A stretch of DNA of 37,003 bases from Terriglobales bacterium (GTDB lineage Bacteria > Acidobacteriota > Terriglobia > Terriglobales > Acidobacteriaceae): the NCBI GenBank assembly GCA_035457425.1, contig DATIBR010000163.1:1-37003 (forward strand). Direction: 5' to 3'. How positions within the stretch are numbered: position 1 is the stretch's first letter; every line of letters starts with the position of its first letter. The notes beneath the pieces were generated by a model. It had not been told where the DNA came from and made no database searches. It was given only the letters and a program-made list of their open reading frames with translations. The position numbers were made by a program, and so were the translations under genes. Shown piece by piece: positions 1 through 37,003 of the stretch.

Positions 1-1
1 C

Positions 2-307
2 GTCATGACCAACGGCAAGGCCGTGCCCGATATCCGCGGCGGCTCCGGCGAGAACCTCTTCCCCAAGTTCACCACCTGGCGCGAGCAGATCGACGGCAAA
101 TACTGGTTCCCCACCTACACCCGCGCCGACGACTACCTGAACTTCAAGACCGGCCCGGTGCACGTCCGCGAGATCATCAAGTACACCGACTACAAGCGCT
201 TCGGCTCGCAGACCAAGATCACTTACGGCGGCCAGGAGGTCGAGAAGAACCCGCAGGGCCAGCAGCCCCCGCAGCAGCAGCAACCGCCGCCGCAGCCGCC
301 GAAATGA
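2..307 (+). CDS. C-terminal part of an unrecognised conserved protein (5' end outside window)
   Basis: The reading frame is open from the first complete codon at base 2 to the TGA at 305-307, so this is the 3' end of a longer gene; the ATG at 5 is probably internal. The visible 101 residues hold a motif with GKYWFPTYTRADD and VHVREIIKYTDYKRF, which looks like the last beta strands of a secreted or outer-membrane-associated protein, followed by a low-complexity Gln/Pro tail (QGQQPPQQQQPPPQPPK). I have seen similar tails in acidobacterial hypothetical proteins but cannot name a family. A strong hairpin terminator lies about 45 bases after the stop. Function unknown. Confidence 0.75.
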   Translation, partial: VMTNGKAVPDIRGGSGENLFPKFTTWREQIDGKYWFPTYTRADDYLNFKTGPVHVREIIKYTDYKRFGSQTKITYGGQEVEKNPQGQQPPQQQQPPPQPPK

Positions 308-318
308 GTAAGCATCGT

Positions 319-343
319 GTGGAGGCGGGCGACCTCGCCCGCC
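319..343. repeat. Dispersed palindrome, GGCGGGCGA-n-TCGCCCGCC family
   Basis: GTGGAGGCGGGCGA then CC then TCGCCCGCC forms a near-perfect palindrome between the stop of the first gene and its terminator. The same core recurs at 10238-10261, and a related one at 36724-36751. Confidence 0.7.
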
Positions 344-350
344 AAAACCA

Positions 351-375
351 AAAGCCCCGCTTTCGCGGGGCTTTT
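351..375. terminator. Intrinsic terminator between convergent genes
   Basis: AAAGCCCCGC (351-360), loop TTTC, GCGGGGCTTT (365-374), followed by T375. The A-run on the left and T-run on the right let it work in both directions, which suits its position between a plus-strand and a minus-strand gene that converge. Confidence 0.85.
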
Positions 376-377
376 CT

Positions 378-405
378 GTGCACTGTCCACCGTGCACTGT
401 CCACT
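378..405. repeat. Period-7 tandem array, GTSCACY type
   Basis: Four 7-base units: GTGCACT, GTCCACC, GTGCACT, GTCCACT. The array ends seven bases before the stop codon (412-414) of the minus-strand kinase gene. The same unit type occurs at 6957, 7017, 15534 and 17295. Confidence 0.85.
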
Positions 406-411
406 GGTTCT

Positions 412-1437
412 CTACGCTGCCGGCGCCAGGCTCCTCTGGGCCGCCTGCTGGATGAACCGCTTCATCACCGTGGCCCACATCACCTTCTTGCGCACCGCGC
501 TCTCGCGCGCCTGGCCGTTGCGGCCTTGCGCGAACATCCCCAGCAGCGCCTTCATCTTCAGCACCCGCAGCACGGCTTCCTCGGTCGGCGTCACGCCGTA
601 GGCCGCCAGGAACTCTTCCTGCACCGCGCCGGTGATCTCGCGATTGCAGAACGGATACTTCTCCAGCGCCTCCACGCACGCCAGGAACTGCGCCGCGTCC
701 TGGAAGGCCAGCCCGCGCTTGCTCATCTTGGCGTAGTCGCACACGCCCACGCCGCCCTCGTTCACGATGGTGTTCAACGGCGTGAAGTCGTTCAGCACCG
801 CCGAATTCGGCAGCGCCTTCTTCACCCGCGACAGCGCCGACTTCGCCCCGGCCAGGATCGTCCGGATCGACGCCTCTTCCAGTCCCTCGGCGCGGCAGCG
901 CTCGCATGCCTTCTTCAGCTCGTTCAGCAGCTCTTCGCTGTCGAACGGCACCGGCATGTCCGCCGTGGCCTTGTGGAACGACCGCAGCCACTCGCCCGCC
1001 TTGCGCGCCGCGGCCTTCAGCACCTCGTGGTCCGCGTACCCCGGCAGCAGCGCCGCCTTCATGATGATCGACTGCAGCGGGAGCCCGGTGAACTTCTGCG
1101 TGACCACCGCGCCTACATCCGTGAAATCGCCCAGCGGACGCGGCACGCCCGTCAGGCCCTTCTTCTCGAAGATCTTGTGGACGTAGCTCAGGTTCCCGAA
1201 CTCCGTCCGCGCCATCTGCTTGGCGGCCTGCGCGCCGCACTTCGACGCGCGATACACCTTCGCCGCCACGCGCTCGCTCGCGTCCGCGAAGTCCACCACG
1301 ATGTCGTAGGTGTAGTGCTCGGTCTTGGGCGTGTGCCCGACCACGCGCACGTTCTTCAGTTCCGGGTGCCCGGGGAACATCTCCAACGCAGACTGCCGCA
1401 GTTCCGCGACGATCTGGTCCATCACATTCTCAGCCAT
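412..1437 (-). CDS. Aminoglycoside phosphotransferase-fold kinase (APH family), 341 aa
   Basis: The protein has the layout of APH/choline-kinase-like small-molecule kinases: a nucleotide-binding lysine in VAAKVYR (K60), a catalytic loop LNDFTPLN (D217, N222) and a metal-binding aspartate in VCDYAK (D234). The family's usual HGD catalytic motif is replaced by LND, so the histidine is missing while the aspartate and asparagine remain. No signal peptide or membrane segment is visible, so it should be cytoplasmic. The ATG at 1437 is preceded by a good ribosome binding site (GGAGAAG, 3 nt spacing TA-A). It stands alone on the minus strand. The substrate cannot be told from sequence; relatives act on sugars, lipid headgroups or drugs, and resistance is not implied. 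Confidence 0.8.
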   Translation of the reverse strand: MAENVMDQIVAELRQSALEMFPGHPELKNVRVVGHTPKTEHYTYDIVVDFADASERVAAKVYRASKCGAQAAKQMARTEFGNLSYVHKIFEKKGLTGVPRPLGDFTDVGAVVTQKFTGLPLQSIIMKAALLPGYADHEVLKAAARKAGEWLRSFHKATADMPVPFDSEELLNELKKACERCRAEGLEEASIRTILAGAKSALSRVKKALPNSAVLNDFTPLNTIVNEGGVGVCDYAKMSKRGLAFQDAAQFLACVEALEKYPFCNREITGAVQEEFLAAYGVTPTEEAVLRVLKMKALLGMFAQGRNGQARESAVRKKVMWATVMKRFIQQAAQRSLAPAA

Positions 1438-1855
1438 TACTTCTCCAGAGGGTTCGTCCCTAAATTTCCGTGTTCGACCAAAGGCCCAATATCGCTTTCA
1501 GGAAGGTACTTCTTACAGAGCTCTTGCTGGACGCAGGCCGGGAGCCGGCCGCCATGCCCCTTTATCTTGCAGTTACCCTGCCAAGCCCCAACCGCACGCT
1601 ACCCCGTAACTCGTTGATTCTGCGTAGGTAAACAGTTGCTGCCCGGGGTACCTGCTGGCCGGCCTTTCACGATGTGAGCACTCCGTTACCCACATCTGGC
1701 ATGACCGCGGGCACTGCGGCCGCCTTCGGCCGCGGCCGTTGGATTTGACCTTCCTCGTGACAAAACAACACGGCCCGCCTGAAGGCGGGCCACTCGCAGC
1801 TCGGAACTCGCAACTCGCAACTCGCAACTCGGAACTCGGAACTCGGAACTCGGAA
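1438..1855. other. Gene-free stretch with palindromes and a heptamer array
   Basis: I see no credible gene here. Bases 1438-1700 are featureless to me. 1716-1738 is a CGGCCGCC-TTC-GGCCGCGG palindrome (copies near 10194 and 14166), 1772-1791 is a GGCCCGCC-TGAA-GGCGGGCC hairpin, and the period-7 array follows from 1791. Confidence 0.6.
1761..1791 (-). terminator. Possible terminator downstream of the HNH gene
   Basis: On the minus strand the hairpin GGCCCGCC-TTCA-GGCGGGCC (1791-1772) is followed after two bases by a T-rich stretch (GTTGTTTTG). The T-run is interrupted, so this is only a candidate; it may simply be a dispersed palindrome. Confidence 0.4.
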
Positions 1856-1860
1856 CTAAT
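1791..1860. repeat. Period-7 tandem array, AACTCGC/AACTCGG type, ten units
   Basis: Units run CACTCGC, AGCTCGG, three AACTCGC, four AACTCGG, then AACTAAT. It is the longest of the period-7 arrays here. The last unit contains the stop codon (1856-1858 on the minus strand) of the HNH endonuclease gene. Confidence 0.92.
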
Positions 1861-2464
1861 AGAACAGGTACTTTCTCCACTTCGCGTCCGACCGCCCGAT
1901 CATCCGCATGATGTGCCGGCTGGTGTGCAGCGTGAACGCCCGCGGCTCCCGGATCAGCTTCATCGCCGCCTCGTGCAGCAACTGGTTCCCCTTGTTGCGG
2001 TTGCACTCCTGGCAGCAGGCCACCAGGTTCTCCCAGCTCGACATCCCTCCGCGCGACCGCGGGATCACGTGGTCGAGCGTGAGTTCCGCCGAGGGCAGCA
2101 GCTTGGCGCAGTACTGGCAGGTGTTGCGGTCGCGCAGCAGGATGTTCTTGCGCGAGAGCGCCCGCGTCTGGTGCGGGATGCGCCGGTACTCCACCAGCCG
2201 GATCACGCTCGGCACCCGCATCGCGATGCGCGCCGCGTGCAGGTAGTGCCCGTTCTCTTCCTCCGTCATCGCCACGCCCTTCAGCACCAGCACGATCGCG
2301 CGCCGCGCCGCGCAGATGTTGATGGGCTCGTAGCTCGCGTTCAGCACCAGCACCGGCTGGTGCATGGGATGCCCGCCGTTCCCGTTCGCCTTCGGCTGCG
2401 GCGCCGCCTGCGTGTGCGGGTTCTGCCGTGCATGGGTTCCGTGATGTGTCCCGTGCTTATGCAT
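1856..2464 (-). CDS. HNH endonuclease family protein
   Basis: The core is a classic HNH fold: a zinc pair CQYC, then [13 protein letters not shown] with the catalytic DH, then [16 protein letters not shown] with the second cysteine pair and the final HNH asparagine. The N-terminal [12 protein letters not shown] and the C-terminal KWRKYLFY are typical of a widespread chromosomal HNH family of unknown physiological role, distinct from homing or restriction enzymes. I chose the ATG at 2464, which overlaps the 3' end of comF by eight bases and gives a His-rich leader; the ATG at 2365 (MHQPVLVLN) would fit the conserved domain boundary more exactly. It is probably co-transcribed with comF. The stop codon lies within a heptamer repeat. 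Confidence 0.82.
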
Positions 2465-3407
2465 AGGCCGCCATGCTCTTCGTCGTGGGTTCGTCCTCAA
2501 ACTCCTCCGGCTCGCTCGACTCTGGCTCGACCAGCTGCGCGTCGCTCCGGAGCACGCGCGCCACCGTCGCCACGTACACCTTCTCCGCGCCGGCGCGCCG
2601 CAGCACCTTCGCGCACTCCGCCGCCGTCGTGCCGGTGGTCATCACGTCGTCGACCAGCAGCACGGTCGCGCCCTCGAGCTTCTCGGGCTCGACCGCCGCG
2701 AACGCCCCGCGCACGTTCTCGCGCCGCTGATGCCGCGTCAGCCCGGTCTGCGACACCGTGTCGCGCACCCGCACCAGCCGCTCCGCCGCCAGTTCGAATC
2801 TGGGTGCCCCATCCTTTGCGACGCCCGACTTTGGCGGAGCAAAGGGTGGGCGGAAGGCCGCGCGCGTGATCTCCAGCGCCTGGTTGAATCCGCGCTGCCG
2901 TTGCTTGCCGGTGTACAGCGGGACCGGCACCACCAGCACGCGCTCGCCCGCGATCTCCAACCCGGCCACCACCTCCGCCAGCATCCGCCCCAGCACCGGC
3001 GCCGCCGTCTGCACGCGCGCGTACTTCATCAGGTGGATCAGGTCGCGCAACGCGCCCTCGTACGGCCCATACGCCAGCGCCCGCTCGTACGGCGGCCGCG
3101 CCCGCTCACACATCCCGCACAACACTTTTCCATGAGTGTCATCCTGAGCGCGCTGTTCCTGCGCGCGAAGGATCTCACCGCCCACGCTCTCCCCTGAGAT
3201 CGCTCCCGCCAGCACCCTTTCCCCGCACACGAAGCACGCCGGCCCCTGCGCCGGCGCGATCCGCGCCACGCATTCCGGGCAAACCGGTAGCCGTGAAATA
3301 TTCTCGAGTGGGACGCCGCACAAGCGGCAGTCGGAGGGGAACAGCGTCGCGAACAGGCCTTCGGCGAGCGCAAACAGGGTCCCGGCGCGCCGGCTACTTT
3401 CCGGCAA
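2457..3407 (-). CDS. comF: ComF-family phosphoribosyltransferase-like protein with two repeat-derived insertions, 316 aa
   Basis: The N-terminal zinc region has paired cysteines (CRLCG at 27-31, CPEC at 43-46, CFVCG at 58-62, CGMC at 97-100), and the C-terminal PRPP-binding loop is [12 protein letters not shown] (about 250-261). RGFNQA and the [17 protein letters not shown] stretch are ComF hallmarks; the family is tied to DNA uptake. Two segments look foreign: residues about 77-91 ([13 protein letters not shown]) and about 186-202 ([14 protein letters not shown]). Each coincides with a dispersed palindrome also found outside genes, inserted in frame. The last 30 residues are acidic and uncharacterised. 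It overlaps the downstream HNH gene by eight bases. The active-site loop is intact, so the gene looks functional. Confidence 0.88.
2802..2850. repeat. Palindrome CCCATCCTTTGC...GCAAAGGGTGGG inside comF
   Basis: GGGTGCCCCATCCTTTGCG opens and GCAAAGGGTGGG closes an imperfect palindrome with a variable centre. The same arms recur inside the glycosyltransferase gene at 16700-16745. In both genes it stays in frame and yields the shared peptide AKDGAP. Confidence 0.85.
3138..3178. repeat. Palindrome GTCATCCTGAG...GAAGGATCTCAC inside comF
   Basis: This is a member of the GTCAT-Y-CTGAGGAG family seen at 10673, 13334, 13858, 19041 and 23808. Here it lies in the coding sequence of comF between the third and fourth cysteine pairs, in frame. 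Confidence 0.8.
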
Positions 3408-3510
3408 GTCTTGCCCTTGGGCCCGGATTAGCTCACTACTGCTGAAGACGAGCCTCCTCGCGGTGCCTCAAGTATAACCGAGAATCTCCGCTGCCTCGCA
3501 ACACACACGT

Positions 3511-3516
3511 TACACT
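3511..3516 (+). promoter_or_regulatory. Candidate -10 box for the 83-aa membrane protein
   Basis: TACACT lies 7 nt before the GTG start at 3524, so transcription would begin at or next to the start codon. No clear -35 box is seen. Confidence 0.5.
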
Positions 3517-3523
3517 CGCCCAT

Positions 3524-3775
3524 GTGAGGCGTTTTCTCCTACTCACGCGAGTGCTTCAACTGCTCTTGGCGGTTGTGCTGGGTTACCTGTTGATGGTGGC
3601 TTTCCTGTGGTGCGGGTACTACTCAAAGGAACACGGCATCTCCAACAACTGGCCGCTTAACAACACTGTGGCCAGCGTCCTGTTCGCGCTAGGGTATCCA
3701 TGGCTGGCGATTGTGTATGGCGCGGCAATCTTCGGAGTTCTAACATGGCTCTTCCCTCGAAGAGCGAGCGGCTAG
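3524..3775 (+). CDS. Small two-helix membrane protein, 83 aa
   Basis: The protein has two hydrophobic segments, LLLAVVLGYLLMVAFLWCGYY (near 14-33, partly quoted by position) and VLFALGYPWLAIVYGAAIFGVLTW (near 52-74), separated by a short polar loop, with a basic N-terminus (MRRF) and basic C-terminus (FPRRASG). The start is a GTG at 3524; an ATG at 3522 overlaps it but is followed directly by TGA. Codon use is less GC-biased than in the neighbours. It diverges from comF. I do not recognise a family and cannot give a function. Confidence 0.6.
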   Translation: MRRFLLLTRVLQLLLAVVLGYLLMVAFLWCGYYSKEHGISNNWPLNNTVASVLFALGYPWLAIVYGAAIFGVLTWLFPRRASG

Positions 3776-3776
3776 T

Positions 3777-3857
3777 CCTTCGGAAGGGCCGCGCTTCAGC
3801 GCGGCCGTAAAGTCGCGCGCGAAGCGCGCATCCACTCTGCCGAAGGCCGGCGCGCAG
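3777..3857. repeat. 80-bp dispersed repeat, copy 1 of 3
   Basis: Begins CCTTCGGAAGGGCCGCGCTT and ends GCCGAAGGCCGGCGCGCAG, with an inner GCCGCGCTTCAGCGCGGC hairpin and a TCGCGCGCGAAGCGCG block. Copies 2 and 3 are at 9366-9446 and 14198-14279. All three directly follow the 3' end of a plus-strand gene or its terminator. Confidence 0.88.
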
Positions 3858-3890
3858 CGAGCCGGAGCGAGCGCGCAGCGCCAATTACCT

Positions 3891-3929
3891 CTACGGCTCC
3901 CAATCCGCCCTGAAAAACCTCGTGTCCCC
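3891..3929 (-). pseudogene. Relic of a second PD40 gene 3' end (13 codons)
   Basis: Read on the minus strand, these bases give GDTRFFRADWEP followed by TAG. The intact gene 150 bp upstream ends GDTNIFMADWEP-TAA. The match covers the last 12 codons and the stop position, with a block of 18 identical bases (3892-3909 and 4046-4063). It looks like the tail of a decayed tandem duplicate or the scar of a recombination. Confidence 0.65.
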
Positions 3930-4044
3930 TACCTCTTCTTCATGAGCAAGAGCTCTGCACCTTGCGAAGACAGAAAAGAGATTTCCTCCTCTCCTCCCCT
4001 CCTCCTGTTTTCATTTGCTCTTCTCCGCGTCCTCCTGTTCGGGT

Positions 4045-5109
4045 TTACGGCTCCCAATCCGCCATGAAGATATTCGTGTCCCCCCGCTTGGCCGCGTTCC
4101 GGTTCGACGCCCACACCAGCCGCTTCCCGTCGCTCGAGAACATCGGGAAGCCGTCGAACTCCGGCGACCACGTCACCCGCTCCAGCCCCGTCCCGTCTTC
4201 GTTGATCAGATACAGGTCGAAATTCCGGCCCTTGGGGTCTGCCACGTTCGACGCAAAGATGATCCGCTTCCCATCCGGATGCCAGAACGGACCGAAATTC
4301 GCCGCGCCGTTCTTCGTCACCTGCCGCTTGTTCGAGCCGTCGGCGTCCATCAGCCAGATCTCCAGGTGCCCCGGCCGGATCAGCCCTTTCGCCAGCAGCG
4401 CCTGGTAGTCGGCGATCTCCTCCGGCGTCTGCGGCCGCTGCGACCGGTACACGATCTTTTTCCCGTCCGCCGACCAGAACGGCCCGCCGTCGTATCCGAC
4501 CTCGTGCGTCAGCCGCCGCACGTGCTTGCCGTTGGCGTCCATCGTGTAGATCTCGAGGTCGCCGTCGCGCATCGAGGTGAACACGATCCGCTTCCCGTCT
4601 CGCGTGACGGTCGCCTCCGCGTCGTACCCGGGATGCGGCGCCAGCGGCTTCACGTCCGAGCCGGCGGGCTTCGCCGTGTAGATGTCGTACGCCGCGTACA
4701 CCGGCCACACGTAGCCGTGCGAGTAGTCCGGCTTCGCCGGACACTCCGGCCCTGCCGCGTGCGTCGACGAGTACAGGATCCGCTTCCCGTTCGGGAAGAT
4801 GTACGAGCACGTCGTGCGGCCCTTCCCGCTGCTCACCTGCTTCCCGACGAACGCGCCGTGCACGGGCGCTTCGGCCGGCATGGTGTAGATGCGGTCGCAC
4901 GGCACGCCCTCGCCCGAGTGCTGCCAGATGAGCTGCTTGTCGTCCGCCGAGAAGTACGCCTCCGCGTTCTCGCCCTCGAACGTTATCTGCCGGACGTTCT
5001 TCAGGTGCTTCTCCTCCGGCATCGCGAGCGGCGCCGGCGCCTGCGACTGCTGCATAGCAAAGGCGGCGGACAATGCCACCGCCCCGATCAAAAGAACCCG
5101 TCCCCTCAT
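4045..5109 (-). CDS. Secreted PD40/TolB-like beta-propeller protein, 354 aa
   Basis: An N-terminal signal peptide (MRGRVLLIGAVALSAAFA) is followed by repeated PD40 units: YFSADDKQLIW, YIFPNGKRILYSS, VTRDGKRIVFTS, WSADGKKIVYRS, WHPDGKRIIFAS and FSSDGKRLVWAS. This is the TolB-type six-bladed propeller, which usually binds proteins or peptides in the periplasm. No catalytic domain is attached. The ATG at 5109 overlaps the TGA of the upstream M28 peptidase (ATGA, 5106-5109), so the two are very likely translationally coupled and work together outside the cytoplasm. The ligand is unknown. A relic of a second copy of the gene's tail lies just downstream. Confidence 0.88.
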   Translation of the reverse strand: MRGRVLLIGAVALSAAFAMQQSQAPAPLAMPEEKHLKNVRQITFEGENAEAYFSADDKQLIWQHSGEGVPCDRIYTMPAEAPVHGAFVGKQVSSGKGRTTCSYIFPNGKRILYSSTHAAGPECPAKPDYSHGYVWPVYAAYDIYTAKPAGSDVKPLAPHPGYDAEATVTRDGKRIVFTSMRDGDLEIYTMDANGKHVRRLTHEVGYDGGPFWSADGKKIVYRSQRPQTPEEIADYQALLAKGLIRPGHLEIWLMDADGSNKRQVTKNGAANFGPFWHPDGKRIIFASNVADPKGRNFDLYLINEDGTGLERVTWSPEFDGFPMFSSDGKRLVWASNRNAAKRGDTNIFMADWEP

Positions 5110-6926
5110 TTTCTCTGCTCCAGCGTCACTTTGAACGTCATCGTCTCGCTGCCCCGAAGCACCTTCACCTCCACCACGTCGCCCACCTTGCTCTTGCGCA
5201 GCGCGAAGGTGAAGTCCTGCAGGTTCTTGATCTGCATCTCGTTCCACTGCACCAGGATGTCGCCGCCCTTGATGCCCGCCTTCGCCGCCGGCGACCCTGG
5301 CCGCACGTCCGCGAACTTCACTCCCGTCTCCACCTGCCCGAAGTCCGGGATCGACCCAAAGTACGGCCCGTAGCCGCCGCCTCCGCCCCCCGCCGGACGC
5401 TGGTCGGTCTCCACCCGCACGAACTGCGGGCGCGCCGTGTCGCCCGCCAAGTCGCTGGTCAACTCCGCCACCAGGTCCAGCAGCCGCGCCGCCGACGCCG
5501 CGTCGATCTTCTCCCACGTGTCGCTCGGCTTGTGGTAATCCGAGTGCAGCCCGCTGAAGAAGAACAGCACCGGGATCTTCTGCGTGACGAAGCTGGTGTG
5601 GTCGCTCGCCGCGTATCCGCTCGCCGAATAATCCACCGTCAGCTGGTGCTTCGGGACCGCGCCCTCCACCAGCGCCTTCAGCGTCGAACCCGTCCCCACT
5701 CCGCCGATGAACACCTTGCCGCCCGCGATGCGCCCGATCATGTCCATGTTCAGCATCGCGACCGCCTTTTCCAGCGGCCGCGTGGGATGCTTCACCCACC
5801 AGCTCGACCCCAGGATCCCCAGCTCCTCGCCCGCGAACTCCATGAACAGTACGCCGCGCTGCAGCTTGCCGCGCTCCGCCGCGAACAGCCGCGCCAGCTC
5901 CAGCACGCCCGCCGCGCCCGACGCGTTGTCGTCCGCTCCCGGATGCACCTGCCCCACCAGCGACGGCGCCAGCGAGCTCTGCCCGCCCCGCCCCAGGTGG
6001 TCGTAGTGCCCGCCCACGATCACGTACTCGTCCGTCTTCCCTGGCAGGTACGCCAGCACGTTCGCCACCTGCTTGTGGATCCGCTCGATGTCCACCTCGA
6101 GCGCCACCTTCATGCTCTCCGGCAGCGACCGCGAATCCGGCTGCGACTTCTCGTCGATGGCCTTCTGCAGCGCGTCGAGCGACGTCTTCTCCGCCCCCAG
6201 CCACCGGTCCGCCACCGCGCGCTTCACCTGCACGATCGGGATCCCCGCGTCCTCGGGCCCCGCTTGTCCGAACTTCATCAGCAGGTCTTCCTCGCCCTTG
6301 CCGGGCGCGGCGTTCACCAGCACCACCGCCTTCGCGCCGTGCACGCGCGCGTTGATGGCTTTCGTGATGAGCAGCGCGTGGTGCGTCGGGCCCTGGTTCC
6401 CGCTTTTCTGCTGGAACCCGGGCGGCTCGTTGCGCAGCACCAGGACGATCTTGTCCTTCACGTCCATGTGCATGTAGTCGTCGTAGCCGAACTCCGGCGC
6501 CGACGCGCCATATCCCACGAACACCACCGGCGCCGCCGCCGCGCCGCTCGCCGAGAACGTGAGCGGCACGTAGTCCTCGCGCAGCTTCAGCTTCTCTTCT
6601 TTCCCGCTGACGGTCGCCGCCAGACGGTTCTTCCCCTTCAGCTTCGCTCCCACCGTGACGTCGAACCACTGCGTGTATTTCCCCGCCTCGCCCGCCGGCT
6701 CCAGCCCCAGCCGCTTGAACTCGCGCTCCACGTAGTCGCGCGCCTTGTTCAACCCGCGCGTCCCGGCGCCGCGACCTTCCATGCGCGGGTCGGCCAGTTT
6801 CCTCACGTCGTTGAGATAGCGCGCCGGATCGGCGGGCGCGGTCGCCGCCCACAACTGCGGCGCGACCAGGGCAAGCACGAGCAGGAACACGGTGGCCCGC
6901 AGGCGTACGGCTGGCTTGGCAGTCAT
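5106..6926 (-). CDS. Secreted M28 zinc aminopeptidase with PA and PDZ domains, 606 aa
   Basis: From the ATG at 6926 there is a signal peptide (hydrophobic stretch TVFLLVLALVAPQLWA), a PA-like insert (about residues 115-240), the M28 catalytic domain and a C-terminal PDZ domain (about 520-606, with VRPGSPAAKAGIKGGDILV). Zinc and catalytic residues are visible: H307 in GGHYDHLG, the aspartates in PGADDNASG (332-333), E367/E368 in FAGEELG, D395 in NMDMIG and H465 in DYHKPSDT. It should be a periplasmic or secreted co-catalytic zinc aminopeptidase. A TAGAAT box exactly 7 nt before this ATG supports the chosen start over the ATG at 6935. The gene is coupled to the PD40 gene and divergent from the OPT transporter, which suggests a peptide degradation and uptake unit. 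Confidence 0.93.
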   Translation of the reverse strand: MTAKPAVRLRATVFLLVLALVAPQLWAATAPADPARYLNDVRKLADPRMEGRGAGTRGLNKARDYVEREFKRLGLEPAGEAGKYTQWFDVTVGAKLKGKNRLAATVSGKEEKLKLREDYVPLTFSASGAAAAPVVFVGYGASAPEFGYDDYMHMDVKDKIVLVLRNEPPGFQQKSGNQGPTHHALLITKAINARVHGAKAVVLVNAAPGKGEEDLLMKFGQAGPEDAGIPIVQVKRAVADRWLGAEKTSLDALQKAIDEKSQPDSRSLPESMKVALEVDIERIHKQVANVLAYLPGKTDEYVIVGGHYDHLGRGGQSSLAPSLVGQVHPGADDNASGAAGVLELARLFAAERGKLQRGVLFMEFAGEELGILGSSWWVKHPTRPLEKAVAMLNMDMIGRIAGGKVFIGGVGTGSTLKALVEGAVPKHQLTVDYSASGYAASDHTSFVTQKIPVLFFFSGLHSDYHKPSDTWEKIDAASAARLLDLVAELTSDLAGDTARPQFVRVETDQRPAGGGGGGYGPYFGSIPDFGQVETGVKFADVRPGSPAAKAGIKGGDILVQWNEMQIKNLQDFTFALRKSKVGDVVEVKVLRGSETMTFKVTLEQRK

Positions 6927-6933
6927 GCCCGCC

Positions 6934-6939
6934 ATTCTA
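6934..6939 (-). promoter_or_regulatory. Candidate -10 box (TAGAAT) of the M28 gene
   Basis: On the minus strand TAGAAT is followed by seven bases (GGCGGGC) and the ATG at 6926. A transcript starting at the usual distance would be leaderless. The competing ATG at 6935 overlaps the box itself and so would not be transcribed. Confidence 0.55.
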
Positions 6940-6956
6940 GCGGCCCGCCGTCGCCT

Positions 6957-7037
6957 GTCCACTGTGTCGTCCGTCACCGTCCCATGTTCGCCGCGGTCCC
7001 CGCCTTTCTGTCCCCCGTCCACTGTCCACCGTCCACT
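6957..7037. repeat. Heptamer units GTCCACT/GTCCACC between divergent M28 and OPT genes
   Basis: One GTCCACT at 6957-6963, and three tandem units GTCCACT, GTCCACC, GTCCACT at 7017-7037. The array sits in the divergent promoter region. Confidence 0.8.
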
Positions 7038-7113
7038 GCCTTCTGCTACCATCCAACGTTTGCACCAGGAGCGCCGCACCGCCTGACTGGGTTCCAGATA
7101 ACAAGGAGGAGCC

Positions 7114-9321
7114 GTGGCCGAACCGAACGCCGAATTCCAACCTTACATCCCGCCCGAGCGCGACATCCCTGAGTTCACTCTGCGCGCCGTCTTGCTCGGC
7201 GGCTTTTTCGGACTCCTCTTCGGCGCCGTCACCGTTTACGTCGGCCTGCGCGCCGGACTCACCGTCGCTGCCTCCATCCCCATCGCGGTCCTCTCCATCT
7301 CCATCCTGCGCGTCCTCGGCAAGTCGACCATCCTCGAGAACAACATCGTCCAGACCACCGGCTCGGCCGGCGAGTCCATCGCCGGCGGCGTCATCTTCAC
7401 GCTCCCCGCACTCATCTTCCTCGGCTTCCCGCTCGAGTACTCCCGCATCTTCCTCTTGACCCTGTTCGGCGGATGGCTCGGCGTCTTCTTCATGATCCCC
7501 TTGCGCCGCCAGCTCATCGTCAAGGAGCACGGCAACCTGCTCTATCCCGAAGGCACCGCCTGCGCCGACGTCCTCATCGCCGGCGACCGCGGCGGCTCCT
7601 TCGCCTCCCGCGTCTTCATGGGACTCGGCATCGGCTCCCTCTACACCCTCTTCCAGAACGAGAACATGTTCTCGGCCTGGCAATCCACGCCCACCTACAA
7701 CCCCAAGTGGCTCCCCGGCGGCTCCTTCCGCGCCAACACCACCACCGAGTACCTCGGCGTCGGCTACATCATCGGGCCCCGCATCGCGGGCGTCATCTTC
7801 GCCGGCGGCGTCTTCGCCTGGCTGGTCGTCATGCCCGCCATCAAGTTCTTCGGCAGCGGCCTGACCGCGCCCCTCTACCCCGGCCCCAAGCTCATCGCCG
7901 ACATGTCCCCTGACGAGCTCTGGCGCTACTACATCCGCCCCATCGGCGCCGGCGCCGTCGCCGCCGCCGGCCTCATCACCCTCATGAAGACCGTCCCCAC
8001 CATCATCGGCGCGCTCCGCGCCGGCCTCGCCGACCTCAAGGGCGGCGCCGCCGCCGCTGCCTCCCGCAAGCGCACCGACGACGACCTCCCCATGTCCTGG
8101 GCGCTGCTCGGCGCCGCCGTCGTCCTCGTCATGATGTGGGCCATGCTGACCTTCAAGCCCGTCCCCGGCGCCTACACCAGCTGGTTCGCCAACATCGCCG
8201 CCGCCGTCTTCGTCGTCATCTTCGGATTCCTCTTCGTCACGGTCAGCTCGCGCATCACCGGCCTCATCGGCACCTCCTCGAACCCCATCTCCGGCATGGC
8301 CATCGCCACGCTCATGGCCACCTGCGCTATCTTCCTCGTCCTCGGCTGGACGGCCGCCGCTTACGGCGCGCTCGCCATCTCCATCGGCGGCGTCGTCTGC
8401 ATCGCCTCCGCCAACGCCGGCAACACCTCGCAGGACCTCAAGACCGGCTTCCTCGTCGGCGCCACCCCGCGCAAGCAGCAGTACGCCCTGCTCATCGGCG
8501 TCATGGTCTCGGTCTTCGCCATCGGCGTCACCCTCATGGGCATGAACAAGGGCCTCGAGTCCTACCGCACCATGAACCAGCCCTGGGACGTCAACGCCCC
8601 CCACAAGGGCGTCGAACTCCAGCGCGACCAGCAACTGCCTTCGCAGATCCGCGTCACCGACGAGAAGGGCAACCACGTCGCCTCCGTCAGCGGCTCCGAC
8701 TACCAGGTGCTCAACGCCATCGGCTCGCGCGACCTCCCCGACGGCAAGTACCTCTTCAACCCGAAGACCGGCGTGATCGAGGTCCAGTGGATCCAGGGCA
8801 TCGGCTCCGAGCGCGCCGCCGCGCCCCAGGCCCGCCTCATGGCCACCGTCATCAACGGCATCCTCAACCAGCAACTCCCCTGGGGACTCGTCCTGCTCGG
8901 CGTCTTCCTCGTCATCGGCGTCGAGCTGCTCGGCATCCGCTCGCTCTCCTTCGCCGTCGGCTTCTATATCCCCATGGCCACCACGCTCGCCATCTTCACC
9001 GGCGGCCTCGTCCGCTGGCTGGCGGAATCCGCCGCCGAACGCGCCGGCGAGAAGGCCGAAGAATCTGACGTCTCGCCCGGCTCGCTCTACGCCTCCGGCC
9101 TCATCGCCGCCGGCGGCATCGTCGGCCTGCTCGGCATCGCCGTGAAGCTCATGGAGACGCAGGGCTGGATCAAGGAAGGCGCCGTCGCCTGGGGCAATCA
9201 CCTGCCCTGGATGGCCTCCGGCTCCCCCGTCGGTCACTGGATCGGCGTCGTCACCTTCATCCTGCTGGCTTACTCGGCGTTCTATTACGCCCGCAAGCCG
9301 CTCGAAACGGGCACGAAGTAA
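7114..9321 (+). CDS. OPT-family oligopeptide transporter, 735 aa
   Basis: A long, very hydrophobic protein with many membrane segments. It starts FTLRAVLLGGFFGLLFGAVT, and carries NNIVQTTGSAGESIAGGVIF and IPLRRQLIVKEHGNLLYPEG, which mark the bacterial OPT (oligopeptide/iron-siderophore) family of secondary transporters. A periplasmic-looking insert (about residues 490-560, with YQVLNAIGSRDLPDGKYLF) interrupts the hydrophobic part and is typical of the bacterial members. The GTG at 7114 has a strong ribosome binding site (AAGGAGGAG). The gene diverges from the M28 peptidase and is followed by an intrinsic terminator. Import of short peptides, probably proton-coupled, is the most likely role. 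Confidence 0.93.
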   Translation: MAEPNAEFQPYIPPERDIPEFTLRAVLLGGFFGLLFGAVTVYVGLRAGLTVAASIPIAVLSISILRVLGKSTILENNIVQTTGSAGESIAGGVIFTLPALIFLGFPLEYSRIFLLTLFGGWLGVFFMIPLRRQLIVKEHGNLLYPEGTACADVLIAGDRGGSFASRVFMGLGIGSLYTLFQNENMFSAWQSTPTYNPKWLPGGSFRANTTTEYLGVGYIIGPRIAGVIFAGGVFAWLVVMPAIKFFGSGLTAPLYPGPKLIADMSPDELWRYYIRPIGAGAVAAAGLITLMKTVPTIIGALRAGLADLKGGAAAAASRKRTDDDLPMSWALLGAAVVLVMMWAMLTFKPVPGAYTSWFANIAAAVFVVIFGFLFVTVSSRITGLIGTSSNPISGMAIATLMATCAIFLVLGWTAAAYGALAISIGGVVCIASANAGNTSQDLKTGFLVGATPRKQQYALLIGVMVSVFAIGVTLMGMNKGLESYRTMNQPWDVNAPHKGVELQRDQQLPSQIRVTDEKGNHVASVSGSDYQVLNAIGSRDLPDGKYLFNPKTGVIEVQWIQGIGSERAAAPQARLMATVINGILNQQLPWGLVLLGVFLVIGVELLGIRSLSFAVGFYIPMATTLAIFTGGLVRWLAESAAERAGEKAEESDVSPGSLYASGLIAAGGIVGLLGIAVKLMETQGWIKEGAVAWGNHLPWMASGSPVGHWIGVVTFILLAYSAFYYARKPLETGTK

Positions 9322-9333
9322 CCTCTGTTGACA

Positions 9334-9366
9334 GGGTGGGCGCCGGCGACTCGCCGGCGCCTTTTC
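9334..9366 (+). terminator. Terminator of the OPT gene, built from a dispersed palindrome
   Basis: GGGTGGGCGCCGGCGA-C-TCGCCGGCGCC followed by TTTTCC. The same 26-base palindrome, without the T-run, occurs inside the glycosyltransferase gene at 16272-16298. Confidence 0.75.
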
Positions 9367-9446
9367 CTTCGGAGGGGCTGCGCTTTAGCGCAGCCGAAAC
9401 AGCGCGAGCGAGGCGAGCAACCGCTCTGCCGAAGGCCGGCGCGCAG
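9366..9446. repeat. 80-bp dispersed repeat, copy 2 of 3
   Basis: Begins CCTTCGGAGGGGCTGCGCTT and ends GCCGAAGGCCGGCGCGCAG. The inner hairpin keeps its pairing through compensating changes compared with copies 1 and 3 (GCTGCGCTTTAGCGCAGC here, GCCGCGCTTTAGCGCGGC in copy 3). Confidence 0.88.
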
Positions 9447-9471
9447 CCCCGGTTTTGGGCGAAGCGCCATA

Positions 9472-9477
9472 TAGAAT
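9472..9477 (+). promoter_or_regulatory. Candidate -10 box (TAGAAT) of the YggS gene
   Basis: TAGAAT is followed by GTCCAGC (7 nt) and then an in-frame TTG at 9485. The geometry equals that of the M28 and CDF genes and raises the possibility that TTG 9485, not ATG 9476, is the start. Confidence 0.45.
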
Positions 9478-10183
9478 GTCCAGCTTGCCCATCGCTCAGA
9501 ACATCGCTTCGATCCAGTCGCGCATCGCGGCCGCCGCCGCCCGCGCCTCGCGCTCCCCCGACTCCGTCCAGCTCATGGCTGTCACCAAGACCTTCCCCGG
9601 CGAGGCCATCGCCGAAGCGCACGCCGCCGGCCTCCGCCTGTTCGGCGAGAACCGCGTGCAGGAGTTCGCCGGCAAGTCCTGGGACGTGAACTCGCTCCCC
9701 GACGCCCGCTTCCACCTCATTGGCAAGCTCCAGACCAACAAAGTCCCGCGCGCCGTCGAGCTCTTCCACGGCATCGACTCCGTCGACTCGCTCAAGCTCG
9801 CCGAAAAGCTCAACGCCGTGGCCGGACGCATGCGCAAGCGTCTCCCCATCCTGCTCGAGATCAACATCGGCGGCGAGCGGCAGAAGGCCGGCCTCGCGCC
9901 CGACTCAGCGGAACTCGAGCAGCTCCTCGCCGCCGCGCCGCGCCTCGCCGCGCTCTCCCTCGACGGCCTGATGTGCCTCCCGCCGCACACCGACGACCCC
10001 GAAGGCGCGCGCCCCTACTTCCGCCGCCTGCGCGAGCTGCGCGACACGCTTCGCGCCCGCCACGACCTGCCGCTCGCCACGCTCTCCATGGGCATGTCCC
10101 ACGACTTCGAGGTCGCCATCGAGGAAGGCTCGACCTGCGTCCGTCTAGGCACAGCCATCTTCGGTGAAAGGTCGCAGCCGTGA
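9476..10183 (+). CDS. YggS/PROSC-family PLP-binding protein, 235 aa
   Basis: The fold-type III PLP protein is recognised from LMAVTKTFP (the lysine carries PLP), LFGENRVQEF, FHLIGKLQTNK and LSMGMSHDFEVAIEEGSTCVRLG, which make up the YggS signature. The family controls pyridoxal phosphate and amino-acid homeostasis and has no known catalytic reaction. Length matches the family (about 230). The ATG at 9476 is annotated, but it overlaps a TAGAAT -10 box; an in-frame TTG at 9485 would give MPIAQNIASIQSRI, which aligns equally well with the E. coli start. The YggU gene follows after repeats, an arrangement seen in other bacteria. Confidence 0.93.
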   Translation: MSSLPIAQNIASIQSRIAAAAARASRSPDSVQLMAVTKTFPGEAIAEAHAAGLRLFGENRVQEFAGKSWDVNSLPDARFHLIGKLQTNKVPRAVELFHGIDSVDSLKLAEKLNAVAGRMRKRLPILLEINIGGERQKAGLAPDSAELEQLLAAAPRLAALSLDGLMCLPPHTDDPEGARPYFRRLRELRDTLRARHDLPLATLSMGMSHDFEVAIEEGSTCVRLGTAIFGERSQP

Positions 10184-10193
10184 AGGTTCGGGC

Positions 10194-10314
10194 GGTGCGG
10201 CCGGCCGCCCTCGGCCGCGGCCTTTGACCTTGGTCATGTGGAGGCGGGCGACTCGCCCGCCGCAGTCCCGCGCAGCGGGACGCCAGAATCCAGCCCGGCA
10301 CGGAAGTGCCGGGT
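10194..10314. repeat. Three different palindromes in series between yggS and yggU
   Basis: 10194-10222 is GGCCGCC-CTC-GGCCGCGGCC type (others at 1716 and 14166). 10238-10261 is GGCGGGCGA-C-TCGCCCGCC type. 10266-10314 begins TCCCGCGCAGCGGGACGCCA and holds the hairpin CCCGGCACGGAAGTGCCGGG; its second copy is at 19127-19175. Confidence 0.85.
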
Positions 10315-10372
10315 TGGCGCGCAATAATGAGGTTGCCGCGAGCCGAACGCGCAGCTCGAGGGAGCGCCAAGA

Positions 10373-10669
10373 ATGATCCCGATAAGAGAATCCGCCGGCG
10401 CCGTCACCTTCTCCGTCCGCGTCCACCCGCGCGCGAAGAAGAACGCCCTCACCGGCACCCACGGCGACGCCCTCAAGCTCTCCCTCACCGCCCCGCCCGT
10501 CGAGGGCCGCGCCAACATCGCCGTCATCGAATTCTTCGCTGACCTTTTGCGCCTGCCGCGCTCGTCCATTACCATTGCCGCGGGCCAGGCCAGCCGCAAC
10601 AAGGTCGTCCGCATCACCGGCATCACGGCGAAGGTACTTGCGGAACGCATCGAAGCTGCCCTCCCCTGA
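10373..10669 (+). CDS. DUF167/YggU family protein, 98 aa
   Basis: A compact basic protein with VTFSVRVHPRAKKNALTG, LSLTAPPVEGRANIAVIEF and SSITIAAGQASRNKVVRITG, the full DUF167 (YggU) pattern. The length matches the family. Structures are known for the family but the biochemical role is not. The ATG at 10373 follows GGAGCG as a weak ribosome binding site. The gene follows yggS on the same strand, with a 190-bp spacer filled by palindromes. Confidence 0.9.
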   Translation: MIPIRESAGAVTFSVRVHPRAKKNALTGTHGDALKLSLTAPPVEGRANIAVIEFFADLLRLPRSSITIAAGQASRNKVVRITGITAKVLAERIEAALP

Positions 10670-10672
10670 GTT

Positions 10673-10713
10673 GTCATTCCGAGGAGCCCGCCGTGGCGGG
10701 CGACGAGGAATCT
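10673..10713. repeat. GTCATTCCGAGGAG...GACGAGGAATCT palindrome
   Basis: Starts GTCATTCCGAGGAGCCCGCC and ends GACGAGGAATCT; the inner arm is GCCCGCCGTGGCGGGC. Member of the six-copy family that includes the insertion in comF. Confidence 0.85.
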
Positions 10714-10730
10714 GCTTTTCGGTCGCTCGC

Positions 10731-10758
10731 TACTCGCAACTCGGTACTCGGTACTCAA
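10731..10758. repeat. Period-7 array, four units, just before the POT-like gene
   Basis: TACTCGC, AACTCGG, TACTCGG, TACTCAA; the ATG at 10761 starts two bases later, so the array occupies the place of the ribosome binding site, and no Shine-Dalgarno sequence is visible. Confidence 0.85.
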
Positions 10759-10760
10759 CG

Positions 10761-12050
10761 ATGACCTTCTCTGACCGCCTCACGGAAGTCCGCACCGGCT
10801 TCGAGCGCCCCTTCTGGGTCGCCAACATCACCGAGATCTTCGAGCGCCTCTCCTACTACTCCGTCTTCGCCGTCCTCGTCCGCTACCTCAACGAAGGCCT
10901 CGGCTTCTCCATCGAGCAGGCCGGCACGCTCGGCGGATTCTTCGGCGCCGCCGTCTGGTTCATGGCCATCTTCGGCGGCGCCGTCGCCGACAAGATCGGC
11001 TTCCGCCGCGCCCTCTCCCTCGCCTACTTCATCCTCTCGGGCGCCTACTTCCTGGTCGGCTCCATCGGCGCGCCCTGGCTCGCCCCCGTCCGCAACGCCG
11101 TTCCGCTCGGCCTGCTCGCCGGCGTCATCCTCTTCCTGCCCGCGCTCGGCGTCGCGCTCGTCAAGCCCAGCGTCGTCGGCACCACCGCCCGCGCCTCCGC
11201 CGACAACGTTCGCTCCATCGGCTACTCCATCTACTACACCATGGTGAACATCGGCTCGTTCCTCGGACCCTACCTCGCCGGCTGGGTCCGCGAGCGCATC
11301 AAGAGCGGCCAGATGCAGATCGAAGACGTCTTCCGCATCGCCGCCCTCAGCGTCTTCCTCATGCTCATCGCCGTCCTCATCTTCTTCAAGGAGCCCCGCC
11401 GCTCCGCCGATCAGCCCGTGCCCTCCCTCGGTCAGGTCACGCGCAACTTCTTCACCGTCCTCGGCAACTTCCGCTTCGTCCTCTTCCTGCTCATCTTCTC
11501 CGGCTACTGGGTCGTCTTCTGGCAGCAGTACCTCATCCTGCCCAGCTACGTCGTCAACTACGTCGACTCCACCGCCAACACCGAGTGGATCCTCATCACC
11601 GATCCCATCATCGTCATCTTCTTCACCGTCGCCATCAACGCCGCCACCCGCCGCATCCCCAGCTTCCACGCCGTCACGCTCGGCACCTTCGTCACCGCCA
11701 TCGGATGGCTCGTCATGCCCTTCTGGCACTCCAAGTGGGCCGCCGTCGTCGCCCTCGTCATCGTCGCCACCGGCGAGATCATCCAGTCGCCGCGCTACTA
11801 CGAGTACATCTCCCGCCTCGCCCCCGCCGGCCAGCAGGGCACCTACATGGGCTTTGCCTTCCTGCCCATCGGCATCGGCTCGCTCCTCGGCGGATGGCTC
11901 GCCGGCAAGCTCCTCCACCACTACGGCGAGGTCCTCAAGCAGCCCAACACCATCTGGTACATCGTCGTCGGCATCGGCGTGCTCACCGCCGCCCTGCTCT
12001 ACCTCTACGACCGCATCGTCCAGCCCATGAAGCAGGAGACCGCGTCATAG
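10761..12050 (+). CDS. POT/PTR2-like MFS transporter, 429 aa
   Basis: A membrane protein of the major facilitator fold with about 12 hydrophobic segments. The N-terminal EIFERLSYYSVFAVLVRYL resembles the ExxERFxYY motif of proton-coupled oligopeptide transporters (POT/PTR2), and FFGAAVWFMAIFGGAVADK is the loop 2-3 motif of MFS proteins. The ATG at 10761 was chosen because the conserved region begins about 15 residues later and everything upstream is repeat sequence. Peptide uptake is the likely role and fits the nearby peptidases, but the substrate is inferred only. Confidence 0.85.
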   Translation: MTFSDRLTEVRTGFERPFWVANITEIFERLSYYSVFAVLVRYLNEGLGFSIEQAGTLGGFFGAAVWFMAIFGGAVADKIGFRRALSLAYFILSGAYFLVGSIGAPWLAPVRNAVPLGLLAGVILFLPALGVALVKPSVVGTTARASADNVRSIGYSIYYTMVNIGSFLGPYLAGWVRERIKSGQMQIEDVFRIAALSVFLMLIAVLIFFKEPRRSADQPVPSLGQVTRNFFTVLGNFRFVLFLLIFSGYWVVFWQQYLILPSYVVNYVDSTANTEWILITDPIIVIFFTVAINAATRRIPSFHAVTLGTFVTAIGWLVMPFWHSKWAAVVALVIVATGEIIQSPRYYEYISRLAPAGQQGTYMGFAFLPIGIGSLLGGWLAGKLLHHYGEVLKQPNTIWYIVVGIGVLTAALLYLYDRIVQPMKQETAS

Positions 12051-12104
12051 ACCAACGGAGTTGTAGCGCGCTCGCCCTCGAGCGCGCCGATCCCCCGAGG
12101 TCGG

Positions 12105-12134
12105 CGATCACCCGATCACCCGATTCTGTAGAAT
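12105..12134 (+). promoter_or_regulatory. Short CGATCACC repeats and -10 box before the M24 gene
   Basis: Two tandem 8-base units CGATCACC (12105-12120) run into CGATTCTGTAGAAT; TAGAAT is at 12129-12134 and an overlapping TAGAAA at 12134-12139 lies 7 nt before the ATG at 12147. The 5' leader would be very short or absent. The 8-base unit recurs at 17565-17580. Confidence 0.5.
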
Positions 12135-12146
12135 AGAAATTCGCCT

Positions 12147-13313
12147 ATGGACCTCCAATCCATCCAGTCCGCCCTCGCCGAGCGCGGTTTCGACGCCTGG
12201 CTCTTCTACGACCACCACCACCGCGACCCCATCGCCTACAGCGTCCTCGGCCTCTCGCCCTCGCTCATGGTCACGCGCCGCTGGTACTACGTCGTGCCCG
12301 CCAAGGGCGACCCGCAGAAGCTCGTCCACCGCATCGAGGCCGGTCACCTCGACCCGCTCCCCGGCGCGAAGACCGAGTACTCCGCCTGGCAGGAGCAGCA
12401 CGAAGGGCTGAAGAAGCTCCTCGCGCCTTACAAGAAGATCGCGATGCAGTACTCCCCCAACAACGCCATCCCGTACATCGGCCTGGTGGACGCCGGCACC
12501 ATCGAGCTCGTCCGCAGCTTCGGCAAGGAGATCGCCAGCTCCGGCGACCTGGTCGCGCGCTTCGAGGCGCAGTGGTCCGACGCCCAGATCCAGACGCACT
12601 TCGCCGCCCGCGACCTCATCGACCGCATCACCCAGGAAGCCTTCCAGGAGATCGGCCGTCGCGTCCGCAACGGCGGCACCCACGAGTACGAGATCCAGCA
12701 GTGGATCGGCGAGGCCTTCCGGCGCGACGGCCTGGTCACCGACGACCTGCCCATCGTCGGCGTCAACGCCAATAGCGGCAACCCGCACTACGAGCCCACC
12801 GCTGCCACCTCCGCGAAGATCAAGCAAGGCGACTTCGTCCTGCTCGACATCTGGGCGAAGAAAGCTCAGCCCGCCGACGCTGTCTACTACGACATCACCT
12901 GGACCGGCGTCGTCGGCAAGCCCACCGACCGCCACCGCGAGATCTTCGCCATCGTCACCGCCGCCCGCGACGCCGGCGTCAAGGCCGTGCAGGACGCCGT
13001 CGCCGCCGGACGCAAGCTCCAGGGCTGGGAGGTCGACAAGGCCACGCGCGCCACCATCGCCGCCCAGGGCTACGAGAAATACTTCACGCACCGCACCGGA
13101 CACTCCATCGGCACCAGCGTCCACGGCAACGGCGCCAACATGGACGACCTCGAGACCCACGACGTCCGCGAGATCATCCCCAACAGCTGCTTCTCCATCG
13201 AACCCGGCATCTACCTTCCCGAGTTCGGCGTCCGCAGCGAGGTGAACGTGCTCGTCCGCAAGGGCTCCGCCGAGGTCACCGGCGCCATCCAGAAGGAACT
13301 GGTCGAGATTTGA
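12147..13313 (+). CDS. M24-family metallopeptidase (Xaa-Pro aminopeptidase-like), 388 aa
   Basis: The N-terminal creatinase-like domain (1-145) is followed by the pita-bread catalytic domain. Metal ligands are visible as D234 (LLDIWAKK), D249 (YYDITW), H319 (HRTGHSIG), E352 (SIEPGIY) and E365 (GVRSEVNV). The spacing between the two aspartates is 15, longer than the usual 11 in this family. No signal peptide is seen, so it should be cytoplasmic. It probably trims proline-containing peptides delivered by the neighbouring transporters. No Shine-Dalgarno sequence precedes the ATG, which lies a few bases after a -10-like box. Confidence 0.92.
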   Translation: MDLQSIQSALAERGFDAWLFYDHHHRDPIAYSVLGLSPSLMVTRRWYYVVPAKGDPQKLVHRIEAGHLDPLPGAKTEYSAWQEQHEGLKKLLAPYKKIAMQYSPNNAIPYIGLVDAGTIELVRSFGKEIASSGDLVARFEAQWSDAQIQTHFAARDLIDRITQEAFQEIGRRVRNGGTHEYEIQQWIGEAFRRDGLVTDDLPIVGVNANSGNPHYEPTAATSAKIKQGDFVLLDIWAKKAQPADAVYYDITWTGVVGKPTDRHREIFAIVTAARDAGVKAVQDAVAAGRKLQGWEVDKATRATIAAQGYEKYFTHRTGHSIGTSVHGNGANMDDLETHDVREIIPNSCFSIEPGIYLPEFGVRSEVNVLVRKGSAEVTGAIQKELVEI

Positions 13314-13333
13314 GGTCCGGATTGTTCTAAGGG

Positions 13334-13375
13334 GTCATGCTGAGGAGTCCGCCGCGGCGGACGGCGAAGCACCTC
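13334..13375. repeat. GTCATGCTGAGGAG...GGCGAAGCACCTC palindrome
   Basis: Copy of the six-member family, with inner arm GTCCGCCGCGGCGGAC, lying 20 bp after the M24 stop codon. Confidence 0.85.
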
Positions 13376-13397
13376 GGGTTTTGAGCCGCGGGAGACT

Positions 13398-13418
13398 GGG
13401 AACGGGAAACGGGGAACG
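13398..13418. repeat. Period-7 array, GGGAACG type
   Basis: Three units GGGAACG, GGAAACG, GGGAACG end seven bases before the ATG at 13426. A different sequence from the AACTCGC arrays but the same period and place. Confidence 0.75.
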
Positions 13419-13425
13419 ATTTTTG

Positions 13426-13836
13426 ATGACCGAAGCCGCTGAACACATCGAAGAGAAGCACTACCCGCTCACCCCGACGGCCATCGTCGCGCCGCTGGTC
13501 GGCTGGCTCATCCCCGGCGGCGGACACTTCCTGCAGAAGAAGTGGACCCGCGGCACGCTCCTCCTGCTCTCCGTCGCCGCCATGTTCTGGCTTGGCATCG
13601 CCATGAGCGGCAAGGTCTACCAGCAGAACACCGGCGACCTGCTCGACATCCTGGGCTTCGTCGGCGAAGCCGGCGCCGGCCTGCTCTACTTCGCCGCCCG
13701 CTCTTCCGATTGGGGCACCGGCGCCATCACCACCGCCAGCGGCAACTACGGTACCGTCTTCCTCATCGTCTCCGGCTTGCTCAACATCGTCTCCGCCATC
13801 GACTCCCACCAGATCGCTCTAGGGAAAAAGCCGTGA
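13426..13836 (+). CDS. Small membrane protein with IPGGGHF motif, 136 aa
   Basis: After a polar N-terminus (MTEAAEHIEEKHYPLTP) come about three to four hydrophobic segments. The motif GWLIPGGGHFLQKKWTRG at residues 26-43 is characteristic of a small acidobacterial membrane family; I believe it corresponds to DUF6677 but could not check. The function is unknown. The ATG at 13426 follows GGGGAACG, part of a heptamer array that may serve as ribosome binding site. A 58-aa membrane protein gene lies downstream, and the pair may belong together. Confidence 0.8.
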   Translation: MTEAAEHIEEKHYPLTPTAIVAPLVGWLIPGGGHFLQKKWTRGTLLLLSVAAMFWLGIAMSGKVYQQNTGDLLDILGFVGEAGAGLLYFAARSSDWGTGAITTASGNYGTVFLIVSGLLNIVSAIDSHQIALGKKP

Positions 13837-13857
13837 GCGCCGCCGCACTCGTGACGG

Positions 13858-13930
13858 GTCATGCTGAGGAGCCCGCCGTGGCGGGCGAGGCCGCGACTTC
13901 TCCAGCGGCCGAGCAGCGACGAAGCACCTT
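13858..13930. repeat. GTCATGCTGAGGAG palindrome carrying a second palindrome inside
   Basis: Outer arms are GTCATGCTGAGGAGCCCGCC and GACGAAGCACCTT. Compared with the sister copies, an additional block, GAGGCCGCGACTTCTCCAGC and the next ten bases, is nested before the right arm, so one repeat seems to have entered another. Confidence 0.75.
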
Positions 13931-13947
13931 GGTTTTCGCCCCCTCGC

Positions 13948-13975
13948 GACTCGCAACTCGGAACTCGCAACTATG
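13948..13975. repeat. Period-7 array containing a start codon
   Basis: GACTCGC, AACTCGG, AACTCGC, AACTATG. The last unit supplies the ATG (13973-13975) of the 58-aa gene. Confidence 0.85.
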
Positions 13976-14149
13976 ACCCTCACCCACTTCGCCGCCGCCA
14001 CCATCTTCGCTTTCTTCGCGTCCATCGTCTTCGGCATCACGCAGCGCAATACTCCGCGCGAGATGCTCCGCTACGGCGTCAAGTGCTTCCTCTTTTTTGT
14101 GGTTGGGACTTTCTTGGGCGCCTGGGTGATGTGGGCTTTGCGCCACTAG
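13973..14149 (+). CDS. Very small two-helix membrane protein, 58 aa
   Basis: Translation from ATG 13973 to TAG 14147-14149 gives a 58-residue protein: first hydrophobic helix FAAATIFAFFASIVFGI, a polar loop TQRNTPREMLRYGVK, and a second helix CFLFFVVGTFLGAWVMWAL ending RH. The charge pattern and clean helix lengths argue for a real gene. It sits 136 bp after the IPGGGHF membrane protein on the same strand. The start codon is formed by the last unit of a heptamer array and no ribosome binding site is visible. Function unknown; homologues next to the same neighbour in other genomes would confirm it. Confidence 0.62.
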   Translation: MTLTHFAAATIFAFFASIVFGITQRNTPREMLRYGVKCFLFFVVGTFLGAWVMWALRH

Positions 14150-14165
14150 CAGACCCGTGGGTGGC

Positions 14166-14279
14166 GCGGCCGCCCTCGGCCGCGGCCTTGGACCTGTCTT
14201 TCGGAGGGGCCGCGCTTTAGCGCGGCCGTAAAGTCGCGCGCGAAGCGGCGCATCCGCACTGCCGTAGGCCGGCGCGCAG
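14166..14279. repeat. GGCCGC palindrome followed by 80-bp repeat copy 3
   Basis: 14166-14187 is GCGGCCGCC-CTC-GGCCGCGGCC. 14198-14279 is the third copy of the 80-bp element (CTTTCGGAGGGGCCGCGCTT to GCCGTAGGCCGGCGCGCAG), slightly diverged from the other two. Confidence 0.85.
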
Positions 14280-14309
14280 GTCCGATCTTCGACCGCAGCG
14301 CCTCAAAAA

Positions 14310-15317
14310 CTACCCTTCCCAGACGAACGCGTCGAACACTCTCTTCACGCTGAATCCCATCCGCCGGTACAGCTCGACCGCGCGCTTGTTCCCTTCCGTG
14401 ACCGTGAGCGACAGCGCCGCGAACCGCCGGCGCCTCAGCTCCGCCGCCGACGCCGCGATCAGCCCTTCCCCGATCCCGTGCCCCCGATGCTCCGGCAGCA
14501 CGCACACCTGCGTCACGTGCCCCACGTCGTCCTTCACCCGCGAGCACAGGATCGCCCCCACGCTCGCCCCCGTAGCCTGGTCCACCGCGATCAGCGACGC
14601 CTCCGCGTCGAACGTCCCGCACCCCGGGAACCGCACGATGTTGTTCAGGAAGCGCAGCGACCCGGAGATCGTCCGGTACTGGTCGTTGATCTCGGAATCC
14701 ACGTGGCTGCGGTACGCCGCCGTGATCAGCCCCGCCACGTTCTGGTAGTCGTCTTCCGACCACCGCCGCAGCTCGATGCCCGGCAGCTCCACCGCCCGCG
14801 CCTGGCTTGCCACGGGCCCGCTCAGCGGCAGCGACATGAACAACCGTGCATGCCTGGAGAACCCCTCGCGCGTGAAGGGCTGCGACACTCCCCCCGTCTC
14901 GTGCGCCAGCAGTTGCGCTTCGATGCGATGGATGCCCGGCGAGTTCTTCAGCGTCTCGATCACGTGCGTCAACAGCTTCTGCTCGGTCGCGCGCTGCCGC
15001 TCCGCGCCGAAGCTGCCGTCCACGAACAGGTCGCCGATCACGCCCTTCGCGCCCTCGTAGACGAAGAACGCGTACCCGTGCACCTCGCCCGCGTCCACCG
15101 CCGCGTATCCCGGCAGGATCTTCGCGTCCAGGTACCGCAGGATCATCTCCGCCGACGCCCGGTAGTCCCAGCTCAGCGTCCGCGCCCATAGCTCCGACTC
15201 GCGCTCCAACAGCCCGCGCAGCTCAGCCGACGTGAAATGCCTGAGGTCGAGGATCTCCATCGCGAGTCCGGGGGCTGGCGGGCGTGCATGCAGGGTACGG
15301 CGGGCCGTGGTCGCCAT
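14310..15317 (-). CDS. GNAT-family N-acetyltransferase, probably tandem-domain, 335 aa
   Basis: The C-terminal GNAT domain is clear: HVTQVCVLPEHRGHGIGEGL carries the acetyl-CoA binding R/QxxGxG motif, and LTVTEGNKRAVELYRRMGF is motif B. The N-terminal half (YAFFVYEGAKGVIGDLFVD, then ETLKNSPGIHRIEAQLL) looks like a degenerate second GNAT copy. The substrate is not evident. The ATG at 15317 is supported by a TAGACT box six bases upstream; the ATG at 15260 (MEILDLRHF) is the alternative. It is transcribed alone, convergent with the small membrane genes. Confidence 0.88.
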   Translation of the reverse strand: MATTARRTLHARPPAPGLAMEILDLRHFTSAELRGLLERESELWARTLSWDYRASAEMILRYLDAKILPGYAAVDAGEVHGYAFFVYEGAKGVIGDLFVDGSFGAERQRATEQKLLTHVIETLKNSPGIHRIEAQLLAHETGGVSQPFTREGFSRHARLFMSLPLSGPVASQARAVELPGIELRRWSEDDYQNVAGLITAAYRSHVDSEINDQYRTISGSLRFLNNIVRFPGCGTFDAEASLIAVDQATGASVGAILCSRVKDDVGHVTQVCVLPEHRGHGIGEGLIAASAAELRRRRFAALSLTVTEGNKRAVELYRRMGFSVKRVFDAFVWEG

Positions 15318-15323
15318 CCGGAC

Positions 15324-15329
15324 AGTCTA
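15324..15329 (-). promoter_or_regulatory. Candidate -10 box (TAGACT) of the GNAT gene
   Basis: TAGACT on the minus strand, six bases before the ATG at 15317; predicts a leaderless transcript. Confidence 0.45.
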
Positions 15330-15528
15330 TTCACCTGCCCGTTCTTTGCAAGCCGCCCACCCGCTCCGAACCACGCCATGCACCGTCATTGACTTGGATG
15401 GCTCCGGCCCTTGACGCGCCCACGTCCCAGGCTTGATTATGCCGCGCCCGCGCCGCGCCCTTGCCTTTGTCTCTCCGCGCGCTCTCCCTTCTCCGCGTGG
15501 TCTGCGTTTCAGCCTTTGACTTTACCGG

Positions 15529-17217
15529 CTACTGTGGACCGTGGACTGTGGACTGGGCACTGACCCAGTAGAACGCCAGCTTCTGCGGCGCGAACTCTCC
15601 CACCTTCGACACCCGCTTCCCGGTCAGGTTCGCGAGCGAATCTTCCACGCCCAGCGGCGCCACCACCATGTGGTTGCCCTCGGGGATCCCGCGCGGCTGG
15701 TCGAAATAGTTCGGGTCGTACCACAGGACCGGCTTCCCGCGGTAGTACGAGAGCCCGTATCCCGCCTGCCGCGGCAGCTTGTAGATCGCCACCTGCGAGC
15801 TCCGGTTGTCGATGCGGTCCAGCGCCGCCGCCACCTCGCGGTACGAGGTCTTCGCATCCACCGCCGGCCCCGCCCCGCGCAGCAGGAACGCCAGCAGCAC
15901 CATCAGCGGCGCCAGCGTGACGAACCGCAGCATCCGCAGCCCGCGCCGCCACAACGTCCCGCTCACCCCGATGAACACCAGCGCCGCCAGCACGCCCGCC
16001 GTCGCGCGCGGCGCGTTCGCGCTCCGCACCAGCGCGTACGGCACCAGCAGCACCCCCGCCGTCAGCGCCGCCGGCACCGCCGCATGCAGCGCCAGCAGCG
16101 TGAAGTTCGCCCGCTCGCCCGCCTTCCGCTGCACGTACAGCGCCGTCAGCATCGTGCACGCCGGCAGCGCCGGCAGGATGTACCCCGGCAGCTTCGACTG
16201 CGAGATCGAAAAGAACACCGCCACGAACACGATCCACGCCACCAGGAACTGACGTATCTCAACCATCGGTGGGGTGGGCGCCGGCGACTCGCCGGCGCGT
16301 CCACGCCAGTTCCTCACTCCGTCCCACATCCCCGCCAGCCAATAGAACGTCCACGGCAGCGTCCCCGCCAGCAGCACCGGCGCGTAGTACCAGAACGGCT
16401 GCTTGTGCCGATACAGGTTGGTCGCAAACCGCGCCACGTTGTGCTCCAGCACGAACACCCGGAAGAACTCCGCGTTCCTCACCTGCACCAGCACGTACCA
16501 CGGCAGCGCCACCGCCAGGAACAGCGCGATCCCCGGCAACCACAGCGTCCGCAGGATGGTCCGCGGCTCGCGCCGCAGCAGCGCATACAGCACCACGACC
16601 GCTCCCGCCAGCGCCGGCGCCACCGGACCCTTCGCCAGCATCCCCAGCGCGCTGAAAAAGTAGAACGCCAGCAGCCAGCGCTTCCCTGGAACTCTTGCGG
16701 GTGCCCCATCCTTTGCGAGCGCGCCTTCCGCGAGCAAAGGGTGGGACTCCAGGTACCACGCCATCCAACTCAGCATCGCGACCGTGAAGCACGCCGCCAG
16801 CAGCATGTCCGGACCGGCGCCGCGCCCGAACCCGATCAGCGCCACCGAGCCGGCAGTCATCAGCGCGCCGTCGAGCCGCGCGCCCGGCACGAACCGCCGC
16901 AGGAACGCCCACACCGCGAACACCGCGCCCATCGCGAACGTCGCCGCCGGCAGGCGTGCCGCCCAGTCGCTCACCCCGAAGATCTTGTAGGAGACCATCG
17001 CCGACCAGTAATAAAGGATCGGCTTCTCGAACCAGTGATGTCCGTAGAGTGTGGGCGTGACCCAGTCGCCGCGCTCCAGCATCTCGCGCGCGATCTGCGC
17101 GTAGCGCGGCTCGTCCGCTCCGACCAGCCCGATCGCCGCCGCCCCGAAGTACAGCAGGAAGAGGCAGGATCCCGCGACCGTCGCGACTTCGTACCAGGTC
17201 TCTTTTTGGCTGTTCAA
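15529..17217 (-). CDS. ArnT/PMT-like glycosyltransferase (GT83/GT39 type), 562 aa, with repeat-derived insertions
   Basis: A multi-pass membrane protein of the GT-C fold. ADEPRYAQIAREMLERGDWVTP holds the catalytic acidic pair in the first periplasmic loop, followed by LYGHHWFEKPILYYW, both typical of ArnT-like transferases using undecaprenyl-linked sugars. About 11-12 hydrophobic segments precede a soluble C-terminal domain. Two segments look inserted: residues about 158-173 (AEGALAKDGAPAR) and about 307-315 (RAGESPAPT). Each is encoded by a palindrome that also occurs elsewhere in this window. The last ten residues (SAQSTVHGPQ) are encoded by a heptamer array that also leads into the stop. 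The acceptor is unknown; lipid A or a cell-surface glycan is likely. Confidence 0.88.
   Translation of the reverse strand: MNSQKETWYEVATVAGSCLFLLYFGAAAIGLVGADEPRYAQIAREMLERGDWVTPTLYGHHWFEKPILYYWSAMVSYKIFGVSDWAARLPAATFAMGAVFAVWAFLRRFVPGARLDGALMTAGSVALIGFGRGAGPDMLLAACFTVAMLSWMAWYLESHPLLAEGALAKDGAPARVPGKRWLLAFYFFSALGMLAKGPVAPALAGAVVVLYALLRREPRTILRTLWLPGIALFLAVALPWYVLVQVRNAEFFRVFVLEHNVARFATNLYRHKQPFWYYAPVLLAGTLPWTFYWLAGMWDGVRNWRGRAGESPAPTPPMVEIRQFLVAWIVFVAVFFSISQSKLPGYILPALPACTMLTALYVQRKAGERANFTLLALHAAVPAALTAGVLLVPYALVRSANAPRATAGVLAALVFIGVSGTLWRRGLRMLRFVTLAPLMVLLAFLLRGAGPAVDAKTSYREVAAALDRIDNRSSQVAIYKLPRQAGYGLSYYRGKPVLWYDPNYFDQPRGIPEGNHMVVAPLGVEDSLANLTGKRVSKVGEFAPQKLAFYWVSAQSTVHGPQ
15534..15561. 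repeat. Period-7 array GTGGACY at the 3' end of the glycosyltransferase gene
   Basis: GTGGACC, GTGGACT, GTGGACT, GGGCACT. It lies inside the reading frame of the minus-strand gene, whose stop codon is at 15529-15531. Confidence 0.85.
16272..16299. repeat. GGGTGGGCGCCGGCGACTCG palindrome inside the glycosyltransferase gene
   Basis: Identical over at least 26 bases to 9334-9360 downstream of the OPT gene. In frame it encodes GRAGESPAPT on the minus strand. Confidence 0.88.
16700..16745. repeat. CCCATCCTTTGC...GCAAAGGGTGGG palindrome inside the glycosyltransferase gene
   Basis: Shares both arms with the copy inside comF (2802-2850); only the centre differs. Encodes AEGALAKDGAP in frame. Confidence 0.87.
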
Positions 17218-17289
17218 CGCGCTGAGTGTATCAGGAGGAGCGCTGGCCTCCAGGCCGGCAGGGGTGGCGGCGTCACGCCGCGACGCGCG

Positions 17290-17562
17290 CTACTGTGCAC
17301 TGTGGACCGTGGACTGTGGACTCCTCATCGCCCGCACCAGCGCCACCACGCTCACCGCCGTCCACGTGATCTCCATGACGGCGAACCCCACCTGCAGCGG
17401 TCGCAGCGCGATCCACGCCAGGATCGCCGCGCCCGCCGCGTTCAGCGCGTTGTACGCCGGCTTGCGCGCGTCCATCCACTTCACCTGGTGCCCCACGTAC
17501 GCCACCAGGATCAGCATCGCGCCGGCCGACGAGAGTATCTGCGTCCCTAATGTGATTTCCAT
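17290..17562 (-). CDS. CBU_0592-like small membrane protein, 90 aa
   Basis: The hydrophobic pattern (GAMLILVAYVGHQ, then AYNALNAAGAAILAWIAL, then FAVMEITWTAVSVVALVRA) with the conserved YNxLNxxGA and ExxW matches the small CBU_0592 family of three-helix membrane proteins, function unknown. The last ten residues (SPQSTVHSAQ) come from a GTGGACT heptamer array and end at the TAG beside it, closely resembling the tail of the neighbouring glycosyltransferase. The ATG at 17562 is 12 bases after the nrnA stop, so it may be the last gene of the rbfA-nrnA transcript. Confidence 0.75.
   Translation of the reverse strand: MEITLGTQILSSAGAMLILVAYVGHQVKWMDARKPAYNALNAAGAAILAWIALRPLQVGFAVMEITWTAVSVVALVRAMRSPQSTVHSAQ
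17295..17322. repeat. Period-7 array GTGSACY at the 3' end of the CBU_0592-like gene
   Basis: GTGCACT, GTGGACC, GTGGACT, GTGGACT, inside the reading frame of the minus-strand gene. Confidence 0.85.
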
Positions 17563-17564
17563 CC

Positions 17565-17580
17565 GCTCACCCGATCACCC
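17565..17580. repeat. Two CGMTCACC units overlapping the nrnA stop codon
   Basis: CGCTCACC and CGATCACC in tandem; the same 8-base unit is found before the M24 gene at 12105-12120. The TGA of nrnA (17575-17577) is part of the second unit. Confidence 0.6.
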
Positions 17581-18558
17581 GATCTGTATCTCTCCCAGCT
17601 GCGTCCTGAGCTGCGCCAGGATCCGCTCGCTCGCCGCCGACAGCGGCCCCTCGATCGCGCATCCCGAGGCGCACGCATGGCCGCCTCCGCCGAACTGCTC
17701 CGCGATTCTTGCGACGTTGATCAGGCCCTTCGACCGCAGGCTCACGCGGAAGCGCCCGTCTTCCATCTCGCGGAAGAACGCCGCCGCCTCCACCCCCGCG
17801 ATGCCGAGTGCGTAGTTCACCAGGCCTTCGGCGTCTTCGTCTTCGGCCTCGGCGCGGTCGAACTGCTCGCGCGTCACGTGCATCCACGCCAGCGAGTGTT
17901 CGCGGTGCAGGTTGGTCAGCGCCGCGCCCAGCAGTCGCATCTTCGAGGTCGGCGCGGCGAAGTACACCTGCTGCGCGATGCGCGACGGCTCCGCCCCCGC
18001 GCGCACCAGTTCCCGCGCCAGCCCGAACGTCCGCTCGTTCGTCCCCTGGTAGCAGAACGAGCCCGTGTCGGTCAGCACCGCGGCGTACAGGCACGTCGCC
18101 AGCTCCGGCGTGATCTTCACTCCGGCCTTCAGCGCCAGCCGGTACACCAACTCCGCGCACGAGCACGCGCTCGGATCGATCCAGTTGATGTGCGCGAACG
18201 GCTTCCCGCTCAGGTGGTGGTCGATGTTGATCAGGATCTGCCGGTCCAGCCCCTCCAGCCGCGTGCGCTCGACCGAATCGCACTCCAGCAGGATCGCGGT
18301 CTCGTAGTTCCCGTTGACCTTCTGCGCGTGCACGATGCGGTCCGCGAACGGCAGCCGCTTGTAGATGAACGGCACTTCGTCGGCCAGCACGATGTCGGCC
18401 TTCTTCCCCAGCGCGTCCAGCACCTGCCAGCACCCCAGCACCGACCCGACCGCGTCGCCGTCCGGCCGCGCGTGCGACGTCAACACGAACCGCTCCGCCC
18501 GCTCGATCTGGTCCACCACTCCCTGCAGCGTGCCGATCTGCTCCGCCGGACCCATCAT
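17575..18558 (-). CDS. nrnA: DHH-family nanoRNase/pAp phosphatase (NrnA-like), 327 aa
   Basis: The DHH domain shows HARPDGDAVGS (H29, D33, D35), LLECDS (D94) and the name-giving DHH at 113-115 (INIDHHLSG), then LTDTGSF; the C-terminal DHHA1 domain has QFGGGGHACASGC. These are the catalytic manganese ligands and substrate-binding loop of bifunctional oligoribonuclease/pAp phosphatases, which degrade 2-5 nt RNAs and 3'-phosphoadenosine 5'-phosphate. The ATG at 18558 overlaps the rbfA stop (ATGATGA region, 18555-18558), which implies translational coupling. The rbfA-nrnA order is conserved in many bacteria. Confidence 0.93.
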   Translation of the reverse strand: MMGPAEQIGTLQGVVDQIERAERFVLTSHARPDGDAVGSVLGCWQVLDALGKKADIVLADEVPFIYKRLPFADRIVHAQKVNGNYETAILLECDSVERTRLEGLDRQILINIDHHLSGKPFAHINWIDPSACSCAELVYRLALKAGVKITPELATCLYAAVLTDTGSFCYQGTNERTFGLARELVRAGAEPSRIAQQVYFAAPTSKMRLLGAALTNLHREHSLAWMHVTREQFDRAEAEDEDAEGLVNYALGIAGVEAAAFFREMEDGRFRVSLRSKGLINVARIAEQFGGGGHACASGCAIEGPLSAASERILAQLRTQLGEIQIG

Positions 18559-18923
18559 CGCCCGCCGCCCTGCTTCTTCTGCTCGCGCGCCCGCACCGCT
18601 TCGATCTTCTTCTGAATCTGGTCCGACCGGTCGAGGTGGAACACCAGGTCGGGCGGTTTGTGCATCTGCAGCCGCTCCGCCAGCTCGTGCCGCACGTAGC
18701 CCTTCGCCGAGCGCAGCGCCTCCATCGTCTGCTCGGCTTCCTCGTCGCTGCCCAGCACCGAGACGTACACGTGCGCCGTCTTCCCTTTCATCAGCTGGAC
18801 CACGTTCACCGTGACCAGCCCGATGCGCGGGTCCGCCAGCCCGCCCTCGAGCAGCGCGGTGATCTCCTCGCGCACGGCGTCCTCGATGCGCTGCTTGTGA
18901 TGTTCTTGCGCTCGGTCGGACAT
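18555..18923 (-). CDS. rbfA: Ribosome-binding factor A, 122 aa
   Basis: A short KH-like protein with QRIEDAVREEITALLEGGLADPRIG, VTVNVVQLMKGKTAHVYVSVLG and LRSAKGYVRHELAERLQMHKPPDLVFHLDRS (quoted in part), the full RbfA pattern. It helps mature the 16S rRNA 5' end and the 30S subunit, mainly in the cold. It lies in the nusA-infB-rbfA block but is separated from infB by DUF503 and a reversed gene. The ATG at 18923 begins MSDRAQEHHKQR. Its basic, Gly-rich tail (REQKKQGGGR) is usual. Confidence 0.94.
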   Translation of the reverse strand: MSDRAQEHHKQRIEDAVREEITALLEGGLADPRIGLVTVNVVQLMKGKTAHVYVSVLGSDEEAEQTMEALRSAKGYVRHELAERLQMHKPPDLVFHLDRSDQIQKKIEAVRAREQKKQGGGR

Positions 18924-19040
18924 GGCTCACCCTGGCGCGCCCAGCGCCGGTAAGAAAACCGATGAGGATATCACTTTCGAAGATGTCAGTGGCAGTGCCG
19001 CGCGCGCCATTGCGCGCCGCCTGTGGATTCCTGCTGAGGT

Positions 19041-19175
19041 GTCATGCTGAGGAGCCCGCCGCCGCGGGCGACGAAGCATCTCACCGCCGTGACTGCTGCG
19101 TGAGTGTCTGCGTCGCGCAGCCCCGGTCCCGCGCAGCGCGACGTCAGAATCCAGCCCGGCACGTAAGTGCCGGGT
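19041..19175. repeat. Two dispersed palindromes between rbfA and the DUF503 gene
   Basis: 19041-19085 is a GTCATGCTGAGGAGCCCGCC copy. 19127-19175 is the second copy of the TCCCGCGCAGCG...CAGAATCCAGCCCGGCACG...TGCCGGGT element (first at 10266). The rest of the 296-bp gap between rbfA and the DUF503 gene shows nothing recognisable. Confidence 0.85.
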
Positions 19176-19219
19176 ATGCAGAGCAAGCAGAGGCGAGTCG
19201 GCTTCAGCCGACGACAGAA

Positions 19220-19516
19220 CTAGAGAATCTCCACGTAACTATCCGCGATCTCCGCCCCTGCGTTGTTCGCGATCCGCGCCGCCGCCCGCTCCACCTTCTC
19301 CATCAGCCCGCGCAGGTAATCCCGCGAATCCGACACGCTGACCACGCCGATGGTCGCCAGGTTCCACATCCCCTGCGTCTCCGGCTCCAGCTCCGCCACC
19401 GCCACGTTGAACCCCGCGCGCAGCTTGTCCTTCAGGCTGCGCACCACCTGCCGCTTGTCCTTCAGCGACTGCGCGTGCTCGATCCGTATCTCCAACGTCA
19501 GCGATGCGATCGGCAT
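19220..19516 (-). CDS. DUF503 (YlxP-like) family protein, 98 aa
   Basis: SLTLEIRIEHAQSLKDKRQVVRSLKDKLR followed by FNVAVAELEPETQGMWNLATIGVVSVS is the clear DUF503 pattern (parts quoted around the LKDKR and FNVAVAE motifs). The family is about 95 residues and lies between infB and rbfA in many bacteria, where it is called YlxP; a role in ribosome biogenesis is presumed from context only. The ATG at 19516 was chosen over upstream options because the family begins at this point. In this genome the link to infB is broken by an opposing gene. Confidence 0.9.
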   Translation of the reverse strand: MPIASLTLEIRIEHAQSLKDKRQVVRSLKDKLRAGFNVAVAELEPETQGMWNLATIGVVSVSDSRDYLRGLMEKVERAAARIANNAGAEIADSYVEIL

Positions 19517-19625
19517 GTCGCCATCACACTTCTTTGCGCGGCAAAAATCAAATGGCCGGCGCTCATAGTCCTCCCCGCCTTCTCTCACTCTCGAGAATCT
19601 CCCGCGAAGCCTGCTCGGCACCCGG

Positions 19626-19667
19626 TACTCCGTACTCGCAACTCGCGACTCGGAACTCGCAACTCAC
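19626..19667. repeat. Period-7 array, six units
   Basis: TACTCCG, TACTCGC, AACTCGC, GACTCGG, AACTCGC, AACTCAC, between the DUF503 gene and the plus-strand membrane protein that diverges from it. Confidence 0.88.
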
Positions 19668-19724
19668 TCTCGCTTTGTCCCCGGCACGACCTGTGCTACC
19701 TTGCGCCCCACGAGGCCCGATCCC

Positions 19725-20738
19725 ATGTGGCAGAACTTCATCGGACAGCACGTCCGCCGCACCAACCGCAATCTTCTCATCGTCAACCTGGTCATCGTTC
19801 TCGCGCTCTGCGGCCTGCTCGCCGTCTCCTGGGGCTACCTCAAGAGCATGTTCGGCACGCCACCGACGATGACCGCGCAGCAGATATCCGCGAATCTCCA
19901 GCAACTCTCCGGCACCATCGTCACGGTGAACGGCGACCGCTCGTTCTCGACCGGGCTGCAATGGACCAAGGGCAGCCAGGTCCTCTACGAGTACGCTGTG
20001 CTCGACACCGGCGACGCCTTCGTCGTCGTCAAGGTCTCGCCCGGCATCTCCGGTCCGCGCTCCTTCACCGGCACGGTCGAAGACATCCCCGCCGAAGTCC
20101 GCCGCCGCCTGCTGGAGGACTACCACAAGGAGCAGCCCGGCGCCCCAGACCCCTTCCCGCCCTTCCTCATCAATGCGCACGACGCCACGCGCGAAGGCTG
20201 GGTCGGATTGGTCGTCGGCATCCCGCTCGCGCTGCTCGCGTTCTGGAACCTCTGGAAGTGGCGCGAGCGCGCCTCCGATATCACCGCCCACCCCGCCGTC
20301 CGCGCGCTCAAGGTCGCCGGCCAGCCCTGGCAGGCCGCTCAGCAGATCGAAGGCGAACTCCCCGCCGCGCAGGAATTCAACAAGCTCAAGGTCACCGCGA
20401 GCTGGGTGCTCGCGCCTACCTTCTTCGCGCTTCACGTCCGCCGCTTGCAGGACCTCGTGTGGGTCTACGGCAAGGTCGTCCGCCACTACACCTACTTCAT
20501 CCCCACGGGAAAATCCTGGGGCATCGTGATCTGCGACGCCAACGGCGCCTTCGAAGTCCCGCTCAAGAGTGAAGAGATGATGGGCGAGGCCGTTGCCGCC
20601 ATCGTGCAGCGCGTGCCCTACGTCATCGCCGGACACACGCCGGAGCTCGAAGGGCTCTACAACGGCAAGCGCGCCGAGTTCATCGCCGCCGTCCAACAGC
20701 GCAAGACCCAAGCCAAGGGCGCCGCCGCCTCGACGTAG
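19725..20738 (+). CDS. Two-helix membrane protein of unknown function, 337 aa, reversed inside the nusA-infB block
   Basis: The N-terminal helix is NLLIVNLVIVLALCGLLAVSW (positions about 16-36, quoted in part), followed by a soluble region (40-165) with TVNGDRSFSTGLQWT, a second helix GWVGLVVGIPLALLAFWNLW (about 166-185), and a C-terminal domain (HPAVRALKVAGQPWQAAQQIEGEL, then HYTYFIPTGKSWGIVI). The layout resembles acidobacterial membrane proteins with an N-terminal signalling-like domain; DUF6709 is a possible family but unverified. The ATG at 19725 has GAGG nine bases upstream; an extended -10 (TGCTACCTT) lies at 19694-19702. It is the only plus-strand gene between rimP and nrnA and is flanked by heptamer arrays on both sides. 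Confidence 0.8.
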   Translation: MWQNFIGQHVRRTNRNLLIVNLVIVLALCGLLAVSWGYLKSMFGTPPTMTAQQISANLQQLSGTIVTVNGDRSFSTGLQWTKGSQVLYEYAVLDTGDAFVVVKVSPGISGPRSFTGTVEDIPAEVRRRLLEDYHKEQPGAPDPFPPFLINAHDATREGWVGLVVGIPLALLAFWNLWKWRERASDITAHPAVRALKVAGQPWQAAQQIEGELPAAQEFNKLKVTASWVLAPTFFALHVRRLQDLVWVYGKVVRHYTYFIPTGKSWGIVICDANGAFEVPLKSEEMMGEAVAAIVQRVPYVIAGHTPELEGLYNGKRAEFIAAVQQRKTQAKGAAAST

Positions 20739-20763
20739 CGCGGGCGGCTCGCCCGCGCCTCGC

Positions 20764-20898
20764 TAAAGCAAGTGGCCGGGCTCTTCGCCCGGCCACTCGC
20801 ACCTCACAACTCGCAACTCGCAACTCGCAACTCCAAAGCAAATGGCCGGGCTCTTCGCCCGGCCACTCGGTACACGGTACTCAGTACTCGGTACTCGC
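20764..20898. repeat. Duplicated hairpin plus two heptamer arrays between convergent genes
   Basis: A 36-bp unit (AAAGCAAGTGGCCGGGCTCT, then TCGCCCGGCCACTCG) occurs at 20764-20799 and again at 20834-20869. Each copy is followed by a period-7 array: CACTCGC, ACCTCAC, three AACTCGC, AACTCCA (20794-20835) and CACTCGG, TACACGG, TACTCAG, TACTCGG, TACTCGC (20864-20898). The second array touches the infB stop codon at 20899. The hairpins (11 bp and 9 bp stems) may end transcription from both sides, but they lack T-runs. Confidence 0.88.
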
Positions 20899-23748
20899 TT
20901 ACGCCGTCAGCTCCGCCGCCACCCGTTCCGTGACGAACGCCTCGATCACGTCGCCCTTCTTGATGTCGCCGTAGTTCGCGATCGAGATGCCGCACTCCAT
21001 GCCGTTGCGCACCTCGCTCACGTCGTCCTTGAAGCGCCGCAGCGACCCGATCTTGCCCTTGTAGACGACCACGTTGTCGCGCAGCAGCCGCACCTCGTTG
21101 TTCTGTTTGATCGTGCCGTCCGAAACCTGGCAGCCCGCTACCGTCCCCACCTTCGGGATGCGGAACGTCTCCTTCACCTCGGCGCGCCCCATGTAGGTTT
21201 CCTTGACCACCGGTTCCAGCAGTCCGGTCATCGCCTTCTTGATCTCGTCCTGCAGCTCGTAAATGATCGAGTGCAGCCGGATGTCGACGCCTTCCTGCTC
21301 CGCCAGTTCGTGCGCCTTGCGCTCCGGCCGCACGCTGAACCCGATGATGATCGCGTTCGACGCCGACGCCAGCAGCACGTCCGTCTCCGTGATCGCGCCC
21401 ACACCCGTGTGCAGCACCTTGATCTTCACTTTGTCCGTCGACAGCTTGTTCAGCGTGTCGCTCAGCACTTCCACCGACCCCTGCACGTCGCCCTTCAGGA
21501 TGATGGGCAGCTCTTTCACGCCCGCCGTCTTGATCTGCTCCGCCAGGCCTTCCAGCGACACGCGGCTCGACTTCGCCAGCGTCGCCTCGCGCGCTTTCTG
21601 CTCCCGGTACCCCGCGATGCCCTTCGCCTTGTCGCGGTCCGCCACCACCACCAGTTGGTCGCCCGCCTGCGGCAGCCCTTCCAGTCCCAGCACCTCGACC
21701 GGCGTCGCCGGCGGCGCTTCTTCCACCGTGTTGCCGCGGTCGTCGAACATCGCGCGCACCTTGCCGAACGTGTTGCCGACCACGAACTGGTCGCCCGCCC
21801 GCAGCGTCCCGTTCTGGATCAGCACCGTCGCCACCGCTCCCCGCCCACGGTCCAGCTTCGCCTCCAGCACCGTGCCGTTCGCCGGACGATCCGGCGCCGC
21901 CTTCAACCCCTGCACGTCCGCCACCAGGCAGATCATCTCCAGCAGCAGGTTCAGGTTCTTCTTCTGCTTCGCCGATACGTCCACGAACACCGTCGTGCCG
22001 CCCCAGTCTTCCGGCATCAACCCGCGGTCCGCCAGCTGCTTCTTCACCCGCTCCGGCATCGCGTCCGGCTTGTCGATCTTGTTGACCGCCACGATCAGCG
22101 GCACCTTCGCCGCCTGCGCGTGGTCGATCGCCTCCAGCGTCTGCGGCATCACGCCGTCATCCGCCGCCACCACCAGCACCACGATGTCCGTCACCTTCGC
22201 GCCCCGCGCGCGCATGCGCGTGAACGCCTCGTGGCCCGGCGTGTCGATGAACGTGATCTCCCGCCCGAACGCCGGCGACCCCTGCTCCGTCACCCGCACC
22301 TTGTACGCCCCGATGTGCTGCGTGATTCCGCCCGCCTCGCCCTCCGCCACGTTCGCCAGCCGGATCGAATCCAGCAGCGTCGTCTTGCCGTGGTCCACGT
22401 GGCCCATGATGGTCACGATCGGCGGACGCGCCGCCCCGCCCCCTTCGCCCACGATCTCTTCCGCGCCCGACTCCACCGCTTCCTTCGCGGCCTGCTCTTC
22501 GAACGTGCTGACGCGCGTGTCGGCGCCGAACTGCCGCGCCATCTCCGTCGCCAGGTTCGCTTCCAGCGTCTGGTTGATGGTCGCGAACACGCCCTTCGCC
22601 AGCAGCCGCGTGATCAGGTCCTTCCCGCGGATCTCGAGCTTCTCCGCCAGGTCCTTCACGCTGATGCCTTCCGTGATGTCGATCGTGCGCGTGATCGGCA
22701 GCGGCTCGGTCGAGAGCGAGAGCCGTGGCGGCGGCACGAAGCCCTTCATCGGGCCTTCCTTCACGCCGCGCGGCACGTAGCGCTGCCCCGGCCGCCGCGC
22801 CGGACCACCCGGACGTCCTGCCGGCCGGCCCGTAGGCGGGCCCATCGGCGCGCCCGGTCCCACCCCGATCGGCCGCACGCCCGTCGGAGAGGTGCGCGTC
22901 GGATGCAGTCTGCGTTCGCCCGGCTTCAGCGGCGGCCGCGCTCCCGGCGCTCCTGGACGCGGCCGCTGGAAGATCGGCTGGCCCGGCACCGGGCGTCCCG
23001 GCGCTGGACGGCCCTGCATTCCCGGACGCGGCCCGATGGGCTGCCCCGGGCGCGGCGGCGCCCCGCCCGGCATTCCCGGACGCGGCGTCGCCGGCGCCAG
23101 GTACACCGGGCGCGGCCCTGTCTGCGGCGTGATCACGCGCCGCTGCGGGCTTGGCGGAGTCGGCGGCGCCTGCGGCGGCGCCGCTTGCTGCGGCGGCTGC
23201 GTCGGAGGTGTGACTTGCACCGGCGCTTGCGCCGGCGGCACTTGTGTGACCGGACTCGGCGTCGGCGGCGGCGCGATCGTCTGCCCCGGCGGAGCCGCCG
23301 GAGGCTTCGGGGTCGCTTGCGATGCCGGCACCACCGTCGCGGCCGGCGGCGGCGTCACGCTCTTGATCGCCGGCGGTGGCGCCGCGGGCGGCGGGGTCGC
23401 CGCCGGCTTGGTCGCCGCCGGCGCCGCGGGCTTCGCCGCGGCAGGCTTCGCCGGCGCCGCCGGTGCCGCCTTCGACTGGATGGCCTTGAGGACGTCTCCC
23501 GGCTTGGAGATCTTCGAGAGGTCGAACTTCGGCTTCAGCTCGTCGGCCGTCGCTTTGTGCGCCGACTTCGATTCCTTGGCCGGCGCCGACGACTTCGCAA
23601 AGTGCTTCCGCACCTTCTCCGCTTCGTCGGCTTCCAGAGAGCTCGAATGCGTCTTCTTCTCGGTCACCCCTACGTCTTCCAGAACGTCGAGGATCGCCTT
23701 GCTCTTTACTTCCAGCTCTCTTGCCAGGTCATTGATCCGGATCTTCAT
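20899..23748 (-). CDS. infB: Translation initiation factor IF-2, 949 aa
   Basis: Residues 1-50 are an IF2_N domain ([20 protein letters not shown]). Residues about 60-340 are a Pro/Ala/Gly-rich spacer. A second IF2_N-like domain follows (363-408, [18 protein letters not shown]). The GTPase domain carries G1 GHVDHGKT (449-456), G3 DTPGH (502-506) and G4 NKID (556-559), then the domains that bind fMet-tRNA and the ribosome. IF-2 places initiator tRNA on the 30S subunit. It follows nusA after a 125-bp spacer that lacks the ylxR gene often found there. The stop codon directly touches a heptamer array. Confidence 0.98.
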
Positions 23749-23807
23749 TCCGCCTTGTTTTTCCTTTGCCGCTAAGTCTTCATCTCGACCTCACGGGATT
23801 AAAACCT

Positions 23808-23846
23808 GTCATCCTGGGCCCGCCGCAGCGGGCGAAGGATCTCATC
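23808..23846. repeat. GTCATCCTGGGCCCGCC...GGGCGAAGGATCTCAT palindrome
   Basis: Member of the six-copy family, placed in the nusA-infB spacer and therefore probably transcribed. Confidence 0.8.
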
Positions 23847-23873
23847 GCGACGATCGTTTCGTGAGCGACCGCC

Positions 23874-25457
23874 TCACTTCTCCTCCGGCTCCACCGTCTC
23901 CTCCGGCGCCGCGTTCTCCTCGCCGTGCGTGTGGACCTCGGCCACGTCCGCGTCGGGCGCGTTCTCCACGCCCGCGATCGCGTCCGCTTCCAGCGCCTGG
24001 CCGGTCTCCGCCGCCTCGGCGTACTCCGAGTTCTCCGGCTTCACTCCGGGAAGGATCGTCTCGCCCGACGCCGCCGCGTCCAGCCCGCTGGACTCCGTCG
24101 TGTCGAGCGACGCCTCGCCGCCGGCCGCCTCGACCACTGGCTCCGCCCCTTCCGCTTCCGCTGCCGGCGCCGCGCTTTCGCTCGATTCCAGGCTGGCGAA
24201 ATAATTGTTCACCGCCAGCGAGATCTTCTCGATCGTCTTCGGCCCGATGCCCGGGATCTCCTCCAGTTGCTCCGGCGTCATGTCCGCCAGCGCTTCCACC
24301 GTCGAGATGCCCGCCGCCGCCAGCTTCTCCATCAGGCCTTCGCCCAGTTCCTTCACGTTCGAGAGCGGCGTGGTCGTGCCCACCAGCGCGGCCATCTGCT
24401 GCTCGACCTCCTGCCGCTTCTCCTCTTCGCTCTTGATGTCGATCTTCCAGCCCAGCAGCTTCGCCGCCAGCCGCACGTTCTGGCCCTTCTTGCCGATCGC
24501 CAGCGACAGCTGCGAGTCGTCCACGATCACTTCCAGGTGCTTGTCGGCCGCGTCCACGATCGAGACGCGGCTCACCTTCGCCGGCTGCAGCGCCTTCTCC
24601 GCGAACGTCACCGGGTCTTCGTGGTACTCGATGATGTCGATCTTCTCCCCGCGCAGCTCGCGGATGATCGACTGCACGCGCATCCCCTTCATGCCGACGC
24701 ACGCGCCCACCGAATCCACGTCCTTGTCCTTCGACATCACCGCGATCTTGGTGCGCTCCCCCGCCTCGCGCGCGATCGCGCGGATCACCACCGTCCCGTC
24801 ATAGATCTCCGGCACTTCTGTCTGGAACAGGTGCTGCACCAGCTCCGGCGCCGCGCGCGACACCACCACCGCCGGACCCTTCGCGTTCTTCTCCACCCGC
24901 ATCAGCACCACGCGCACCCGCTCACCCACCGCGAACGACTCCAGCCGTGACTGCTCCTTGCGCGGCATCCGCGCTTCCGCCTTGCCGATGTCGAAGATCA
25001 CGTCCGGACCTTCCACGCGCTTCACCGTCGCCGTCAGGATCTCGTTCCCCCGGCCCGAATACTCGTTGAACACCGTGTCGCGCTCGGCCTCGCGCACCTT
25101 CTGGAAGATGACCTGCTTTGCCAGCTGCGCCGCGATCCGCCCCAGCACGTCCGTCGGCTTGTAGAACCGCACCTCCCCGCCCACCTCCGCGTTCGGGTCC
25201 ACCTTCTTCGCGTCTCCCAGCGTGATCTGCAGGTTCGGGTCCTCGATCTGCTCCGGTCCTTCCACGATCGCCTTCACCGCGAACGCCCGGATCTGCCCCG
25301 ACTCCTTGTCCAGCTCCGCCCGCAGGTTCTCCGTCGACTTGTAGTACTTGCGCGTCGCGACCACGATCGCGTCCTCGACCGCGCCCACCACGATCGCCGG
25401 GTCGATCCCCTTCTCGCGGCTCAGCAGCTCGATCTGTTGATACAGCGCACTCGCCAT
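23874..25457 (-). CDS. nusA: Transcription termination/antitermination protein NusA, 527 aa
   Basis: The N-terminal RNA-polymerase binding domain (1-125, MASALYQQIELLSREKGI) is followed by S1 (about 135-200), KH1 and KH2 (CVGMKGMRVQSIIRELRGEKID; LSLAIGKKGQNVRLAAKL), and one helix-hairpin-helix unit (LADMTPEQLEEIPGIGPKTI, about 390-410). The last 100 residues are an acidic, Ala/Glu-rich tail of no recognised fold. NusA modulates pausing, termination and antitermination. The gene lies between rimP and infB in the standard order. Its control through the rimP leader terminator would be a feedback loop, but that is inference. Confidence 0.97.
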   Translation of the reverse strand: MASALYQQIELLSREKGIDPAIVVGAVEDAIVVATRKYYKSTENLRAELDKESGQIRAFAVKAIVEGPEQIEDPNLQITLGDAKKVDPNAEVGGEVRFYKPTDVLGRIAAQLAKQVIFQKVREAERDTVFNEYSGRGNEILTATVKRVEGPDVIFDIGKAEARMPRKEQSRLESFAVGERVRVVLMRVEKNAKGPAVVVSRAAPELVQHLFQTEVPEIYDGTVVIRAIAREAGERTKIAVMSKDKDVDSVGACVGMKGMRVQSIIRELRGEKIDIIEYHEDPVTFAEKALQPAKVSRVSIVDAADKHLEVIVDDSQLSLAIGKKGQNVRLAAKLLGWKIDIKSEEEKRQEVEQQMAALVGTTTPLSNVKELGEGLMEKLAAAGISTVEALADMTPEQLEEIPGIGPKTIEKISLAVNNYFASLESSESAAPAAEAEGAEPVVEAAGGEASLDTTESSGLDAAASGETILPGVKPENSEYAEAAETGQALEADAIAGVENAPDADVAEVHTHGEENAAPEETVEPEEK

Positions 25458-25472
25458 AGTCCGTCCCTTGTT

Positions 25473-25547
25473 GCGCCGGCCTCTCGCCGGCGGTCGCCCG
25501 GGCGTCTCGCCCGCGCTTCTGGCCCCTGGTCACTGACCACGAGCCAC
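25473..25547. repeat. Palindromes and GTGGTCA-type heptamers in the rimP-nusA spacer
   Basis: 25475-25491 is GCCGGC-CTCTC-GCCGGC and is followed by a GGGCG-TCT-CGCCC arm pair. 25527-25547 holds three period-7 units TGGTCAC, TGACCAC, GAGCCAC that run into the rimP stop codon (25547-25549). Confidence 0.7.
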
Positions 25548-26083
25548 TAGATCTCCGGAACGAGGTTCGCTCGCTCCACGTTGCCCAATTCCACCGCGAT
25601 CACTCGCCGCTCGGGCGCCGGCTTGTTCTTCCGTTTCTCCGGCGTCACGTCCAGCGTCAAGCGGCCCTCGCCGAACGCTTCCAGTCTGCCTTCCCAGTGC
25701 CGGTTGTTCTCCACCGGCTCGCGCGTCATCAGCTTCACGCGGCTGCCGGTGAAGCGCGCAAAATCTTCCGCCTTGCTCAACTTCCGGTCCAGCCCCGGCG
25801 ACGACACCTCCAGCAGGTACGCCCCGCCCGGGATCACGTCCTCCACGTCCAGGATCGTGCTCATCTCCCGGCTGACCGCCTCGCAATCCGAATGCGTCAC
25901 CCCGTACTGCACCAGCTCGTCCGGCGTGCTGCCGGCTTGCGCCGCGCCCGCCTTCTCGATGTACACCCGCAGCAGCCGGCCACCCTTGCCCGCCCCGCCG
26001 CGAAACTCCACGTCGGCGATCTCCAGGCCCAGGTCCTTCGCCACCCGCTCCGCGATCGCCCTCACTTGTTCTTCCAACGCCAT
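25547..26083 (-). CDS. rimP: Ribosome maturation factor RimP, 178 aa
   Basis: ALEEQVRAIAERVAKDLGLEIADVEF, LRVYIEKAG, HSDCEAVSREMSTILDVED and YLLEVSSPGLDRKL (each a RimP hallmark, quoted in parts) identify the 30S maturation factor. The ATG at 26083 starts MALEEQVRAIAERV, matching the family start; further upstream codons would translate the leader hairpin. It is the first gene of the rimP-nusA-infB block. Only seven bases separate its ATG from the end of a terminator-like T-stretch, so expression of the whole block may be set by readthrough of this hairpin. The stop codon is formed at the edge of a heptamer array. Confidence 0.95.
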   Translation of the reverse strand: MALEEQVRAIAERVAKDLGLEIADVEFRGGAGKGGRLLRVYIEKAGAAQAGSTPDELVQYGVTHSDCEAVSREMSTILDVEDVIPGGAYLLEVSSPGLDRKLSKAEDFARFTGSRVKLMTREPVENNRHWEGRLEAFGEGRLTLDVTPEKRKNKPAPERRVIAVELGNVERANLVPEI

Positions 26084-26086
26084 CCC

Positions 26087-26112
26087 AAAATAAAAGTGGG
26101 CTTGCGCCCACT
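26087..26112 (-). terminator. Terminator-like hairpin in the rimP leader (possible attenuator)
   Basis: On the minus strand AGTGGGC-GCAA-GCCCACT (26112-26095) is followed by TTTATTTT and then GGGATG, the rimP start. It lies within the transcript, about 80-100 nt after the predicted start site. Confidence 0.7.
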
Positions 26113-26195
26113 GGTGTGCTTCGCCAGCTTCCCCGCCTGGATTTACTACGCACAGCCACACACAGCGCGGGTGGGTACAGCCACTACAATCACCA

Positions 26196-26224
26196 AGTAT
26201 ACGCCTCGTCTCACCGCCTGACAA
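26196..26224 (-). promoter_or_regulatory. Sigma70-type promoter for rimP-nusA-infB
   Basis: On the minus strand TTGTCA (26224-26219), a 17-nt spacer and TATACT (26201-26196). Both boxes match the consensus in five of six positions. The start site should be near 26189, which gives a leader of about 106 nt. Confidence 0.75.
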
Positions 26225-26413
26225 CGGCCCGCCCGCCTCTCGCCCGCACGCGGCAGGCCCCCCAACCCCTTCAAAACCTTAGCCCTTTCGGGCAGCGTCC
26301 ATCGGACACGTCCGGCTTGTCCGACCAGCCCTTGGCCTACTTCCCTCCCGTTATCTTTTCGGTTGCTGTCCTTCCGCGTAGCCTGCAAACGTCGGCGCAA
26401 AGGTGTTGACCCT

Positions 26414-26746
26414 ATGCAAGCCCCCAGCTCGCTGCGCCCCGTCCTGACGCTGCCCGCGCAGCCCGCCCTCCGCTTCCGTCTGCTCGATTCCGACGCCTGG
26501 CTCGACGGCCAGGTCGAAGACCTCTCGCGCCACACCATCTGCTTCCTGACCGACCTCCCGCTCGAGCTCGGCGCGGAACTGGAAGTCGTGCTGCCCGCGC
26601 CGGCGCTCGCTCCTCTCCGCACTTACGGACCGCCGCAGCGCGCCCGCGTCGTCAGCCGCGTCCTCGACCGCTGGCCCGACCTCCGCACCGCCGTCACCGC
26701 CGTGCTGTCCGAAGTCCCGGGCACGCACTTCGCGGGGGCGGCATGA
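26414..26746 (+). CDS. PilZ-like protein, degenerate, 110 aa
   Basis: A single PilZ-like beta-barrel: PALRFRLLDSDAWLDGQVEDLSRHTICFL, then LELGAELEVVLPAPA and ARVVSRVLDRWPDLR. The DxSxxG motif is changed (DLSRHTI, no glycine) and the RxxxR arginines are not obvious, so binding of cyclic di-GMP is doubtful. The ATG at 26414 lies 9 nt after AAGGTG. Its TGA overlaps the ATG of the next PilZ gene (ATGA, 26743-26746), so the two are translated together. Confidence 0.75.
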   Translation: MQAPSSLRPVLTLPAQPALRFRLLDSDAWLDGQVEDLSRHTICFLTDLPLELGAELEVVLPAPALAPLRTYGPPQRARVVSRVLDRWPDLRTAVTAVLSEVPGTHFAGAA

Positions 26747-27381
26747 GAGGCCATGCTGCCATGATCCTGCGCGTCCACACGCCCTCCGATCACGCCGAAC
26801 GGCGCCATCCGCGCGTGCGCGTCGCCCTGCCCGTCGAGATGCGTAGCGGGCTGATGCTCGCGCTCGGCACCAGCTCCGACCTCAGCGAAGGTGGCATGCT
26901 GCTCGCCTCTCCCATCCGCGTGGAGCGCGATCCCGAGCTCTGGCTGCGCTTCAACCTGCCCAACGGACACTCCGTCCGCACCCAGGCCAGGATCTGCCAT
27001 AGCCAGCCCGACGGCCGCCTCGGCGTCAGCTTCGACCGCCTCTCGCCCCAGGACAAGTTCGCCCTCGCCGAGGCCCTGCAGCGCCTGCTCGGCTACACCC
27101 GCCGCGGCCAGCGCCGCGCCCGGCGCCTGCACATCACGCTTCGCCCGGTCGGCTCGCCCGACAGCGAGCAGGAAATCGCCGAGACCATCCTCATCAGCCC
27201 CCACGGCGGCCTCATGCTCTCCCGCGCGCACCACAAGCTGCTCGACCAGGTCACCATCGCCTGGCCCGAGCGCCGCAAGCAGGCCGACGCCCGCATCGTC
27301 TATCGCCGCTCCGCCGGACCCGGCGGCCTCTACGAGCTCGGCTTCACCTTCGAAGACACCGACAACTTCTGGGAGCTCTGA
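26743..27381 (+). CDS. Two-domain PilZ protein, 212 aa
   Basis: The first PilZ domain has the RxxxR motif (ERRHPRVRVALPVEM, residues 19-33) and DLSEGGMLL (47-55), the complete cyclic-di-GMP pattern. A second domain (about 125-210) shows RRLHITLRPVG, ILISPHGGLML and ARIVYR, a weaker copy. The protein is soluble. It is coupled to the preceding PilZ-like gene by a four-base overlap and followed 131 bp later by a third PilZ gene. Such proteins are receptors that transmit the second messenger to secretion, motility or polysaccharide machinery; no partner is encoded nearby. Confidence 0.85.
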   Translation: MRGHAAMILRVHTPSDHAERRHPRVRVALPVEMRSGLMLALGTSSDLSEGGMLLASPIRVERDPELWLRFNLPNGHSVRTQARICHSQPDGRLGVSFDRLSPQDKFALAEALQRLLGYTRRGQRRARRLHITLRPVGSPDSEQEIAETILISPHGGLMLSRAHHKLLDQVTIAWPERRKQADARIVYRRSAGPGGLYELGFTFEDTDNFWEL

Positions 27382-27512
27382 CGACCGAGTCTTTCCTTCC
27401 GGTTCAGTGACTTACGGGATGTTGGTGACCCTCGTAATCTTGCGCCCGCGCCCGCCCCGGCGCACACTCCATGGTGCAGGCCGCGATCTCGGGGTCGAGG
27501 AAGGAGATTCGT

Positions 27513-27854
27513 ATGGCCACTAACCAAGCCAAGCGTGAGCGCCGCCGGGCGCACCGCGTTTCCACCGACATTGAAGTCCGCTACGGCGCCAACGGCGAGC
27601 TCGTCCTCGCCGCCGCCTGCGACTTGAGCGAGCACGGCATCGGTCTGATGGGGCCTCGCCTCTACCCCATCGGGACCGAGCTCGACCTTCGCTTCCGCAC
27701 CCCGCGCGAGGGCGCCGGCGCCGGCACCCTGCTGTTCCTCCGCGGCACCGTGCGCCACGCCGTCGGCAAGCGGCTGGGACTCCGCTTCGCCGTCGTCCCG
27801 GAAGAGGCGCGGCGCGCGCTCTGCCAGTCGGTCCACCAGCTGGACGCGCCGTGA
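27513..27854 (+). CDS. PilZ-domain protein, 113 aa
   Basis: KRERRRAHRVSTDIEVRYG carries the RxxxR motif and CDLSEHGIGLMGP the DxSxxG motif, followed by GTELDLRFRTP and GTVRHAVGKRLGLRFAVV, so the cyclic-di-GMP binding site looks complete. The ATG at 27513 has a strong ribosome binding site (AGGAAGGAG). It is the third PilZ gene in a row on this strand. It ends 30 bp before the CDF-like gene. Confidence 0.88.
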   Translation: MATNQAKRERRRAHRVSTDIEVRYGANGELVLAAACDLSEHGIGLMGPRLYPIGTELDLRFRTPREGAGAGTLLFLRGTVRHAVGKRLGLRFAVVPEEARRALCQSVHQLDAP

Positions 27855-27871
27855 GGAGCCCTCCACCGGAC

Positions 27872-27877
27872 TAGAAT
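27872..27877 (+). promoter_or_regulatory. Candidate -10 box (TAGAAT) of the CDF-like gene
   Basis: TAGAAT is followed by seven bases (CGCGGCA) and the GTG at 27885; predicts a leaderless transcript. Confidence 0.5.
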
Positions 27878-27884
27878 CGCGGCA

Positions 27885-28511
27885 GTGGCCACCGACACCA
27901 TCACGCGGCAGCGCGACCTCCGGCGCGGCATCCGCCTCGAGTACCTCACCGTCGGATGGAACCTGCTCGAAGGCCTGGTCGCCGTCGCCAGCGGCGCCGT
28001 CGCCGGCAGCATCGCGCTCGTCGGCTTCGGCATCGACTCGTTCATCGAGACCTCGTCGGGCGCCGTGCTCCTCTGGCGCCTGCGCGCCGAGCATCGCGGC
28101 GCCGACGCCGCGCGGCTGGAGCAGCGCGCCCTCAGGCTGGTGGGCCTCGGTTTCCTGCTGCTCGCCGCCTACGTCGCCGGCGATGCCGGCCTCGCCCTCT
28201 GGCGCAAGGAAGCCCCCGCGCGCAGCCTCGTCGGCATCGTGCTCGCCGCCGTCTCGCTCGTCGTCATGCCCTGGCTGGCGCACGCCAAGCGCAAGGCCGC
28301 GGGCGCGCTCGCCAGCGCCGCCCTCCACGCCGACTCGCGCCAGACCTCGCTCTGCGCCTATCTCTCCGCCATCTTGCTCGGCGGCCTCGCGCTCAACGCG
28401 ACGCTCGGTTGGTGGTGGGCCGATCCCGTCGCCGCCCTCGCCATGACTCCCATCATCGTGCACGAGGGCCTCGAGGCCCTCCGCGGCGAACACTGCCACG
28501 ACTGCCGCTAA
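27885..28511 (+). CDS. CDF-like cation transporter, membrane domain only, 208 aa
   Basis: About six membrane segments with LVGFGIDSFIETSSG and AALHADSRQTSLCAYLS, which correspond to the paired metal-site motifs of cation diffusion facilitators (HxxxD replaced by D/E-type residues in helix 2, ADS in helix 5), and WWADPVAALAM near the end. The cytoplasmic C-terminal domain is absent and the protein ends GEHCHDCR, a short Cys/His-rich tail that might bind metal. The substrate is uncertain (divalent metal likely). The GTG start follows TAGAAT by 7 nt. Its TAA overlaps the stop of the convergent ACR3 gene. Confidence 0.8.
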   Translation: MATDTITRQRDLRRGIRLEYLTVGWNLLEGLVAVASGAVAGSIALVGFGIDSFIETSSGAVLLWRLRAEHRGADAARLEQRALRLVGLGFLLLAAYVAGDAGLALWRKEAPARSLVGIVLAAVSLVVMPWLAHAKRKAAGALASAALHADSRQTSLCAYLSAILLGGLALNATLGWWWADPVAALAMTPIIVHEGLEALRGEHCHDCR

Positions 28512-29596
28512 GACTCCGGCGCCGCCGGGAACCACTGCCGCGTCCGGTTGCACACCGCGCACACCGACAGCATCACCGGCACTTCCACCAGCACCCCGAC
28601 CACGGTCGCCAGCGCCGCTCCCGAACCCGGCCCGAACAGCGCGATCGCCGTCGCCACCGCCAGCTCAAAGAAATTACTCGCCCCGATCAGCGCCCCCGGC
28701 GCCGCCACCCGGTGCTCCACTTTCAGCACTCGCATCAGGCCGTACGCCAGCCCGGCATTCAGGTACACCTGCACCAGGATCGGGATGGCGATCAGCAGCA
28801 CGTGCAGGTAGCGCCCCGTGATGTTCTCCGCCTGGAACGCGAAGATGAAGACCAGCGTCGCCAGCAGCGCCAGGATGGTGACCGGGCTGAGACGCGGCAG
28901 GAACGCGGTCTCGAACCACTGCTGGCCGCGCGCCCGCGTCAGCCACGCGCGCAGCGCTACCCCGCCCGCCAGCGGCAGCACGAGGAACACCCCCACCGAC
29001 CACAGCAGCACGCTGAACGGCACCGCCAACGACGACGCCCCGCTCACCAGGAAGCGCACGATCGGCGCGAACAGCACCAGCATGATCAGGTCGTTCACCG
29101 ACACCTGCACCAGCGTGTAGGCCGCGTCGCCCTCGGTCAGGTAGCTCCACACGAACACCATCGCCGTGCACGGCGCCGCCGCCAGGATGATCACCCCCGC
29201 GATGTACTGGTCGGCTTCCGCCGGCGTGATCCACGCGGCGAACACGTGCCGGAAGAACAGCCACCCCAGCAGCGCCATCGAGAACGGCTTGACCAGCCAG
29301 TTCACGAACAGCGTCACCAGCAGCCCCCGCGGCTTGCGCCGCACCCCCGCGATGGCTGCGAAGTCCACCTTCATCATCATCGGCGTGATCATCAGCCAGA
29401 TCAGCGCCGCGATCGGCACGTTCACCTGGCTCCCGTGCCCGAACTCCAGCGTCCGCAGCGAATCCACCACGCCCGGCAGCCACTTGCCCAGCAGCAGGCC
29501 CGCGACCATGCACACCGCCACCCACACGCTCAGGTAGCGCTCGAAGACCGAAAGCCGCCGGCGCGCCACCGGAAGCGGGATGGTGGAAGTCGCCAT
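28508..29596 (-). CDS. acr3: ACR3-family arsenite efflux transporter, 362 aa
   Basis: Ten hydrophobic segments with LIWLMITPMMMKVDF, FVNWLVKPFSMALLGW, ILAAAPCTAMVFVWSYL (essential cysteine C143) and GASNFFELAVATAIALFG, all ACR3 hallmarks. It exports arsenite using the membrane potential. No arsR, arsC or arsM gene is adjacent, so this is an orphan ars gene. A TAACAT box 10 nt before the ATG at 29596 may be its -10. It converges with the CDF-like gene, and the two stop codons share bases 28508-28511. Confidence 0.94.
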   Translation of the reverse strand: MATSTIPLPVARRRLSVFERYLSVWVAVCMVAGLLLGKWLPGVVDSLRTLEFGHGSQVNVPIAALIWLMITPMMMKVDFAAIAGVRRKPRGLLVTLFVNWLVKPFSMALLGWLFFRHVFAAWITPAEADQYIAGVIILAAAPCTAMVFVWSYLTEGDAAYTLVQVSVNDLIMLVLFAPIVRFLVSGASSLAVPFSVLLWSVGVFLVLPLAGGVALRAWLTRARGQQWFETAFLPRLSPVTILALLATLVFIFAFQAENITGRYLHVLLIAIPILVQVYLNAGLAYGLMRVLKVEHRVAAPGALIGASNFFELAVATAIALFGPGSGAALATVVGVLVEVPVMLSVCAVCNRTRQWFPAAPES

Positions 29597-29723
29597 CGCT
29601 GCAACGATGTTAGGCGACGCTGGTTCCCCCCTGGGTGACCAGGATCACGTCGCGGCGTGAGCGCTGCGCCGCTCCCCTCCGCCCCTGTTCATGTATTCTT
29701 ATAGATAAGAAATAATATTCCAC

Positions 29724-29752
29724 TTGACAAATAGATGCGCTCGCCGTATTCT
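29724..29752 (+). promoter_or_regulatory. Strong sigma70-type promoter of the Cys/His-motif gene
   Basis: Perfect -35 TTGACA (29724-29729), spacer of 17 nt, -10 TATTCT (29747-29752). The start site would be near 29760, leaving a 160-nt leader. Confidence 0.7.
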
Positions 29753-29791
29753 GATGTTTGCTTTTTATTCGCCATCATGACTCGCGTTTCT

Positions 29792-29844
29792 GAACCACGG
29801 TAAACCACGGTAAACCACGGTGAAACCACGGTAGAGATCACGGT
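29792..29844 (+). repeat. Five direct CCACGGT repeats in the leader
   Basis: GAACCACGGT, AAACCACGGT, AAACCACGGT and GAAACCACGGT follow without gaps (29792-29832), and a fifth, ATCACGGT, is at 29837-29844. Period is 10-11, about one helical turn. They lie downstream of the predicted transcription start. Confidence 0.9.
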
Positions 29845-29902
29845 GCATTTCGAGGTTAAGTCGTTCATTCTGAATCCCCTAGCGGCCCACGAGGGCTGAG
29901 AG

Positions 29903-29919
29903 GGGGGAGGGGTACCCCC
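29903..29919 (+). promoter_or_regulatory. Hairpin over the ribosome binding site
   Basis: GGGGG (29903-29907), loop AGGGGTA, CCCCC (29915-29919), directly before the ATG at 29920. The Shine-Dalgarno-like AGGGG lies in the loop, so translation could be gated by structure. Confidence 0.5.
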
Positions 29920-30393
29920 ATGAAGTCCAGCACCAGCTCCGCTTCCGCGCCCGCCAACGGCTATCACACCGAGCCGGAACGCGCCGACCACGCCCGCAAG
30001 GCGCCGCGCTGCTCTTACGTCAAGTACAACGGCCAGACCTGCGGCTGCCCCGCTCTCAAGGGCCGCCCGCTCTGCCGCTATCACCACGAGGCCGCGGAGG
30101 AGAAGCTCCTCATGCTCCCCTTCATCACCGACGCCGCCAGCCTCCAGATGGCTGTCAACCGCGTCATCCGCCTGCTCGAGACCGACCTCATCGACTGCCG
30201 CAAGGCCACCGCTCACCTCTACGCCCTCCAGCTCGCCAGCCAGAACCTCACCCGCCTCGCCGACGAGATGCCCTCCGATCCCGATTCCGAGGACGCCTCC
30301 GTCACCGGCCGCATCATGGCCATCCTCGATCCCCCGCTCGAAAAATTCGCCCTCGTCCACCAAGAGATTCGCAAACTCGTCGACTTGCTTTAA
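29920..30393 (+). CDS. Cys/His-motif protein of unknown function, 157 aa
   Basis: The N-terminal 30 residues are Ser/Ala-rich. A compact putative zinc motif follows: C31-x9-C41 (C43 nearby)-x10-C52-x2-H55-H56, within CSYVKYNGQTCGCPALKGRP and LCRYHH. This C-x9-C-x10-C-x3-H layout resembles small zinc modules seen in phage- and repeat-associated proteins. Residues 66-155 are helical (SLQMAVNRVIRLLETDLIDC, then LYALQLASQNLTRLADEM). There is no catalytic motif. It has its own strong promoter, a leader with CCACGGT repeats and an intrinsic terminator, so it is a self-contained unit. I recall similar multi-copy orphan proteins in acidobacterial genomes, but the role is unknown. Confidence 0.82.
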   Translation: MKSSTSSASAPANGYHTEPERADHARKAPRCSYVKYNGQTCGCPALKGRPLCRYHHEAAEEKLLMLPFITDAASLQMAVNRVIRLLETDLIDCRKATAHLYALQLASQNLTRLADEMPSDPDSEDASVTGRIMAILDPPLEKFALVHQEIRKLVDLL

Positions 30394-30398
30394 TGTAG

Positions 30399-30421
30399 GC
30401 CCCGAAAACTTCGGGGGTTTT
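30399..30421 (+). terminator. Intrinsic terminator ending at the next gene's start codon
   Basis: CCCCGAA (30400-30406), loop AAC, TTCGGGG (30410-30416), G, then TTTT (30418-30421). The ATG of the amidohydrolase gene is the next base. Confidence 0.8.
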
Positions 30422-31753
30422 ATGCGCGCTTTCCTCGTTAGGACTGTCGTCTTGCTGCTCGCTGCCCCGGCGCTCGCCCAGTCGCCGCGCCAGGCCGACC
30501 CCGCCATCGCCGCCGAGGTTGCGAACATCCGCGCCATCGACAACCACGCGCACGTGCCCCAGCTCGTCGCTCGCGGCGAGAACGATGACGAATGGGACGC
30601 CCTGCCCTGCAGCGGCCACCTCGAGCCCTCCGCCGACCCGTTCATCATCCGGGCAGAGGAGAACGCGCTCTTCCCCGCGGCGTGGAAGGCGCTTTGGGGA
30701 GCGCAGAACGGCCGGCAGGCCGCCGCCGCGCGCGCGCAGAAGCGCGCCGAGCTCGGCGACCGGTACCCCGCCTGGGTGCTTGACCAGCTCGGCACCGAGA
30801 CGATGTTCGCCAACCGCATCGCCCTCACGCTCAACGGCACCTCGCGCGGGCTGACGCCCCCGCGCTTCCGCTGGGTCCCGTTCGCGGACGCGCTGATGTA
30901 TCCGCTGAACAATTCGGCGCTCGCGAACACACCCGACCGCAAGTTCTTCTACGGCCGCGAGGAGATGCTGCTCCGGCGGTACATGAAGGAATCGGGCAGG
31001 AAAGCGATGACGACTTCGCTCGATGTGTATCTCGAAAAGCTCGTGCGCCCGACCCTGGAGCGCTGGAAGCAACAAGGCGCGGTCGCCATCAAGTTCGAAA
31101 TGGCGTATCTGCGGTCGCTCGAAGTGGGCCCAGCGACCAAAGAGCAAGCAGCGCGCGTCATGGCGCGCTATGCCTGGAGCTCAACGCCGCCGCCGGCCGC
31201 CGACTACAAGCTCCTCCAGGACTTCCTCTTCCGCTACATGGCCGCGCAAGCCGGCCGGCTTGGCCTCGCCGTCCACATCCACACCGGCGCCGGCTGCGGC
31301 AGCTACTTCTTCCTGAACGGCAGCGATCCCGCGCTGCTCGACGGCGTGCTCAACGACAAGTCGCTGCGCGCCACCAACTTCGTGCTCATCCACGGCGGCT
31401 GGCCCTTCCACAAGTCGGCCGCCTATCTGCTCGGCAAGCCCAACGTGTACGCCGATTTCTCCGTGCAGAACCTCTTGCTCTCGCGCGACAAGGGCGCTGA
31501 GATCCTGCGCGACTACCTGGAGTGGTTCCCCGAGAAGATCATGTTCGGCACCGACCTCGCGCCCGGCGGCGACGAGGTCGACTGGGAGGAGGTCGGCTGG
31601 GTCGCGAACCGCACCGGCCGCGACGCCCTCGCCCTCGCGCTGACCGACATGATGAACGCCGGGGAGATCTCGCGCGAGCGCGCCCTCCAGCTCGCGCGCA
31701 TGGTCATGCGGGAGAACGCGGTGAAGCTGTATGGGTTCGACGACGCCAAGTGA
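30422..31753 (+). CDS. Secreted amidohydrolase-family protein (TIM-barrel), 443 aa
   Basis: A signal peptide (MRAFLVRTVVLLLAAPALAQ) precedes a metal-dependent hydrolase barrel of the amidohydrolase-2 type. Metal-site motifs are IDNHAHVP (H42, H44), LAVHIHTGAG, FVLIHGGWPF and IMFGTDLAPGG. The substrate is unknown; relatives decarboxylate or hydrolyse small organic acids. The ATG follows directly on the T-run of the previous gene's terminator and has only the GGGGG of the hairpin as a possible ribosome binding site, so its expression may depend on that structure, or the start may be elsewhere. The signal peptide supports this start. Confidence 0.85.
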   Translation: MRAFLVRTVVLLLAAPALAQSPRQADPAIAAEVANIRAIDNHAHVPQLVARGENDDEWDALPCSGHLEPSADPFIIRAEENALFPAAWKALWGAQNGRQAAAARAQKRAELGDRYPAWVLDQLGTETMFANRIALTLNGTSRGLTPPRFRWVPFADALMYPLNNSALANTPDRKFFYGREEMLLRRYMKESGRKAMTTSLDVYLEKLVRPTLERWKQQGAVAIKFEMAYLRSLEVGPATKEQAARVMARYAWSSTPPPAADYKLLQDFLFRYMAAQAGRLGLAVHIHTGAGCGSYFFLNGSDPALLDGVLNDKSLRATNFVLIHGGWPFHKSAAYLLGKPNVYADFSVQNLLLSRDKGAEILRDYLEWFPEKIMFGTDLAPGGDEVDWEEVGWVANRTGRDALALALTDMMNAGEISRERALQLARMVMRENAVKLYGFDDAK

Positions 31754-31756
31754 GAT

Positions 31757-31837
31757 CCCTACCCGGCGCGAGCGCAGGCGAAGGGCCGGCCGAAGGACGG
31801 GCGTTCGCCGCAGCGAGCGGTGGGTAGGCGGCTTTTT
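31757..31837 (+). terminator. Long-range inverted repeat with T-run after the amidohydrolase gene
   Basis: CCTACCC (31758-31764) pairs with GGGTAGG (31822-31828), followed by CGGC and TTTTT (31833-31837). The region between holds further GC-rich short palindromes. It may be a terminator or another dispersed element. Confidence 0.4.
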
Positions 31838-31927
31838 CTGCGCGCGGGCGCAGCTCGCGCGCCGCGCGCTGGTGGGCGAGCGCGCCGCAACTCCGTCGGC
31901 GTCTAGCGGAAAGTGCGGCCCTCTCGG

Positions 31928-31933
31928 TACAAT
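31928..31933 (+). promoter_or_regulatory. Candidate -10 box (TACAAT) of guaB
   Basis: TACAAT lies five bases before the ATG at 31939 (spacer GAAAC). With transcription starting 5-7 nt after the box, the mRNA would be leaderless. No -35 box is clear. Confidence 0.55.
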
Positions 31934-31935
31934 GA

Positions 31936-33453
<1,518 letters not shown>

Positions 33454-33466
33454 CGCGAGCACGCGC

Positions 33467-33940
33467 GTGCGGCTCGCGTTCCGCACGTGGGTACCCGCGG
33501 TCGGCTGGACGCTGATGACGGTGGCGGCGGCGGGCGAGTTGCTCTCCGCGAGCCACACCAGTGCCTGGCTTCGCAGCGTGGTGCTTTTTTTGCTGCGCCG
33601 CGTCTCGACCGGCGAAGAGATCGCGGTCGCCGACGCCATCCTGCGCAAGAGCGGACACTTCCTGAATTACGCGATCCTGAGCTGGCTGTGGTTCCGCGCC
33701 GCGCGCTACTGGGAGCTGCGCGAGAAGTCGCGCGAATGGGCGCTGCGCTGGTCGCGCTGGGGATTCCTGCTGGCGGCGCTCACCGCCCTCGCCGATGAAT
33801 GGCTGCAACACTTCGTGTCCAGCCGCACGAGCAATCCCGCCGACGTCGCGCTCGACTGCGCCGGCGCGCTCTTCGCCCAACTGCTGATCCTGCGCGTGTG
33901 GCTCGCGCGGCGGAAGCGCGCGGCCGCCCGGACAGCTTAG
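33467..33940 (+). CDS. VanZ-like membrane protein, 157 aa
   Basis: Three to four hydrophobic segments with KSGHFLNYAILSWLWFRA and LTALADEWLQHFVSSRTSNP then DVALDCAGAL, which match the VanZ-like family pattern (H in helix 2; DExxQ and D-G in the later helices). The role outside glycopeptide tolerance is unknown. The start is GTG at 33467, 13 bp after guaB. The basic tail (RRKRAAARTA) is cytoplasmic. Its stop overlaps that of the convergent MFS gene by four bases (33937-33940). Confidence 0.85.
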   Translation: MRLAFRTWVPAVGWTLMTVAAAGELLSASHTSAWLRSVVLFLLRRVSTGEEIAVADAILRKSGHFLNYAILSWLWFRAARYWELREKSREWALRWSRWGFLLAALTALADEWLQHFVSSRTSNPADVALDCAGALFAQLLILRVWLARRKRAAARTA

Positions 33941-35133
33941 TCCGCGGCTTCGCGCTCCTCGCGCGCGGCTTCCGTGCCGCGCGGCGCCGACGCGAACAGC
34001 AGCATGAGCGCCGCGCTCGCCGCCAGGCCCGCGGAGAGGTAGAACGGCACGCGCGCGCCGTAGAGCTCCCACAGCCCGCCGGTGATCAGGCTCGCGACCA
34101 GCATCGTCACGCTAGTGAGGAAGTGGAAGAGCCCGAGCGCGCGGCCCCGCTTTTCCGCCGGCGAGTGGTCCACCACCAGCGCGCGCAGCACCGGATTGGT
34201 GAGCGAGTAGAACAGGCCGTAGCTCGCCATCGCGAGCCAGATCGCCATGCGCGACGGCGCGGCGGCAAACGTCACGTACACCGCGGCGAACACCAGATAG
34301 CCCGCGGCCGCGACGAAGTGCCGCGGCACCTTGTCGCTCAGCCTTCCCGCCGGCCACGACGTGAGCGTGTACGTGATGTTGAAGACCAGCCCGAGCAGCG
34401 GCGCATACGCGATCGGGATGCCGGCGTTCTCGGCGCGCAGCACCAGGAACATGTCGCTGGAGTTGCCGAGCGAGAAGAGCGCGACCGCGCCGAGCACGTA
34501 GTGGAAACGCCAGGGCAGGTGTGGGCGCAGCGTGAAGTCGAGCTTGCCGGCTGCGGTCGCGCCGCGCGCGCCGGTCTCGCGCACGAAGAGCGCGACGATC
34601 ACGATGGCAAGCGCGCCCGGGACCGCGGCGGCCCAGAACACGGCGCGCGCCCCGTGATGCGTGAGGATGAGGAGCGCGAGCAGCGGGCCCGCGATGGCGC
34701 CGGCGGAATCCATCGCCTGGAGCAGGCCGAACGCGGAGCCGCGCTGCTCGGCCGGCACGGACTCGGCGATCATGACGTCGCGCGGCGAGTTGCGCATGCC
34801 CTTCGCGGTGCGGTCGGCGAAGCGGATGAGCAGCACCTGCCACCAGCTGGTCACGAGCGCGAGCAGCGGCTTCACCGCGTTGGCGACCGCGTAGCCGGCG
34901 ACGACCATCGGCTTGCGCCGCGGGATGCGGTCGGCGAGATATCCGGAGAACAGCTTGGCCGCGGCCGCGACGCTCTCCGCGATGCCCTCGATCACGCCGA
35001 GCTGCGCCGGTCCCGCGCCGATGGTGGAGAGAAAAGCCGGCAGGATCCAGTAGGCCATCTCGCTGGCCGTGTCGTTGAGGAACGAGGTCGCGCCGAAGAC
35101 GTAGACGTTGCGGCGCTCGCGGGGCGCGGGCAT
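33937..35133 (-). CDS. MFS transporter, 398 aa
   Basis: Twelve hydrophobic segments; the loop 2-3 motif is GYLADRIPRRKPM and the N-terminal FGATSFLNDTASEMAYWILPAF resembles a bacterial MFS subfamily often placed among multidrug or metabolite exporters. ADRTAKGMRNSPRDVMIAES is a second diagnostic motif of this group. The substrate is unknown. The ATG at 35133 lies six bases after a TAGAAA box. It converges with the VanZ-like gene and diverges from the methyltransferase-like gene. Confidence 0.9.
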   Translation of the reverse strand: MPAPRERRNVYVFGATSFLNDTASEMAYWILPAFLSTIGAGPAQLGVIEGIAESVAAAAKLFSGYLADRIPRRKPMVVAGYAVANAVKPLLALVTSWWQVLLIRFADRTAKGMRNSPRDVMIAESVPAEQRGSAFGLLQAMDSAGAIAGPLLALLILTHHGARAVFWAAAVPGALAIVIVALFVRETGARGATAAGKLDFTLRPHLPWRFHYVLGAVALFSLGNSSDMFLVLRAENAGIPIAYAPLLGLVFNITYTLTSWPAGRLSDKVPRHFVAAAGYLVFAAVYVTFAAAPSRMAIWLAMASYGLFYSLTNPVLRALVVDHSPAEKRGRALGLFHFLTSVTMLVASLITGGLWELYGARVPFYLSAGLAASAALMLLFASAPRGTEAAREEREAAD

Positions 35134-35139
35134 GGATTC

Positions 35140-35145
35140 TTTCTA
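35140..35145 (-). promoter_or_regulatory. Candidate -10 box (TAGAAA) of the MFS gene
   Basis: TAGAAA on the minus strand, six bases (GAATCC) before the ATG at 35133. Confidence 0.4.
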
Positions 35146-35173
35146 ACACAGAGGCGTATGCTGGCCGCCGTCT

Positions 35174-35674
35174 ATGCGCTGGTTCGCGCTGCTGCGGTCG
35201 CTGTTCTTCGGCGTGCTGTTCATGTCGCTGTGGACGTATTTCGTGCCGCGGTGGCTCGGGCTCGAGGTGCACGAGGAAGGCGTGCTCGCGCAGCCGGCGC
35301 GGCTGCTCGGGCTCGTACCGCTGGCGGCGGGTTTCGCGGGAATGCTGTGGTGCCTGTTCGACTTCTCGTGGTTCGGCCACGGAACCCCGGCGCCGTTCGA
35401 CGCGCCGCGCAAGTTCGTCTCGCGCGGGCCCTATCGCTACGTGCGCAACCCGATGTACCTCGCCGCGTGGCTGTTCCTGTGGGGTGAAGCCATCCTGCTG
35501 GCGCGCTGGAGGTGGAGCGTGGTCGCGTACCTGTTCGCGCTGGTCGGGATCGTGCACGCCTTCGTGCTGCTCTATGAGGAGCCGGTGCTGCGCGCGAAGT
35601 TCGGCGAGGAGTACAAGCAGTACTGCGCGCGCGTGAACCGCTGGCTGCCGCGGCCGCCGAGGATGGAAGCGTGA
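35174..35674 (+). CDS. Isoprenylcysteine carboxyl methyltransferase-like membrane protein, 166 aa
   Basis: Four to five hydrophobic segments and the signature RGPYRYVRNPMYLAAWLFLWGE followed by EEPVLRAKFGEEYKQYCARVNRW (each a short motif around RNPMY and EEPxLxxxFGxEYxxY), which form the SAM-binding site of the ICMT/PEMT-like family. It probably methylates a small lipid or thiol. The ATG at 35174 has a TATGCT box 11 nt upstream. The next gene starts with a GTG inside its last codons (GTGA, 35671-35674), so the two are coupled. Confidence 0.88.
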   Translation: MRWFALLRSLFFGVLFMSLWTYFVPRWLGLEVHEEGVLAQPARLLGLVPLAAGFAGMLWCLFDFSWFGHGTPAPFDAPRKFVSRGPYRYVRNPMYLAAWLFLWGEAILLARWRWSVVAYLFALVGIVHAFVLLYEEPVLRAKFGEEYKQYCARVNRWLPRPPRMEA

Positions 35675-36167
35675 TCCGCCGGATCGCCGCGTTGGTGATC
35701 GCGCTCCTCGCGCTGGCGAGCTTCGCGCTGCCATTCTTCGTGATCACCTACCGCGGAAAGCCGGTCATCCATTTCACGGGCCTCGGCTGCTGCAAGGCAC
35801 AACGTTCCACCGCGCGCTGGAATACGGCGGAGAAGCGGTGCTGCCGCCGCCGCTGCAAGTCGTCACGAGCGCGTGGCTCGCATTCGGCGCGATCCTCGTC
35901 GCGGGCATCGCCCTGTCTCGCGGCGGGCGTTGGGGAAACATGCTCGGGCGCGTCGCAGGTCTGATCGGGATTCTCGGCAGCGCGATGCTGCGCGCGCATG
36001 GCACAGACGCGATCGGCCAACTCGTTCCCGAGCCGCTTCAGGTCGCGCCCTTGCCGATGTTGTGGCTTCCCTTTGGAGCGGCGGCGGTGCTGTGGGCCCT
36101 CAGCGCCTTCAGCACCTTCTTTCGCGGGAAAGAAAACGCGCCCGCCGAAGCGGGCGCGTCGCGGTAA
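35671..36167 (+). pseudogene. Small membrane-protein gene broken by a one-base frameshift
   Basis: From GTG 35671 the frame encodes MIRRIAALVIALLALASFAL, then FFVITYRGKPVIHFTGLG, and then turns to Cys/Arg-rich nonsense at about 35787. The +2 frame from there reads GTTFHRALEYGGEAVLPPPL and continues with good membrane helices (VVTSAWLAFGAILVAGIAL; MLWLPFGAAAVLWALSAF) to TAA 36165-36167. Adding one C after GGCCTCGGC (35787) joins the halves as GLGLLQGTTFH. It is either a recent mutation or a sequencing error. The family is not recognised. The last codons overlap the rplQ terminator hairpin. Confidence 0.75.
36129..36159 (-). terminator. Terminator of the rpoA-rplQ transcript
   Basis: On the minus strand ACGCGCCCGC-TTCG-GCGGGCGCGT (36159-36136) is followed by TTTCTTT. 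It lies 17 bp after the rplQ stop and inside the 3' end of the opposite-strand membrane gene. Confidence 0.8.
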
Positions 36168-36175
36168 GCGGAAAG

Positions 36176-36664
36176 CTACTTCGATTCTTTCTTGTCTTCT
36201 CCGGCGTCGGCCAAAGGCACCTCGCCCTGCTCTTCCATCTGCTTGCGGGCTTCCTCGATGCGCTTGGCGCGGCGTTCGGCGGTCTTTTCCTTCTTGGCTT
36301 CGAGCGTCTTCTCGGCGCCGAGCAACTCGATCCACGCGGTCTCGGTGCCATCGCCCTTCTTCCAGCCCTTGCGGACGATGCGCAGGTAACCGCCTTCGCG
36401 ATCGCCGAAGCGGGGCGCGATCTCGAAGAGCTTGTCGACGGCGGCGCGGGTCATGAGGAAAGCGGCCGCTTGCCGGCGAGCGGCGAGATCGCCGCGCTTG
36501 CCGAGGGTGATCATGCGCTCGACGTGCGCGCGCATGAACTTGGCGCGCACGACCGAGGTCTCGACGCGCTCCTCGAGGATGAGCGAGGTGACGAGGTTGC
36601 GCAGCAGCGCGCGCCGGTGCGAGGTGTTACGTCCGAGTTTCCAGGTTCCTACACGATGACGCAT
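36176..36664 (-). CDS. rplQ: 50S ribosomal protein L17, 162 aa
   Basis: [20 protein letters not shown] and [21 protein letters not shown] are the L17 signature, and [23 protein letters not shown] closes the fold at about residue 115. A charged extension of about 45 residues follows ([20 protein letters not shown] and on), longer than in E. coli but seen in several phyla. It binds 23S rRNA near the exit tunnel. It lies 96 bp after rpoA, the conserved end of the ribosomal protein operon. Confidence 0.97.
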
Positions 36665-36723
36665 AAAGTTCTCTCAATCCTGTTGCGCGGGCGAGCCGCC
36701 GGCGCCTAGCCAAAATTTGAAGC

Positions 36724-36751
36724 TGGAGGCGGGCGAAACCGCCCGCCTCCA
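36724..36751. repeat. Palindrome in the rpoA-rplQ spacer
   Basis: TGGAGGCGGGC, loop GAAACC, GCCCGCCTCCA: an 11-bp perfect stem without a T-run. Related to the palindromes at 319 and 10238. Confidence 0.8.
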
Positions 36752-36760
36752 AACGAATCG

Positions 36761-37003
<243 letters not shown>

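Follow-up and report, generated by a model that had tools for sequence, protein, structure and literature searches.

Short tandem arrays of seven-nucleotide units lie at gene edges in the stretch of DNA analysed here (37,003 nucleotides, hereafter the window) and in related genomes. Read outward from the gene edge, many of these arrays carry an AGT core of fixed polarity; nearly half have an inverted partner, the paired arms match in register, and between the same two genes the unit differs from genus to genus. We tentatively favour the reading that the arrays are complete or leftover arms of small, genome-specific hairpin-forming elements that fill intergenic gaps. The window belongs to a genome of 3.14 Mb in 192 contigs (G000, the own genome below), grouped with the Terriglobia (Acidobacteriota), which was compared with a genome of the same genus (G001) and one of the same class (G039). 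Arrays were detected with Tandem Repeats Finder and with a stricter autocorrelation scan. Genes were called by a custom script, and 17 of the 20 window ORFs compared with Pfam had a family.

Window arrays and the dominance of period seven

A first-pass annotation of the window had described twelve arrays with a strict period of seven. Tandem Repeats Finder returned a period-7 row for 11 of the 12, the exception being the one at about 25523-25546, and the strict scan retained nine of the 12. The rows span 376-406, 1792-1857, 7008-7038, 10726-10756, 13389-13418, 13943-13972, 15531-15555, 17292-17322, 19634-19665, 20795-20833 and 20865-20897. Period 7 is dominant but not exclusive: the arrays at 378, 7008 and 13389 fit a period of 14 better, and periods 8 and 10 also occur in gaps. 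The same annotation had placed every array at a gene end or start. This holds for nine of the twelve, which are at most 7 nt away from a called start or stop or overlap it, but not for those at 7010, 19634 and 20796. All twelve are assigned to the minus strand except the array at 13389..13418, which carries no strand.

Several arrays adjoin stop codons. The AGTGGAC/AGTGCAC array at 376..406 is separated by 5 nt from the stop of gene 412-1437 on the minus strand, with a GC hairpin and its T-run beyond the array. The longest array of the window, about nine units of AGTTCCG/AGTTGCG at 1793..1861, overlaps the stop of an HNH-family gene (1856-2464); a hairpin, GGCCCGCC..GGCGGGCC, with a T-rich run lies 3' of it on the minus strand. 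Two AGTCCAC arrays are themselves coding: that at 15530..15562 forms the last codons of the minus-strand PMT_2-family gene 15529-17217 and sits on its stop codon TAG, and that at 17292..17323 forms the C-terminal end of a minus-strand 90-amino-acid ORF (17290-17562), adjoining its TAG. The AGTACCG array at 20865..20899 abuts the stop of infB (IF-2) at 20899. Its neighbour, AGTTGCG at 20796..20838, lies in a gap between convergent genes, 57 nt from the closest start or stop. Next to it on the minus strand, in the 3' direction, comes the hairpin GTGGCCGGGC..GCCCGGCCAC, of which a near-identical second copy is found 3' of the array at 20865 on the same strand. A degenerate three-unit member recognised by eye, AGTGGCT CGTGGTC AGTGACC at 25523..25546, abuts the stop of the rimP gene (25547-26044).

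Three further arrays, all found by Tandem Repeats Finder, adjoin starts. Reading outward, AGTACCG/AGTTGCG at 10726..10757 stops 3 nt short of the start codon of an MFS-family gene (10761-12050), and AGTTGCG at 13942..13973 extends into the start codon ATG of an ORF at 13973 that is short and has weak support. The degenerate GGGAACG/GGGAAAC array at 13389..13418 lies 7 nt 5' of the start of a DUF6677 gene (13426-13836). It is the sole window array with G-tracts in most units (GGGAACGGGAAACGGGG), and GGGAAAC arrays of a similar kind are present in L017 and L035. Between divergent genes are AGTGGAC/GGTGGAC at 7008..7038, 74 nt from the nearest start, and AGTTGCG/AGTTCCG at 19634..19665, 59 nt from the nearest start there. 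It is noted that three arrays are immediately preceded by a hairpin-like sequence and then GACGARGNANCT..TTTT (10669-10726, 13313-13389 and 13836-13942), and that the last of these sequences matches a different gap, in L011, over 92 nt at 80%.

The first-pass annotation had proposed counting period 7 against periods 5, 6, 8 and 9, and period 7 proved the commonest. In 736,234 bases of the own genome outside the window, 44 non-coding arrays had period 7, against 0, 0, 10 and 3, respectively; period 10 gave 9, and periods 11 and 13 gave none. Leaving aside multiples of 7, periods 8 and 10 came second and third. The window itself contributed seven non-coding arrays at period 7 and one at period 10. 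At a stricter cut-off, a 315-kb sample including the window held 17 real period-7 arrays, compared with none in a single third-order Markov draw. G001 had 29 arrays of period 7, five of period 23, and four each of periods 8 and 10. Because several stretches of G039 and some of G001 had been chosen where arrays were already known, the counts were redone without them; G001 then gave 19 at period 7, five at 23, four at 10 and three at 8. The G039 counts, 20 at period 7 and nine at period 10, fell to only eight and five. The non-coding share of the arrays in the three genomes was 51 of 69, 29 of 30 and 20 of 22. Tandem units of seven nucleotides thus exceed both chance and other periods, and they are mostly intergenic. 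In the planctomycete stretches period 9 was commoner than 7, and no period-7 array was found in the stretches of Marinirhabdus, a gammaproteobacterium and a Caldilineaceae, three of the eight genomes sampled outside the class.

Arrays of other periods were also noted. Those of period 8 and 10 carry their own units, such as CACTGGTT and GATGAACGCA, and by eye several lie near gene edges and several form inverted pairs. In the window, a period-10 array of four AACCACGGTA units is located at 29789-29827, and more period-8 and period-10 arrays are found across the genome sample. Tandem GC hairpins of period 23 (GTAGCGCCGGCG.. type), which recall REP elements, lie in gaps at L034 219-260, L043 17752-17792, L051 8635-8677, L056 4122-4169 and L059 8475-8524 and 14966-15007.

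Placement, AGT polarity and inverted partners

Placement was evaluated on 121 arrays from the three genomes, from which 16 inside called genes and four without a measurable gap were excluded. Of the remaining 101, in which both arms of one hairpin enter as two arrays, as they do in the main polarity counts, 65 overlap a gene edge or lie within 10 nt of one. About 28 would be expected from random placement of these arrays in their own gaps. Stops account for 51 of the 65 and starts for 14. Seeding of an AGT unit by TAG stop codons was considered and not adopted, since the junctions (19 TAG, 13 TAA, 12 TGA) showed no clear excess over all genes (507, 326 and 418).

When near-edge Terriglobia arrays of the three genomes are read outward, from edge to gap, an in-phase rule gives AGT:ACT = 36:3. 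The ratio is 34:3 with one vote per neighbourhood and 30:3 when the window is excluded. It should be mentioned that 33 of the 72 near-edge arrays have neither AGT nor ACT, which counts against the hairpin-element reading. A rotation-only model of 66 near-edge arrays scored 267, compared with 199 ± 5 after random strand flips, a score reached in 0 of 200 flips; the result was also 0 of 200 for the stop side alone and for the start side alone. With one array per distinct unit, the score was 125 against 108 ± 4 (0 of 200).

The unchanged rule was applied outside the Terriglobia to 40 blind stretches from eight genomes. These genomes had been chosen for having an AGT-type array somewhere, a choice that does not itself bias direction. 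The outcome was 13:0, also with one vote per neighbourhood, while 10 of the 23 near-edge arrays of these other phyla had neither triplet. The votes came from Cyanomargarita (9), a Bacteroidetes genome (2), Scytonema (1) and Alcanivorax (1), and the share of 9 of 13 from Cyanomargarita alone counts against the hairpin-element reading. Farther from edges no polarity rule was seen: Terriglobia arrays gave 9:5 at 16-60 nt and 1:4 beyond, and the others 2:3 and 7:7. A search for five-unit AGTNSYN loci gave, among the matches listed (80 named), 37 with AGT outward and 14 inward within 40 nt of crude gene calls; also among the matches listed, 16 of 87 AGTNSYN arrays were inside ORFs. A 7×4 matrix trained on Terriglobia did not transfer to other phyla (14:14). 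The full matrix fails outside the class, and therefore only the core is common to the groups.

The first-pass annotation had regarded the unit sequences as unrelated. About half of the near-edge arrays share the AGT core at fixed polarity, contrary to that view; the rest are left undecided by the AGT/ACT rule, and its narrower statement, that no single sequence accounts for every unit, stands. A common heptamer grammar from the unit consensus alone is not claimed, since it fades and then disappears as redundancy is removed. The score per array was 5.58 against 4.08 ± 0.17 for all 34 arrays, 5.29 against 4.39 ± 0.29 (below or at the null maximum) for 22 different units, and 5.27 against 4.96 ± 0.35 for 13 well-separated units.

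An inverted partner scoring above 30 shuffles was found for 47 of 105 arrays, and a second direct copy for 11. For 40 of the 47, the partner is on the side that faces away from the closest edge, as would in part be expected because the gene side is coding. The 58 arrays with no detectable inverted partner count against the hairpin-element reading. The arms of 28 pairs had 660 matches in their own unit order, compared with 644 ± 5 when units were permuted (0 of 60), indicating in-register matching. Gaps between co-oriented genes had a median folding z of -3.4 with an array (37 gaps) and -0.45 without (81 gaps; p = 1.6e-4); in convergent or divergent gaps the folding gain with an array was not significant. 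Among 25 distinct hairpins, seven come within 15 nt of both flanking genes, 14 come this close to one of them and four to neither. At least five T in the 8 nt after an arm, on either strand, were present in nine of the 25 paired hairpins, a count made without a control. Identical arms recur within genomes and the loops mostly differ between loci; among 157 gap pairs with a match, it continued well beyond the arrays in only 16.

In the hairpin-forming element that we tentatively propose, each arm would consist of a few heptamers whose unit, read from edge to gap, is often A-G-T-n-n-n-n (AGTNSYN in these Terriglobia), with the reverse complement in the opposite arm, and the gap would fold into one long stem beginning near the stop (or start) codon. 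Each genome would have a few unit families of its own, spread across many gaps by some agent. Selection for pairing might maintain the likeness of the arms, or one arm might serve as the template of the other. Over evolution any one gap would see its unit replaced as the hairpin architecture recurs, and slippage could afterwards lengthen some arrays. Unpaired arrays would be leftovers of such elements, and the stems might affect transcripts.

Unit turnover in orthologous gaps and possible dispersal within genomes

The gap after infB provides an evolutionary test bed, where the stem recurs and its letters change. IF-2 was detected in all 31 genomes; 30 loci were returned, of which 29 were readable past the infB stop. 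The strict scan found a period-7 array there in seven of the 29 (G000, G001, G009, G003, G004, G006 and G034, the last from another family of the order). Heptad-like arms were recognised by eye, below threshold, in G005, G011, G014 and G015, and the other 18 loci had no heptamer array. A motif search identified the same next gene after infB in four genomes, and the gap in each is an inverted pair of heptamer arms: G009 (AGTTTCC, folding z -4.9), G003 (AGTCGCC, -8.6), G004 (AGTTCTC, -6.2) and G006 (GGTCGTT, -8.5). With both flanking genes unchanged, these four genera thus have stems of different letters, and the two arms stay matched in each. The gaps of G000 and G001, with the unit AGTACCG/AGTTGCG, have no inverted pair; they contain single arms and then a GC hairpin (z -4.2 and -2.9), and the gene after infB in G000 is different and convergent. 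The further folded infB gaps, of 13 in all, gave z values of -2.4 to -5.2 in G005, G011, G014 and G015, -1.6 in G010, +1.0 in G018, and -5.2 in G007, which has other hairpins.

Among 25 orthologous gaps compared between the own genome and G001, 21 had no array, three had an array in only one genome and one had it in both. At about 9435 in L009 of the own genome, the stop and start of two co-oriented genes are flush, exactly where G001 has a 54-nt heptamer-bearing segment (L044 4794-4847). Insertion at an empty site could not be polarised for this pair, as the gene pattern was matched in five of 41 genomes, the own genome among them, and of these only the own genome was flush, with TAA/TAG. Of three pairs of sites displayed in this comparison, L002/L053 was left out because its gap was wrong.

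Between neighbouring units, positions 4-5 of 52 AGT-phased Terriglobia arrays showed 50 C-G or A-T swaps, 10 transitions and seven other transversions (23, 10 and 5 with one vote per array), and positions 1 and 6 showed A-G (24) and C-T (27) changes. One thought is that such swaps might disfavour pairing that is shifted by one unit. The swap pattern was absent in 28 AGT-phased arrays from other phyla. Alternation of G and C variants within arrays was strong in two congeneric genomes (z 3.97; 45 distinct 31-mers in 63 runs) and not significant in the own genome, G001 or G039. RNA wobble as the source of unit variation was rejected, since stop-side and start-side arrays show no difference.

The unit families are genome-specific and recur at many loci. 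One 31-mer is present at three places in G061, where variants are so few that chance repeats are possible. Within one genus, runs of at least three units (first minus second count) numbered 104 in G113 and 16 in G083; the same kind of comparison gave 15 in G197 and 6 in G169, with none in three others. Taken together, the families, the G061 31-mer and the differences in number within a genus suggest an element that disperses within genomes. The first-pass annotation had offered slippage, or an unknown enzyme, instead of one spreading sequence. This may be a false choice: the long perfect arrays in G169 and G238 show that slippage acts too, on top of the dispersal indicated within genomes. Regarding a possible mover, the Y1 transposase family (PF01797) has three matches in the own genome. 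A RAYT is not supported as a required mover, since no Y1_Tnp match was found in the array-bearing genomes G053 (8 array-pattern matches), G100 (48, with 21 for the control, in a fragmented draft) and G101 (18, contributed by two long arrays), two of them weak cases.

Related repeats and competing explanations

The arrays resemble several known repeats. REP/REPIN are genome-specific small hairpins in gaps, with dispersed copies and inverted pairs, and Bertels and Rainey are said to have reported in 2011 that RAYT transposases move them. The elements proposed here would share these features, but their stems consist of tandem heptamers and no GTAG foot was recognised. In filamentous cyanobacteria, Mazel reportedly described in 1990 the STRR, heptanucleotide tandem repeats in gaps, and Elhai is said to have found in 2008 small dispersed repeats embedded in heptamers. 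STRR and the present arrays are both heptanucleotide repeats of gaps with different unit sequences, and we know of no polarity rule for STRR. The kinship with cyanobacterial heptanucleotide repeats suggested by the first-pass annotation is supported by 14 arrays from Scytonema and 25 from Cyanomargarita, all in blind stretches, and by the same placement published for Xanthomonas and Nostoc. According to Rehm 2015 (PMC4692102), the G-rich heptamers of these two genera lie near genes with strand bias, stop-codon overlap, inverted pairs (70-75 cases in each Xanthomonas) and a preference for four units. Our arrays agree with these repeats, GGGNATC and GGGGA(C/T)T, in being intergenic, start- or stop-adjacent heptamers with an outward strand bias, stop-codon overlap and inverted pairs. 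As placement, strand bias and inverted pairs are already published there, the kind is known. The differences lie in the units. Those of Rehm 2015 are G-rich and are explained by G-quadruplexes, whereas ours mostly lack G-tracts and many are AGT-cored; a tract of at least three G in each unit is absent from the main window units, 13389 excepted. Unlike the Xanthomonas and Nostoc heptamers, our unit differs between genera within the same gene pair. By the published strand bias, the Nostoc unit GGGGA(C/T)T (PMC4692102) would read ACT/ATT outward, an exception to the AGT rule that counts against the hairpin-element reading.

TAACTGA is another heptamer, which MacGregor 2015 (PMC4679880) reports as direct repeats in Beggiatoaceae, cyanobacteria and Bacteroidetes. 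In BOGUAY most of these immediately precede starts and are oriented so that AGT is read outward (TCAGTTA), and one Flexibacter set is reversed, just downstream of a stop. The Microcystis sets are mixed in orientation, which counts against the hairpin-element reading. TAACTGA is one fixed unit, with 169 direct sets and only one indirect repeat, interpreted as sites for translation regulators; the window units are also heptamers but are not TAACTGA. (AGTTATC)n is present in the Scytonema stretches. We found no accepted reason in print for the abundance of heptamers. In a search that covered few subscription journals, no title or abstract stated an AGT polarity or unit turnover at one junction, and both appear to be new. 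A rule on polarity and hairpins that holds beyond a single phylum would unite odd motifs as one testable phenomenon, and would remove the G-quadruplex from the general explanation.

Plain slippage microsatellites, arising anywhere by 7-base slips in replication and cleared from genes by selection, are a possible though somewhat unlikely explanation. The idea is that of Mrazek 2007, who is cited in MacGregor 2015 (PMC4679880) for heptamers being the most abundant long simple repeats in most genomes studied; the long perfect arrays of G169 and G238, the mostly non-coding location and the seldom-shared orthologous gaps of the own genome and G001 agree with it. However, slippage predicts neither a fixed direction of AGT relative to gene edges nor arrays closer to those edges than random positions within their gaps would give, and it predicts neither inverted partners nor in-register matching of the arms; the C-G and A-T swaps that dominate positions 4-5 in Terriglobia, a pattern absent in other phyla, also speak against it. 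In another reading, the stems would be RNA hairpins selected to end, protect or separate transcripts, with heptamers as an easy route to a long stem. Co-oriented gaps with arrays fold much better than array-free ones, most near-edge arrays (51 of 65) sit at stops, and the window arrays at 1793 and 20865 each have a stop on one side and a terminator-like hairpin on the other; in Xanthomonas, according to Rehm 2015 (PMC4692102), transcripts start or stop more often at G-quadruplex-capable repeats than at incapable ones. The hairpins might plausibly help to end or separate transcripts. Yet with a T-run in nine of 25 hairpins, counted without a control, most are probably not canonical intrinsic terminators, wobble-type variation does not differ between stop-side and start-side arrays, and selection on RNA does not by itself explain shared unit families in each genome or the AGT core, so that we hold this explanation to be quite doubtful.

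Fixed polarity and a fixed core would also be expected if the arrays were bound, as DNA or RNA, by a protein that recognises AGT at seven-base intervals. At 10726 and 13942 the window arrays adjoin start codons, and members of the S1, Csp and Csr families are named as candidates for TAACTGA upstream of starts in MacGregor 2015 (PMC4679880). Such sites are nevertheless improbable as the explanation: each genome has many different units, and the polarity tracks the gene edge at starts and stops alike, which fits a palindrome better than a transcription-directed site. G-quadruplex elements like those of Xanthomonas and Nostoc share the placement, strand bias, inverted pairs and heptamer period, and G-tracts are indeed found at 13389 and in the GGGAAAC arrays of L017 and L035. 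The main units AGTTSCG, AGTACCG and AGTCCAC have no run of three G, the GGGAAAC family being the exception, and this explanation is highly improbable. The hairpin-forming elements could also have a wider extension, as an unnamed, bacteria-wide class of gene-edge hairpins with AGT-polar heptamer stems, spread by an enzyme, with sister classes of period 8 and 10 and with the Xanthomonas, Nostoc, Beggiatoa and Bacteroidetes repeats as members or cousins; we consider this extension unlikely.

No common length mode was seen among the arrays. Runs with three, four and five AGTs numbered 24, 21 and 8 in G000, 10, 8 and 20 in G118, and 26, 25 and 47 in G039, and summed over 15 genomes they were 454, 296 and 191. 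Runs of two, three and four full units in sampled non-coding DNA of G000 numbered 6, 2 and 10. A backward-pattern control gave 63 matches in G122 and 216 in G235 (Okeania), exceeding the pattern itself and indicating that other heptamer families are abundant in these two genomes.
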